DNA from: Patiria pectinifera
Lineage: Eukaryota; Echinodermata; Asteroidea; Valvatida; Asterinidae
NCBI GenBank assembly: GCA_029964075.1
Contig: CM057141.1
Location: forward strand, 9,114,001-9,178,000
Reading direction: 5' to 3'
Length of the DNA stretch: 64,000 nt
The notes beneath the pieces are model-generated. The model was not told where the DNA came from. It ran no database searches and was given only the letters and a program-made list of their open reading frames with translations. The translations under genes were made by a program, and so were the position numbers. Below, piece after piece: positions 1 through 64,000 of this stretch (the stretch's first letter is position 1; each line of letters starts with the position of its first letter).

Positions 1-1534
1 TCTTACATTTAGAGACAAAGTTTGACAGCTGACCAACAACAAACACACTGTGTATATCTTTGTAGATAAAATGGACCACCGCCAGTTATTCTTTTTTTTT
101 TATAAGAAAGTACTTTGGATTTTTTTATCTGCTGGCAGACAGTGATTCCTTGTGAAATGAGGATACCAGCTTACAGCCAATAAACCTAGAGATTTTGTGA
201 CACGGAACATAATAATTGGACTCTTTTATGATTTTGTAACGTCGACCATTCAGGACTGATCAGGAGCTCTCATGAAGAACACCTGGGTGGGGCTTGTCGT
301 TCAACTTGGCAGCACCAATGCATGATGTTTTGGTTGCACCACTGGTTGTCAGGATTTTCTGTAGTCGTTTTTTTTTCTAATTTGGATGTCCTCTTGATTA
401 GCTCCTCCTTCCATGTTGTGTATGGCTGGGTGGATGGCGGATTGATGAGAACGTCCGGTTCTACTTGTGTAATGCAGAGTTGAAGGGATGAGATGACGTA
501 TGTATAGCACGTCTCCTCTAAAGTCACACGTGCAGTTAAAAAGTAGGCCTTGACTTGCATGAACCAAATGAAAGGGTCATCTAGTCAGAAGGTTGCAATT
601 TTAAAGTAACCACAGCAGTGGGCAGGTTGATAGTGGTGCTTGGAGTAGCCATGGTTTACTGATGTAGCAGTTCAGTTATGATGAGGTTCAATTGTCTAGT
701 TCACTGGGCTTCCAATTTGTCTAGTCACCAATTTGTTGGGAAATGGGCAGTCAATACACACTTTCATGCTACTTCGCTGTGCTCATCCGCATGAAAAACA
801 GTTTATTTCTAATGGAAGAAAAGATCACATAATGACAAAACACATATCTCAGAGGTTTTCTTAAAAGCATGGGAAAGTGGCCGTCACATTGCAACTGAGT
901 GCTTTACTTTAGATAACCCTATGTTTACTGAATATATCATTGAAGGGTTCTAAGAATATTATTAAATATCATATAGAACATATCATAATTCTTATCGATT
1001 GGAAACCTAAAGTTTGATAATTCCCTATTTCTTTAATCAAAGGTTACCCAAGTAAAACAAATTCAAAACAATTGTTAATGTAATTCATATGAAACTCAAT
1101 AAACTGATATCTTGGTCAACTGGTCACTGAAAATCTCTTCACGTTATATTATCGTTTCTAGTGTACCAATATACATGTAATTCTGCCATCTTGGCCCTGC
1201 AGGCCCCTCGGGTATCTCCCGGCACTCTCTTTGTGTTACATCTAAATAATTTCTATAAATTACAATAATTATCTGCCATCTTAGCCCCTTAGTCTCTTTG
1301 GGTATCTCCCCGGAATCCACTCTGTTTAAGCAATTAAAATTAACATCAACAAAAAAATGTCATATATATATATATCTGCGCTTGTAAAGTTAGGAAAAAG
1401 CAAAATTAACAATATTTAAACATTCCTATTATATTATTCTTTCCACCTTATCTTCAAATAAATACAATTTACTCAATTCATTTACGTGTTTTTTTTGTGT
1501 TTTTGTGTTTTTGTTTTTTTCCCCCCCCCTTTTT
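1..1534. other. AT-rich intergenic DNA, no gene seen
   Basis: Both strands contain only short open frames without recognisable domains or plausible splice-flanked exons. The stretch holds homopolymer T runs, a short TA run near 1365 and a C/T-rich run near 1520. The only internal structure I can support is the short direct repeat listed separately. It lies beyond the C-terminal end of the tyrosine recombinase on the - strand, so part of it may be the flank or terminal repeat of that retroelement, but I could not recognise a terminus. Confidence 0.5.
1182..1316. repeat. Two-copy direct repeat, about 90-bp period
   Basis: The segment beginning TCTGCCATCTT and containing GGGTATCTCCC occurs at 1182-1226 and again at 1272-1316 with a few differences. 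The spacing is about 90 bp. It lies downstream of the tyrosine recombinase remnant and could be part of the repeated terminus of that element; this is inference. Confidence 0.55.
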
Positions 1535-2613
1535 TTAGTCGGACAATATTGTGGAAGGTACAGCTAATCTTTGACTCACTTCTCTTTGTACATATCTATT
1601 TTTTGCTGTTGTAGTTTTCCAACGCACGTATTGCAAAATTAGATCTTCGGGTATTCCTTTATTTGCAAGGTGTGTTGCTCCTCCGGATCTTAGGCTACAA
1701 TGTATGTAGGCCATAAGCTTTGGTTCTTCAATTCCTATTTGTTTCAAAGCATCCAACAATATTTCTCTACATCTGGTGTAACTTAAAGATTTATGGGATA
1801 CAGGTTTATAAGATTTGCTACTAGAATGGTTAGATAAGGCGTGAAAATGAAAGGAGCTTGACCAATTCTCAGACCGCACTCAGACATGTGCCTCATATGA
1901 CACTGGGGAGTATTTATTGCAAGAATTGTATATACAAACGGAACTTCCTTCCCTGAATTCATCTGTTTAGACCGAGGGATAAATACACTCAGACCTTTAT
2001 CATTTGGTAACAGTGTTAAATTACTGGCTTTGAGCCGTGCTACTTCATCGTGTCTGAACATTAATGTGTATTTGAGTGACACATAGGAAGCTGTTCTTAA
2101 TTCCAATAAATTGTTACTCGGACCGCCAAAGTTGTCGATGATCATTTTTACGTGATCTGATGATAACGGAAGTTTCTGTACAGGTAGTTAATGTAATTTT
2201 TTCCTTCCACTAGTGACTATTTGTTGCACGATGGGAGAGTCCAAGGGGTTTGATTTTGAGTTAACAAGTGAGTGTAGCCATTTAAGAGCTGCAGCTATAG
2301 AGATGAACATGCTATCCAAATCACAATCCGACATTTTGTCAACCAGGTAGGCAGCAATAATTTCGTCTTGGATAGGTAATTTAATTTCAATTTTTACACT
2401 ATTTATCCAGTTGAAAAAATAACAACATCTATGAAGATATGATGTTATTGTTCCCTCAGCCTTAGCGAATAGGACATCCTGAAAACATTTGCTTCTTGGC
2501 GCGTTGAGATCTGTTTGGAAATTCTGTCCAAAATCGTTGGTTGTATATGATCTGTTATTATCAAGGAAAAGATATACAAGATGTTGATTATTACTTATTA
2601 TTGATCTGATCAC
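1535..2613 (-). pseudogene. Tyrosine recombinase of a DIRS/Ngaro-like retroelement, frameshifted
   Basis: The strand encodes, in three overlapping frames, a phage-integrase-type tyrosine recombinase. The N-terminal SAM-like helical domain lies at about 2190-2540. The catalytic part starts at about 2145 with FRHDEVARL, matching the first conserved Arg region. It continues to SLRSGGATHLANKG and an RWKTTTAKNRYVQ segment that carries the Trp and the putative nucleophilic Tyr. The canonical HxxR motif is disturbed: the residue three before Arg is Cys, with a His immediately upstream. DIRS-type elements use this enzyme to integrate a circular cDNA. Frame breaks near 2150 and 1880 make this copy inactive. 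It lies after a second, shorter recombinase N-domain, so it may belong to a separate insertion rather than to the DIRS element upstream. Confidence 0.75.
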
Positions 2614-2858
2614 CCAACCGAATCAAACTAAATTTCTCTAGTTGAGGATTAACTGTGTTTGCAACAACTATATTTCCCAGCAATTTTAATATACATTGAA
2701 TAATTAACTGAACTGGCTCAAAGTGAAATAAATTAATGGAACTGCATGAATTGACTGGATTGGTACTGAATAAATGAGTTGAGGATCAAGTACAGGTTTC
2801 TGGTATGGAGCTTGCCCAAAAAGTGGTGCGGCGACGCGGCTTTTTTTTTTATAATTTT

Positions 2859-3107
2859 TTTTTTACCAAGATGAACTAAATACAGAGCTATGTCATAGGG
2901 GACTGCCTCGATGCTTCTTTTGTTATAAGTACTTGCCAATTCTGACCAGCTATTGAATGCATAAGAACATTGCTTCACTGTGGAGTCTGCTCGTGCCTTG
3001 AGGACAATGTCAAGTAGTTCCAGAGCCAGTTCTCTCAAATCTTGATTCTTTTCCTCTTGCTTCCTTAGCCATATTCCACTGTTGAATATTACCTGAAAAG
3101 AAAACAC
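2859..3107 (-). pseudogene. N-terminal fragment of a second tyrosine recombinase (DIRS-like)
   Basis: About 83 codons encode a helical N-terminal core-binding domain with the run KARADSTVKQCSYAFNSW, typical of the SAM-like domain before the catalytic region of DIRS/Ngaro recombinases. It follows the RNase H end of the adjacent reverse transcriptase after about 30 bases, the usual gene order for this group, so I take it as that element's own recombinase. It breaks into A/T homopolymers at about 2860, and no catalytic part in continuity is visible; the next 250 bp are unrelated AT-rich sequence. Confidence 0.6.
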
Positions 3108-3134
3108 ATTAACCTAGACCAAAATTTGCAACTC

Positions 3135-3764
3135 TCATTCAGTACTGAAATCTAGCCTCACTGCCAGAATCTTAATCCTTGTAATATTAGAAAGGAATTC
3201 TGCGTTCCCCCCTCTGCCTGGGGTAAACATTCCACAGTGCCTGGGAAGTTCACAAATTTCTATCACTGCTCTTATCGGATTAAAACCGTCTGGGAAGAGC
3301 ATCAGCCAGTAAGGCGCTGAAACCAACATGGACAAACCAACATTCCAACAACCTTTGAGGTTTCCATATGTTTCAGAACTCGGGGTATTAATGAGATAGG
3401 GGGCACGACCCAGTTATTCTCCCCTTTCCAATCTACTGTGAATGCATCTATTGCTTCACAACCTGGGTTCCATGCAGTACCTTGAATTGAACCTTGTGGA
3501 CCCCACAACTTATCAAGATCTTCAAAAACATGGTCTGAAACACTCCAGTCGTTTTGATCTATTATACGACTTAATTTATCCGCTTTTTCATTTCTTGACC
3601 TCGGAATCCATTCCATTTCAATGTGGACATTAAATGTGTAAGGCATGTCTTATAAATGCTCAGAGCTATATTTTGTAACTCCTTCTTCATACTTCCTCTT
3701 GCTGCTATTCTATACACAGCCTGGTTGTCAGTAAACCACTTTGTCCTTCGACAGGACAACTTTA
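3135..3764 (-). pseudogene. RNase H and C-terminal part of DIRS-like polymerase
   Basis: This is the downstream half of a DIRS-like RT-RNase H polyprotein. Visible segments are WFTDNQAVYRIAARGS (RNase H core), EWIPRSRNEKADKLSR (RNase H C-terminal), NNWVVPPISLIPRVLKHM and GFNPIRAVIE, a conserved order in DIRS1-group polymerases. At least two frameshifts are present. The RNase H core is interrupted by the DNA transposon that begins at 3765, and the protein resumes on the other side of it. Frame, homology and order are directly seen; the assignment to the DIRS order is from family knowledge. Confidence 0.78.
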
Positions 3765-4628
3765 GGCCTTTTCACACTATCTCCGTTTCGAACCGTGTTG
3801 AAACCTACCCGGATCCAACCCGGTTCAGCCCGAGTATTTTTCGACACGGATCGGAGAGACGCGACGTTCGCACTGTCCTTTACGAGAACGGCCGCTACAT
3901 GAACCGTGTAACGTTCAATCCGGCTACGGCCCCTGTGAATTCACACTACAAATTCTAGACACGGATCGCATTCGGCACAGGGTGCTGCGATGATTTTCTC
4001 AATCCCATAATGCATTGCGTCGCACGCAGCTGCTGCGTGCACGAGGCTTACGGACAGGCCGCGGTGTGCAGCGTGAATGTACTACTCTGTGAAATACGGA
4101 CTCATTGGTAGTATTGCGCATGCCTATTAGGAGAAGGACCTGTCACGTGAAAGGGTTTGACCAATAATAAGAGAGTAAACGAATCCGATTTGGGAGTCCG
4201 ATTTTTGTACGACACCAGCGCAGCTGTGTGCAATATTTCCAAAATGGCTCCGGTCATTTCGTTAGACGATTCGTTCTATTCAACATTAGAAATGTACATT
4301 TTTGGGGTACATTTTGCGGACCTAATACAAGCTCAGACTCGGTGAAGGATGCTCCATACACCGATACATTATTGGATGATAACTAGGGAGCGATTGTTTC
4401 GGGATCGGTGTTTGTGACGGCGATAGTGGTGGAGGGAAATATTATGCACGGCGTGTCAGATTTTTGGTAAAATGTCCGCCTCAACTCAACACGGATCGGC
4501 CGTGAGTGACTCAACCCGCTACCCGGGTCGGAACCGGGTTGAAATTTTAGAAGTGGGAAAAGGGTTGAAAAAAATCTCGGGGTTGGAACCGGTTCCAAAC
4601 CGGAGATTTTGGACAGTGTGAAAAGGCC
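3765..4628. mobile_element. Non-autonomous DNA transposon with GGCCTTTTCACACT inverted ends
   Basis: The 864-bp insert begins GGCCTTTTCACACT and ends with its exact reverse complement. Imperfect similarity continues inward: CTCCG followed by a GGAACC-type motif is seen at both ends. It splits the RNase H reading frame of the DIRS-like element; removing it brings together VMKSLVTK and LSCRRTKWF, which are contiguous in that protein family. Flanking bases suggest a short imperfect duplication, CTTTA on the left and CTTTG on the right, so the superfamily is uncertain. No transposase is encoded. Confidence 0.82.
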
Positions 4629-5700
4629 CTTTGTAACCAGTGATTTCATAACTAAATCAACTGCCTTCAGTTCTCTCTATGTGGAGCTCTTATTGGACTC
4701 TGTAATGTCCCACATACCATGCACTACGTCTTCACCAGTATCAACTATATACCCACCAAAATCAGTGGAACTAGCATCAGAATATATACAATCTTGGAAC
4801 ATTCCTTGTGTGCTCCTATAATGCCCTCATTCATTGTTCTTATGTTACTGTCCCAGAAGTCCAGCTGGCTTCTAGCTTCTGGAGAGATTGGGAATACAGA
4901 TTCCCATGTGGACCTGCATCCGATGCACAAATGCAAATATTTTGTCATTAGGTTAGCTATATTGCCTATGACTAGGTTAGCTGACATAATCTTTCCAACC
5001 AATTTTGCCAATGCACGTGCTGTTGTTTGGTATGTCATACTTTGAATGTCTTGCTTGATGCTTAAAACTCTCCTGTCAGGAACACGAAATGTACCCAGGA
5101 TTAGATTGATTTCATATCCCAGCCATTCAATTGACCTAGCTGATAACCAAATACCCTTCTGGACATTAGGAATGAAACCTGAACTTATGATATTTTTTTC
5201 ACTTCTTTGCTCATAGCATGGGTCTGATCACTTTGGTAAATATATACGGTGCAGAGGAGAGGCCAAATGGGAGCTGATTAAATGTATAGAATGACTGGAA
5301 TACCTTCTTCTTCCCATGAGAATCCTAAATATTTCACATGTTCAGGACATATATCTACATGATAGTAACCCGATTTAAGGTCCAACTTAAACATATATCC
5401 TCCCTTCTGCAAGAACATAAGGGCAGTACGCATGTCTTCATATTTCATTGAAACTTAAGCGAGGTACTCATTGACCAGCCTCAAATTTAAAATAAGGCGT
5501 TTCTTGCCATTACCTTGAACAGACACTGTCAATGGACTGACCACTTTGGGCATTGATTCTGATATCTGTATTGTGCCCAGTTGTCTTAATCTGCAATGCC
5601 AATTGCATTAGTTACGTATCCTCTGATTTCGAGCCAATTTGTTGTTGGTGTTAAACATCTGTGGGGGTTCAGAAACAAAGGGCAAAACATAACCATGTTC
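4629..5700 (-). pseudogene. Reverse transcriptase domain of DIRS-like element
   Basis: Reading leftward from about 5620, fragments in several frames match the DIRS1-group reverse transcriptase. They run from a segment around PKVVSPLTVSVQ and RLILNLR, through FKLDLKSGYYHVDI-type palm residues and a QLPFGLSSAPYIFTKV block near 5240, to ARALAKLVGKIMSANLVIGN near 5000 and ARSQLDFWDSNI near 4880. The polymerase copies the element RNA. The YxDD region is too decayed to place. Multiple stops and frameshifts are present. It continues leftward into the RNase H part across the transposon insertion. Confidence 0.75.
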
Positions 5701-5739
5701 AACTGCACTTAGAATATACCCAGGTGGAGCAAGAGATCT

Positions 5740-6427
5740 TTAGAAAGAACTATGTTTCTTTAATCTACCGGCAACTTTGATGCTTGGTAACCCATCATTT
5801 TGCTCATACTCAAAATAATCATCAACCATACTAATCACTGAGCTGGTTTCGTTTAGACTAGGACTACCCCTTTCTTCTCCACACTTAAACTTTATTGGCT
5901 TGTAGATGCTGAGGTTGAGGTCGCTGGTTTGTTGGCGAATCTTCTTGGGCAGGTGGCTTTCCAATGGGCGAAACTGCCCCATATGAAACACGATCCTCCC
6001 TGGAATCTGGTCGCTCTAGTGATGTATGGGTAAGCTTGGGTAGAGCGACAAAAAGTATTGCGCTTAGAGGCCCCAACACAGCGCTGTTATCCCACTTGCT
6101 CTTTTTCTGCTGCTGCTCTGTTGCTGACGCTGCTCTCTTCTGCGTAGCCTTCCGTGCAGCCTCATTCTCCGCTCTGGTGATCTTGACGTCGTCATCTTCG
6201 TTATCTGCTAACTGGTGAGCCTCGTACTCGGATACAGTAGCCCAACTGTATGGGCTTGAATCTGCAAGCCGAATCAACTTCTGGCGCTTATCTATGACCT
6301 CCAAAGCTTTTGCCAGACTATCCTTTATATCTGCTACCACCAGATTGCTGTCATCCTCTACTTTCCCTTTCAGTGCATGAATAATCTCTCTTCTCTGTAT
6401 ATAATTATGAGAAAAAAACACAAACAT
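5740..6427 (-). pseudogene. Gag-like ORF of DIRS-like element with decayed zinc knuckle
   Basis: The longest frame (180 codons from 6427) is Lys/Glu-rich with a helical stretch, then a run KATQKRAASATEQQQKKSKWDN. Just after it, in a shifted frame near 5960, lies a CCHC-like zinc knuckle whose second Cys is replaced (C-F-I-W-G ... H ... C), followed by a Ser/Thr/Pro-rich tail. This is the layout of the first ORF of DIRS/Ngaro elements, which packages RNA. Position just upstream of the polymerase on the same strand supports the call. The start at 6427 is only the first usable codon of the open frame. Confidence 0.55.
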
Positions 6428-6740
6428 GTGTCCGAATTTCTACCTTACATAAATTTATAAGCCTATTATCTTCGGAGGACATTATACGCTCGTTAATTTA
6501 TAACTCTGCAGGACGTATAAGCCGTGTGTGGTATATCGAGAGAAGATTTATAGAATGATGCGGGGCCTTTGCCTTACCAACGTGAAGTGAGTGGCCTACA
6601 GTGCCACACCTCAGTTCCATGCAAGGTATTTGCATGATTACATCACTCCTGAAAGGACCTGCATAACATGCCCGTACACCGTGAAGAAAAGAAATATGTT
6701 CTAATTCGCCCCAGTCGCTCAACCAACATGTTTATATGAA

Positions 6741-6786
6741 CAATATTATTTCCGATCCAATAGGGATTTGATTGGAAATAATATTG
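6741..6786. repeat. Short AT-rich inverted repeat
   Basis: CAATATTATTTCC at 6741-6753 is matched by its reverse complement at 6774-6786, with a 20-nt spacer. It could be a remnant of a small fold-back element. No duplication at its edges was evident. Confidence 0.6.
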
Positions 6787-6849
6787 GATTGGATAACCCA
6801 ACAACGATCGCCGTAACATTAGTCAATATGAAAATAGCCGTGCAGGCCT

Positions 6850-7401
6850 ATCTATGACACTGTGGTGGACTGGCTGATTTTCACTGCACTTTCAACCCAA
6901 AACAGTAGGGCTCCTACATGGCTGCACACCTCACCCACACCTGCCATGCATGTACAGTGGGCCGTCTGGACTTCACCATTTTTTTTTGCACAGCACCCAC
7001 GGTTGAAGTGGGGAGGCATTCATCCGCTGTGAATGGCGTTCTTTGCCAGCGACCACGACACAGTCTTCCGGTTCAGAAAACAAATGATGGACGACATCGC
7101 TGACCTACCCCATATGAATTGGTTTTGCGAGTCATGTGATTTGTAGGCTTTCATTTGTTCATGGGTACAAGTGCTCTCTGTAATTATACATGTCAGGATA
7201 AGTGACACTTTGCAAACCGGCCTTGTTGTTTGACCAATCCACGGCTGACAGTTGGTACGGGTCCACTCCGCTGATTGCAGCCTTTTTTTCAGCATATCTA
7301 GCCCTAGCTACATTGCCCAGTGTGTCAGAGTAGCGGATTTTCTCTTTAGGCTCAGCACTAGGTGCTGATTTACCGTTTTTCTCACATTTGTTGACATCCA
7401 T
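6850..7401 (-). pseudogene. SWIM zinc-finger protein fragment (YqaJ/SWIM-type family)
   Basis: From 7401 leftward the frame gives GVDPYQLSAVDWS then VTYPDMYNY, followed after a frameshift by MKAYKSHDS. After another shift comes a segment with the residues [14 protein letters not shown] and GEVCSH at about 6915-6985. The CxC...CxH spacing is a SWIM zinc finger. This order (PYxL, YPDxYNY, YKS, SWIM) recurs in a multicopy protein family of fishes and marine invertebrates that often carries a YqaJ-like nuclease domain downstream; no nuclease part is visible here. The copy is broken at least twice, one break being an A-run expansion. GTAGGGCTCCTAC near 6907 and a similar inverted motif near 7520 might be the edges of the unit. 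Confidence 0.5.
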
Positions 7402-7559
7402 CGCTGAGTCGCCGCCGACACACTGTCATGACTGTTGATTTTCTTAATTTCCTACAGCAATGGCGGCGGTAACCAGGAGTAACCTTGGTCACGTGACTCA
7501 GTGAACGTGCCCTATTAATTTAGTAGGGAGCCCCTAATAGCTGCAGCCCTCTGCTTGTA

Positions 7560-8090
7560 ACGAAACTCGGGTGTGCACAGACCGACAGTTGGTGCAAGAA
7601 TCCAAAAATGATGGATGGAGCGAGCCGTTTTTCAAGAACAGAGAAGACAGGCTTAGCGAAAGAGAAAAGAAGACAAAGAAGAAGAGATGCCTAAGTTGCA
7701 TCGTTGCTGGTAAAGCAATAACGGAAGATGAGATCGTTGCCAAATAACTGAACATCAAGCTGCTGTCGGATCTACCAAAAAGCTGAGAAAATCTACTAAA
7801 AGATCTACATGCAGCAAATCGCAGCCACTACCTGGTCCGTCTGCCACAGTTGCAGAACCAGTCTCCAGTGGTAGCTATGATGATGTCATTGCAGAGAGTG
7901 ACAAGTGTTGAGTGTGCCACCTTTTCCTGACCAGCAAAACTAACAGACTCAATGTACATGTACTTCACATCATGAGCACAATGTAAAATGTATGTTTGAG
8001 AACTCTAGTCAATGGACCCACTTGAAGTTCTCATGTGAAGTGACAAAGCTCAGGGCTCAGAATACGTTCTAGCTATTGCCATGACATTCC
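7560..8090 (+). pseudogene. C-terminal remnant of a transposase-like gene with PHD-like finger
   Basis: Three-frame reading gives a basic coiled region (AKEKRRQRRR), then a segment TEDEIVAK, a Ser/Pro-rich linker (PGPSATVAEP), a DVIAESDKC segment, a Cys pair, WAQCK, and at about 8018-8070 WTHLKFSCEVTKLRAQNTF. That Cys/His/Trp-rich end resembles the PHD-like zinc finger at the C-terminus of pogo/Tigger-like DDE transposases and their derivatives in invertebrates. Stops and frameshifts occur throughout. No DDE catalytic core is present upstream. The resemblance is from memory of family patterns, so I keep the confidence modest. Confidence 0.35.
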
Positions 8091-8223
8091 CTGTATGCCA
8101 CCTGTTGAAGAATCAATCTTCTTCAATCAAATTGTAGTGTGTTTATTTTCCTGAAATAAATTTTCATCGTACAGCTTAAATTTTTTCCACACAAAACCTA
8201 GTGGAAGTATAAGATTAATAATT

Positions 8224-9705
8224 GGCTGTTTCGGCACTTTTGCCGAAACAGCCTTTGTTTTTGTTAAGATTTTTCTTTTTTTCTTTTATTGTTTTTTTTT
8301 CTTTTCTTCTTTTTCAGCCATTCCCCATAGCATTTGTACACGTTTTTACAGTGGAAGGCACTTTGGGCACTAAAATCAATCCGATTGACTTAATACTTGG
8401 CACACACTTAGACTAGCATCTGAAGATGTGCCCCGAAGATTGACGTCATGGTGACGTCATCGACTAATTTATTATAGAATTTTGAATATTAAATTTTTCC
8501 CATAGACTTTGTACACAGAAATAAAACAAAAATTGTCGATTTTCAAAGGGCATTTTTGACTCTTTGCCAGTAATTCATTTGCACCAATCTTTGTCTAAGC
8601 AATGAACCTAATTCAAACAACATTGTGTAATGATGACGTCATGATGACATCATCCGGTGTGTATTTATAGGCAATTAAATTGTGACACTTTTAATATTTA
8701 AAAATGCATAAGAAATCAACCGTACGCGTCCGCAGCATTCTGTTACCGGCAAGTGGTAGAGTAGGTTGAGGTCTTTATTTCATTCAGTGTGCGTGAAATC
8801 ACGTGACCCTTGCTTCCGGTCGAAAAAGGCCAAAACTGGAAGTGGCTTATTATTTGAAAATGGTAATAGATATGAACTTACTTTTAACGGTGTTAGTCTC
8901 TTGGCTAAAAGTATTTTTGAAATCATCTACCAATGACGTCATGCAATCTTCAAGCGCCCTCTAGCGACAGGTTGAAAATTTGCAAAAATGTATTTTGAAT
9001 AGATGTCCATGGCAAAGTTTGTTTGAATTGCCTAAATATTGGTGTATATGATGATCTTGACCCACTTAAGACGTGTGCGACGTTTTAGGCGAATGGCGTC
9101 ATCAGACCGGAATTTATAATAAAAAGACCCTTTTTCATTTGAAAATTCCTGAAAAATTAACCATGGCAGTTTTTATGTTAGTTTTTACTTTAATTGTCGA
9201 TTTAAGGGTAGGTCTAAAACATTTCAAAGCTTCGAGGCAAAAAGCGAACTCGGACATGCCCTGCGCACGCTTAAAACTTCAGGTTGACAATACCTTTGCT
9301 CTAAAACATGCACAGAACGTCTATATGTACATTCACGTACGTTACGCACATAATAATAATAATAAAAGAACATTTGTAAAGCGCCGGTATCCGCCAAAAA
9401 TAGGCGCTCATGGCGCTCGAGGAGAAAGTCAAGTTAGGATTGTGTATTGTGAGAGTAAGCTTGTTTGTACAGGTGAGATTTCATGTTTGTCTTAAATTTT
9501 GTGATGGATGGTACATCGTATGTCAGTGAGCCTGCAGAGCACGTGTTGCCGGGGTCAAATCCTGTCCACATCACAGTGACCGTTTTAGCCGATTTTTGGC
9601 TAACTTTGACAGATTTTATGTTCATGCATGCGCATAGTCAGGGACGTATAATAAAAAATCATAATGGCGAAACAGCCCTATGTTTGTCCACAAACATATG
9701 TCTAG
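8224..9705 (+). mobile_element. Non-autonomous Helentron-like element, copy A
   Basis: The element starts with a near-perfect palindrome (arms GGCTGTTTCGGC and GCCGAAACAGCC, loop ACTTTT, 8224-8253). Near the right end is an inverted half copy GGCGAAACAGCC (9666-9677). It finishes with a hairpin (ATGTTTGT, loop CC, ACAAACAT, 9680-9697), four bases and CTAG at 9702-9705. It is flanked by T on both sides with no duplication. A 3' hairpin followed by CTRR, subterminal inverted repeats and T-T insertion are features of Helitron2/Helentron-type rolling-circle elements. The body is non-coding and aligns by eye with copies C and D near the right end of the window. It carries a LINE 3'-tail insertion at 9351-9511. 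Confidence 0.75.
9351..9511 (-). mobile_element. LINE 3'-end fragment inserted in Helentron-like copy A
   Basis: Relative to copies C and D this segment is extra. On the - strand it ends with GCGCTTTACAAATG and a TTATTATTATT tail, and contains GGCGGATACCGGCGC. The LINE tail at 10785-10880 shares this organisation (GCGCCATGAGCG, GGCGGATACCAGCGC, TTA repeats). It is therefore a strongly 5'-truncated retrotransposed LINE end, antisense to its host element. Confidence 0.65.
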
Positions 9706-10229
9706 TTTGATATTTTGACTGGAAGGGCAAAGCATTTCAGGACAGTGATGGCATAAGTAAAAGGTGGAAAAGGTGGAAAAGGGTGGGAACCTTTTTGGAG
9801 AGTGGTGAGGTCGATGTCTTGATGCGATCTGTCGGATAGTGACATGTGCACAATATTGTATTTAAAAAAAAAACAGGAGATGGAATAGTGTAGCCCAGCA
9901 TGTTAGATCTTGAGCAGAGTAATGATCACAGAAGACATTTTAGGATCAAATCACTAACTATTGGTAATTTTGATTTTACTTCTGTCTGTTCTGGTGTATA
10001 TCCTCTGATTGCACATTGAGATTTTTTTTTTGGTGTAACTCGAAAAGCGAATTATATCCATATTTAAACAACAATAATTGTGGCCAGAAGAGGGCCTATT
10101 TTAATTATATGTTTATTGTTTTATTCAACTAACTAAATGAGCATTTCCATTTCCATATGATTGTATTTGTTTTACATGATTAGACATTCATAAGATGGAA
10201 TTTGCATCAGGGTGATGTAAATCAATATT
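9706..10229. other. Gap with no gene
   Basis: AT-rich sequence with a local AGGTGGAAA repeat (about 9760-9785) and A and T homopolymers. I see no domain, no exon-like frame and no recognisable element terminus apart from the end of the Helentron-like copy on the left. Confidence 0.5.
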
Positions 10230-10824
10230 AGATTTTACCCCTTATCAACATTGTTCACACCCTCATTTCATCTCGGTTCGATTTTTGTAATTCTGTGTTG
10301 TATCAGCTACCCCGTAACCAACTTGCTCGCCTACAAAGACTCCAAAATTCTGCCGCTTGAATTGTGACCCTGACAACCTGTAGAACCCATATCACCCCGA
10401 TTTTGCAGTCTCTGCATTGGCTCCGTGTTGCTGACCGGATTAAGTACAAACTGTTACTGCTTGTTTTTCATTGCCTTCATGATTCAGCTCCTGAATACAA
10501 CATAGACCTAACTCCTTTCAATACATTTAGGCGATTGAGATCTTCTGATGCTTCTTTGCTTGTTGTCCCTCACACTCACAAATCTTGGGGAGATCGATTC
10601 TTTTCATACGCAGGTCCTAATCTTTGGAACAAACTACCCCTTGCCATTCGCAATATCTCATCGGGTTCTGATTTTAAAGTTGCCCTGATGAGCTATTTGT
10701 TTCAGATCACTCATAATATTCTTGTTTAGTTTATTTTAATTGTTTTGTTTTTTTCTTTTCTGATTTGATCTAAATTTTGTATTGCGCCATGAGCGTCATT
10801 TATGGCGGATACCAGCGCGTTGTA
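10230..10824 (+). pseudogene. 5'-truncated CR1/L2-like LINE, C-terminal region and 3' UTR
   Basis: The frame (partly before a stop at 10360, then 10364-10729) encodes the conserved C-terminal part of CR1/L2-like LINE polymerases. Recognisable in order are ISSRFDFCNSVLY, HITPILQSLHWLRVADRI, YKLLLLVFHCLHDSAPEY, RSSDASLLVVPHT and WGDRFFSYAGPNLWNKLPLAIR. This is downstream of the reverse transcriptase core. The copy lacks everything upstream, as expected from incomplete target-primed reverse transcription. A short 3' UTR with GGCGGATACCAGCGC leads into a TTA microsatellite tail. One in-frame stop makes it a dead fragment. Confidence 0.82.
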
Positions 10825-10830
10825 AATTGC

Positions 10831-10881
<51 letters not shown>
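10825..10881 (+). repeat. (TTA)n microsatellite, LINE tail
   Basis: About 19 uninterrupted ATT/TTA units directly follow the LINE 3' UTR, the usual tail form for CR1/L2-type elements. A palindromic element starts immediately after it. Confidence 0.9.
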
Positions 10882-10882
<1 letters not shown>

Positions 10883-11235
10883 AACTCTGTATACTTAGCG
10901 TGTTACCTCCCAAGTAAAAGATGGAAAGATCACTCGGATGGGACTCGAACCCACGACCTCCTGCTTTATAGTGCAGACGTCTTAGCACTTGATTAGCCAG
11001 CTGTGAGATTGGTTGGCTGGTTTGAATATGATGTACATATAGCAGCTGGTACGGCAATTATGAGTAGTTTAATAATTGCGGTACCTGCTGCTACATGACA
11101 TCAGATTCAAACCAGCCAAACGATCCCGCAAGTTTGGTATTCGAGTGGTAAGATGTCTGCACTAGAAAGCAGGAGGTCGTGGGTCCCAGTCCCACCTGAG
11201 TGATTATATTGTATACTGGAGTATACAGTGTTTAT
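10882..11235. mobile_element. Long palindromic (fold-back) element with tRNA-like arms
   Basis: The two halves are imperfect inverted copies around a 10-nt centre at 11062-11071. The innermost arms (11042-11061 and 11072-11091) match at nearly every position, and the outermost arms are AAACTCTGTATACT and AGTATACAGTGTTT. Each arm contains a tRNA-like segment. On the - strand for the left arm and on the + strand for the right arm one reads GTCTGCACTA, an AAAGCAGGAGGTCGTGG stretch and a T-arm-like GGGTTCGAGTCCC. The left arm keeps a good pol III B box (GGTTCGAGTCC); the right one is altered (GGTCCCAGTCC). It resembles two tRNA-derived SINE heads joined as an inverted pair. No coding capacity. 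Confidence 0.7.
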
Positions 11236-11858
11236 ACATGTACATCGGTGAAGGGCAAAACCTAATGTTGATGGTAAGGCATGTTTAAACGTACAGCTTT
11301 TCTAGTTGAGGTTATGCAACATTATTGAGATGTTTGTGATATAACAGCAATTACAACTGAAAAATAGTATAAACCCCACGGAAATTGCATGTTTTATTTA
11401 TAAAGGACTTGGCATTATCAAAATGGGTACTTTAATAAAGGTAGCATGTCATGGCCACCGTAGTTGTCAGCGTGTGGCAGTGTGTCATTCTACATTCCCA
11501 ACATTCGTGTGACCTCAGTATGGGTGCGCTGTTAACTTGGCTTGTGCAGAACAAACCAGATGAGCTCAGGACTCGAAGATCATTGTGATACAAGGTGATG
11601 CATTACTGGAAAGAAATGTATTGTGAACGGTATCAACATATTCAATAGTTGTTCACCAATTCAGTAGAAACTCTTATGTGAGTCATTATAACATCCTCGA
11701 GGATACATGTTTATATTGTGGTGGGTCGGCGCTGTGAGAAACCTAAAGGGACTGGTTTTATTCATGCAGCCATTGCTGATTGCTTGTTAGGAATAATATC
11801 AAAACAATGTGGGCGCTTTTAGGAATAAAAACGCTAATTGCCTGAAATATTGTGCTGA

Positions 11859-11892
11859 GATTGGCTGCTACCCAAATGGGTAGCAGCCAATC
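11859..11892. repeat. Perfect hairpin, 15-bp arms
   Basis: GATTGGCTGCTACCC, four-base loop AAAT, then the exact reverse complement. The high identity of the arms suggests a recent fold-back element or the end of one. No target duplication is obvious. Confidence 0.8.
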
Positions 11893-11946
11893 ACAGCGAA
11901 AATTACATGTGAGTTCCATAAACTGTGTAGAAACACGCGTGAACAC

Positions 11947-12013
11947 TTTGTGTCCGAGTCCTTGAAAAAAGGACTCGAGTCCGGACTCGAGTCCGAGTCC
12001 CGAGTCCGAGTCC
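11947..12013. repeat. GAGTCC/GGACTC simple repeat
   Basis: Repeated GAGTCC hexamers in both orientations (CGAGTCCGAGTCC, GGACTCGAGTCC) give a partly palindromic low-complexity block. Confidence 0.8.
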
Positions 12014-12149
12014 TACAACACTGACTGTCGTTGTCAAGAACTGTAAAACTCTGCACAAAACAACCCCAAATCCTGCGAAATCCTCCAAATGACTTCATGA
12101 AAAATAGCATAGAGCTTCAATCCTGCAAATTAGGATGGCAAGGATTTAG

Positions 12150-12466
12150 TAGTGATATTTTTATTTATCTTGTCATCTCTGCCGCTGCTCCTCTATTGTT
12201 CTATACGCTTCCGTTATTATTATTGAACTTTTGTAATGTTTATCACATTTGTTTGTCCTTTTCTCTAATTGTTTGTTTGTGCTTCTTTTTTGATTCTAAA
12301 CGTTCGTCTATCGTGTGAGTTGTTATGTATGTGTACAGGCATGTTATATTTCATAAGCTTCGGCTTTTTTTAGCATGCCTCCATCAGTATAATTTTTATT
12401 ATTTTGTATTATAATCAAATGTTGTGAAAAGATGGAAATAAATGTTCTTGAAATTGAAATTGAAAT
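12150..12466 (+). mobile_element. LINE 3' UTR remnant with GAAATT-type tail
   Basis: T-rich DNA with a GCTTCGGC motif leads to GATGGAAATAAATG and an ATTGAAATTGAAATTGAAAT tail at about 12447-12466. Short hexameric TTGAAA tails of this kind terminate some CR1/L2-group LINEs. No coding part remains. Called from tail structure only. Confidence 0.4.
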
Positions 12467-13189
12467 CTGTTTATTTGTTGTCACACAAACTGGGTACTAC
12501 TGTGAACATAGGCAGCCATGTTGGAGACCTCTTAATATCAATAGAGGGCGCTATCACAGTGGATTGGTCATGCAGTATGTAATATCAACACATCTCTCCC
12601 CTTTAAGGTTTAAATTCTAAATGTCTATGAGATGATCATGTTTAAGAATTCTGGTAAAGAAGAGGTCTTTTGTAAATGCTTCTGTGGCCCTTTTTGATAA
12701 AAGCATGTTAAAACATTGAAGTGGTGCGCTGTGTGGCAGCAACCTCTCGTTTTTGCTCTGAGAAAACTCCGTTTTTTTGTGTGTGTTACGTCTCGTTTTG
12801 TCGTATTGTGCCTTTGTCATATGTTTTGTGATAATTAGTGACCCCCCTTGTCTGAGAATTGGGTTTTTAAGACATTGCAATACAGCAAATTGTTGGAGGT
12901 TTTGGATGTGACTGTGTCGACATTTGGGCAAGTCACGTTGTACCACCATGTTACGCTACACCGCACAACAGTTACTCAGCATTGGAACCATGATGAAACA
13001 GACTGGAGCAGTAGGCAGATTACCAGCGAAAGTGTGGTCTACGCTGAAGTTGCATGGTCTATGCAATAAATATATCAAGCGGGGTATCAGGGCTGGAATT
13101 ACTCGCCAACGCCCCATCAGAGTCGTGGTTAACGGTAGAAATATGCTGCCTCGAAAGCAACAGCCGGGTGTCTGCGTGAGTAACTTTGT

Positions 13190-15674
13190 GGCAATTAAAA
13201 CCAATAAACTTAATATACCTACCCTGATGAATAAGAATGCCAGATGTTTGATTCCAAAACTTGATGAGTTGAGTGTAACACTAACTGAACATAAAGTTGA
13301 TGTGTGTTGCATAACAGAATCATGGTGTCCTACCAGTGTTCCCGATAGCGTCCTGTTGTTAGATCACTATCACCCCCCAATAAGACATAACAGAGACCAT
13401 ACATCAGGTGGAGGGATTGTGTGCTATGTACATGCCAACATTCCATTCCATGTTCAGGAATTTAGCTGAGGAGAACGTCGAGTCTGTCTGGCTTAAATTG
13501 CAGCCCCAACGTCTTCCGCGGCAGTTTAATCCCATCGTGTTTGGAGCTATTTATCAGCCCCATAACGTCAAAGACAAGCATAATCATATGCTGGAGCATA
13601 CACCTCGCTAGACAGTGTTATGAACTTGCACCCATCCGCGGGAATTATTTTAACAGGTGACTTTAACCGAATGCCAGATCTGCTATCCTCAAACGCAACT
13701 ACAAATTGATTGGCAAATCGTTAAAGGGGCAACACGAAACAATGCGCGCCTGGACCTGATATACACTAACATGAGTGATGTGTACTATGAACCAACAATT
13801 GAACCAGCGCTTGGTCTGTCTGATCATCAAGTGGTTGTTTGTCAACCCAAGCCGTCGTTCGCAATGCAACCTGCCCAAAAACATTCACGGGTTATTCGAC
13901 GCTTTCTCCCACGTGCAAAAGCAGCATTCAAAGATGAGTTGCAGGAGGTGGACTGGACTCCATTGTACCAGTGTGTCCCTTGCTCAGATAAATATGACCA
14001 GTTTGAAACAACCACCATATCCCTTGTAGACCGGCACTTCCACTGGAAGCAAGTCACCAGAGTTGAAAGTGAAAAACAGATCGTTTTAGGGATTTGATAA
14101 AAAAAAAGAGACAGCGTGCATGGTACGGAGGACACCAACCCCTGTATAGGTACTACAGAAACAAAGTGAACAGGTTGAGGAAGTCGATTCGGAAACAGTA
14201 CTTTAGGCAAAAGTTGATCTACTGGACCTTAAACAAAGCAGAAATTGGTGGAACGAAGTAAAGTCACTCACAGGTGAGAAACATGACTATGATCCATTGA
14301 AAAACCTTGTCGACAATGTTGCGCATGGTGATCAGGAAGAATTTGCGGAATTAGTGAATTCTTTCTTTGCATCCATCTCATCCGACCTACCTCCGCTGGA
14401 AGCATCAGAGTCTCACAGTGAAGATTTAATTCCTAGATCACGCATCCATGTTGGCAAGACCCGTCTGCTCCATCTTTAATTGCTTCGGTGGCCCAAGCAA
14501 CTCTACCAAGCTCTGGAAGGCAGCTGATGTTATCGCCATCCCGAAAACGACTCCACCTGCCTCAGTAGAGAATGACTTGCGTCCAATCTCCCTCACCGCC
14601 GTGCTAGTGAAGATTCTTGAGGGATTGGTGTTTAAATGGCTATGGGAGCAGTACCAGCCGCAGTTAGATCCAGTCCAATTTGGTAACGTCCCGGGCTCAT
14701 CAACTACTTGCGCTCTTATTGACCTGTTGCACAACTGGTACTCTGCCACAGATAAAGCCAAGAACATGGTGCGTGTCCTTTTCCTCGACTACAGCAAGGC
14801 ATTTGATAGGATCAACCCTGTGATTCTCATCGGTAAACTGAAATCTCTTCATGTTGATCAAGTCATCGTCAACTGGGTTACAGAGTTTCTGCGACACAGA
14901 ATGCAGTGTGTGAAGATCGGCACCTGTAAAATCGCAGTGGACTGTCATCAATGGTGGATTCCCAAAGTGAACAAAACTTGGTCCATTGCTTTTCATCATG
15001 ATGATTGGAGATCTTCAACCCTCCCTGCCCACAGTCAAATATGTTGATGATACAACACTGTATGAAATAGTAACATCGCCAGATGAATCCAAAATGCAGG
15101 AGTCGGTGCAGGAGGTGATTAATTCGTCCTCACATAATGACATGCGGATAAATCCAAATAAAACTAAAGAAATGGTTATCAGTTTCCGTAAACATGTGCC
15201 GTTAATTCCCAGCATAAACATTGATGATCATAACATTGATCGTGTGAAACAAATGAAACTGTTGGGGTTGAACATCAGTGATGATTTACGATGGGAAACT
15301 CATGTTAATGCTGTGTATACAAAAGCTGCTCAGAGACTTTATTTGTAGTGCAACTTCGTAGGGCAGGTCTTAACCAGCTGGAACTCTGCAAATACTATTT
15401 TGCTTGTATTAGATCCATACTTGATTATGCATGCCAGGTTTACCATAGCAGCTTAACTAAGGAACAGTCCAATTTGTTGGAATCCATTCAACGAAGAGCT
15501 TTGAGAATTATTATCCCTGGTAAGTCGTATGCAAAGGCAATGGAGCAGGTAGATATTCAAAGTCTGTGTGCCCGCAGAAAGTCACTGTGTGAGCAGTTAT
15601 TCGCTGACATGTCAAATCCTAACCATAAGCTGAATCATTTGCTCGAAAAACACCAGCCTGTATGTATGCATTAA
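13190..15674 (+). pseudogene. APE-type LINE polyprotein (endonuclease plus reverse transcriptase), broken
   Basis: An apurinic-like endonuclease domain (about 13190-13850) is followed by a reverse transcriptase. Endonuclease segments are NKNARCLIPKLDEL, DVCCITESW with the catalytic Glu region, ILTGDFNRMPDL, and ARLDLIYTN leading to LSDHQVV with the final Asp-His. RT segments are NDLRPISLTAVLVKILE, SSTTCALIDLLH, VLFLDYSKAFDRINP, then the active-site VKYVDDTTLY (Asp pair at residues 21-22 of the frame starting 14986). MKLLGLNISDDLRWETH and a CR1/Jockey-type C-terminal region ending with LESIQRRALRII follow. The enzyme nicks target DNA and reverse-transcribes the element RNA. At least five frameshifts or stops (near 13470, 13660, 14100, 14470, 15350) inactivate it. 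Active-site Asp pair is retained. Confidence 0.85.
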
Positions 15675-15854
15675 GGAACCAAAGACAGTTCAGCCTGCCT
15701 TTCTAAAAATGAACAGACTAAAGAATAGTTTCATTCCCTGGTGTCTCTATAATTTACAGTCCTAATTGTCAGTCACTTTTTAGCAATGTTAAGTTGATGC
15801 TGATGTTGATATTAATGACTATTTTATGTTAAAGTGTTTTTATATCGGGTGAAG

Positions 15855-15967
15855 TTACCTGTGAATGCATGTGTGTCTAAATGATTTAAATATTTTAATT
15901 ATAACTGAAATGTTTTGTTTTAGAATTTAAATATTTGTCATGTCCGTTGGAGCTCTGTTAGTAATGT
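15855..15967 (+). repeat. 113-bp direct repeat, left copy
   Basis: Base-for-base identical by eye to 16685-16797. It lies in the 3' UTR of the LINE and brackets a 717-bp segment absent from the presumed original UTR. It looks like a very long target duplication or a gap-repair product. Confidence 0.9.
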
Positions 15968-16684
15968 CCTGATGAGCAATGAAAGCACACCAATTTTTAG
16001 CCTAATCCGACCTACCATGTGGTCAGGGCAGAAACCATAAAAAAATGACATTTTTGGAGTAAAATACCACCCTTTTGGTAGAAATATGTTAAAACCATGT
16101 CAATTTTCATCGAATGTATGCGAATTTGGTATCAAAATAATAAGAATTGCATGCTCAAATCAACTTTTTTGTCAAAATTAAATTTTGTGAAAAGTAGGTC
16201 AAGTGACCTTTAATATGTAATCGTGACCTTTGACCCAATTTATGTACTAATGTATCATTCTGAAAATCAACGAAATTAAAATGACTTGATAGAGCATGTC
16301 TTCCGCTATAAAAATCCACTAAATACAACTTTATGACGAATGACCCTTAGGAGAAAAAGTATTGTTCGAAAAAGTAAGAAAGAAGATTATTAAACAATTC
16401 TAAACAGTTTTCGGGTAATTGTGCCCGACCGTGCACTCAATTAATCTGTACCATTTCCACCTTTTCCCTTACTGATACATTAGGCCAAAAAAAAGAATAG
16501 TTCTGCTTCCGGTTACCCGACCGACCCTATTTTTAGGCTGCGACCCTACAAATTTTATCGGCAATTCCAAAAAAAAAGAAAAAAAAAAGATTGAATAAAT
16601 AAAAATAAAAACCTTATGTCTTGTCTGTCTTCACAAAATACCTCTCAACAACCCTTTTGCATCAAAATGCTTGTATTTATTGTT
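15968..16684. mobile_element. 717-bp insert between identical 113-bp repeats
   Basis: Non-coding segment with an A-rich stretch (about 16560-16610) near its right end and the phrases TTTTTAGCCTAATCCGACC at left and ATTTTTAGGCTGCGACCC at right. No terminal inverted repeats and no ORF. The A-rich right part would suit a retroposed sequence. Element class unknown. Confidence 0.5.
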
Positions 16685-16797
16685 TTACCTGTGAATGCAT
16701 GTGTGTCTAAATGATTTAAATATTTTAATTATAACTGAAATGTTTTGTTTTAGAATTTAAATATTTGTCATGTCCGTTGGAGCTCTGTTAGTAATGT
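16685..16797 (+). repeat. 113-bp direct repeat, right copy
   Basis: Second copy of the repeat at 15855-15967. Downstream of it the LINE 3' UTR continues to an AAT-repeat tail, which implies that the insert split the UTR. Confidence 0.9.
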
Positions 16798-16976
16798 TCT
16801 AGTTCTGTGAAAGTATGTTTCTAGTTATTTGGTTTGCGTTGAATATTTTTGTTTTACAGGAGCTTTTAATGTGTAATGTGCATTGTTATTTAAATGTTTT
16901 AATGTTTCGAATTCATTTGTAATTTAAATATCTTTTAAAATGTTTCTAATCCAACCATTTTAGATGCTTTGGTTGC

Positions 16977-17011
<35 letters not shown>

Positions 17012-17030
17012 GTAATAATGATAATAAAAG
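16977..17030 (+). repeat. (AAT)n microsatellite, probable LINE tail
   Basis: About 12 AAT units with a few interruptions follow the AT-rich 3' UTR of the LINE. Likely the 3' terminus of that element. Confidence 0.85.
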
Positions 17031-17266
17031 CAGATTCAGATCTCGTACTAATTTGTTGTTCTTGGTTTTTGTAAACTGGGGGGAGACTGACATTCAATTC
17101 TTTAATTCTAAACAGTGTTAGTAATAACTTGAATAACACTGGATTAGTTTTAAATTAGTTTTAAACACTTTAACTGTTAGCTGAACTTCTTTTCTAAACT
17201 ATCAGCATGCAACTTCATGCAAAAGTCCAGTTCTTCAGTCTTTTGCAGGTGAACCATTTGGCACAT

Positions 17267-17621
17267 TCACAAGTTCAGTTTGTCTGGTGGCTTAACAACA
17301 CGGTCACTTCGAGTCATTTTCAGGAGTTCCATGTTGCTTTGAGCTGGAGTAGGCATACTGGCTGGAGCAGGCATACTGGCTGGAGCAGGCATACTGGCTG
17401 GAGCAGGCATACTGGCTGGAGCAGGCATACTGGCTGGAGTAGGCATACTGGCTGGAGTTGTGCTCACACTGGGTGTGCTGAATGCTTCTGGCATTGAGGT
17501 ACTGGTTGGTGGGGCCTGTTCTACTGATGGTGTATCCAATGGAGAATGACTAGATTCTTGCCCCTGTTGATTGACAGTTGTCTTCCTCAGCATTTGTCTA
17601 TTCCTGCGGAGTGTACCAGTG
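17267..17621 (-). pseudogene. C-terminal tail of Ty3/gypsy polyprotein with 18-bp coding repeats
   Basis: This frame follows the integrase and is rich in Pro, Ser and Thr. It contains seven tandem copies of an 18-bp unit (about 17343-17460) that encode PASMPA repeats. Such low-complexity tails occur at the C-terminus of some Ty3/gypsy polyproteins. It ends with TRSDRVVKPPDKLNL, a common basic and Pro-rich closing motif for these polyproteins. The frame is offset from the integrase frame, so at least one frameshift lies near 17610. Confidence 0.7.
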
Positions 17622-18600
17622 TTAATTTGTCTGAACCATGTAGGATTGATTGGGAAGGGTTGCTGTCACCACTCCATCTTTAGACCAAGTGGAGCTCTCC
17701 ATGTCTAGTAGTCGGACTGTGTCACCTGTCTGAAGCTGGGGTAGGGCATGTGCTCCAGTCTGCTTTTGGTGCTGCATACTCTGCTTGCTCTTTTGTTCCA
17801 TCTTTCTCCTCCTGAAGGCTTGAGTGTCAAGATGCTGAAATTCCAACAAACTATCTGCAATAGGCAGATTGGTCCGGATACGTTGGTTATACAACAACTC
17901 AGCTGGGGATTTTCCACACTCTAGTGGGCTGCTTCGATTGATTTGGAGTGCCTTGTAGATATCTTGGCCACTGCATGCTGCCTTCCGAATCATGTTCTTG
18001 ATGATTTTCACAGCAGACTCTGCTAGTCCATTGGACTGAGGGTATTGTGGACTGGATGTAGAATGAACGAAATCCCAATCTGCAGTAAAGCGTTTGAATT
18101 CAGCACTTGCGAACTGTGGGCCGTTGTCAGTGAATACTTCACAGGGAGTTCCTTGTCGAGAGAACACTGACTTCATATTCTTTATGACAGTACTACTGGT
18201 TGTGGTACTCAGTGTGCAGACTTCGATGAACTGTGAGAAATAGTCCACTGTGAAATCTGCACCTACTTTTTCCCATGCACGATTTGGAACTGGATGAGGC
18301 TGGAGTTTTTCTGCCGGTGTTTTTTCCTGATATGTCAGACATGCGTTGCAGTTCTTCACCATATTGTTCACATCTTGTTTTATGCGAGGCCAATACATGA
18401 CATCCCTGGCTCTGCATTTTTCAATGTCGAGGTGACCTTCATGTATTTTTTGTGCAGTAATAAAGGGATTATGATATTTGTCCCTTTGAACAACATGCCA
18501 TCAGCTTCTGATAATTCACTGCGCACATTCCAGTAGTCATGTATGCTAGCTGGGCATTGGCTTTTGATGTCTGGCCAACCTTCATGTGTTACTCTTCTCA
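17622..18600 (-). pseudogene. Ty3/gypsy integrase
   Basis: The main open frame (258 codons, ending at 17622) holds a retroviral-type integrase. The zinc-binding Cys pair is CNAC at residues 17-20; its His partners lie just upstream in another frame (about 18430-18460, with KIHEGHLDIEKC). The catalytic triad is visible: Asp52 in VDYFSQF, Asp91 in FTDNGPQF and Glu127 in NGLAES, with 35 residues between the last two. The segment between VGAD (45-48) and VDYF is shorter than usual, suggesting a small deletion. A C-terminal SH3-like part (QTGDTVRLLD, WSKDGVVTA) is present. It would join the cDNA to chromosomal DNA. The frameshift between zinc finger and core suggests inactivity. Confidence 0.88.
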
Positions 18601-18673
18601 AGGTCTGTAGAGTTTCATCTCGTTGTGTTTCTCTTATTTCTGCTTTTTTTGTTGGATGAAACTGCCATGGATT

Positions 18674-19327
18674 TCAGCACTGTTTCAACATATACATGGA
18701 TGTCCTCAACTCTATGGCTGTTTTTCTCTTCAGTAGGGTCTGCAGCCCTAGACAGTGTGTCTGCAGTGTACATGAACTTGCCTGGAGTGAAGGACACTCA
18801 TATCGCTGGACTCTGATTAGTAGTTGCTGTACTCTCAATGGGCAGTCGCACAGTGGTTTAGTGAACAGTGGAATGAGTGGTTTATGGTCTGTTTCCACTT
18901 CCACCTGTTGCCTGTAGATGTGCTGGTGAAATCTTTCACATGCATACGTTATTGCCAACAGCTCTATTTCTATCTGGGCATGGCGTGTCTCTGCATCAGT
19001 CATTGCTCTTGAGGCATATGCAACTGGTGCCCATGCGTCGTCATACTGCTGTAGTAGAACTGCACCAAGACCATTGCGTGATGCATCGGCTGATAGCTTT
19101 GTTGGCTTTGTCGGGTCATAGAACTTTAGCAATGGCTCTGTGGTCAGATCATGCTTAAGTTGTGTCCATGCTTTTTCTTGTGCATTGTGCCATGTGAAGA
19201 GGTTATTTTTGTCAAGTAGCACTCTGAGTGGCTCCGATTTGGTAGACAGGTCTGGGATGAATTTACCCATGTAGTTTATCATGCCCAGGAACCGTTGAAC
19301 ATCGGTCTTGTTTTGTGGTCTCTCCAT
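18674..19327 (-). pseudogene. Ty3/gypsy RNase H domain
   Basis: The frame opens with the connection region NKTDVQRFLGMINYMGKFIPDLS, then the RNase H core LSADASRNGLGAVLLQQ (first Asp), EIELLAITYACERFHQHIY (Glu region) and VETDHKPLIPLF (Asp). The domain removes template RNA during cDNA synthesis. Order, spacing and length match Ty3/gypsy elements with the reverse transcriptase immediately upstream. A frameshift separates it from the RT frame near 19300, and the DNA downstream near 18660 is also shifted before the integrase. Confidence 0.87.
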
Positions 19328-19329
19328 GT

Positions 19330-19905
19330 TGTGAATGGCTGAGACTTTTTTTTCGGATCTGGCTGGACTCCTTGGTCGCTGATGACATCTCCTGTGAATG
19401 TCAAACTGCTGACTCCAAACTCACACTTTTCACTGTTGAGTTTCAGATTGTTCTTCTTTAGCAATATCGAGTACTTGCTGGAGACATCGATCATGTTCCT
19501 CTCTTGTTGAACCCCACACAGTGATGCCATCCATCATCGTGTTCACTCCTGGTACTTCAGAAAAGAGGTCATGAATGATCTTGTGATACACTTCTGGGGC
19601 ACTTGTAATTTCAAAGGGAAGACGCAGAAATCTGTATCTGTCAAACGGTGTGATGAATGTACACAACCAAGAACTGGCATCATCCACCTGAATTTGCCAG
19701 AATCCACTAGACGCATCTAATTTACTGAAGAATTTTCCGCCGGCAAAATGTGACATAATCTCTGCACGAGATGGCAATTTGTAGTGAGCTCTTTTGATGG
19801 CTCTGTTCAGATCTCTCAGATTGAGACATACTCTGAGCTTGCCGTTTTTCTTGTCGACAATGCACAGGGAAGAAACCCAACCTGCCCTTCTATACTTTTG
19901 TGATT
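19330..19905 (-). pseudogene. Ty3/gypsy reverse transcriptase with altered active site
   Basis: Visible motifs: LKEELKRMEQLGVI upstream, then LRDLNRAIKRAHYKLPS, FSKLDASSGFWQI (catalytic Asp), FDRYRFLRLPFEITSAPEVY, and the active-site block which reads MMDGITVWGS. The usual YxDD/FxDD motif needs two Asp; the second is Gly here (residue 84 of the frame starting at 19777), which should abolish activity. The LTFTGDVISDQGVQPDPKK segment follows in a shifted frame. It copies element RNA into DNA in active relatives. Neighbours on the same strand: protease upstream, RNase H downstream. Confidence 0.87.
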
Positions 19906-19990
19906 ACTCCCAGTTGTTCCATTCTCTTCAGCTCCTCTTTTAGCTTGTCTTGGAGTGGGCACACCTGCAGAAAACTACCTTTACTTTTCT

Positions 19991-20596
19991 TCAAACGTGC
20001 TGTACTGGCACAACATCATCACTGATAGTTATGTGATGTTGTCCAGGCAAGCATCCCAATCCTGTAAATACATCTGGAAACTCATCTGTCACCGAAGGAT
20101 TTTTGTTGATGTTGAGAACCTGTTTGAAAAGGTTCATCTTTTCACATGCCTTTAAGCCTAATATTGGCTGAAAGTTACCTGGTGTGATGAGGAATGCGAT
20201 GAAGTGTGTCTCACTTTTATGTTGCACCTTCACCATGCATTTGCCTGTGATGGGAATGTCCACACCAGAGTATCCTGTGGCTTTCACTCTTGCAGTGTGC
20301 AACTTCGGTTTGGGTTTCATTTGTTTATACAGCTTCTCGGATAGTAGGTTTGCTTGTGCACCCGTGTCTAGCTTGTAGGTCACTCTTGTACCTTGTGTCT
20401 CTAAGGCAAGTGTCCATTCATCTTTGGTCATGCCGCTCTCCACCACATCAACGAATAATTCCTCTTTCTCTTCAGGACATTCACTTACATTGTGTATTTT
20501 CTTTTTGTGCTTGGGCTTCGTACATGGTGTTTTGCAACACTGTGCAAAATTATTTGCTCTGCCGCATTTTGTGCACTTTTTCCATGGGCGGGGCAT
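19991..20596 (-). pseudogene. Ty3/gypsy aspartic protease with nucleocapsid end
   Basis: The 201-codon frame starts in a CX2C-type knuckle (KCTKCGRANNFAQCC), continues through a Lys-rich linker and reaches the protease active-site motif LDTGA (Asp at residue 77) with ANLLSEKLYKQM behind it. ILGLKACEKMNL is the flap-distal part typical of retropepsins (ILG motif). The protease would process the polyprotein. The frame is open across this region. It is joined upstream to gag with a frame change around 20540 and downstream to the reverse transcriptase region. Confidence 0.85.
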
Positions 20597-21229
20597 GCTG
20601 CATATTCATGCGATCTTCCACATCGGCCACACTCTCTGTTGGTTGCTGCCTGTGGTTTTTGTTGTGAATTTGCCTTACTCTTTTTGGCATACATTGCATC
20701 AACTGACGTATCTGATGGTGCCAGCTTTTTGGCTTGTACTTTGGTGGCTTCTGCTGCTCGGCATACTTGGAGCACTTTTTCAAGGTTTGAGTTATCGCCT
20801 CTGAGGAGATGTGCCCTTAGTGCATCATCAGGAATGCCACAAATGATTCGATCCCTTATCAAGGAATCTTTAAGATCGCCAAATTCGCACGATTTACAAC
20901 GTTTGCATTTGCTGGCTGGCCTCGAGTGAAGAATCTGTGTCACTCATATGTGATGTTCTTTTTTGGTATACAGTATTCCTCAAACTTCTGCATCACTATC
21001 TTTAGCTTCATGTTTGTCCCTGTCAGCCTCCAAATGGAAAGTATTGTAGATTTCTAGGGCTGACTCCCCTATGTAAGAGAGTTGAGGTTTGGGTCTTGTC
21101 ATCTTTTTCTGACAGTCCTGAAGCTGTGTTGTACAATAGATAACGTTGCTTGAATCTTTTCCAGTTCTCAGAAAGATTAACGCTCAACTATACTGCTGCA
21201 GGTTGAGATAGACCTTGTACATTTGCCAT
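20485..21229 (-). pseudogene. Ty3/gypsy gag
   Basis: A Met codon at 21229 begins MANVQGLSQPAAV, shortly followed by SENWKRFKQRYLLY, the conserved start of this group's Gag. After frame changes, the open 152-codon frame contains LKDSLIRDRIICGIPDDALRAHLLR, LEKVLQVCRAAEAT and a zinc knuckle CGRCGRSHEYAACPAHG. Gag forms the particle and binds RNA through the knuckle. In-frame stops (near 21185 and 21000) mark decay. The Met is about 230 bases inside the primer-binding site, which fits a leader. Confidence 0.8.
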
Positions 21230-21460
21230 ATTTAATTCAGATCACTGCAATGTAGTCTAGAATCTTTGTCAGGTACTTACCCCTTCTGATAAGCTAATAA
21301 TTGCTTCACAAAAGGAGGAGCCAAAGCCCGTCCCCCAACTATAGAAACCAGTTCTACAAAGACAATGACAGTCAATTTATACAGCGATTTTGATGCAGAT
21401 TATGGCTGAATTTCATCCTCACCCAGTTGAAATATTCGGCTCACTATTCTTGGTAGAGTA

Positions 21461-21481
21461 GTTCTTAACTTCTGACACCAT
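21461..21481 (-). promoter_or_regulatory. Probable primer-binding site next to LTR end
   Basis: On the - strand TGGTGTCAGAAGTTAAGAAC directly follows a sequence ending ACAACACA. The beginning TGGTGTCAGAA is the form found at the primer-binding sites of many Ty3/gypsy elements, and the preceding CA is the expected LTR end. The rest of the 5' LTR, to the right, and a matching 3' LTR at the left end of the element could not be delimited. Confidence 0.55.
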
Positions 21482-21760
21482 GTGTTGTTTGTCAACACAT
21501 ACAAAAACTATATTCGATAATGTCAAAGTGACGTCACATATTTCTCAACATTTTGTGTACATATCTATGCCCTACTGAGTCTATTATGAAAAAAGAATGT
21601 TTAATTAGGCCTCTTTTTGAGCAATATATAAGTTTAATGGTCAAACGCTCCAGAATCTGTTGATTTTCATCTGTAACACGTCCCTGTCTGTGTACGTACA
21701 TGTACCAAATATCAACCCAATTGGACCTTTGGTCTCAAGTTCCATGTATGTAGCATGCAA

Positions 21761-21860
21761 CTAAGTTAAAGCAGTGCTCACCAGGAACACTGGAACTGAA
21801 TTTTCGGCCTGACTAGGACTTCATCAGAGCTAGGAGTTGGTGGGCACTGCTTTAACTTAG
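21761..21860. repeat. 100-bp fold-back element with 23-bp arms
   Basis: CTAAGTTAAAGCAGTGCTC at 21761 and following is mirrored by the reverse complement ending at 21860; the 23-bp arms differ at one position. The 54-bp centre is unique. The compact form suggests a small MITE. Flanks CATGCAA and TTTCATC show no duplication. Confidence 0.75.
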
Positions 21861-22383
21861 TTTCATCCTATATACATGTACTTATCTACAGCGCAATGCA
21901 GTTCTGCTTCATTTTGCAAGATCCATGTACATGTATATACAGCTGTACATATAGGGCAAATGTAAGGCCAAATACACACACAAAAATGTTAAGGGTCCTG
22001 CCTTTTGAAAAAAAAATTGAAGCGAGAGGCCTTTTTCCCCCCTCCAAAATGGCCGCTGACCGGGCTATTTTTTCAAGATGGCTGCCAGGTTGTTGTTTTT
22101 TAAAAGGCCGTGATTGGACTCAGGAAATGACATACATGTACATGTATGTACCAGCTTTATATGGGCAAGATGCAACAGACAAAGAGGACAAAATTATGTC
22201 ACTGTTTAAAATCTATAATTTTTTCGGTTTAAAAAAAGAAGAAGGCAAACTCAAAAACGGAAGTGGGTAGGGACGCTAATCAGGTGTTTTTTTTTTTTAT
22301 TGGGCCTAAAGGCATGAACAATATACCACACACAGAATTTTGTTTGAAATTGACACAAAGAAATGTTTATTTTTCTATTAAAG
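21861..22383. other. Intergenic or intronic DNA, no exon supported
   Basis: A 124-codon + frame (21896-22270) is open by chance: it has no domain, is low in complexity and includes GTACATGTA repeats. A T-rich stretch with ATTAAAG at the right edge is the likely polypyrimidine tract and acceptor of the coiled-coil exon at 22384. Confidence 0.5.
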
Positions 22384-22515
22384 CTAGAAAATGGTGTGTT
22401 AAAGAAGCAACTTTATGCACAGAGGAGACAGGTTGAAGCTCTTAGGCAGTCCATTGACCAGTCACATGACTGTGCCAAGAATGAGGTGGTAGCCAACCAA
22501 CTCGGAAAACTGCAG
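22384..22515 (+). CDS. Host-gene exon encoding coiled coil (exon 1 of three seen)
   Basis: An exon of 132 nt, exactly 44 codons, is bounded by a pyrimidine-rich acceptor (TTTTTCTATTAAAG) and a GTACTA donor, both in phase 0. The translation begins LENGVLKKQLYAQRRQVEAL and ends VVANQLGKLQ. It is Leu/Gln/Lys-rich with heptad spacing, a coiled coil without stops. It is joined in the same phase to the exon at 23127. Together the exons look like a segment of a long coiled-coil structural protein, perhaps centrosomal; the identity is not established. The gene must extend to the left, beyond what I can recognise. Confidence 0.65.
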
Positions 22516-22740
22516 GTACTATTATGTGGCTAATTTGTTTTAAAGTTCAGTCTTGCTTGTCAGCAGTATTACTGCAACTAAAATTGAACAATTTTGCAAG
22601 AGTTCACCGGTGTGTAAGTTCGCACCTCCCATAATAAATATCGGGGTGCAAATTAGATATGGATTATATTACTGATTTTTGGGGCACATGATTGATTTGT
22701 GTGCATATGATGCAAAGACACACAATGATACTCATTTTTA

Positions 22741-22988
22741 CCCCTCAGCCGAGAGGTTGGAGGGGTATAATTGTCATCGCTTTTGGCGTTCGTCCGTCCG
22801 GGCAGCTTAGTTTTCTGATGATAACTTGAGTTAGAAATGTCGTTTGGGATTGTAACTTCGGAGTAGGCAAGTGGCTTGGTGAGGGGATCAAAAGGTTAAA
22901 GGTTAAGGTCACTGTAGCAAGTTAAAGGTTAATAAGATTTTGGTCTCTAAAATGGTTTCCAGATGATAACTTGACTCCGGCTGAGGGG
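22741..22988. mobile_element. Short repeat element with CCCCTCAGCCG inverted ends
   Basis: The 248-bp unit has perfect 11-bp inverted ends, CCCCTCAGCCG and CGGCTGAGGGG. It contains a GTTCGTCCGTCCGGGCAGC tract and a duplicated GATGATAACTTGA phrase. It lies in the intron between the first two coiled-coil exons. MITE-like by its ends, but no clear target duplication. Confidence 0.55.
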
Positions 22989-23126
22989 TTTCAACAGCAA
23001 CGCTGTTATCACTTGTGTCTCTCAACTCTCTCTTTTTCACTGTTTGAGGGGGAGACTTTTGCTGAGAGTACAGAATAGGAAATACTGTCTCACAGTTTTC
23101 TTTTAAATGGTCCTCAATCATCACAG

Positions 23127-23378
23127 GCACAGAGAGAGGAATTAGAAGACCAACTATACAGTCAGCAAGAACAAATGCAAGAAGCTTTGGGTGCTTTGTT
23201 GCATCCAAGTGATGTGATTGCTCGCATCAGTCAGCTGCAGAGGCATCTAGAGCAAGGAAGAGGTAAGACAAAACCCTTTGATGACAAGGACATCTTGGGG
23301 AAGTCATTGGCTGAGCTGGAAGACCTGATGAGAGAGAGGCTGATGGAGAAAGAGGAGGCTTGCAAACAACAGGAAAAG
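23127..23378 (+). CDS. Host-gene exon encoding coiled coil (exon 2 of three seen)
   Basis: An open stretch of 252 nt (84 codons) lies between acceptor CATCACAG and donor GTTAGA, phase 0 at both ends. It starts AQREELEDQLYSQQEQMQEA, contains LHPSDVIARISQLQRHLEQG and ends with LEDLMRERLMEKEEACKQQEK. The composition (Glu, Gln, Leu, Arg) and heptads indicate a coiled coil broken by the less regular HPSDVIARIS part. An internal GGTAAG at 23261 could serve as an alternative donor. Phase and composition tie it to exons 22384-22515 and 45178-45294. Function unassigned; cytoskeletal or centrosomal is a guess. Confidence 0.7.
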
Positions 23379-24699
23379 GTTAGATTGGATTTTTTGCCAA
23401 TAACATTAATTTCTTTCGACTCAATTGGGCTCAGCTGCTTGCGGTATATTGCTTCTCAGATGAAGAACCTCTTTTTGCTTTTGTGCCCTCATTCTTGCTC
23501 GAAACAAAGTTTTGACCACATCTGAAAAGACTCCGTCCTTAATCTTGAATTTGTGCCCAGAATCATGACATCGTGCACTTAATTCACGTAGTCATTTTAG
23601 GTGGATCAAATTGCAACATGCAAAACATCTTCTTTTTTTATCACAGTGGCTGTGGAACAGGAGCTTTGGTGTCCCTGGGATTTGGAGCCCTCAATTCCAT
23701 GACTTTTTGCAGCTTTTGATTACATGTACTTTTGTATGATTTTCTGAACATAACATGAACGTGCTACCATACATAATGCAATAAGCTCGATCTGGCCATC
23801 TTGCTTGAAAGTCTATATCTTGCCATCGTTTATAAAATTTTCATAAGCAACATAATGAATTGTTACAAAATATTTTTGTCTTATCTGAATGAAGTTCAGG
23901 AAAGAGACTATGCAATCATTATGTCTGTACATGTCCATACGTATGTCTGTATGTATGTACCAGGATGGCACGTGGAGCAGACGTGTTCAACCGACGCTCT
24001 CACTTCCACACAGTTTTGCCCTCCAAATACCATCTTTGGCTTGAATTGTTGGTACTTACATCCCTGGTGATGGCCCTGGTCAACGTTCGTTCTTTTTCGG
24101 AGGATATGGGGATCACCCAGGAGCTGAAGTCAGCCTTGAAGGAGAGTATGAGGGGTGGCAAAATTCGGCAGCATGAAATACCAGTGGTAAGCACCTATGA
24201 CGCAGCAAACAATCACCACCATGTCGCCGGTTTAATGGATGAACACAACTGGGCCGAGTTTGAAAAGTCTGAACGGGCTTTTCGAATGGGCATTGCTTCC
24301 AAACGCCACGGACCTGCTGGTAAATTCAGTCACCCGTCCCCGACTAGCTGGATTAAACTCATAAAATTGCTGACTGGTATCTTCTACTACAAAGGGGAAT
24401 TTTGATACAAAAATAGTGATGAATGTGGCCTCGAACAATCATTTCTGAAATACTCCAATCCTATCTTGAGTAAATTTCTCATCCCCAACAGTGTGAAGCC
24501 CTCGCGGAATGCTAGCAAGACCGAGAGGCTTAACTTGATTCATTCGTGCCTAGAATTGATAAACATTCAGCCATGTTTCTCCATGGTGGCTAAATCCCAT
24601 TCAAACCCAAAGCCAGTATAAACAAGATCACGCATTACGCAACTGTGGAAGTCAAACAGAAAAAGGGCCATTCAGATCATTAACAACAATAACGTTGAA

Positions 24700-25824
24700 T
24701 CTCCCGCTGTGGTTTGTCCAGCTCCTGCATCAATTGTGAAGGAGTTCTTCGAACAAAAGAACCCGCATGCCGATGGATGCTGGTCCCTTGACAATGCACC
24801 ATGGAAAGGTCAGGTAACCCTGCAACCACCAGACGATTCTATGCACCTTGTTCAGTTTATAACAGAAGGAGAAGTACGTGCTGCATTGAAGTCAACGCCA
24901 AACAAGAGCGCACCCGGACATGATCGCGTCTCTTATGCAGATCTGAAAGCATGCATCACAAACTTTATCCCGATTCTGACGTCTGTTTTCAACACCTGTT
25001 TGATGAATGGTCAGATACCAAGCGACTGGAAAAGAGCAACAATTAAACTGATTCCGAAAGCAGCACTGGACTCAGTGGACCTGTCTGAGTGGAGACCAAT
25101 TTCACTTTTGCTGACCGCTTACAGGCTGTTTATGAAGGTTTTGGAGCACAGAGTAATCCCATGGATCATTGAGACCGGTAGATTGTCCCTAAGTCAAAAT
25201 GGTTCATTACCCCGAAATGGTTTACAAGAACATGTTTTTGGCCTAAATACCGCCATCTCAGACTTCCGTCACCAGTCTAGCAAAATGTTCATAATGTTTT
25301 TGGACTTGGCCGATGCTTTCGGCAGCATTAATCACAGTTTTATGCTAGAATCTCTTAAAGCCTACGGATATCCCGACATGTTAATAAATTTGACTAAGGA
25401 TATCTACAGTAATTCCACGTTTGAGGTGGAGACATGTAATGGTTTAACAGATCCCATTAACAGAGCAATAGGTATTATTCAGGGCTGTCCATTTTTGGTG
25501 CTGGTATTTGAGCAGGGGATCAACATCTGGCTCAGATGGATGTGGGGTAATATCCCTTACCCAACGATACCCTGCCCAGTCCAAGCATACGTGGATGACA
25601 TAGCCTTGGTACCACCTCTGAATGCATTCTGCAGGAAATGTGTGAGAAAACGGAAATGTTCCTTATTTCAACGAGCTTGAAGATCAAACATAGGAAATGT
25701 GCCATCCTTCATGGCCAAAGGTCTGGTAATAACTGGTACAAAAACAATGGAACTGGCAAAGTTCAGCTGGTGGTGCAAGGTGAACCCATCCCTAAATTAG
25801 GTAAAGCTGGTTCTTATGCCTACC
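24700..25824 (+). pseudogene. R2-like LINE, reverse transcriptase part
   Basis: The main frame (24709-25680, 323 codons) encodes a non-LTR reverse transcriptase. Seen in order are EVRAALKSTPNKSAPGHDRVSY, ATIKLIPKA, WRPISLLLTAYRLFMKVLEHR, QNGSLPRNGLQEHVFGLN, KMFIMFLDLADAFGSINH (catalytic Asp region), GIIQGCPFLVLVFEQGI, and the active-site AYVDDIALV with Asp296 and Asp297. The style of these motifs and the C-terminal finger plus endonuclease further on fit the R2/NeSL lineage that uses a restriction-like endonuclease. Fragments of the same protein may begin near 23965. Stops upstream (e.g. near 24405 and 24620) and a frameshift at 25680 inactivate it. A hAT element interrupts the frame at 25825. 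Confidence 0.85.
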
Positions 25825-26201
25825 CAGGTGCGGTTCTACGGGGGGGCTGGGGGGGGGCTGTAGCCCCCCCTAAAATTGTGTCTAGCCCCCCCAAAATAAA
25901 TTCCGTAAAAAAATAAAAAATTGCATTAGCAAAAAGAAGGATTGTGATGTACATGCGAACAGTCACCCCCTAAAGAAATAGTCGTGACAAGGGTGCATTA
26001 GTTGATATAGTGTGAATGATTGTAGGATTTTATTGGCGCTCCCCATTGAAAATATGGCATGAGCCCCCACCTACCTATTGATTCTCGGAGGCCTAAGTGT
26101 CTGGAAAAAATAACCGGTCTACATTTCAGCACGCCTCCCTGAAAAAAATTCTTGATCCACCGTGCTAGCCCCCCAAAATATTGGTTCTAGAACCGCGCCT
26201 G
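25825..26201. mobile_element. Non-autonomous hAT element with 8-bp TSD TGCCTACC
   Basis: The 377-bp insert has ends CAGGTGCGGTTCTA and TAGAACCGCGCCTG, inverted repeats of 14 bp with one mismatch. It is flanked by exact 8-bp duplications TGCCTACC at 25817-25824 and 26202-26209. CAGG-starting ends and 8-bp duplications define hAT elements. Inside are inverted tracts rich in GGGGGG and CCCCCC (AGCCCCCC) and no ORF. It splits the R2-like polymerase. Confidence 0.92.
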
Positions 26202-26209
26202 TGCCTACC

Positions 26210-27366
26210 TGGGTTTTGAAACTAGTCTGGATAGCAAAGCATGTACCTCTCAGCTGGACAAGATCTCTGCTGAGTTTAAGCAGAGGCTGAGCAACAGCAA
26301 CAGTTTGCTTCCAGTAGTTGCAAAGATCCAAGCCATCAACCAAATTGCCATTTCCAAACTCAATTTTTACATGTGTAATATCTCATTCCCATTGAACAGA
26401 TTGTCAGCAATGGAAGATGTGATTGTAGGTCATATTCGAGGTTGGCTTGGACTGAACACATCGAGTAACCGTGATATCATGTTTATCTCCCAAAAGATGG
26501 GAGGCCTTGGTGTGTGCAGTCCAACGACAATGTACATTGCTAAAAGAGCTTCCTTTTTGTTAATAGAAACACTCAATTCTGTCGACCCCCAAATAAGGTC
26601 AATTGCTCGAAATTCTCTGACGAAACGCAAGGCACCGAAATCTGTTGACCCAGAGGAGCCTTCCTTTGGTGGGTTCCAGGTGGACCAACAAGGCAGGGTG
26701 ATTAAGGGTGGTAAGGTCAACTGGCCGAAATCTGTCTGGGTGGAACTAAATGAACTGCTCATGCGTGAACACCTATTAGAAGACCATGGGGATGAATTTG
26801 TCATTGTTTCAGCTGCTGATGAAACTGTGTCTCTGGCCTTCCGCTCATCACCCGCACTGTTTGCCCACCTGAAACATAAACATACACTTTGTAGAGTCGG
26901 CAGACTAAAATCAAAATCCTCCCAGGGACGAGTGTTCAGTAGTCAAGGAATCGACTTTTAACTTTCGACCGGTTACCTTAATAACATTAACATAAGTGAT
27001 AAGCTTTTAACGTTTATTTTCAAGGCCCACTTGCAACTCTTAGAATGCAGATCCCTCCTACATAGGTACTACCCTAACTCCATACCTAAATCCTGCCCCC
27101 TCTGCAACAACCCCCATGACACAGCATCTCATGTTCTTAACGGTTGTATGGAGTTCAAAAATAGATTTACAGCTAGACATGACCGGATTGTAGATCTGAT
27201 TGAGGAGGAATTACTTGAGCTCCGTCCTCGTTCCCAACTGATCAAAAACAAAATGGTTAATAGTGCGACGTTTAATATCAATTCCCATTTATTTGCTCAC
27301 CTCCCCCATAGGAAACCTGACCTACTATTGCTAGACCCAAACCACAAACATGCCTTCATTGTCAAA
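26210..27366 (+). pseudogene. R2-like LINE, thumb region, zinc knuckle and start of endonuclease
   Basis: After the hAT insert the LINE protein resumes (YLGFETSLDSKA...), with 218 open codons at 26305-26961 including KIQAINQIAISKLNFYMCN and QKMGGLGVCSPTTMYIAKRASF. From 27031 a second frame shows CPLCNNPHDTASHVLNGC, the CCHC-type finger that precedes the restriction-like endonuclease in R2-group LINEs, and then RKPDLLLLD, the PD-containing endonuclease motif. The coding sequence is cut by the larger hAT element at 27367 immediately after AFIV, in the endonuclease core. It continues beyond that element. Confidence 0.85.
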
Positions 27367-29722
27367 TAGGGCTGAGTCAATTCGAATAATTGAATATTCG
27401 AATATTTGACCTTCCAATCGATCGAATATTTGAATATTTGGTTATTTGGCCATTCCAAATTCCCTCAAAAGCAAAAATATGCCATACATGTACATGTAGT
27501 CAACGTACGTGAGCACGTCAGCATGCCATGCATGATTTCTTCACAGGTAAGTCAGGTATTTGACAACAATCAGTTCTTCTTCAGTCATCAGTAATTTAAA
27601 GATTAACAATCACCAGAGAAGCTAGAGTGACGTATTAAGCCGTGAACCCCAAACACGGCGGGTGGCGTCAGCTATTGTGACTCTCCGACCCTTTACTCGC
27701 AAACAGGAACCGAGTATATCTATTACTGGAAGATTCTTGAAGTCACAAAATGGTGTACTTCCTAGTCACAGTATTGAGGATAAAAAAAATCACTTTTTAT
27801 AGTAATAACTAGCACTTTTGTCACCAAGAATTGAGGAAATGATTTTATATCATTTTAAATAAACTTATTCTCAACAACCAAAAACTCCAAGAAAAAAACC
27901 TATGATATTTAATGTCTTTATTCAATGCAGAATGGGTCTTTGAATTGTAAATGCATATTTAAGTTTATGCAAATAATGGACATGGGCGCGGCATACACAC
28001 GCCCCAGCTTGACACCTGCAAAGCAGTATTTCCTTGTTTGCCCACAGGGGATGTATTATAAGCTGTGTACCCAAAACATGAAGGGTGACATTTCAGCAAC
28101 CCACCGAAAGAAAAAAAATTCGCCAGCCGAGCTCCGGCGGGCGCATTGTTGGCGGGCTAATTAGGGCACAGGTGCGCTGACCCGGTTCTTTTGTCTGGCT
28201 AAGTGTGTGCTCTGGAGATAACTTTCTAATTTATAGGCCACTAAAAGGTTTGGATATTTCAACTTGCCAAATGTTGATACATTTTGTCTAGCTGTGGTTT
28301 TCTATGCTGGGAATCATGGGTACGGTGTGGTGAGTTGACCGCAAAGTCTGTCTGGCGAAATAAATGAGAGCTCTTTTGAGTTTGAAATCCTCTCTGTTGT
28401 CTGCCCTTATTATTGCGTTTTGCTCGACTTGGAGGACATAAGCCAGAGGTTCCCGCTATTATTACTGAAAGTATAATTGCTGAACTAGTTTTTGAAGTGT
28501 TTATGTATTTTTTATTTGTGCAAATATTAGGTGCAATTAGCAGACTAACCCAGCGAACAAAGCTGATGGACAGCGAACGAAAATGTGTTCGATAAAAGGG
28601 TGCTCTGATCAGTTGAGAGAACTAGATTATTTTGTACATGTACATGGATGTATATAATTACGGAGGCATTGAGGCGAACATCTAACAGCCATAATAAATT
28701 TACCCCTAAAAGTAAACAAGAAATTCTTTTAGAAAAATCCCAGAGTCCGTAACATAAATGAACCAAGGTTTTCAAAACGTTTTAATGTAATGTTGGGGTT
28801 CATGACAAGTTTTCTACAACACCGCCATGTGCTGTGGGCAGCATACTGCGTGCAAGGCGATTCCCTATAACCACGTGCATTCGACATGCTTGAACAGGCG
28901 ATGGAAAACTTTTAGGGGAATTGGCTTCGCTGTATCAGTGTAATGTACCGCTTCTTGTGCGACCCTGTGCGAGCAGTACGTCCTCAAAATAAGTACATGA
29001 AAACGGAAAATACAAAGGCCCACACAGAAAAAAGAAATCAAGTTCTTTGCATGAGATTGCAGAGGTCTTCTACATCGATGTTGGCATGCCATTTTCGCGA
29101 TGTCATTAGCCGATCCAGTAAGCCCCTCCCACTGCGCACGTGGGCAAATTAACACGTGCTCCTCTCCAATGCCACGCTGCATTTTCCTATGCTGCACACA
29201 TCTACATGTAACACCAACGCGCGGGGAAACTTGCCAGGATCGCATCGGGGAAAACAGCGGCGGTTTTCTTTTGAAAATAGGGATTGTAAGTAGGACGACA
29301 ACAAACAAAAATACGGACAACGGAAACGTTACTTCTCATGCTAGAAGTTTGATATGAAAAGGTGTCAGGAAGTGTTTTGTGAAGACATGAAAGACAAAAT
29401 GTCTTGTTTATCTTGTCGGAAGCATCAGCGATTGGTGTTGCAGTCCGGCGTTAAAAAAATGGGTTGGCTTTACTGCAAGCACTCCCAAAGCAGAAGTAAT
29501 ATATGTATGGCATTATTGCTTGGCATATATACAAGCTACTTTTATGGGTTTTTTTGGCAGCAACTTGAAACTTAACTTTGAGAATACACTTTTGTTGTTA
29601 AAAAAAAGTTTTTTTTCCACCTGTTTATTTCATTGCATATCACCACCGAATATTCTTATTCGAAAATAAATATATGAATATTCGATTATCGATCGAATAT
29701 TCGAATATTCGGCACAGCCCTA
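27367..29722. mobile_element. 2.36-kb hAT-like element, TAGGGCTG ends, 8-bp TSD
   Basis: The insert begins TAGGGCTGAGTCAATTCGAA and ends with TTCGGCACAGCCCTA; subterminal CGAATATTCG repeats occur at both ends. The flanks are TTGTCAAA on the left and TTGTCGAA on the right, an 8-bp duplication with one difference. This terminal type is common among hAT elements. I see no transposase: the open frames inside (for example 28865-29320 on the - strand) have no BED finger or dimerisation motif. It is best read as a non-autonomous or gutted copy. Confidence 0.85.
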
Positions 29723-29730
29723 TTGTCGAA

Positions 29731-29998
29731 ATGATGTGTTTGTTCAGCAATGCTATGAAATCAAGTTCCAATACTATAAGCCTCTTGCTGATATTATTAC
29801 ACTCTTCACTCCGTACAGATGTAGAATCATTGTCCTCATCATCGGTTCGACGGGATGTGCCCACTGGTACCTGGTCTGAAGCTGTTGGGGTTTGGCACCA
29901 GGAAGAGTAAGTCCCTCGCAAAGTACCTGTGCCTAAGTGTCAGCATCGGCTCATCCATTGTCTGGAAGATGAGGGGTCTGAGGATGATGGCTCAGTGA
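29731..29998 (+). pseudogene. R2-like LINE, C-terminal end of protein
   Basis: Across the hAT element the LINE protein resumes with FVQQCYEIKFQYYKPLADII. After one frameshift it ends with GLKLLGFGTRKSKSLAKYL, SIGSSIVWKMRGLRMMAQ and a TGA at 29996-29998. This Lys-rich tail after the endonuclease is what R2/R4-type LINEs show. The stop is the natural one, since the family ends here. The 3' UTR follows for perhaps 200 bp; no clear tail was found. Confidence 0.75.
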
Positions 29999-30500
29999 CA
30001 CAGTGATTCCCTGGCGCCAGACCCCCAGCTCTATGCTTGTGTTTGTTTTCTAGCTCTCATTCTGTCCTTCGCTGTGCAACCTCATTGCAATTCGGCTGGT
30101 GTTATCCGAGCCGACCCCTGTTTACTCCATATATCATTTCCGTCCTTTCAGATGCTTCATATTGATAATGTCGGTTTTATTTTTCGCTTTACACCATAAA
30201 CAAGCGTATCTGTATGTACGTTTGTTTGTATTAGGTATTGTTTTCCACTTCACACTACCACTTTAGTATCTGTTGTCCGGTTTTGTACAGTCATTATGTT
30301 GCTCCTTTTAATGATCGATTTATTTGCTTCTGTTAGTTTTCATTGTACCTCCGTTTAATTTTTTTATTGAGTTTTGGCAACTTGCCGCATTACATTGTAT
30401 GTTATTCATGTGGTGCCATTGTTTTCAATCAAATTCCCAATATGTGGTATTTTGGTCAAATTTTAAAAAGAATTGGATTCATTTGACCAAAATACCAGTC

Positions 30501-30705
30501 CAATTTGAACCAAACTTGAGTCTTAGATGCAACATGGCAACCTTCACATGATAATGATGACAAAGGTCACATACCAAGGTCAAAGGTCATCTGAGGTCAA
30601 GTTGTAAAATAGGTTGAAAATGTGCAATTGGTCTCAAAAGGTGAAGTCCAATTGGAACCAAACTTGAGTCATAGATGCAACATGGCAACCTTCATATGAT
30701 AATGC
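30501..30705 (+). repeat. Two-copy tandem repeat, about 150-bp unit
   Basis: TCCAATTTGAACCAAACTTG with AGATGCAACATGGCAACC recurs about 150 bp later at 30651-30705 with few changes. Between them are AAGGTCA-type phrases. Probably part of a larger dispersed repeat. Confidence 0.7.
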
Positions 30706-31347
30706 TGTCAATATGCTTCATATGATAATGCATACCAAGTTCAGTTTTACTTTCACAGACCGCATCCTCAAAGCTTAAATGCACGACTGTTGAGTCTTCA
30801 CTTCATGCTGCAATTCAGTATAATCTGTATATATAAGAGGAAGATTTACTAGGCCTCCACAAAATAATTGTGCCCTAAAGGCTCTGAGACCGCCGGCTCC
30901 CATGATGCCAAATTCGCTCCACATCCGTGGACAAATGTGGAGGGTGTCTTCTGTGGGTTCGGGGACTTCAGGTTGTCCTAATTTTTGCGGTTGGATGGGC
31001 AATCCATTTCAACGTTTGTTTTAACTGCATTTTTTTTAACAGGAATGGCTGTCATGTCTCGTTGATTGCCTGTCCACCCTCTGTGTTGGCTTTTCTGCGA
31101 GTCAAGGCTGTGCATGGTCAGCGGCTTGAATGGGGCGTGGCCACCCGGTGTCCATATGTTTGCTATGCTTTGCGTGCGCCGAATGCAATGAATACTAAAA
31201 AGGGCCACACATAAGTATATCTGGCATGTGTGGTGGGGGGGGGGGGGGGTCAGAGGTCACAGCTCCCAAATGGCATGGGGATTGTGTTCACAAAGGATAA
31301 CTGGGCTACGACACTCTTGGGTTCGGCTTGACTGAATATTTTATTCT

Positions 31348-32357
31348 GTGAAGTGGCGGTCAAAGATCACCGACCGATGACGGAGGCGGGAGATTAGCAT
31401 AAAAACAGCACATGAGAAAGATAGGAATAAAAATAAAGGGATCATAAGTACATTGTAAGGTGATCTAGTGCTGGCACCGGAAAACAATACATCTAATTAA
31501 AGGGAGCAATGGACAGGTTATGACGAAAAACCCAGCGATGAATTGGAAAATAGTTGGAGCTAAAAGAAACGCTTATTTCTTCAAAGTCACCCATGTAAAC
31601 CTACATAATTTCTCTAATACAAGGGGAGTTCAATAAAGTGCATGTCGAGCAAGAAAATACATGTGTTACTAGTGCCATATTCATAGCAGACCAGAAAGGG
31701 GCAGATAAAAACACATTACTGACGACAACAAAATCCATATTTTTGTACTCATAAATAAGCACAAAGGACAATTTGGTCACACAATGCAAATTCAGAAAGT
31801 ACAAAATTCTCTAAGGCAAAAATAAGGAAGGCACAAATATACTTAAGTCCCATATTCATCACAAATAAGAGTGCCACACTTCATCTCTTCAGGCATAATT
31901 ACATGCATAAAGTACATTCACTCATGGTTAGCGACTTCACTTAATAATGGGGGCGCTATTTAGTAAACATGACTGAGCAATGAATTACAAAAAACCTCGG
32001 AAGAGGGCGCTTTTTATCGAGCAAAACCGAGCGATGAATTATCATAAAAACCTCGGAATTTGCTTTGAAAGACTCCAATGTTCCAGTCTGACATATCAGC
32101 ACAATACAGGCCTATCAAAGAATAAATGCAAGACTACTGGGTCGCCATCTTGGCCAAAGTTCGTAAAATGAAAACTCCCCAATGGCAGGGAAAATGCAAC
32201 AGTTCGCCCCATCTGCAATATCACAAATATTCCCTGGTCTTTCCGGTTTAAGGACATATGACATATTTAATTCAAAAGAAAAGAAAACTGCAAAAATGTT
32301 ACCTGTAAAGTGGCGGTCAAAGAGCTCCGACCGATGACGGAGGCGGGAGATTAGCAT
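31348..32357. repeat. Pair of 53-bp direct repeats 957 bp apart
   Basis: The 53-bp segments at 31348-31400 and 32305-32357 share AAGTGGCGGTCAAAGA and CCGACCGATGACGGAGGCGG with only a few mismatches. The right copy is extended by CCCGCCTCCGCC, which makes an inverted pair with GACGGAGGCGGG. They may be terminal repeats of an undescribed element, but no other hallmarks support that. Confidence 0.5.
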
Positions 32358-33230
32358 GACCCGCCTCCGCCCTGCGGTGGCGCCCTTCAGACTCACCGTA
32401 AAAGTTCAGACTGTACCTCGGGAGATGCCACCAACGACTGAGCAATGGTCTACATAGAGGTGAAGTTTCTTTATACACAGAAAAAATGGAGAACTAACGC
32501 AAGATTGATTATGATGAGGGATCATCCATGTAATAATTTCAAATCTGAAATCTCAGCTCCCTACACATGGTCTGACCAATCAAATGCCTACATTGCATAC
32601 TCCTGGGCTATCTGTAAAACGGTCAATGGCAACATGTACTGCTTGACACCCTGGAAACAAGGTTGGCTCTATGGTGCACACTATGTTATGTACGTATATG
32701 TTGCATACACAATGTATGTGAGTGGTGTTGCTTCCATCATGGCTGATGTTGTGAGTTCGAACTCACCCACAATTCAGCGTCACATTATTTTGGGGGCCTG
32801 TTTTGCGATCAACGAAGGATCGATGTATTGTTCCAAATGTTGCAATCTTGGAATAACAAAGAGTGCATAATTAATAACATCCATTGGCGGTTGTTGGAAG
32901 AAATGATGACGATCACTACAAACGTCGGTAAAGCTGTTTGGCCTTGCTTGATGGTTGAACCAACCTGAATAAAACTTTAATTGACTTTTCCCTAGCAGGT
33001 CTCGCAAAGACTTATATTTTATGATAACATAGAACATTTTTGAAGCAAATTACCCAAGTTTTTGCCAATACCCAGAGCATTGTACCCAAGTTCACATTTT
33101 ATTGCATTTATCGTCAAAACTGTACAATCAGCCTTCACCTGTGTACTACGGTAAATACATTTTCCAGCAAATGTGACTGCCTCCAAAAATGCCAATTTCA
33201 CAGACCAATGGGAACATTTACAGACATCTC

Positions 33231-33375
33231 TTGGATTGACACAAACTCAAAACAAATCAAACACCAGAAAATATATTTTTGTCTCAGGAAAATATATGAT
33301 ATAATCAATTATCTGGACAATCACAAATTGATATCACACGCACGAAATAATTTTAGCCACAAAAATATTATTTAA
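33231..33375. repeat. Dispersed repeat, copy 1 (second copy 44932-45080)
   Basis: From TTGGATTGACACAAACT to CCACAAAAATATT the sequence matches 44932-45080 with scattered differences, including GGAAAATATAT and CAATCACAAATTGATATCAC. The two copies are in the same orientation, 11.7 kb apart. They flank the second Ty3/gypsy element but are not placed like LTRs. Confidence 0.7.
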
Positions 33376-33884
33376 CAAATGTAAAGGGCCATGCCCATAG
33401 TAAAATGGAAAGTCAGCTCAGCCAGGAGCCCATTACGCTCAACATAGTTTACCAAATAAATTAAAGAAAAGTACACTTACATAAACTGTTAAGGAGCTCG
33501 ATGGACGGCGGGTACAAATTATAAAGAAATAAAAAGTAGCCACAATCTGCCTTGGGTAGTGAAACAATTAGTGTTACAATTACCCTCCCCGATGGAAAGG
33601 CGCATTCCCGCGCTTAATTGTTACATGCTTCATAATATAATATTTACAAAAGGTAGTTTCCATGCAGCTGTATTAAGAATCATCCAATTGATCAATTTCC
33701 AAAAAGTACATACAAAATTATATGGGAAAATTGACCTTCAATAATACAGCAGCTGGTGAGTTATAAAAACTCTATTCAGCAAAATGCAATTTCTTAAAAG
33801 TGGCCACACTGGTCTGCGCCCCAATGGCACAGTCAAATATTGACATTTCCACTGCCATTTTAATGAACACAGTTCAAGTTACTT

Positions 33885-35445
33885 AGTTTCCAGTCCGCAT
33901 CCAGGCAGGAGGTCTATTCTGACGACGTGGAGGATATGTCCTGCCGGTCCAATCATGCACTGTGTCCAGTTGTTACATATCCTCTCTGTCGGTGTGACAA
34001 ATAGCTGTAGGTTCACCTGCTCCCTGCACCATGACTTCCGCGTCGGAGTATGTTACACTCCCATCGCTTGGGTCTTGGCCTTCAGGTGTGTGGGTCGTGT
34101 CTGCCTCAGGCTCTTCCCCATTAGATACACAGTTTGGAATCCTATCTCCCACTGGAAATTCAAAGTATCTGGATGCAGTAGTTCTGTTGTTTTCGTCCGG
34201 TGTGGCTGTGTTGTTGTCTTCATCTCCTGGATACAGAAGCTGCTCAGAAGAACTTGAATGACAAGGCTTGCATCAGAAATACACTTAATGGCAGCATACA
34301 GTACAGTACAAAATGATTGTAATTTAGAGCTCAGTCCAACTTTCCTTACCGGCCTATTCAACCAAACTTTGTCACCTGGTTTATATGGATCTCTTTTAGA
34401 ACTTAAAGCAGGACTGTTCTTATCAGAATTAAAACTACTTAGCGAAAGTTGATAATAAGCAGGGCAAGTTCTTTTCAGAACTAAATATCTACTGAGCAGT
34501 ACTTAAAACCGCATGGTGTTACTGCAAACCGAAACGATACCAATACTCCACCATGCAAAGCCAATCTTAGATCTCCTTTTAGTTTTGCATGATACAAATG
34601 TTTTTGTTGTTTGTGTTCACCTTTGGTATGTTTCTGAATGTGCATACTCATTTTCAGGGCCAGTGTGTACAACTAAAAGGTCCAAAGGCAACATAACATC
34701 TCTACCGAACATCATCATTTTATTAGGGCTAACACCTGTTGTCTCCTGTTCATTAGCCCTGTAACTCATCATAACATAAGGTATATGGGTATCCCAATCT
34801 GACTGATCTTCACATACATGCTAAGCATGGCTTGGATAGTTTTATTCAATCTTTCCAGCAGACCATCTGATTAGGAATGATAAGCCGTGGTTCTTGTCTT
34901 GGTGATATCCAACAACTTACACACACTTTGAAACAACTTACTCTCAAAGTTTGAACCTTGGTCTCTATGAAGGCTTACACCATACCGACAAATATTGTTC
35001 GACAAGCACTCATGCCACAGTGCCTCCTGGTTTCTCAGAGGATATGCCTCGGCTCACTTGGTTAATAATCTATAACTACAAGCATGTACCGATTGCCTCT
35101 TTTTGAGCATGGCAATGGGCCAAGAATATCTAATGCAATCCCTTCAGTGATGGCTTAAGAGAACTGTGCAATTTGGGAGCTGGCGTTTTTCTTTTGGCAC
35201 AACTTTCATATCATTTAATCCAACTGGCTACATCATTTTGATATCCGACCCAATTTAAGGACCGTTGGATTTTGCTGAACACCTTGCTCTGACATTATGT
35301 GCTGTATACAATACTTGCTTTTGCAAAGGCCTAGGTACTATAACTTGTAGAAACGAGGACAGGTTATTCTCAAAACGTCTGTACAGAATACCTTGTTTAA
35401 CTCCAGGCACATTCTTCGCTAAAGTATTCAAGTTGGGACTCGGAC
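33885..35445 (-). pseudogene. Second Ty3/gypsy element: integrase and C-terminus
   Basis: From right to left the strand encodes GVKQGILYRRFE and the zinc-finger region (KVFSKIQRSLNWVGY, then CAKRKTPAP). The integrase core follows with LDILGPLP, NRYMLVVIDYLTK (Asp), a short ICRYGVSLHRDQGSNFESKLF (second Asp) and TTAYHSQSDGLLERLN (Glu). VMMSYRANEQETTGVSP is the conserved segment behind the core. The C-terminal part has PVGDRIPNCVS and RTYPPRRQNRPPAWMR before a stop at about 33885. Several frameshifts and stops occur. It would integrate cDNA. Its polymerase half lies 5.6 kb to the right, beyond an insertion block. Confidence 0.8.
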
Positions 35446-36787
35446 TTTACAAAATATCAACTATAATGAATATATGAAATTTGCTCAAAATCGTAAAGTT
35501 TAATAGCTCCAGAACGTGGAACAAAACAGTACTGATTTTTAACTAAACCACATTTTTTTGACAAAAATACTTGAAATTGAACCTTCTAAAACGTGTTTTA
35601 ACAACCCAACAGCTACGTTATCACCATTCTACAGAAAAGTTGTCTTTGAAACAAACACTTAATTCAGGCTTAAGTCAATATGAAGGCTTAAGTCAATATG
35701 AACTAAGTAATTAGTCATTATCATTTCGATGAACAGGTAATTATACAAATATTTCCGATGAGATTGAGATAGTAAGCTGTTTTGGTAACATATCTGGCAA
35801 ATCAGATTTAAAATAAAAATCAGATTTAAAATAAAAAACATGATATACGGGATAACATAGTAAGCAGCACTTACACAAAGCTGTATAGCTGCTGTAATCA
35901 ATCATATATAATGGTGTTATTGAAAACGCCACACTCTTCATACACCAAAGGTATCGACAAAATCTAAAAATGTTTACACCCTGTATACGAACAAAGCCAG
36001 ATCTCGACAATTAAAAAAAAATCAATAAAAGTCGAGTTTGCATTGTTTCACACAGCAGAAATGATCCCTATTTGGTCACTCTACGTTATGCTGTGCATTT
36101 TATGAATATATGGAACAATACCGAGGCGAGTTTTAACTATTTTTTTTGGGGGGGGGGAAATAACTACTTGAAGTTAAGTCTTCTAAAACGTCGTGTAACG
36201 ATCTAACAGATACATTACCGCAACCGCAAGTCCACTTCAATAAATTCATGTCTTTAAATAAGATTCTGTGGATATAAGTAGATGTGAATTTCATTGGTAC
36301 ACATTGTGACAGACAGATTGAAATAAGAGATTTCGTTGATTCTGTTTGTCAACAAAAACATCCTTTTATAATGATCGTTTTAAAAAAAAGAAGAAAAATC
36401 CATCTGCAATAATATTTACATGTTTCCTGTCGCTGCAGTTATCACTCGAAATGCTGCCATTTTGCAGGGGGGTCGGCCCGTCAGATTTTTTTTATATGCC
36501 ATTGTTGTGTTTTTTGGGGGGGTCAGAGCATGGGGGGGCGTTCAAGACCGCGGGGTTCGGATCCGCGCCTGCGTTTAGAATATCATCTTGTTCTATTATT
36601 ATGGTTATTATTATTATTTTTTATTTGTTTATTTCATTTTTTGGGGTCAGAGCAGGGGAATATAAATTATACGGAAATAATCATGTGACATATTGTTCGC
36701 GTGATGTGTTTTGCGCATGCCTATCACGGTTAATGACTTTACTAAAATACAAAACAGTGTACCCCCTGGCAAACAATCCTGATCAAC
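35446..36787. other. Insertion block, left part, no gene
   Basis: AT-rich DNA inside the split Ty3/gypsy element. GGATCCGCGCCTG at about 36559-36572, preceded by G-runs, resembles the right end of a hAT element, but I found no matching left end. The short frames here are simple-sequence artefacts. A doubled phrase AAATCAGATTTAAAATAAAA occurs near 35798-35835. Confidence 0.4.
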
Positions 36788-37202
36788 TATAATAATAATA
36801 ATATCGGAGTCTTATATAGCGCACGTATCTACCAACAATTAGGTACTCAAGGCACTGGCAATTATGTCTATTATTAAAGAAAGGTAAATAAAGTTTATGA
36901 GAAATATGAGACCCATTATGTAGTACCTTATAATGGTTTACAAGGTACTGCGGCGCATATTGCAGCCACTGCCAGAAACACCGGGGCAAACCCCTTCTCT
37001 TAGCGATAAGTGTTACTGGGTTCTTTAACGTGCATTACACAACACACGGGACCTACGGCTTAACGTCCCATCCGAAGGACGGAGCAATAATGGTAAAGTG
37101 CCTTGCTCAAGAGCACAAGCACCATGTTCCCACGGTCAGGATTCAAACCCATGTACCACGGCAGACGAGTCGAACAACGTAACCATTGGACCACAGCACC
37201 CC
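36788..37202 (-). mobile_element. tRNA-derived SINE with conserved central region
   Basis: On the - strand the element starts near 37202 with GGGGTGCTGTGGTCCAATGG, A-box-like, followed by a B-box-like GGGTTTGAATCC about 45 bp on. A body with GGATGGGACGTTAAGCCG and GCACGTTAAAGAACCC follows. The 3' end reads GCGCTATATAAGACTCCG plus an ATT-repeat tail. Pol III promoter boxes, the tRNA-like head and a CR1/L2-like tail identify a SINE. The central phrases are of the kind shared by many invertebrate SINEs. No coding capacity. Confidence 0.75.
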
Positions 37203-38277
37203 ACTATGACCAAATGATTTAAAATTGAATTCAGGCACACATGATGGAGGTCAGAATTTCCTTTTGCCATGTGTGTTGAGCTGCCCCACCTCCCACCCCC
37301 TAAGTTCACCCCCAACCAACCCACCTACCCTACCGCCCGAACCCTCGAAACCATCATTTAAGTGTCCCTGTTGGTTAGAGATAGATAATGTCTGAACAAT
37401 ACATTTAATTGTATCCTCTTAGCTACGCTCGCAAATTAAAGATTGATATTTGAACACATACGTTACCAAGTTGATCAGATATGTTATAATAATAAACTGA
37501 TGTAACCGAGCTGGGAAGGTTACACAGAAAATTTGGAAGTGACACTGGGTATATATTCCACTTAATTGATCAAAATTTTATTACTCCAAAAAATTACAGT
37601 CATTCTTCAGCAGTCTGTAATAACAGAAAACAGAAGAATAGAAATTAATTTAATTACAAATATACAATGACTATGAATCCAATTATTCAATTATTTAATT
37701 ATTTTAAATAACCATCTCTCCTTATCCTTGATTATCTCTTGTCAGGAGAAATTGCATTAACGGTTTTATAAACCTCAATTTCCATTTATTTGTCAATAAT
37801 TCAATATATTTAGGATCGAAGTATGTGCAAGTATACAGTCAATTTTACAAGGAGGGTCGGTATCGAAAATTCAAGTCATATTATGCACAATTTTCATATA
37901 GACTTGGCTTTCAACCTGGGATATTTATTTAATGGCATGAAAATGTTTCATACAGACTTGGCTTCCAACCTTGAGTATTCATGGCATAAAAATGTGTTGC
38001 AAAGTGCTATTTAAGATAACATCAAAACTTACGAAGTTGAAACACTTACCGGAGCAGTTGCGGCCTGTGTACCTATGCCTCGGGGTGTTTGGGCAAACTA
38101 CACGATATGCATGTACACGATATGTGTATGCACATGCGGCGTGCTAACCATGGCAAAACCACGTACGAAACACAGCAAAATATGATAAGCTGGCTCGCAA
38201 TAAGGTGTGGCTGGCAGCAGCAACGACAAGCAGTCAAGTGACCTACCCATGCTTGCTTACTCTCCATGATATCTATT
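37203..38277. other. Gap with no gene
   Basis: Contains a C-rich low-complexity tract (37285-37350), AT-rich DNA and a two-copy tandem repeat of about 57 bp at 37885-37994 (ACTTGGCTTYCAACCT). No supported reading frame. Confidence 0.5.
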
Positions 38278-40020
38278 GGCCTGCAGTGGGGGTTTCCCAG
38301 GTTTTAGGAGGGTGATGACCTTCGACTTTTGCCACACTTTAGGTATTGTTTGTGTGGCGAGGCAGGTGTTGAAGAGATGGAGTAACCATTTGAGGCGTTT
38401 GGTCCAAGATGTTTCAGTTCTTCGGTGAAATGTTATCCAGTTTGGTTGCTTTCCTATTCTTTATTTATGCCAGTCGCAAGTTCATTAGCAGAGAAGGATT
38501 TGATAAAGCCAATGTCGAGGGTGGCGTCTTTCTGGCGGAGCCTTGGTTTCGGTCGTTTAGGACAATGTGGCACTTTACCATTTAATAGCAGTTGTTGTGG
38601 GCTATTTGGTCGGCGGTGATGTAACAATGCTTCACTTGGCTCTGTGCGGTCATTGCTGAGCTTTTTTTTTATATTTACTCCAGGCTTGGAGGCCATATTG
38701 GCTTCTTGGTCATATTGGTGGTTACTACAAGGGTTTGACACAAGCTTTGAAGCTGTTCTGATATGGCTGTTATTAATTCCCCCCCACCTGAGATGGTATG
38801 GACAGCAAGAGGGTCGTTTTCATTTCCTGTAAAGTTCAGCACTGCAGGATACTAAGCCTGGATGTAATTAGTGCGGCAGCTCTTGGGATGTTCTTGCACC
38901 ACCACATCAACAAACCAGTGTCATAGTTATCGGGGGTTGGATCAATGTCAGCTAGATAGTGTTTGAGCTCATTGGTGAAGCCTTCCCAGTTTGCCTTACT
39001 AAGTTGAAACGGCGACGGAATGGAATTGTTGCTGAGAGACAGCAGCAGTCTCTTTGATTCCAATAGGGCGATGTTGGGTCTTTGGAATAGGGTCAAGGAC
39101 CATCTTGTTGCTAAGCGAGGCAATGTTGTGGCTCACAAAGGCTAGAGCAGGGTTGAAACTTTATCTCCAGCCTCCACTGTTTCGCATTGTGAATTAGGCT
39201 AAATTGACTTGCTTCGGCCAGCAATTCAAAAGCCTCGCCGTCTGTGATGGAATGATAGCCACATGCTGCTGTGGCTATTAAATTCCCGATAATAATGCAT
39301 GGCTTGGACTGTTTTGTGGATTGTGGCGGTGGCATTAGGAAGGGGCTTCCGGGTGGTTTGTTGACAGATGTTATGGCTACTCCACTAAGCTCAGTATTCA
39401 GGACTTTGATGTCCTGGTCATCGGATATGGAAGTTGACTGGATGACAGTCCCAGTTTTGAACCCCCCCCCCCAAAAAAAAACCACCAAATGCACTCCCAC
39501 ACTTCTCGTAGGGGCACTCATCATTGTCAGTGTCATATTGTGGATTTTTGGTCTTTTGCTCGGACCACGGTGCATTTCTTGCAGGCAAATGGCACTGCAC
39601 TTGGTGTTCTTGCAGATATTAGCAAGAAGGTATTCTTTGGTTGGCAATATCCCCTCAAAGTTAGCAGATATTACTGTCACCGTGGGCCTTAACAACGGCC
39701 CCCTGGAGTCCACTGCTGTGCCCTGCTGTGGGTGGGGTGGCGATGACATCTGGCATTTGGAGAGACATCTGGAATTTGGGGAATCATCTTCTTCCTCCAT
39801 CGATGTTTATCAGATGAGCAGCTTGTTGGTGGAATTGTTTTTGTTTCGTTGGTTGGAGTGGCACTGGGACTAAGATACAGAAAATACCATTGGCACCAAT
39901 AATAGCCAATGCCCTCGGCACCTCCACAGATGCAGGCTTCCATGTTTTCACTGGAGCTGAGCAGATACGGGCAAGTTTGTGGTGAAGGGCAAGCTCAATT
40001 GTTGGCAAACACTAAATTAG
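38278..40020 (-). pseudogene. LINE fragment: APE-type endonuclease and start of reverse transcriptase
   Basis: Leftward from about 39700 the frame gives VTVISANFEGILPTKEYLL and CSAICLQEMHRGPS, the endonuclease with its catalytic Glu. A decayed IIIGNLIATAACGYHS block sits where GDFN should be. Behind it lie FTNELKHYLADIDPTPDNYD and WWCKNIPRAA, the linker before the polymerase. ELATGINKE, EELKHLGP and IPKVWQKS are the first RT motifs at about 38300-38500. The rest of the RT is missing, so the copy is truncated at its 3' side, unusual for LINEs and more likely due to a later deletion. Multiple frame breaks. A + strand frame of 200 codons over it is a shadow. Confidence 0.72.
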
Positions 40021-41059
40021 TGTTCTGCTGAGGTGTTATCTGCCTTTGCTGCGTTGGGAGCTGCCTGCAAGCTGACAGCCGCAACAGAAGGAGGCATCAA
40101 GGCATTTGTATGCCAACCTGTCACGTTGCTCGAGTGATGATGATGATGAGGAGGAGGATCCTTTAATTTAGTTCTGACACTGCAGCAGTTTGTACTGCTG
40201 CTATGGTCGGCCATGGACAGAATCCTTTATAAACATTAGACAGATGAACATGTGTTTGCTGCAAGATCTAAAAGTGTATGTACATGTATGTAATGTTCCA
40301 GCAAAAGGTGTCATGTTAATAAATAGTCGAACATATGTTGATATTTTACAGGAAAATTCAGCTGTTTATACTCCACACACTAACAGAACTTTAAAAATGC
40401 ATGCAGAGCAGTTACTTAGTATAAGAAGCATTATTAAACCCCAAAGGGGTAAATGGATACTTAATCAATACTTAAGCTCCTATTTCTAACACCATATTGT
40501 GTGTATTTTAACCTGTTTTGGGGTATATTATGGAAAATAAGATTAAGGTATCAGAAAATGGTCCGAAAAAAATGGCAACATCAATTTTTTGTAAGTTTAA
40601 ACATCCCAGAAGATGGTCCAACCAATTGCCAAAAATTAAAATTTCATGCCAACGGAAGTACATTGGCCCCCCTACTACAACTTCAACGTGCGTATTCCTC
40701 AAATGTTAAGTCTGTTTATCGTTTCGAAAAAATAGTCACGTATCTGGTTATGAAATTGGCGACATGTGCTCCAAAGGCGCTCAAGTAGAATTAATGAGCT
40801 AATCTTTTTCGATTTGTCATTATATATTTAGAGCATACTATGGACTAATAATATAAAAGGGTAATCATTGATATGCACACATGAAAGACAAATGGGAGAC
40901 TTTTCATGAAACACACCTTGGCTGGCAACAGAGAAAACCGCAACAAATACCACCTCACCCGTCACAATTTCTAAGATTTTTCTTGATTTTGTTACCTTCT
41001 TACTACATGGGCTTATGAAACAAAACTGAGCCACGAAGAAAATTAATATAAATCATTAT
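40021..41059. other. Gap with no gene
   Basis: Contains a GAT/GAG trinucleotide run (40135-40160) and AT-rich DNA. No domain on either strand. It forms the right part of the block that separates the two halves of the second Ty3/gypsy element. Confidence 0.45.
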
Positions 41060-42600
41060 CAAACACACTCCATACTTCTTAGAAACACAAGGGACACAAA
41101 AATGGCACATTTGAACACTTTAGCGGAGAATGGCCCTGCAGCTGATCCCAAAGGTACAAGTAACCTTTTGGCTCTCGGCTGTGACCTGTGATCAACCTGC
41201 CAGGTGGCCTCGCAGCAGGGCTCTCTTTTCAAGAGATTATCAGAGCCAATGCATTGTCCTTCTGCTGAGCCTCCTGCAAAGACAGTACTTAGAGAAAAAC
41301 TGGTAAGTTTAACATGGTGAATTGTGTTTTCCTTAACCTTATCCAACGGCATTCTGGAGATTGCATCAGCGTTCTTGTGCTGGGTACCAGGTGGTCTGTA
41401 ACTAATCTCATAGTCAAAAGCACTCAAAGTTTCTATCCATCTGGCCAGTTGGCCTTGCACATCTTTGAAATTACAGAGCCATCGTAATGAACCATGATCT
41501 ACTATATTGAATTTCCTTCCGTACAAATAATGCTTATAGTGTTTCACAAAATGCATGACAGCTATTAAGGCTCTTTCTTGGTCACACTATAGTTACGCTC
41601 ACACTATAGTTACGCTCACACTTTTGGACAACTTACAACTTTTGTAACCGATCCTCTTTCCTGTCCTCCTTGAACTTGGGAAAGAACTCCACTAATACCC
41701 TGGTCACTAGCATCGTATGAAATATAAATGGTTCTGAAAAATCTGGAAATGCTAGGACATTTGCCGAGATGAGGTTACTCTTCATGTGCTGAAATGCAGT
41801 GTCACATTTGGCTGTCCATTTATAACGTACATCTTTGTGTGTTAACATGTGGAGTGCAGCTGCAATAATTATGAGCAAAGTCTTTCACAAAACGTCTGTG
41901 ACAGGAACACAAACCTAGGAAACTGCGAACTTTATTCAGATACAGGGCATTTGCGAATCTTCTCGGGGTCTGTTGACACTCCATCACTGGACACCATGTG
42001 CCTCAAGTGTAATAATTGTTTCTGAAATAAATGTCACTTTTTTGGGCTTCAATTTAAGCCCTGCTGAGGACAATTTGGCAAAAACATAACTCAGCTGAGA
42101 CGAGTGTTCCTCAAAGGATTGAGTGAAAATCAAGATGTCATCAATAGTATGCTAATCAGGTCTTCCACTGTAATCCTGCTAACACAAGTTCTGTTAATCT
42201 TTCACATGTACTAGGGGCATTACAGAGCCCGAATGGCATCACATTAAATTCATAAAGACCACTTCCTGTAGTAAAAGCTGTCTTACTCTTATCCTCTGGA
42301 TTACCCTCTACTTTCCAATAACCACTGGCCAAATCCAATGATGTAAACCACTGTGAGCCAGACAGTTCATCAAGGCTATCATCAATACGGGGAAGAGGAT
42401 ATATATGCATCTTTGTGAGTTACTTCATTCAATTTCCTATAATCAATACAGAACCTAGTGGATCCATCTTTTTTCTTGACTAAAACAACAGGAATCGCCC
42501 ATGGACTGTTGGGTGGTGAGATTACGCCTGTTTGAACATATCTTCAATCTGTGTTTGTGCTTCAGCCCTGTGATAGTGAGGTAAACGACAAGCATCCCCA
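41060..42600 (-). pseudogene. Second Ty3/gypsy element: reverse transcriptase and RNase H
   Basis: Seen in order leftward: [20 protein letters not shown] and DYRKLNEVT (RT start), [28 protein letters not shown] (catalytic Asp), FNVMPFGLCNAPSTCERL, then TIDDILIFTQSFEEH, the active-site block with both Asp kept. After frame breaks come AALHMLTHKDVRYKW and the RNase H end YGRKFNIVDHGSLRWL, LARWIETLSAFDYEISYRPG-type residues with NADAISR. This is a Ty3/gypsy polymerase of the lineage that uses the HxSLxWL and ADxLSR closing motifs. The copy is full of stops. Confidence 0.85.
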
Positions 42601-43540
42601 GTATCCATGCTATGGTACTCTACATTGGGACGACCTATGCCCTTCCAGTATACAGTTCCTGCTTGAACTGTAAACTGGAAGGGCATAGTCTACATAGTCA
42701 TCAATGGTCCCTTAGGCTTTCTTGTTCTACTTGTGCTGAAGGGCTACCTGAAGTTCCATTACTGTCTGCTTTAAGTGCTCAATCTTGTGTCTAAAGTCAT
42801 CCTGAATCTGCCTATTTGGTAGTTGAGTTCTCATTGGGCTTACTTTGATATGCATTGGTACCCTGCTTTGTTGTATTCTACCTGAAGAAAGGCCTCTTGT
42901 TCTAAAGCTACTGTAAGAGCAGCCCCTAAGTGCTTAGGTTTAGCTCATCGGACCTGCATTCTAACATCAGGTGAGTCTAGTGCCTCTATGAAATAATCTC
43001 AACCTAACTCTTCTCGCAAGACAGCAGATACGTCTGGACATGCCTTAGGTACAAGTCTACGAATATCACTTGCCAACTTCACGTTTTCTATGACATCACT
43101 TGAAAGTGCACCCTAAACAGACCTGTCTGTCCCTGTGGTTAAAATCTTTCTTTCAAGGCCTTAACAACATCTTCTAAGTACAATTTGCTGGTTTTAGGTA
43201 AGTCAATGTAAACCTGTAAGGCTGGGCTCCTTGACCTAACTGCAAGGACCTTAGTTTTTTGTTCCAAGGTCAATCATTTATCTGACTACATAAGTTCAAA
43301 TTAGTTAACCAATCTTCAAAGTTGGTCTTACCATCACAATTATCAGCTCCTACAACCGGTTTAAAGGGTTTCAATGCAGACACTTATGTACATTTTCTCT
43401 ACAAATCTTAGTACATGTACTTGATAACGTACAATATTCAGTATCAGGAGAACTATGTATGTACATAATGTGGCGGGGATCTCCCCGGGCCAAACCTAAG
43501 TTCGTTGGGACCAAGTCTGACACCTATTAGAGTGTAGCTG
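42601..43540 (-). pseudogene. Second Ty3/gypsy element: gag remnant and possible primer-binding site
   Basis: Frames on the - strand give DGKTNFEDWLTNLNLCSQIN near 43290-43350, the conserved start of the Gag core domain, and AKPKHLGAALTVALEQEAFL near 42930. The DNA between is frameshifted. At about 43516-43540 the - strand reads AGGTGTCAGACTTGGTCC, very like the primer-binding site form of the first Ty3/gypsy element in the window. No nucleocapsid knuckle or protease motif could be picked out with confidence between 42600 and 42900. Confidence 0.55.
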
Positions 43541-43889
43541 ATCTTCCCGAACCCAAACTTTCCCAAGATGAGAGACCACTCAGAGCGACCTCAAGGCTTA
43601 GGGAGCAGGTCCGTTTGGAGGAAATATACCGCAGATTATGATGATTGTGATTACCCTTTGTTAATTGCACAATAAACTAACAACAAATACACCTGGACAA
43701 CAGGATTGTCGGCACAACAAATACGATCGTAATTTATTATACAATAATCAAGAAATATGCAGTAGTGATTGAGTCCTAATGAGGTTGCTAATTACAAATG
43801 TACCAGGGTCACTCAATTACACTTTGGAGTTAACTGACAGCTCACCTAAGCAGCAACTTGCACAGCTTGAACAATGCACCCAATGTAAA

Positions 43890-44020
43890 CAATGCACTGC
43901 TAAGTCAACAATGTACACTAATGTAAACAATGTAAGTTATACACACCAATGTAAGTAGTGTACGCCAATGTAAATAACACACACCAATGTAAGTAATGCA
44001 CGCCAATGTAAGTAATACAT
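43890..44020 (+). repeat. CAATGTAAGTAATGCACGC-type minisatellite
   Basis: Five or six imperfect units of about 22-25 bp contain CAATGTAA(G/A)TAA followed by CACRC. They are degenerate but clearly tandem. Confidence 0.7.
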
Positions 44021-44931
44021 GCTGTTCAGCCTGAACCTGATTTACGCTTTACCCATGCAAGCTAGCGTCAGTATCGTAGAGTACATTCACTTCTACGGCT
44101 GCGCGTCAACATCACACAGCGCAACTTCAGCACAGTCAGGGCCAGCAGTGCCTTTACACAGTGCGCGTCAGCATTACCCAAAACACGGAGCGCGAGCAAC
44201 ATATGACCTTACCGCCCGCTGTCCACGACACAACTCCTCCGCGCGATCACATGTGCACACATTGTACAAACACATATGCACACGTTGTGCAAACACATAT
44301 GTCTGCACTTAACCTTTGGGCCTTTGGCAACCAATAACGTACGTGCATTCAGTGACCGGGCTCTAATAAGCCCAGTAACCAACACACTGAAAAAGTGTTA
44401 AAACACTTTTTCAGTATGAATAATGTAGGAAATAAACTGGCTATAAGTCCCTAAACACTTTCTGCTTCAATAACAGGCATGCAACTTTTCTTTGGATCCG
44501 CTAATTTCCTTGTTCTTTTAACTTTTCATGAACGCCATTACAAATTGAAAAACACTGTACAAAGTCTTGTGTGGGTTTGGAGTTTCCTCTTTGTGTCTTA
44601 GTTCCCAGATTCATGCCTGACATAAGGCCGAGCATCCTGGGTATGTGTTATAGTTCTGCACCTGGGAGAGGGCGTGTGGCTGGGGACTTTGGCTCCCATT
44701 GGCCGAGAAAACCCTGGCCAAGTCAATCTTTCACTTTCAGCTTCAATCGCTGCAATTTCATCCTCTAACATAACAATAGTATGGCCTAACTGACCTCCTA
44801 ATATTTCTTTGAACTCATCTCGGTTCAACTACAAAAATATGGATGGGTCAGCTAAAAATTTGATCCCACCACTGCCACCAAAACAGCAACGGGGACCCCC
44901 TTGTGGAGGCCACGCCCACCAGTGGATTGAC

Positions 44932-45080
44932 ACAAACTTAAAATCAATCAAACACAGGATAAGAAATGTTGGTATCAGGAAAATATATTATATAATTAAT
45001 TATCTGGGCAATCACAAATTGATATCACAGGCCCCAAATATATTTATTAGCCACAAGAAAATATTTACACTATCCAGCAT
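44932..45080. repeat. Dispersed repeat, copy 2
   Basis: Second copy of the 145-bp repeat at 33231-33375, same orientation, with GGATTGACACAAACT at its left and CCACAAGAAAATATT at its right. Confidence 0.7.
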
Positions 45081-45177
45081 CTTTACATGATGCAAAAGAT
45101 ATTTACATGGCAAAGATCTACAGTGTTTTATGAAATCAGTTTTTAGCCTTTATCATTTTAATTTTGTTTATTTACAG

Positions 45178-45294
45178 GCTGAGAGGGAGGCAGACACTTT
45201 GAGGAAGCAGATGGCTGCTTTAAAGGAGCAGCTTGAACAGGTTGAGAATGAATGTGCCAGACTAGATGTAGACTCGCCAGACTTTTCTTTAGAA
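45178..45294 (+). CDS. Host-gene exon encoding coiled coil (exon 3 of three seen)
   Basis: A 117-nt exon (39 codons) has an excellent acceptor (TTTTGTTTATTTACAG) and a consensus donor GTAAGT, again phase 0 on both sides. It starts AEREADTLRKQMAALKEQLE and ends ARLDVDSPDFSLE. Heptads of Leu, Met and Val run through the first 27 residues. The end is acidic and probably non-helical. Same strand, phase and composition as the exons at 22384 and 23127, hence the same gene is likely. No further exon could be recognised to the right before the window ends. Confidence 0.75.
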
Positions 45295-46034
45295 GTAAGT
45301 TGGCAGGGAAAAAATACATGATGTCAAGAGGCCGTTGTTCACAAGCTTGATGCATAGCTGTAGCAAGGTCATTTTTATTGGGAGGGGGGTTAAACATGTC
45401 TTGAAAAGGGCACTTGCACATCCGTGCCGAAATGTTGACAAGTTTTTTTTTCTCTGGACACTTGGCCTCTGTAAAAACAACTTGGGGGTGGGAGGGGGGC
45501 TGGTACCATCTTCCATTGGGGGAGCTATTCAAATTGGACGATTATACACACTTTAGGACAATAGATCACATTTTCAGGGCAGCACAAGCGCCAAATTAAA
45601 AAGGCACTTGTTTCAGCTGCTAAAGTTACAAAAAGGTACTTATTTTTTTTTAAACAAGGGCACTTAAAAAAAAAGGGCCACTTGTTATATTTACAAAATT
45701 TGCCACTTATTTTCACAAAATATTGGGGGGGGGGGGTCTTTGCCAATGTGGTATGGGTGCATCTTGTAGATGGCAACAAATTGTATAGTTCAACAGTCTT
45801 CACACAATAGTGTGAGTTTTCTGACATCACATGCATTTTTCTAATCTGTGCGGCATTTCATTTGGATGATCAGTGCCTTGATGCTGGACAGTTCGTGGAC
45901 TGTAATATCAACAAATATTGACAAAATTGTTTTACTTGCTTTGTGAAAACTCCTTCAACCTTTTTTTTTTCTTGATTTCTTTGAGTGTTCCTTATCATTT
46001 TGCAATGGAAACCATGACCAAAAAAGCCTGTAAA
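45295..46034. other. Intron or intergenic DNA, no exon supported
   Basis: Low-complexity tracts (G runs at 45725-45738, A runs at 45667, T run at 45960) make several chance frames on both strands. Nothing in them resembles a domain or has good splice signals. The stacked Helentron-like termini begin at its right edge. Confidence 0.45.
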
Positions 46035-46075
46035 CCTGTTTTTGCAAAATTGCAAAATAGCTTTTTGTTCTGATT
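46035..46075 (+). mobile_element. Isolated 5' terminus of a Helentron-like subfamily (copy F type)
   Basis: A degenerate palindrome around TTTTTGCAAAATTGCAAAA is followed by AGCTTTTTGTTCTGATT. The 5' end at 47750 (arms with GGCTTTTTCGCAA, then TTTTTGTTCTGATT) has the same order. The remainder of this copy is replaced by copy B, which starts one base further on. Confidence 0.5.
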
Positions 46076-47747
46076 GGCTGTTTCGGCAACCAGCCGAAAC
46101 AGCCTTTGTTTTTGTTAAGATTTTTTTCTTCACTCATTTTTTGTGTTCACTGTACTTTGGCCACTTGAACCAACCAATTGTGTTTATACTTCGCAAAGAT
46201 TTAGACCAGCACCTGAAGATGTGTGCCGAACATTGACATCATTATGAGTCGCGTGACGTCACAATATAGGTGCATATTTTTGAAGGCATATATCTCCATA
46301 TCTATCTATCTCTATATCTACGGGTCCAATTGAGTTGAAACTTGGTATGTACCTAGTCCGGGATGTGTTATAGATGAAAATTTGAGTGACATCACTATGA
46401 CGTCATCACATAACATGTTATGTCATATTAAAAGTGCATATTTTGAAGGCCAATATTTACAGAACTACAGCTCTGATTGGTTTGGAACTTCTTAAACTGG
46501 GATGTGTTATAGATGAAAATTTAAGTGACGACACGGTGACGTCATCACATGACATGTGACGTCATATTAAAAGTACATATTTTGGAGGTCAATCAATATC
46601 TTAAAAAATAAAGTCTGATTGGGTGAAATCCTGGTATGTATGTACATGTAGCACAGGAAGCGTTATAGATGGAAAATTCAAGTGATGTCACGGTGACATC
46701 ATCACGTGACGTTTGATGTCATATTAAAAGTGAATATTTTGAGGGCCAATATCTACAGAACTACAGGTCTGATTTGGTTGAAACTCATATGGAGAACTTT
46801 GCCACCCATATGTGCAGAAAATCAAAGCCCTGCATGCTCTGCGGTCACACACAACGGTGCATTGACCCGGTGACCTTCACAGCCCCACTGCGTAGACCGG
46901 ACTATACATAAATAACAGGTCGATCCTCAGAACAAAAGTGATGTCTGACTTGACAAGAAAAGTGCCCCTTTTTCTTCTCAACCAATCAAAACGGTTGGAA
47001 CATGAAAGGAAAGCTTATTGTGTTCTCTTTCAGAAACCGTGCGAGGTAATTGTATGCGACTGGGTTCACACGTGTGCCATTCGAAGAAGTAAACCCGCAC
47101 CCTCAAAAATCGGGGAAATGTGCCGTGACCTCCATAGGAAACGCGAAATTTTCACTGAGTTGCCCGTTTTTCGATGGAAAAGTGCACATAATTATTCACC
47201 TTTAATCATGAAGAAATCATATTCATGTGAAAGAGGAAAATCTATATTTTGTGATGCAATGCGAGGGAGTAAGTTTAACCGACACACTTTCCGCATATTA
47301 ATGAAAGTTTGCTCAGAGCGCCTAGACATGAGCCAGTCTTCCCACGTAAACAGAGCTGCACTAGTGGCGAGTGAGCAAATGCTCCCTAGTTCTCCATATG
47401 TGGTATGTACCTACCCCCGAATGTGTTATAGATGAAAATGTAAGTGACGTCATGATGAAGTCATCATGTTACATGTGACATCACATTAAAAGCACATATT
47501 TTGAAGGACTGTATCTACAGAACAACATGTCTGATTGGGTTGATGGTTGGTATGTACTTTAGACCAGGATAAATGAAAATTGAAGTGAGGTCATGATGAC
47601 GTCATCGAAGGCCAATATCTACAGAACTGTATGGGTCCTGATCACTCTACAGCACATGTTGTCCTATCAGTCTTACATGACATAAAAGTACAACAAAATA
47701 ATTACCTAAACAGCCGTATGCTTACACACAAACATCAGTAAATCTAG
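46076..47747 (+). mobile_element. Non-autonomous Helentron-like element, copy B, with internal minisatellite
   Basis: The 5' palindrome has arms GGCTGTTTCGGC and GCCGAAACAGCC with loop AACCA (46076-46104), as in copy A. The right end shows AAACAGCC, a decayed hairpin (47718-47735, ATGCTTAC/AACAT type) and CTAG at 47744-47747. T flanks both sides. The first 170 bp resemble copy A; the body is a run of units of about 140-150 bp with GGATGTGTTATAGATGAAAA, GACGTCATCACAT and GGCCAATATCTACAGAACTA, present in at least four full or partial copies. One unit is interrupted at 46786-47400 by another insertion. No element protein. Confidence 0.68.
46786..47400. mobile_element. 615-bp insert with CATATGGAGAACT ends and no target duplication
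   Basis: Ends are CATATGGAGAACT (46786-46798) and its exact reverse complement (47388-47400). The surrounding satellite unit reads AAACT before and TGGTATGTAC after, while an uninterrupted unit at about 46338-46350 reads AAACTTGGTATGTAC. The empty site is therefore recovered exactly with no bases duplicated. An open frame of 165 codons (46938-47435) covers most of the insert but runs out of its right end and has no recognised domain. Confidence 0.7.
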
Positions 47748-47749
47748 TT

Positions 47750-47880
47750 GGCTTTTTCGCAAAATTGCAAAAAAGCCATTGGTTTTTGTTCTGATTTTTT
47801 CCCCCTCCTTTGTACGAAAAATCCCATAGACCTTGTACACAAGTTTGTCTACATGCGACTTTTGGCATTCATCTTTGTCA
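47750..47880 (+). mobile_element. Helentron-like 5'-end fragment, copy F
   Basis: Starting two bases after the CTAG of copy B, the palindrome GGCTTTTTCGCAA ... TTGCAAAAAAGCC (47750-47777, one mismatch in 13 pairs) is followed by TTTTTGTTCTGATTTTTT and CCCATAGACCTTGTACAC. The last phrase also occurs in copies A, C and D shortly after their 5' ends. The copy is cut off near 47880. Confidence 0.6.
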
Positions 47881-49072
47881 CACCTGGACCCTAATTTTTG
47901 GCGAGCTGCGAAGCAGATGCGAACCTATGTAATACCAATTTCTGTCTGGCGTACGTCTGGCGTACCTCCGTCCGTCCGGCCGTCTGCATTCAGATAAAAA
48001 CGTTCAAGTTTTGTTTTGCTTTTTGGGGGCGCCTCGGGGGCTTGAGCACCCCCCCCCCCCTCCCCGAGGTTGTCAATGTGTGTTTTTTTTTAGTCCCACG
48101 ATTTTACTGTGGTGATATGCATGTGGCCTATTTTCAGATTTATTTTTTTTAATTTGAAAATGTTTTTTTAGTCCCCCCCCCCAAAGCCCAAACCTGGGTA
48201 CGTCACTGATTTGGTTACCTTGATGTTGACATATAAATAGCTAACTTACTCCACCCTGATACACTTTTACCATACCCATTCCCATTCCCATGCCATGTTA
48301 CTTTTTGTTATATTAAAATGATTGCCGCCCCCCATCTCCCTATACCCTCCCTGGACTATTGTTACCTAACACATCCCCCTTCATAACTCAAAGAATTCCT
48401 GAGATTCTGGTAACACAATGACCAACACAAAAGGGGGGGGGGGTTCCCCTCTGCCCCATATCATGCCACATATGGTGGAGATGGGATGGGGCTAATTTTT
48501 GGTTTACTGCATGAGGAACTTCACACCTGCACCATTCAGTGATCTTATAAATTTTAATGCAGGTGTACTAATACATTTGTGCAGATCTACAAACCATAAT
48601 TTTCCACTGGGTCCACGTCCCATGGGCGTTCCACACTCCTATTAGGCCTAATCCGTTGTACTTTGCTTTCCCTTAATGCTTCCTTTGTGTTCTTTTGCCT
48701 GTTATAGTACATTTAGGGATTATTGAACTATTTGTATTTATTCGTACAGTCGTACTACTTAATGCTATTAATCTATTCCAAGAGGCACACATATGTTACA
48801 GTATTATTCTAATTTAAAGACTCAGGACATGTCCACCATCAGGGATTTTACTGACCAAAGGATTTAGTACAGTTTGCCTGATATTGTCTTGCAAATTTTG
48901 GACATTCTTTGAATGTCTGCACATGTCGATAATCTCCTTTGCAGTGGTCAGATATAAAAAAAAATATGTTCCTTTGAATTTTATCATTGTGAAGTGAACA
49001 GGGGCCTGCATACCCGGGTAATTATAGAATAATGCATTCCTGATCGTGGTGAAACTGCACAAATCTATAAGT

Positions 49073-49137
49073 ACATGTACATGTACATGTACAGTACATG
49101 TACATTACATGCACATTACATGCACATTACATGCACC
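49073..49137. repeat. ACATGT / ACATTACATGC simple repeat
   Basis: Tandem GTACAT units grade into three ACATTACATGC units. Simple sequence, self-complementary in part. Confidence 0.85.
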
Positions 49138-49776
49138 AGCGTTGTCCAGCTTTTGTGCTCTACACTTTGTCTTCTGTTCAGTTTCTGCATTCTATAAGGT
49201 AAGATAGGAACAATCTTGAATTTGTCCTGAAAAACACTGTAAAGTTTGTTGTTGATGTACATGTTTAAAAGTGACCCCCCCCCAAAAAAAATGTCTTTAT
49301 TTTTTATGTGTGCCTCTATCATATTTCCTTGCATAGCATGATGATACATTACACTTTATAACACCTCACTCACAGATTCTGTGTCTTGATTGGCCGAGAG
49401 CGAGTCACATGATACTTTCTATTTTTGCTATCTTTCAGTGCACGGCCAAAAGTACTATACCTGTAGCAACCGAGGTACTATACCACTAGCAACCAAAATA
49501 CTATTTCCAGGGCGTGGTATTTGTATGCAAATGTATGCTGGTGTGCGCGTTGCGCGAAGCGCGTTTTGTTCCAAAGAGAGCGCGCCACAGAGTTGGGTTC
49601 AAACATTTCATGAAGGGGTAGTTTGGAAGAGAGAAATACATTTTCCACCAATTTTGTATGCAATTGAAGTTATTTCAACTGTGTTCAGATTTAAATAATT
49701 TAAAGTAATATAGCCAAGCAGAATCTGTTGGTGAAGTGTTCTAAAACACATATTGAATGATTTATCTCGCGGTGAA

Positions 49777-49879
49777 ATAAAACTAGCCTCCCTCGGTGAT
49801 CCATGGAGCATCCTATTTTCCCTCGGCTTCGCCTCGGGAAAATAGAATGTCCATGGATCATCTCGGGAGGCTAGTTTTA
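49777..49879. repeat. Inverted repeat with 48- to 50-bp arms
   Basis: The left arm begins TAAAACTAGCCTCCC and the right arm ends GGGAGGCTAGTTTTA. The arms meet at a three-base centre near CGGCTTCGCC. They carry about five mismatches in about 50 bp, including CCATGGA and CTATTTTCCC. The whole unit can fold into one long hairpin, as a fold-back MITE would. Confidence 0.85.
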
Positions 49880-50267
49880 CTACACCACTCGAAGAATTCA
49901 ATATTTGTATACCATGTCTACATTAAATACTTGGTTTGGTCCATGCTAGGAAATGTTTGAAAAGTCCCAAATGGAAGTTGGTCTTCCCTATAATTTATAA
50001 AGTGTTTGAAATTTAAGTAATTGGTCTACCCTACATGTACATGCACCGTTTTCACGAAGAGCTACATATATGTGGATTTTGACCAAAAAAGCGTTTTCGA
50101 GATTATCACAAAGAAGTTTCTCCTATTTTAACACTGCAAAAAATAATACTTGCAATGTCGAATTTGCCATGTTTGACTCGCACAGAAATGATACATTTTA
50201 AAATAACATTCAAGTAAAACACATGACCGCATAAAATTAAAATATCCTGTACAATTTCGTTTTCGTT

Positions 50268-50657
50268 TTGGCCCGCCCCTATAAGGTAGACCATGCAAAA
50301 AATATGAAAAAAGCCAAAGAAATAGTTGGAAGTGATCTTCAAAAAAAAAACATGAATAGAATAGAATTTGATGTTAAAACCTTAAAAAGACAAATACAGG
50401 ATTATGATGGAAGCATGACTAAAAAGATTTGTTCCCTGAACAGTTCAGTGAAGTACCTAAGATCTAGACAAACAAATCCAACTTCTACACCAAATAAGAA
50501 AAGTCCTGATTTGAAGGTTGTCAATGCATCCACTGATAGTTCCTGCAAAGCAGTCTCTGTTCATAATCAAATCCTGCAGCAAAAATACATGAAAATGTGT
50601 CAGGAATATCTCAGTCCTCCTTCAGTACCGATGACGAAGATGAGAATTCCTTATTAA
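50268..50657 (+). pseudogene. Basic coiled-coil ORF ahead of OTU domain, part of Helentron-like element
   Basis: This 129-codon frame is Lys-rich and helical at the start (KNMKKAKEIVGSDLQKK, LKRQIQDYD) and Ser/Pro-rich later. I do not recognise its family. Its strand and its position ahead of the zinc-finger, OTU, Rep and endonuclease remnants suggest that it is the 5' part of the same element's coding sequence. An element of this type may encode such an accessory protein, or it may be an unrelated neighbour. Between it and the OTU ORF (about 50905-50985) a frame shows MECRSCHKTYKGAKTLQNHKC, a possible zinc finger. Confidence 0.35.
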
Positions 50658-51293
50658 AAGCTTTGGTAGAAGTAGAGTCAAAAGTGGAGGCGGAGTTGCA
50701 GGGAAAAGATAAATGATTCATCTTTATTTGAAGAAGGTGATCTTTTCATTGCCTATCAAAATGGTGTTTGGTTTTAAGGTGTCACCCCACAAAGCTTGAA
50801 TGGCACACAGGTCAACCAGAAGAGGTATTGCTGCAGTTGCAAGTTATTGTATTCTGCTTTCTTTTGACAGATAATTCTCTTCATCTTCATCAAAGACAAT
50901 GGAATGCCGCTCTTGCCACAAGACATACAAGGGTGCCAAGACCCTGCAGAATCATAAGTGTACGTGGTGCAGTGACTGCAACAGAATTAATTCGTCATAT
51001 CAGAGACTGTTTCATATGCAGCAGCTGTGAAGAGTCGAGGCCCTAATCCAAGAAAACTACAGACTACTGCTGTGGATTCCTTTTCCTCACAGTCTACCCA
51101 TCCTGATTACCTGTCTCAACTATCGCAGCAAATAACTACCAGTACTAAACATGTGCCATCTCCACTGGCAAAACACACCATAAATCACGACAGTCAAACA
51201 CAATTAGAAAGTGTTAGTTTTCAAGGCAGAATTCAACGGAGCTTTGCATTTCATAGAATAGATGTAGGTTTGCAGATGCAACTTTGTCAATAA

Positions 51294-51971
51294 TTGTCAT
51301 TGCCACTTGTCAGTATTTTACCTGAGTGTAACTCGGCTCACTCGGCAGGGAAACCTGCATCCATTGCACCTATTATTGGCGATGGAAACTGTTTCTTTAG
51401 GACTCTCAGTTATTTAGTTACAGGAAGTGAAAGATATCATGGTGAATTGCGAGGTTTGGTTGTGTCCCACATGAATGTTATCAGGATGCCTGTGGAGAAG
51501 TTTTGCTTTGATGAAAGGACGTCTCTACCAGTTCATATAGCTCAGAGTAATATGTTACAGGATGGTTCATGGGCCACTGATGTGGAGATATTTACTGCTG
51601 CTCATCTTTTAGGGACAGATATTTATGTTTACTCAGCTGGAAACAACAACACTGCAAATCCCAGATGGCATAAATTTACAGGAAAGATGCTCGATAGAAA
51701 TGCCCAAGTCAGTGACCGATCATTCTATATTCATCACAAGAATGGTAACCATTATGGGGCAGTATTGAGCATTCATCAGTCTGGTAAAACATCTCTCTTG
51801 GAGATGCGCACTGAAAACAGCACAACAGAATTTACTTGGCTTGTACGGGAATTCAACCATCAACTACAATTTGCTTCTAAGAAACAACAGGTCAATGTCA
51901 AGTGCCAATCATCTACACAGATGGATAAACATCACTTCAGTCAAACTCCCAAAACAATGGAAAAACACTAG
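51294..51971 (+). pseudogene. OTU-type cysteine protease domain of Helentron-like element
   Basis: The 225-codon frame carries an OTU domain: IIGDGNCFFRTLSYLV with Asp30 and catalytic Cys33, WATDVEIFTAAHLLGTDIYVY in the middle, and GNHYGAVLSI with catalytic His153. OTU domains cleave ubiquitin-like conjugates. A fused or neighbouring OTU domain is a known trait of Helentron/Helitron2-group elements and of some other retroelements. All catalytic residues are intact. Downstream, in other frames, follow a basic repeat region and the Rep domain on the same strand. The domain may have been part of one large polyprotein in the intact element. The upstream frame is broken, so I treat it as a pseudogene part. 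Confidence 0.8.
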
Positions 51972-52039
51972 ACAAATCAAAATCTCCTATGTAGTGAATC
52001 AAGTCAAACAGTACAAATGGAAGAAAGCAAGATGAAACT

Positions 52040-52390
52040 TAAAGAGAAAAAAATCACCTGAGAAAGCAACTGAGACAAAAAGACCCAGAATTTAGGAAAA
52101 AGGAAGCTGTTTGGGAAAGCAATTACAAAAAGAAGAGAAGAGATGTTTCAGAGATCAGAGACAGAGAGAAGGCGAAAGAATTAGAAAGTATACATCGAAG
52201 AAGAAGTATCCAACACTACAGAAGTAAAGAAAAAGAATTAGAAAGTGTACAAAGAAGGAGAAGTCACCCAGACTACAGAAGTAAAGAAAAAGAAAAACAA
52301 TTCGAAAGTGTACAAAGAAGAAGTAACCCAGACTACAGAAGTAAAGAAAAAGAATTAGAAAGTATACAAAGCACCAGGAAAAGGTAATCA
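52040..52390 (+). pseudogene. Basic tandem-repeat region ahead of Rep domain
   Basis: One frame reads through KKEAVWESNYKKKRRD and then repeats RSKEKELESVQRRR with PDY between, three to four times. The DNA forms a minisatellite of about 50-66 bp (52190-52375). Arg/Lys-rich segments of this form precede the Rep domain in many Helitron-like proteins and contact DNA. A stop occurs at about 52387. Confidence 0.65.
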
Positions 52391-52496
52391 TCCCATCAAT
52401 ATTTTCTTTGATAAAGATTGTGAGGAGAAGTAATTTCCCACCCTCTCTTGTGGTAAACATAGGCTGGATAATGAACAACGCACACTCCGCTCATCT

Positions 52497-53690
52497 CCAC
52501 CTTATTGGCAGGCTCGCCAAAAAGACATCTTTGCCATGATCCGCCAGTTGGGCATACCAACATTTTTCAGATCGTTCTCTGCTGCAGAAACAAAATGGAC
52601 AGACCTACTGCAGAACTCAAGTCTCAGTGTCACTGGAAAAATTCTCTCTGTACTGATCAAGATATCTTGAATTTGACTTGGCAGCAAAAGTCTGAATTAA
52701 TTCAGAGTGATCCAGTATTAAGTGCTAGGCATTTTGATCACAGAGTTCAGGTGTTCTTTCATGGTGTACTCAAATCTACTCTTTCTCCGATTTGACAAAT
52801 TGATGACTTTTTCTACAAGGTAGAGTTTCAGCAGCGTGGCTCTCCACACATACATTACTTATTTTGGATCAAAGGTGCTCCACAGCATGGAAGGGATGCT
52901 GATGATGATGTCATCGAGTTCATAGATAAATACATTACCTGTAAAAGACACACTGAAGATGCTGAGCTTAATGAGATATCCAAATTACATGAACACAAAC
53001 ACACAAGGACCTGTAAAAAAGGTGGCAAACTTGTATGTAGATTTGGATTTCCAGTTCCTCCAATGTCTGCTGGTTCAATTCTTGAGCCCCTGCCTGATGA
53101 TTTGCCACCTGAAGCAAAAGCAAAACACCAGCAAAATTATGACAAAATAAAGCAACAGTTATACTTAATGCAATGTGGTGAAAATATTTCTTTTGAAGAA
53201 CTGTTATCACAGTTAAAACTATCACAGGATGAATATGTTTGGGCAGTACGTTCTTCACTGAAGAAGTCACAAGTTTTTCTGAAACGAACTCCAATGGAAA
53301 TCCGTACGAATATGCGTAATGATGCATGTGCCCGAATTTGGCAAGCAAACACAGATTTGCAGTACATATTAGATGCTTATGGCTGTGTTGTCTACATTAC
53401 TTCCTATATGCTGAAAAGCCAAAGAGGTATGAGTCTCCTTCTCAACCAAGCATGTGAAGACGTAAAACGAGGCAACTATGGTGTCAAGTAACAAATCAAG
53501 TTCATGGCAAATAAATTTCTGAACCACTGTGAGATATCTGCTCAAGAAGCTGTTTATCTACTTCTTCAACTTCCGTTGAGTAGGGCAAGTCGGGATACAG
53601 TTTTCATCAATACTTCTCCTGAATGTAAATGTGTTGTCATCATTAAAAAGGGCATCATTCTGGACCAAATGCTTGAGAACTGAACCTACA
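52497..53690 (+). pseudogene. HUH-type Rep nuclease (Helitron-like N-terminal) with two Tyr
   Basis: Frames in sequence show [18 protein letters not shown] and [12 protein letters not shown] (the Helitron-like N-domain), FDHRVQVFFHGVL, then FQQRGSPHIHYLFW with the His-x-His metal motif at 52848-52856. Next come HEHKHTRTCKKGGKLVCRFGFP and finally VVYITSYMLKSQ with Tyr at 53393 and 53405, the two-tyrosine motif. The Rep nicks DNA at the element ends and starts rolling-circle transfer. At least two frameshifts lie between the His and Tyr motifs. The PIF1-like helicase that should follow is absent; a few residues (NTSPECKCVVIIKKG) hint at the sequence leading to it. Catalytic motifs are remarkably well kept for a broken copy. 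Confidence 0.85.
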
Positions 53691-53698
53691 AAGTTCTG

Positions 53699-54031
53699 AT
53701 GTTCTCATTTTTCAAGAGTCATGGGAGAAGTCCACAGACAGTAAAGATCACTATAAACTTAACTTCGCAATTACTGTTCAAGGAAACATTTGCTCTCAAC
53801 AACTGGATGGAAGTCATTGGTGTCAGCACTGAAAACAATGACACTGCAAGACTTATTACTTTGATATCAACCAAGTATGGCCTGCATCAACTCATCCACA
53901 AACCAACAACAGATTATGGTTCTACACTTGACCTCATCTTCACAAACCTGGATACAGATAAGCTTCATGCAGGGACACTAGAAAGCTGGTATTCTGATCA
54001 CAAGCCAACGTGGATAGCCATTCGAGATTAG
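53699..54031 (+). pseudogene. C-terminal endonuclease remnant of Helentron-like element
   Basis: The 110-codon frame ends with YGLHQLIHKPTTDYGSTLDLIF followed by WYSDHKPTWIAIRD and a stop. STLDLIFTN and SDHKP are the closing motifs (including the catalytic Asp-His) of the exonuclease-endonuclease-phosphatase fold. Helentrons carry such a LINE-like endonuclease after their helicase. Here it follows the Rep part directly, so a deletion has removed the helicase and the endonuclease start. The stop at 54029-54031 is probably the natural end. A piece of an APE-type LINE would be the alternative reading. Confidence 0.65.
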
Positions 54032-55977
54032 ATGACCATTTATGAGGTAAAGTAACGGATCATTATTACTTTACTAAATTGCCCTTTTATCCTTGGTAAA
54101 CACAAATATTCACTTTGCAATAATATGTACTTCTAAATCATTAAAATGTTAAATCTCCTTTGTGTACATTGCATTTGTATATTTAATTCATTAAAATTGA
54201 GCTGAAGTTCAAATGGAATAATTTGTTTATTACATTGACCATGTCATTGACTATTTGTTCGTTTTACAGAAAAGATAATAATTAGTCATCTTTTATTATA
54301 CTTTTTGCAAATAATGAATTGAGAGATTCATGTTTGTTTCAGTTTCAAAGCCAGAGGGCTGAAGGCAGCTTGCAGTGAAACATCGCCAAAAGTTGGAGAA
54401 ATTATTTAATTTAAATTTGTGACGTTGTTCACACAGACCCTGCGGGGAGTGGAGTTATAGATAACTTAGTAATTTAGTGATATTTGCGGAGAGAAGTTTG
54501 AAATTTTGATTCCACTTATAAAGTGAAGTTGAAGGAGTTTTGTTTTCATATATTTTGGGGAAGTTTAAATTAATAGTGTGCAGAAGGTTGTGAATCTTGG
54601 GTAGATTCAACCGTTTGGAATATTCTAACATTTTTATTGTATGTTTGACCAGTGTTCATTAATTCCGTATTCATTCATAGACTTTACTTTGGATGTGATA
54701 GTCCAACACAGCTATGATATTTTCTATTTATATATTTGATTACGATTTACAAGTGGTGCATTTGAGAATAATTAACTCAAGCTTGAGGTATTGTTGTAGG
54801 TAGGAGTGATTTTTGAATTAATAAATTAATTCAGAGCATAGAAGAATTTGTGGACATTGTTTTATTTACCATTGTCTTTGAACATTTTAAGAGGAAGGTT
54901 AACTGGATCTGACACGCGTGTTTTGTGGAAAAATTTACCGCTTAATTCGTGCTGAACACCATCAATGTGTTGTTAGGAGATTTAAAGTAAAAGTCCTTCT
55001 TTTTAACGATTTTTCAGACATTATAATATTCTGCAGATCGGTAGAGTTTACACATTTAAGCTAAAACTTTACAATCTTCCAAGCATATGTAATATTTGTG
55101 TTCAATTTTTTGAATGAAAGAGTATTAATGATCCTCACTTGACCGTTTTCAATTATTCTCTACAAAATCAAAGGATTCAAGCAGTTTACAACATGAGACC
55201 ATGATTGCACGAGCTTGGCGATGGGAAACTGTACCGTGCCAAATTCTACGAAGCTCGCTCAAACATTCGCTGAAGCGCCCTTTACAATAATACATGTAAC
55301 ACATAATGCACTGCATTCCTTGTGTCGGCCAAGCAATCCGAATAGCTCAGTCGATACGCGGTGCATGGCTTTATCAAGATGGTGGGGTTTGACACTAGTA
55401 ATTTGAGTGTCATCATTCTTGTCCGTGCAAATGAAATTATTCTTTGAAATAAAACCGATTACAAAAATAGAGAATTTTATTAAATCCTTTGTATTTCCGT
55501 GTTCTATTGCAATAAATGTCAAAGCCAAGTCATTGAACTTGGGGTGAGTTTTCTGTTCATAAAACCCTTTTGATTTGTAATTAATTAACAGGGCAAAATA
55601 AAATAGGGAAAAAATATATTGTTTTCCTATTGAAAATACATTTGTAAAAAATCTATTTTTTTTCCATTGTATTTCGCCAACCCCCAAAATAGTGAAAAAA
55701 ATTTTAAAAAAGGGAAAAAAATTCTTCTTAACAAATAGAGGTAAAATAGGTTGCTATTGTTGTAAAATAGCATGCTATTTTTTTTAAATAAAAATGGTGT
55801 CTGTCTGAACAATGGTGTCCACTTCAGGGACTCCCTTACCTGTTAAACCTACAATTTGCATATTTCTCTAAGCCTTAGGCTTCCACGCTAGATTTTAATA
55901 CCACACAAGGGCGCCCTCCATCGCCCGCCCCCCGCTCCCGCCTACGGCCAACTTGTCCTCTTGTCTCTAGCGTTCAT
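54032..55977. other. AT-rich gap without gene
   Basis: No domain or exon-like frame. Long A/T tracts, notably 55560-55790. Since the Helentron-like coding sequence ends at 54031, part of this must be its 3' flank. I did not find a CTAG terminus with hairpin comparable to the non-autonomous copies. Confidence 0.5.
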
Positions 55978-56086
55978 GGAAGACGGACGTGATTTCGAAT
56001 CTCCTACAGACGTATCCTCTGCTAGAGTGTTTTTTGGATGCGTTCCCGGTCTCCCTCGGGTGATTCGGCAGCCAGTGTGTCTTCTG
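55978..56086 (+). pseudogene. Start of second DIRS-like gag ORF, before Harbinger-like insert
   Basis: Reading toward the insert, the frame ending SRSPSGDSAASVSS abuts the insertion site and is continued in frame by GAPSKATSAGQSPLS on the other side (counting the 3-bp duplication once). The region is Ser/Pro-rich and low in conservation, as is usual for the N-terminus of DIRS Gag. The precise start codon is unclear; ATG codons at 55977 and 56038 are in different frames, the second matching the downstream frame. Confidence 0.5.
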
Positions 56087-56725
56087 CACCCGATTTCACG
56101 AAACGCTGCGACGCGTCGCAACTCGAGTTACGACGTGTAACACGCATCGTATCTTCCATTTCACGAAAGTTGCGATGTGTTGAACGCGTCGTAAGTTCCT
56201 TGACAACGGCTTAAAACACGTCGCAAGTTAAGACGTGTCTATTGGTCATCGCAAAATAAGAAAAGTCATTTCTAAGCCAGTTTTATGCCACAAACATTAC
56301 ATTAACGAGATTATAATACCGAGGCAATGTGTGTTAAGTTGTAAATAGAAAATTCAGTGAATAATTATGAATTAGACCGGAATATTAGAGTTGAAATTTC
56401 AAAGAAACTATACAGTCCAATGAGAGCTTGTTTTCCTTCAAAATTGCATCGCGCGGCCGCCATTTTTTTTTACGTTTTAACAAATTTCGAGCTGAGATCC
56501 GACGACTATTTGTTGAATATCAGACGACTATTTACTGTACGCTGACTAAAGACATAAAACAGTCACCGAGTTGTGCTATAAATACACCTATGACGCGTCG
56601 CACTTACGACGTGTTTAGTGAAATGGATCGCAGGACGCGTCGCAGCTGCGACGCATCGTAGAGATACGACGCGTCGCAGCGCTGCGATGCATCGTAAGTT
56701 ACGAAGAGTTTGATGAAATCGGGTG
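56087..56725. mobile_element. Harbinger-like MITE with CTG duplication
   Basis: The 639-bp insert begins CACCCGATTTCACGAAAC and ends GTTTGATGAAATCGGGTG, inverted repeats of 18 bp with two mismatches. CTG occurs on both flanks (56084-56086 and 56726-56728), a 3-bp duplication of the CWG kind often used by PIF/Harbinger elements. Subterminal DNA is unusually CpG-rich, with many copies of GACGCGTCGCA and TACGACG in both orientations. No transposase. It interrupts the gag frame of the second DIRS-like element. Confidence 0.85.
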
Positions 56726-58349
56726 CTGGGGCACCGAGCAAGGCGACATCGGCGGGACAATCCCCGCTTTCTGGGGTCATGCCTAAAGGGTCTCTGGCCA
56801 CCAGTAAAGCATCGGGCCATACTACTAAATCCGTGCCGATGAGGCCTCCGGAATTTAGTTTAGTCACTGGCACAGGGAGTCCGAGCCTTGCCACTCAATC
56901 GGGGGACATGCCCCAGACAGGTTTGAGTGAGGGATCTGACACGGCGCCCCCAGCCGGGCAGCCCATGCTCGCTTCCAGACGTAAGCCGGGGAAGAAAAAG
57001 GATAATTCCTGGGCCAAAGCTATGACGGCGGGGCATATAGCGATGGGCCGCGTTGGCCCCGGTGTGACCGGAACAGCCCCCGAAACCCGTGTGGTTCCTG
57101 GTGGGTCCGGGGCAGGGACCGGTGCGACCGACACCGGAGCCTGCCTGGAGACGGCATTGGGTGGCAGGAAACACGGGATGCAGGCTGCGGATACAGCCAC
57201 TACGGAACCAGGCTCGATTGCCGGTCCCTCGGCTGAGGTTTCGGTAGGTCCGGCTCCGGCTTCGAGTCGCAGACACAACCGGAGCCGGGACAGGTCCGAT
57301 GGTGAGACACGCCACCGGCGTAAGAGACGGTGGAGATATTCTAGTTCAAGCTCTTCATCGTCATCCGCTAGCAGATCGCCATGAGGCCGTCGACGGCATC
57401 ACAGCAGGCGGGAAGATCCCACGTCGGCCCTGTTATTACAGGGGTTCCGTGAATTGACGGCCAGTATTACGTCACTGATACCGAAACCGATAGCGCTGGC
57501 TCAAATGGTGACTCCACCGGAGCAGGTTTTGCCGGAACCGAGGGCCGAGGATGAGATGTCAATCCTCGTCTCGGATAATTTTTCTGACCCGGGGAGTGCG
57601 TCAGATAGGGACCCACGCCGGGTTTGAATCATCCTACCAATCCATGACCGACCAGCAATTGCGCGTGGTCATGAAGGATATTTTACGGGTGCTACATATA
57701 CCGTCGAAGGACGAAGAAGAACCGGTAGAGGGCGCTAGACAATCGTTTAAGCGACGAACCGAAGGAATTTTTTCTTGTTCTTCCGATTGATCGGCTGTGC
57801 GCCGATCGCCTGAGCGCACTTTGGGAGGTTGAAAAAATACGTCCGTTCGTGTGCCGTGAAACTCGCCCGTTCAGAGTACCTCAGGCGGACTTCGATAAAT
57901 TGTTATCAGCACCGCCCATGCCCGCTACAGTACGTGATAAACTCGCGGCGGATTCGGGTGGCCAAAGTTCAGTGAAATCACCTTTTCCATCAAAAGAAAA
58001 GAATGTTTTTGAAGAGTCATTACTGAAGATTGACAAAGCTTCACGTGCAGGAATTCGAGTGGCATGTTTTCTACAACTCCTGTCAGAATACTTGGTGTGT
58101 TCTTGTGAGGCAGACTCGCCGGTGTCACCAGAGGCAATTGAGACAGCCTTTCGTTGCCTTGACGACGGGCTACGGCTGTGCATGGACCAGTTTATGCGGG
58201 TGTCCTTGATGACAATCAACGCCCGCCGAGCTAACGTGTTGGATACAATCTTTGTTCCCTCTGATGGTTTGAGGTCCAGCCTGAAATCCCTCCCACGACT
58301 GAGTTCCGACTTTGTTTGGAGGGAAATTCCAAGAAATCATGCAAGCTGA
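56726..58349 (+). pseudogene. Second DIRS-like element: Gag ORF
   Basis: The open frame to 57384 is Gly/Ala/Pro-rich with low-complexity Ser and Arg runs (RRKRRWRYSSSSSSSS) at its end. After frame breaks it continues near 57790-58349 with RPFRVPQADFDKLLSAPPMP, VRDKLAADSG, FEESLLKIDKASRAGIRVAC and INARRANVLD. These match the conserved middle of the first ORF of DIRS1-like elements found in cnidarians, echinoderms and others. This protein is thought to be the structural RNA-binding component. Base composition is clearly more GC-rich than the flanks, which suggests a younger insertion. Confidence 0.75.
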
Positions 58350-59211
58350 AGCGAAGCGGATAAAAGCTACAAACAAGATCAATCTCAATAGACAGCCTAG
58401 TCCGAAGGGCAGCTCTCGTCCGGCCAGAGGTGGCAGTGCAACGACTAGGGGCAAGACATTTCCCCGTAAACTGTTGAAGCCGTTTGCCCCCAACCCATCG
58501 GGCTCGTCTTACAAGGCTACTACAACAGTGGGACAGAGTCAGGCCTTTGGGTCGCGTACGCGGGGTAGAGTTGGCTTCACCCCCCACTCCAAAGCTTCGC
58601 GCGGAGGTTACCGAGGCGGCGGTTGGCGCCGGTGACGGCACCCTTCCCACGGCCCCCTATCCAGGGCCCATAGGCGGTCGACTCATACGTTTTGCAAGGA
58701 CTTGGGCCCTTTTGTGCAACGACGGGTGGGTACTCAAAACAGTAACTTCCGGCTACGAAATAGAGTTCACGAGTACTTCCTGTCTGTGTACCTACCGAGA
58801 GTAACACCAATTCCATCCGACAAGACCAAGCGTCACGCTCTGGAGTCAGAGATATCCGCCCTCTTAAAGAAAGTTACTGGTGTATTGCGCACGCAACCAG
58901 GACCCAAAGGCATGGGCTGCAGACGCGTTTTCCATCATTTGGAAGGGCATGCTGGCATACGCTTTTCCACCCATCTCGCTCCTGCCAAGAGTATTGACAA
59001 AGGTCGAGACAGAGGAGTGCAGAGTCATTGTCATGGCTCCCTTTTGGCCGCGCCAGCCTTGGTTTCAGAAAATCGTTCGGCTGTTGTGCAACCCACCAAT
59101 AATTCTTCCGGGGTGACCAGACCTACTGCATCAGCCGCGGTCTCTGATCCCACACCCAGGGATAGAGTCGCTTCACTTAACATCTTGGATGCTGTCAAGC
59201 AGTCACTGTGA
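58312..59211 (+). pseudogene. Second DIRS-like element: RT-RNase H ORF, internally deleted
   Basis: An Arg/Gly-rich linker (KASRGGYRGGGWRR) is followed in another frame by GGRLIRFARTWALLCNDGWVL and TVTSGYEIEFTS, the motif that begins the DIRS polymerase. Around 58890-58905 the sequence jumps straight to WAADAFSIIWKGMLAYAFPPISLLPRVL and PFWPRQPWFQKIVRLL, which lie behind RNase H in intact elements. The RT palm and RNase H core are therefore missing. Several frame changes occur. The last part (HPGIESLHLTSW in a shifted frame) leads into the recombinase ORF, 30 bases downstream. Confidence 0.8.
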
Positions 59212-59241
59212 TCAGCAGGCCTTTCAGCAGACGCTGCCTCA

Positions 59242-59796
59242 TTGGCAGCCCAAGGCCGCAGACTGTCTACCCGTCGAACTTACGACAGCCGATTACGACA
59301 TTATCATAGGTGGTGTGAAGATCAAATTCATGATCCATGCACAACACCTTTAGCAGTGGTAGGAGACTTCCTCATGCACCTGTTCCATGAGGATCTGACG
59401 GTATCCACTATTCGGGGCTACAGATCAGCCATAGCGGCTGTCCATAAGGGATTCCCGGATGGATCTACGGTGTCGGATAATGCTAGCCTGACTCAGCTCA
59501 TGCGGGGGATGTTCGTTGAGAGGCCTCCATCTCAGAAGCTGGTTCCGTCTTGGGATCTGGCACAGGTCCTTCAGGTCTTGGCGGGACCGCCACATGAACC
59601 TATGGTTAACGCCTCTTTGTTCAACCTATCCGTCAAAACGGTCTTCCTGTTAGCCACGGCCACGGCTAGACGAAGAAGTGAGATTCATGCCCTTTCGGTG
59701 GAACCGGGACATATCCGATGGGAACCCAACTGGGTACGACTGGTGCCTCGTCATGGGTGTTTAACGAAGAATCAATCTCCATCCTTCTTCCTGTAG
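59242..59796 (+). pseudogene. Second DIRS-like element: tyrosine recombinase, 3'-truncated
   Basis: 184 codons begin with RRLSTRRTYDSRLRHYHRWC, the SAM-like DNA-binding N-domain, and go on with STIRGYRSAIAAVHKGFPDG and LMRGMFVERPP. The first catalytic region is present as FLLATATARRRSEIHALS, with the conserved Arg. The frame ends before the HxxR and Tyr motifs, which are absent downstream. The enzyme integrates circular cDNA. The truncation and the polymerase deletion make this element non-autonomous. Similar to but distinct from the recombinase at 1535-2613 and on the opposite strand. Confidence 0.85.
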
Positions 59797-60976
59797 AGAA
59801 TCCTAAGGACGGGGTGGGGTTGGGTGATGAGGTAGTACTGGAGTGGGTTGTAACTGACTGGTGAAGAGCTCTGGGTCTGGCTAAATGGGTGATTGGGAGG
59901 GCAACACGGGCACGCAGGTCCCAGTGAACAGGTGACGCTGTGAGAATAGTTAGCTTCCTTGCCTCAATGACTACCGATTTATTCTTGCCAACCTGCCAGC
60001 CCAGCTGCCAATTCTCACTGTGTGAGAATTCGGCAGTGAGGTACAAATACAAAGAATACAGATTACAAAAAGCACGCACATGTCAGTGACATACAGGTAT
60101 AAAATTACAATAAACGTGTACATTTAGATCTATTTCCCCAAATTAAATAAACAATCTTCGCATGAAATAAGAATTACCTCGGGCAATGCTGAACATAAAG
60201 GAGCAGGCTCACATTTACACATGCTGGCCAGGCACATTCATACACACTAACCACTTTCATACACACCAGTCCTCAATGAACAGGAAGAGCCATTATTTAC
60301 TTGTGTGTTATTATTCCCTAAACGTAAACCTTAGAACATCATAGTACATGTACTGGAATCTGACAATGCGCAATAAGACCCATGTTAAATTATACATGAA
60401 CATAAATACGTACGTAACGTTATACACAATTACATGGGAATATCACGTGTGCGCGCACCACGCTGTCACATTTTGCACGTGAACGCGTGTATGCCTATAC
60501 ATGTACTACACGCACAATGTTCGCTAAACTCTCCACAACGAGCTCACACTTTGGAGCCCCAAACCTACATTTATATCTTATCAAAACTTTACTTTAATGC
60601 CCCAGTATTATCTATGAACACTAGTGGACAAATCCTAATGCAAAAGTTGGCATCCTGAGCCGGATCCTGGCACTAATTATTCATAGATTGGACCAATCAC
60701 AGCCAAGAGTTTTGACCAATCACAGCCAAGAGTTTTGACCAATAAGAAGATAGATTGAAACCCTAATGATATGCAACAGTGAAACAATGCATGCACATGT
60801 ACTGCATGTACTGTGTGGGTCATTCTGTCACAGCTTTTTGAGCAAGCTGGGTCAATTTGCCCACCACCACCCCAGCTCCTGCCTTCTCTTGCAGGTTTTC
60901 ATTAAAAGTCGCGTTTTAACAGGATTCGAAGACGGCCATCTCCGAATACATACATGATTTGACATGTATCATTATT
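59797..60976. other. Gap without gene
   Basis: Nothing coding is supported. A TGAGAATTCGGCA phrase pair near 59940 and 60020, and a tandem repeat of a 28-bp unit (GACCAATCACAGCCAAGAGT) at 60690-60745, are the only structures. Ends at the stacked Helentron-like 5' termini. Confidence 0.5.
60690..60745 (+). repeat. 28-bp tandem repeat, two and a half units
   Basis: GACCAATCACAGCCAAGAGT followed by TTT occurs twice in a row and a third time in part (GACCAATAAG). Confidence 0.8.
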
Positions 60977-61093
60977 AGCTGTTCCCAATTTCAATTGGGA
61001 ACAGCTCTTGTTTTCGTTTTTAGCTGTTCCCAATTTCAATTGGGAACAGCTCTTGTTTTCGTTAAAGTTTTTTTTTTTCCTTTTTTTTTTTTT
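60977..61093 (+). mobile_element. Two stacked Helentron-like 5' termini
   Basis: Two copies of the palindrome (arms AGCTGTTCCCAATT and AATTGGGAACAGCT, loop TC) lie at 60977-61006 and 61022-61051. Each is followed by CTTGTTTTCGTT and then, within 15 and 42 bases, by the next palindrome. They are cut-off 5' ends of the same subfamily as copy C, each interrupted at a T by the next insertion. Confidence 0.85.
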
Positions 61094-62500
61094 AGCTGTT
61101 CCCAATTTCAATTGGGAACAGCTCTTGTTTTCGTTAAAGTTTTTTTTTTTCCTTTTTTTTTTTTTCTTTTTTTTTCTTTTTCCACTTTTCCCCATAGGTT
61201 TTGTACACGTTTTTATTCTACAAGCCACTTTGGCAATTATTTTAAATCCGATCAACTTTAAACTCAGCATAGTTATTAACCATCATTTGAGGATGTATGC
61301 CGAAACTTTTTGTCATGCTGACGTCATCACGTGATTTATTATAGAATTTTGAATATTTAATTTTTCCCATAGACTTTGTACACAGAAATTTAAAAAAAAA
61401 TGTCAATTTTCAGAGGGCATTTTCGACTCTTTGCCAGTAATTCATTTACACCAATCTTTGTCCAAGCAAAGACCCTTACTCAAACAGCATTGTGTAATGA
61501 TGACGTCACGATGACGTCATCCAGTGTTTATTTATAGGCAATTAAATTGTTACACTTTTAAAATTTAAAAATGCATAAGAAATCAACCGTACGCGTCCGC
61601 AGCATTCTGTTGCCGGCAAGTGGTAGAGTAGGTTGAGGTCTTTATTTCATTCAGTGTGCGTGAAATCACATGACCCTTGCTTCCGGTCGAAAAAGGCCAA
61701 AACCGGAAGTGGCTTATTATTTAAAAGTGGTAATAGATATGAACTTGCTTTCAACGGTGTTAGTCTCTTGGCTGATAGTATTCTTCAAATCATTTACCAA
61801 TGACGTCATGCAATCTTCGAGCGCCCTCTAGTGACAGGTTGAAAATGTTCAAAAATGTATTTTGAATAGATGTCTGTGGCGAAGTTTGTCGGAATCGCCT
61901 AAATATTGGTGTATATGATGACCTTGACCCACTTAAGACGTGTGCGAAGTTTCAGGTGTATGACGTCATCAGACCGGAAGTTATAATGAAAAGACCCTTT
62001 TTCCTTAGAAAATTCCTGAAAAATCAACCATGGCAGTTTTTATATTAGTTTTTACTTTAATTGTCGATTTAAGGGTAGGTCTAAAACATTTCAAAGCTTC
62101 GAGGCAATTAGCAAACTCGAACATGCCCCGCGCACGCTTAAAACTTCAGGTTGACAATACCTCTGCTTTAAAATATGCACAGGACGTCCACAGTGTACAT
62201 GTACCTGCACGTACATTGTACGTTGTACAAATCGTATGTCAGTCAGCCCGCGCGCAGCGCATGTGTTGCCAAGGTCAATTCCTGTCCACAGTGACCGTTT
62301 TAGCCGATTTCCGGCTAACTTTGACAGATTTCATGTTCATGCATAGTGATAGTCAGGGACGTTGATAAAAACAAATCATAATGCGGAAAGCCCTATCTTC
62401 TGTTGCAAAAAGACATAGATCTCTACTTATATGTCTATGGGTCCAACAGATAATCAATATTGGGAACAGCTCTGTGGTTGTTCACAACCACAATTTCTAG
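61094..62500 (+). mobile_element. Non-autonomous Helentron-like element, copy C
   Basis: 1407 bp. The 5' palindrome (arms AGCTGTTCCCAATT / AATTGGGAACAGCT, loop TC) lies at 61094-61123. The matching subterminal half repeat ATTGGGAACAGCT is at 62459-62471, the 3' hairpin (GTGGTTGT, TC, ACAACCAC) at 62474-62491, and CTAG at 62497-62500. T on both sides. The body aligns with copy A across its full length by eye, minus the LINE fragment, and with copy D. The 111-codon frame at 62030-62365 is also found in copies A and D, but as it decays among copies it need not be coding. Confidence 0.82.
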
Positions 62501-63849
62501 TTTGTTTTTTTTTCTTTTTTTTTCTTTTTCCACTTTTCCCCATAGGTTTTGTACACGTTTTTATTCTACAAGCCACTTTGGCAATTATTTTAAATCCGAT
62601 CAACTTTAAACTCAGCATAGTTATTAACCATCATCTGAGGATGTATGCCGAAACTTTTCGTCATGCTGACGTCATCACGTGATTTATTATAGATTTTTGA
62701 ATATTTAATTTTTCCCATAGACTTTGTACACAGAAATTTCTAAAAAAATGTCGATTTTCAGAGGGCATTTTCAACTCTTTGCCAGTAATTCATTTACACC
62801 AATCTTTGTCCAAGCAAAGACCCTAATTCAAACAACATTGTGTAATGATGACGTCATGATGACGTCATCCGGTGTTTATTTATAGGCAATTGAATAGTGA
62901 CACTTTTAATATTAAAAAATGCATAACAAATCAACCATACGCGTCCGCAGCATTCTGTTGCCGGCAAGTGGTAGAGTAGGTTGAGGTCTTTATTTCATTC
63001 AGTGTGCGTGAAATCACGTGACCCTTGCTTCCGGTCGAAAAAGGCCAAAACCGGAAGTGGCTTCTTATTTGAAAGTGGTAATAGATATGAACTTGCTTTT
63101 AACGGTGTTAGTCTCTTGGCTGATAGTATTCTTCAAATCATCTACCGATGACGTCATGCAATCTTCGAGCGCCCTCTAGCGACAGGTTGAAAATTTTCAA
63201 AAATGTATTTTGAATAGATGTCTGTGGCGAAGTTTGTCGGAATTACCTAAATATTGGTGTATATGATGACCTTGACCCACTTGAGACGTGTGCGAAGTTT
63301 AAGGTGTATGACGTCATCAGACCGGAAGTTATAATGAAAAGACCCTTTTTCCTTAGAAAATTCCTGAAAAATCAACCATGGCAGTTTTTATATTAGTTTT
63401 TACTCTAATTGTCTATTTAAGGGTAGGTCTAAAACATTTCAAAGCTGCAAGGCAATAAGCAAACTCGGACATGCCCTGCGCACGCTTAAAACTTCAGGTT
63501 GACAATACCTCTGCTTTAAAACATGCACAAGACGACCACAATGAACATGTACATGTACATGCACGTACGTTGTACATATCGTATGTCAGTCAGCCCGCGC
63601 ACAGCGCACGTGTTGCTGGGGTCAAATCCTGTCCACAGTGACCGTTTTAGCCGATTTCCGGCTAACTTTGACAGATTTTATGTTCATGCATATAGTCAGG
63701 GACGTTTTATTGATAAAAACAAATCATACTGCGGAAAAGTCCTATCTTCTGTTGCAAACAGACATAGATCTCTACTTATATGTCTATGGGTCCAACAGAT
63801 AATCAATATTGGGAACAGCTCTGTGGTTGTTCACAACCACAATTTCTAG
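62501..63849 (+). mobile_element. Helentron-like element, copy D, lacking the 5' palindrome
   Basis: Follows copy C head to tail. It starts in the T-rich tract that in copy C lies after the palindrome, so its first about 50 bp are missing. It then runs parallel to copy C (CCCATAGGTTTTGTACACG, GACGTCATCACGTGATTTA) to the same end: ATTGGGAACAGCT (63808-63820), hairpin GTGGTTGT/ACAACCAC (63823-63840), CTAG (63846-63849). Differences from copy C are scattered, at the level of a few percent. Confidence 0.82.
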
Positions 63850-63860
63850 TTTTCCTTTTT

Positions 63861-64000
63861 AGCTGTTTCGGTGTACACACCGAAACAGCTCTTGTTTTTG
63901 TTATTTTTAGTTTTTCTCTTTTTTTTTTTTCCACTTTTTTTCTCATAGGATAACACGTGTTTTCGTTCTACAAGTCACTTTTGGCATTTTTTCAAATCCG
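63861..64000 (+). mobile_element. Helentron-like element, copy E, 5' end only (window ends)
   Basis: Starts 11 bases after the CTAG of copy D with a third palindrome version (arms AGCTGTTTCGGTGT and ACACCGAAACAGCT, loop AC, 63861-63890), then CTTGTTTTTGTT and a T-rich tract. GTTCTACAAGTCACTTTTGG follows as in copies C and D. The rest lies outside the window. Confidence 0.75.

What the first reader, a model, noticed from the sequence alone, without database searches (positions are those of the whole stretch)
8224..9705. Helentron-like family with three co-varying terminal structures
Seen directly: six 5' ends in this window fold into 28-30-nt palindromes that differ in sequence but keep pairing. 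Arms are GGCTGTTTCGGC (copies A, B), AGCTGTTCCCAATT (copy C and stacked ends), AGCTGTTTCGGTGT (copy E) and GGCTTTTTCGCAA (copy F). The half repeat near the right end changes with the left palindrome (GGCGAAACAGCC in A, ATTGGGAACAGCT in C and D). The 3' hairpin also shows paired changes (ATGTTTGT/ACAAACAT in A, GTGGTTGT/ACAACCAC in C and D) while the final CTAG is constant. Such coordinated change suggests that an enzyme or replication step demands both the fold and the left-right match, perhaps subfamily-specific recognition or template copying of one end from the other.
Basis: partly seen in the sequence, partly recalled or inferred. Interest (0 to 1): 0.75.

Follow-up and report, generated by a model that had tools for sequence, protein, structure and literature searches.

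The report
Jumping genes that swap matched ends
These are copies of a known kind of rolling-circle jumping gene whose two ends match each other, and in this genome matched pairs of ends have been exchanged around the same middle, probably because the elements keep inserting into one another.

Summary
Bao & Jurka 2013, Yang & Barbash 2008 and Thomas 2014 describe this layout; the first two note compensatory changes.
Added here: (1) palindrome pairing and covariation exceed all 500 shuffles in two alignments; (2) left and right classes agree in 23 of 26 paired copies (6.5 expected; 0 of 10,000 shuffles), but the one-base F/G difference shows no coupling (9 of 15); (3) this is not plain descent: one body (copy A positions 226-1442, 86-97% identical) carries A/A, C/C, F/F or G/G ends, while positions 111-225 are 58-67% identical except between F and G; (4) class-C 'stacked' palindromes look like serial insertions into the T-tract just inside other copies' left ends. 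Six of six C right ends read have an old G right end 79 nt inside; one such copy also keeps the G left palindrome inside a C palindrome.
Matched recognition plus end-pair replacement explains this better than 'template copying': private changes at one end were not mirrored (0 of 4). Rep, PIF1 and otubain genes, with a weak endonuclease, lie beside F/G left ends; no right end was found there.

The parts
8224..8253 (+). copy A left palindrome, class A, 13 bp stem
8224..8448 (+). copy A left terminal module: palindrome, T-tract and about 115 bp; class-specific, similarity to other classes is low up to about A position 225
8449..9665 (+). body shared with copies that carry other end classes (86-97% identical), interrupted in copy A by an extra stretch at about 9353-9511
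9666..9705 (+). copy A right end: half repeat GGCGAAACAGCC, hairpin TATGTTTGT/ACAAACATA, CTAG
46076..46104 (+). copy B left palindrome (class A, shorter stem)
47705..47747 (+). copy B right end, decayed half repeat CCTAAACAGCC and hairpin, CTAG
47750..47777 (+). copy F left palindrome, class F with one broken pair, 2 nt after copy B's CTAG
60977..61006 (+). outermost stacked left palindrome, class C
61022..61093 (+). left-end stub (palindrome and T-tract) inferred to be that of copy D, interrupted by copy C
61094..62500 (+). copy C, complete, class C ends; left palindrome 61094-61123
62380..62426 (+). relict G-class right end inside copy C, terminal CTAG reads CTAC
62459..62500 (+). copy C right end: ATTGGGAACAGCT, hairpin GTGGTTGT/ACAACCAC, CTAG
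62501..63849 (+). copy D, rest of the older element into whose T-tract copy C inserted; right end 63808-63849, with a relict G right end before it
63861..63890 (+). copy E left palindrome, class E

Best explanation
The copies are non-autonomous Helentron-type (Helitron2, HINE-like) rolling-circle elements. Shown: each left end is a 28-30-nt palindrome whose 3' arm is repeated, same sequence and same strand, about 30 nt before the right tip, where a hairpin and CTAG follow; right tips are mostly followed by TT; the left palindrome is kept by paired changes; left and right classes match. Inferred: a Rep-helicase nicks at the left palindrome and releases the strand at the right end, and a release site works only (or best) if its half repeat matches the left arm, by one Rep recognising both or by pairing between the two. 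Also shown: class-C copies insert again and again into the T-tract about 53-74 nt inside other copies' left ends, building stacks and nests, and one shared body occurs inside several matched end pairs, in one case with the older G pair still recognisable inside the C pair. Inferred: when an outer pair of ends mobilises a nest, or two copies recombine near the conserved GACGTCATGGTGACGTCATC block, the body gets a new left end and a new right end; matched pairs spread, so the ends appear to change together.
For: Palindrome covariation: 91.6% of cells paired against 79.2 in shuffles, covariation 0.366 against 0.154 (22 distinct 30-mers); 92.9% against 82.9, 0.298 against 0.122 (35 distinct 28-mers); 0 of 500 shuffles reach any of these; slid structures are at most 55.8% paired. 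Coupling: 23 of 26 pairs same class, shuffled mean 6.5, 0 of 10,000. Body shared by A, C, F and G ends, with G/G in L046+L063 and F/F in L030; drop of similarity between the bins 111-225 and 226-290. Body tree: one branch (99/97) separates 31 rows (24 A, 1 F) from 6 (3 C, 1 G). Nesting: exact class-C ends on C1-C6 show left-left spacing 53-74 (17 of 27), left-right 1338-1369 (18 of 32), right-right 1312-1349 (15 of 27), right-left 47-70 (13 of 19); class-C left and right ends are nearly balanced, 544 and 484. Of the 30 loci L001-L030, 13 body matches start at A position 62-84, and 13 of these 13 follow directly on another copy's CTAG. Relict G right end before the C right end in 6 of 6 C right ends read; the one at C2 with CTAG intact also has a G left palindrome directly after a C left palindrome. 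After the right CTAG, TT in 53 of 64 cases. Rep (119 bits), PIF1 (77 bits) and otubain matches beside an F/F/G left-end stack; of 4 listed left ends with the arm TTGCAAAAAAGCC, the 3 on C6 have a Rep match 6.4-8.9 kb downstream on the other strand (noticed afterwards).
Against: F and G, which differ by one base pair, are not coupled in positions-only data (9 of 15 same), and one read copy has a G left and an F right end. Two further covariation measures, the number of pairs with a double change and of pair types, did not exceed the shuffles. One array has 34 left but 9 right ends, so nesting alone is not enough there; loss of bodies or multi-5'-end chimeras are needed. In 5 of 6 C copies the inner G end has lost its CTAG, so for these a bypass cannot be told from a class-specific stop. 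Among the exact class-C ends of C1-C6 no left-right distance under 1,338 was seen, so no small class-C 'shell' without a body. Monophyly of A-ended bodies is not rejected (p 0.448), so only A/A and C/C are secure as separate replacements. No right end of a coding copy was found, and no coding partner for A, C or E. The endonuclease match is weak. The 26 pairs are related copies, not independent events.
Confidence: 0.8

Rival explanations
1. Plain descent: old subfamilies simply differ, and left and right ends match only because whole elements are inherited together.
For: Same-class pairing is expected under descent; body lineages correlate with end class (3 label changes, the minimum for four groups).
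Against: The body is 86-97% identical across classes while positions 111-225 are 58-67% identical outside the F/G pair and the A and C palindromes are 50% identical; relict G ends lie inside C copies. The ends changed by replacement, not by slow divergence.
Confidence: 0.15
2. Template copying: one end is copied from the other during replication, so that changes spread from one end to the other.
For: The half repeat has the same sequence and strand as the left 3' arm.
Against: Private changes at one end were not mirrored at the other in 4 of 4 deviating copies among 11 tested. The hairpin and the left 225 bp change too, which copying of a 12-nt arm does not explain.
Confidence: 0.05
3. Termination bypass: a mutated right end (CTAG to CTAC) lets replication run on to a right end downstream, so the right end changes first and the left end later adapts.
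For: 5 of 6 C right ends read keep a G right end with CTAC 79 nt upstream; bypass is given as the cause of Helitron arrays in a paper.
Against: 1 of 6 has CTAG intact, together with an inner G left palindrome. Bypass does not supply the new left module of about 225 bp. Right-to-right spacing of about 1,340 is an element without its left stub, as nesting predicts, not full head-to-tail units. The found CTAG copy made me lower the odds from 0.2.
Confidence: 0.15
4. Stacked palindromes are tandem duplications by slippage in the T-runs, unrelated to transposition.
For: Units are short (53-74 nt) and T-rich; one array has 34 left but 9 right ends.
Against: Stacks mix classes (E, F, G, C within 17 neighbours); interrupted bodies resume after the inner element's CTAG; class-C left and right totals are nearly equal (544, 484).
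Confidence: 0.1

Closest known systems
Helitron2 with asymmetric terminal inverted repeats (Bao & Jurka 2013, PMC3627910; passages read)
   Same: 5' hairpin built on the left repeat, 3' repeat 20-30 nt inside just before a 3' hairpin, insertion next to T's; compensatory changes noted between two related elements; pairing of the two repeats proposed as the replication end point
   Different: In the passages read two related elements are compared; here classes are counted in one genome and matched end pairs occur around one shared body
Helentrons and HINEs (Thomas et al. 2014, PMC4067079; passages read)
   Same: Palindromic subterminal repeats, 3' stem-loop, T-rich TT target, OTU and EN domains in coding partners; families defined by at least 11 bp of identical repeat; sea urchin members mentioned
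   Different: Non-autonomous copies there are deletion derivatives of a partner; here one body carries several end classes, and stacks of mixed classes occur
DINE-1 (Yang & Barbash 2008, PMC2374699; passages read)
   Same: 3' stem differs between species, which the authors take as compensatory mutations; TT insertion
   Different: Left repeat in DINE-1 is not itself a palindrome; comparison is between species
FoHeli elements of Fusarium oxysporum (PMC5148889; passages read)
   Same: Multiple short 5' termini before one 3' terminus; self-insertion proposed to give nested or composite elements in which inner ends decay and outer ends survive; reversed gene orientation
   Different: In the passages read: few cases and model figures, no matched end classes, spacing test or breakpoint
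Cg_HINE of oyster (PMC7492417; passages read)
   Same: subTIR, complementary repeat and 3' palindrome in 11 elements of one genome
   Different: They carry arrays of tandem repeats; no end exchange in the passages read

Membership tests
Helitron2 / Helentron-type non-autonomous element (HINE) | Left repeat forms a terminal 5' hairpin | tested here: met
Helitron2 / Helentron-type non-autonomous element (HINE) | Inverted copy of the left arm lies subterminally on the right, just before a 3' hairpin | tested here: met
Helitron2 / Helentron-type non-autonomous element (HINE) | Insertion between T's in T-rich DNA, no target duplication | tested here: inconclusive
   TT follows the right CTAG in 53 of 64 cases, and copy D's T-tract is interrupted by copy C with D resuming directly after CTAG; no empty site was compared and T-runs hide short duplications
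Helentron | Rep-helicase with endonuclease domain; OTU protease often present | tested here: inconclusive
   For F/G-class ends only, L067: PF14214 119.4 bits, PIF1 77.2 and PF10275 otubain 27.3 are over their cut-offs; PF02338 OTU 21.1 and PF03372 endonuclease 19.2 (E 0.0011) are under theirs; no solved structure matches the endonuclease frame at E 0.1
Helentron | Coding partner shares both ends with the non-autonomous copies | tested here: inconclusive
   Left stack F/F/G found; no right end in 12.8 kb or in two further flanks; no partner for A, C or E
Canonical Helitron (Helitron1) | 5' TC, 3' CTRR, A-T target, no 5' hairpin | tested here: not met
   Left palindrome present and right tip mostly next to TT; CTAG itself would fit CTRR; the rule

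The most novel reading that the evidence does not exclude
End recognition in these elements is class-specific, so matched left-right end pairs behave as transplantable cassettes: nesting in the left T-tract puts one element inside another, and only the outer pair whose left arm and right half repeat agree can carry the body on. Bodies thus change their mobility 'address' in a coordinated step, and a genome keeps several parallel address systems for the same cargo.
Probability: 0.35. Interest if true: 0.6.

Novelty: new member of a known kind. Interest (0 to 1): 0.42.

Why it matters
Why Helentrons keep a left palindrome and a matching half repeat on the right is an open mechanistic point, with a pairing model from 2013. 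One genome with many hundreds of copies, at least five end classes and the same body behind several of them makes that model directly testable. It also suggests how a non-autonomous element can change both ends at once and so switch partners.

Tried and rejected
Plain descent, template copying and slippage were considered and set back as given under rivals. The coupling table by innermost pairing left three exceptions: a decayed right end with a G-type hairpin, classed '?F', behind a G left end; a G left with an F right end; and a G left inside a class-C stack with a C right end (later seen to be a nest that also keeps its G right end). They are kept as mismatches. Of 63 right ends with CTAG, 37 were not paired because no free left end lay within 3.5 kb upstream in the fetched DNA; these were dropped.

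A positions-only test of F against G gave 9 of 15, no support; it misses G left ends with a TTTC tail. L071, a long-ORF Rep copy, showed none of the known ends. L068-L070 gave no right end. The window's own Rep fragment is only 34% identical to that of L067, so I do not claim that it belongs to copy F. The place of the F/F copy L030 inside the A clade is not significant (AU p 0.448). My note says 38 left and 11 right ends for the C2 array and that the G relict has CTAC in all C copies; the counts are 34 and 9, and 5 of 6.

Searches for print on end exchange and nesting. I saw listings, and passages of five papers; I make no claim that end exchange is absent from print.

Full report
What was checked. 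The window lies on contig C13 of an unnamed 613.5-Mb genome. There are seven left palindromes, not six. Copy A runs 8224-9705. Copy C runs 61094-62500. Copy D (62501-63849) starts directly after copy C's CTAG and equals copy C without its first 59 nt (94.8% identity), so copy C sits inside the T-tract of copy D, whose left end is most likely the palindrome at 61022.

How common it is. A 17-place tail pattern behind the left palindrome has 1,979 hits against 5 for the reversed control. Patterns for whole 30-nt and 28-nt palindromes give 1,381 against 0 and 466 against 1. From the 100 places printed in each (the first in contig order, so not a random sample) I took the distinct palindromes.

Is the fold kept by paired changes? 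Yes. In 22 distinct 30-mers 91.6% of cells pair (shuffles 79.2, sd 1.5) and the covariation score is 0.366 (shuffles 0.154). In 35 distinct 28-mers the figures are 92.9% (82.9, sd 1.1) and 0.298 (0.122). No shuffle of 500 reached these; structures slid by 1-3 columns pair at most 55.8% of cells. Two measures, the number of pairs with a double change and the number of pair types, did not exceed the shuffles (91 and 400, 322 and 444 of 500 as high). Pairs 2-4, 6 and 7 were fixed by the search pattern and say nothing. Related rows count several times.

Does the left class predict the right class? I paired each right end that ends in CTAG with the innermost free left end within 3.5 kb upstream in 49 stretches (268,820 bases). 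Of 63 such right ends 26 could be paired; 23 are of the same class (shuffled mean 6.5, sd 2.1, none of 10,000 as high). The mean match over 12 positions is 10.6 (shuffled 8.8, none as high). The three exceptions are named under Tried and rejected. At the finest level, F against G (one base), a positions-only test gives 9 of 15 and no support. In class E the match covers the outer 10-12 nt, in most copies 10-11, while the left stem pairs further in, so fold and match are partly separate demands.

Is it only descent? No. Body copies were aligned and treed. The same body occurs with A/A ends (window A, L002, L003, L004, L007, L008, L021 and others), C/C (window C and D), F/F (L030) and G/G (L046 with L063). 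Along the element A and C are 67% identical at positions 111-225 and 91-92% at 226-1115; A and F 62% and then 93-97%; A and G (L046) 61% and then 91-93%; C and G 58-59% and then 86-96%; F and G 90% in the left bin. The bins are mine, so the break is placed only roughly; it lies beside the block GACGTCATGGTGACGTCATC. The A and C palindromes are 50% identical. So a left module of about 225 bp has been exchanged, and the right end agrees with it. On the body tree one branch (99/97) separates 31 rows (24 A, 1 F, 6 unlabelled) from 6 (3 C, 1 G, 2 unlabelled); some A labels rest on one end only. Three of 40 rows were left out as duplicates or partial. A-ended bodies as one clade are not rejected (p 0.448). 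I therefore count A/A and C/C as two secure matched replacements and leave L030 open.

Relict ends. All six class-C right ends in the fetched DNA that my scan called (window C and D, two on C20, two on C2) have a G-class right end 79 nt upstream, followed by TT; its CTAG reads CTAC in five and is intact in one. That one, in the C2 array, also has a G left palindrome (8816) directly after a C left palindrome (8763): a G pair nested inside a C pair. The long A copies hold AATGCCGAAAAGCCCTATGTT, one base different from the start of the G right end AATGCGGAAAAGCCCTATGTT, well inside the A right end. Outer E or A left palindromes lie before inner G palindromes in C1:3619104 (L031), C1:6949200 (L041), C1:7009693 (L045) and, with an F between, C1:9282130 (L054).

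Stacks. Exact class-C ends on contigs C1-C6 (71 left and 68 right, taken from the first 100 listed of 544 and of 484) have neighbour spacings with sharp peaks: left-left 53-74 (17 of 27), left-right 1338-1369 (18 of 32), right-right 1312-1349 (15 of 27), right-left 47-70 (13 of 19). A right-right distance of about 1,340 is the element without its left stub, as serial insertion into the T-tract predicts. Of the 30 loci L001-L030, 13 body matches start at A position 62-84, and 13 of 13 follow directly on another copy's CTAG. In an array on C2 (16290001-16309000) 17 left ends of classes E, F, G and C follow each other within 1 kb; that array has 34 left and 9 right ends, one of these a relict, which nesting alone does not explain. 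The Fusarium authors propose self-insertion and chimeras with several 5' ends (PMC5148889), which would.

Partners. PF14214 has 148 matches in the genome, a lower bound. L067 holds Rep, PIF1 helicase, an otubain match and a weak endonuclease match under its cut-off, on the strand opposite to an F/F/G left stack; no solved structure matched the endonuclease frame. Reversed orientation is reported for other elements of this kind. Of four listed left ends with the arm TTGCAAAAAAGCC, the three on C6 have a Rep match 6.4-8.9 kb downstream on the other strand and the one on C2 has none; I noticed this afterwards. No right end of a coding copy was found.

Mechanism. Best reading: Rep acts on the left hairpin and needs a half repeat that matches the left arm to release the strand at the right hairpin and CTAG. 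Either one protein site recognises both, or the two repeats pair as Bao & Jurka proposed. My data do not separate these two. New end classes reach an old body by nesting or by recombination, and matched pairs are what spreads. Steps shown are the fold, the match, the shared body, the drop of similarity and the nesting; the protein's demands, the mobilisation of nests and the order of events are inferred.

Against template copying. Of 11 A and C pairs tested (of 23 same-class pairs) 4 have a private change in the core; none is mirrored at the other end. One of them has a paired change within the left palindrome only. The test is small.

Novelty. The layout, its compensatory changes and composite elements are in print. 

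Noticed in passing
window 51294-54031: Fragments of an OTU protease (PF02338, over cut-off), a Helitron Rep (PF14214, 25.6 bits, under cut-off in this piece) and a weak endonuclease match, all on +, 3.5-6.3 kb after copy F's left end; Rep only 34% identical to L067's.
   Followed up: partly
window 59212-59796: Open frame with a weak phage-integrase SAM-like N-terminal match (PF02899, under cut-off), perhaps part of a tyrosine-recombinase retroelement.
   Followed up: no
window about 9353-9511: Extra stretch in copy A, near a TAA microsatellite, that breaks the match to other copies of the body (A positions 1130-1288).
   Followed up: no
L065/L066, C2:16300150-16301105: Seventeen left ends of four classes in under 1 kb, 34 left against 9 right ends in 19 kb.
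   Followed up: partly
L067, C6:16102400-16112300: Large Helentron-like element with endonuclease-like, helicase, Rep and otubain frames in reversed orientation to its left ends, plus a DUF6570 domain.
   Followed up: partly
window 8439-8461: GACGTCATGGTGACGTCATC block, similar blocks recur in the bodies, lies where end modules switch; it may be a recombination or binding site.
   Followed up: no
right ends listed: Among the 100 F/G right ends printed, half repeat and hairpin base go together in 90 and are mixed in 10.
   Followed up: partly
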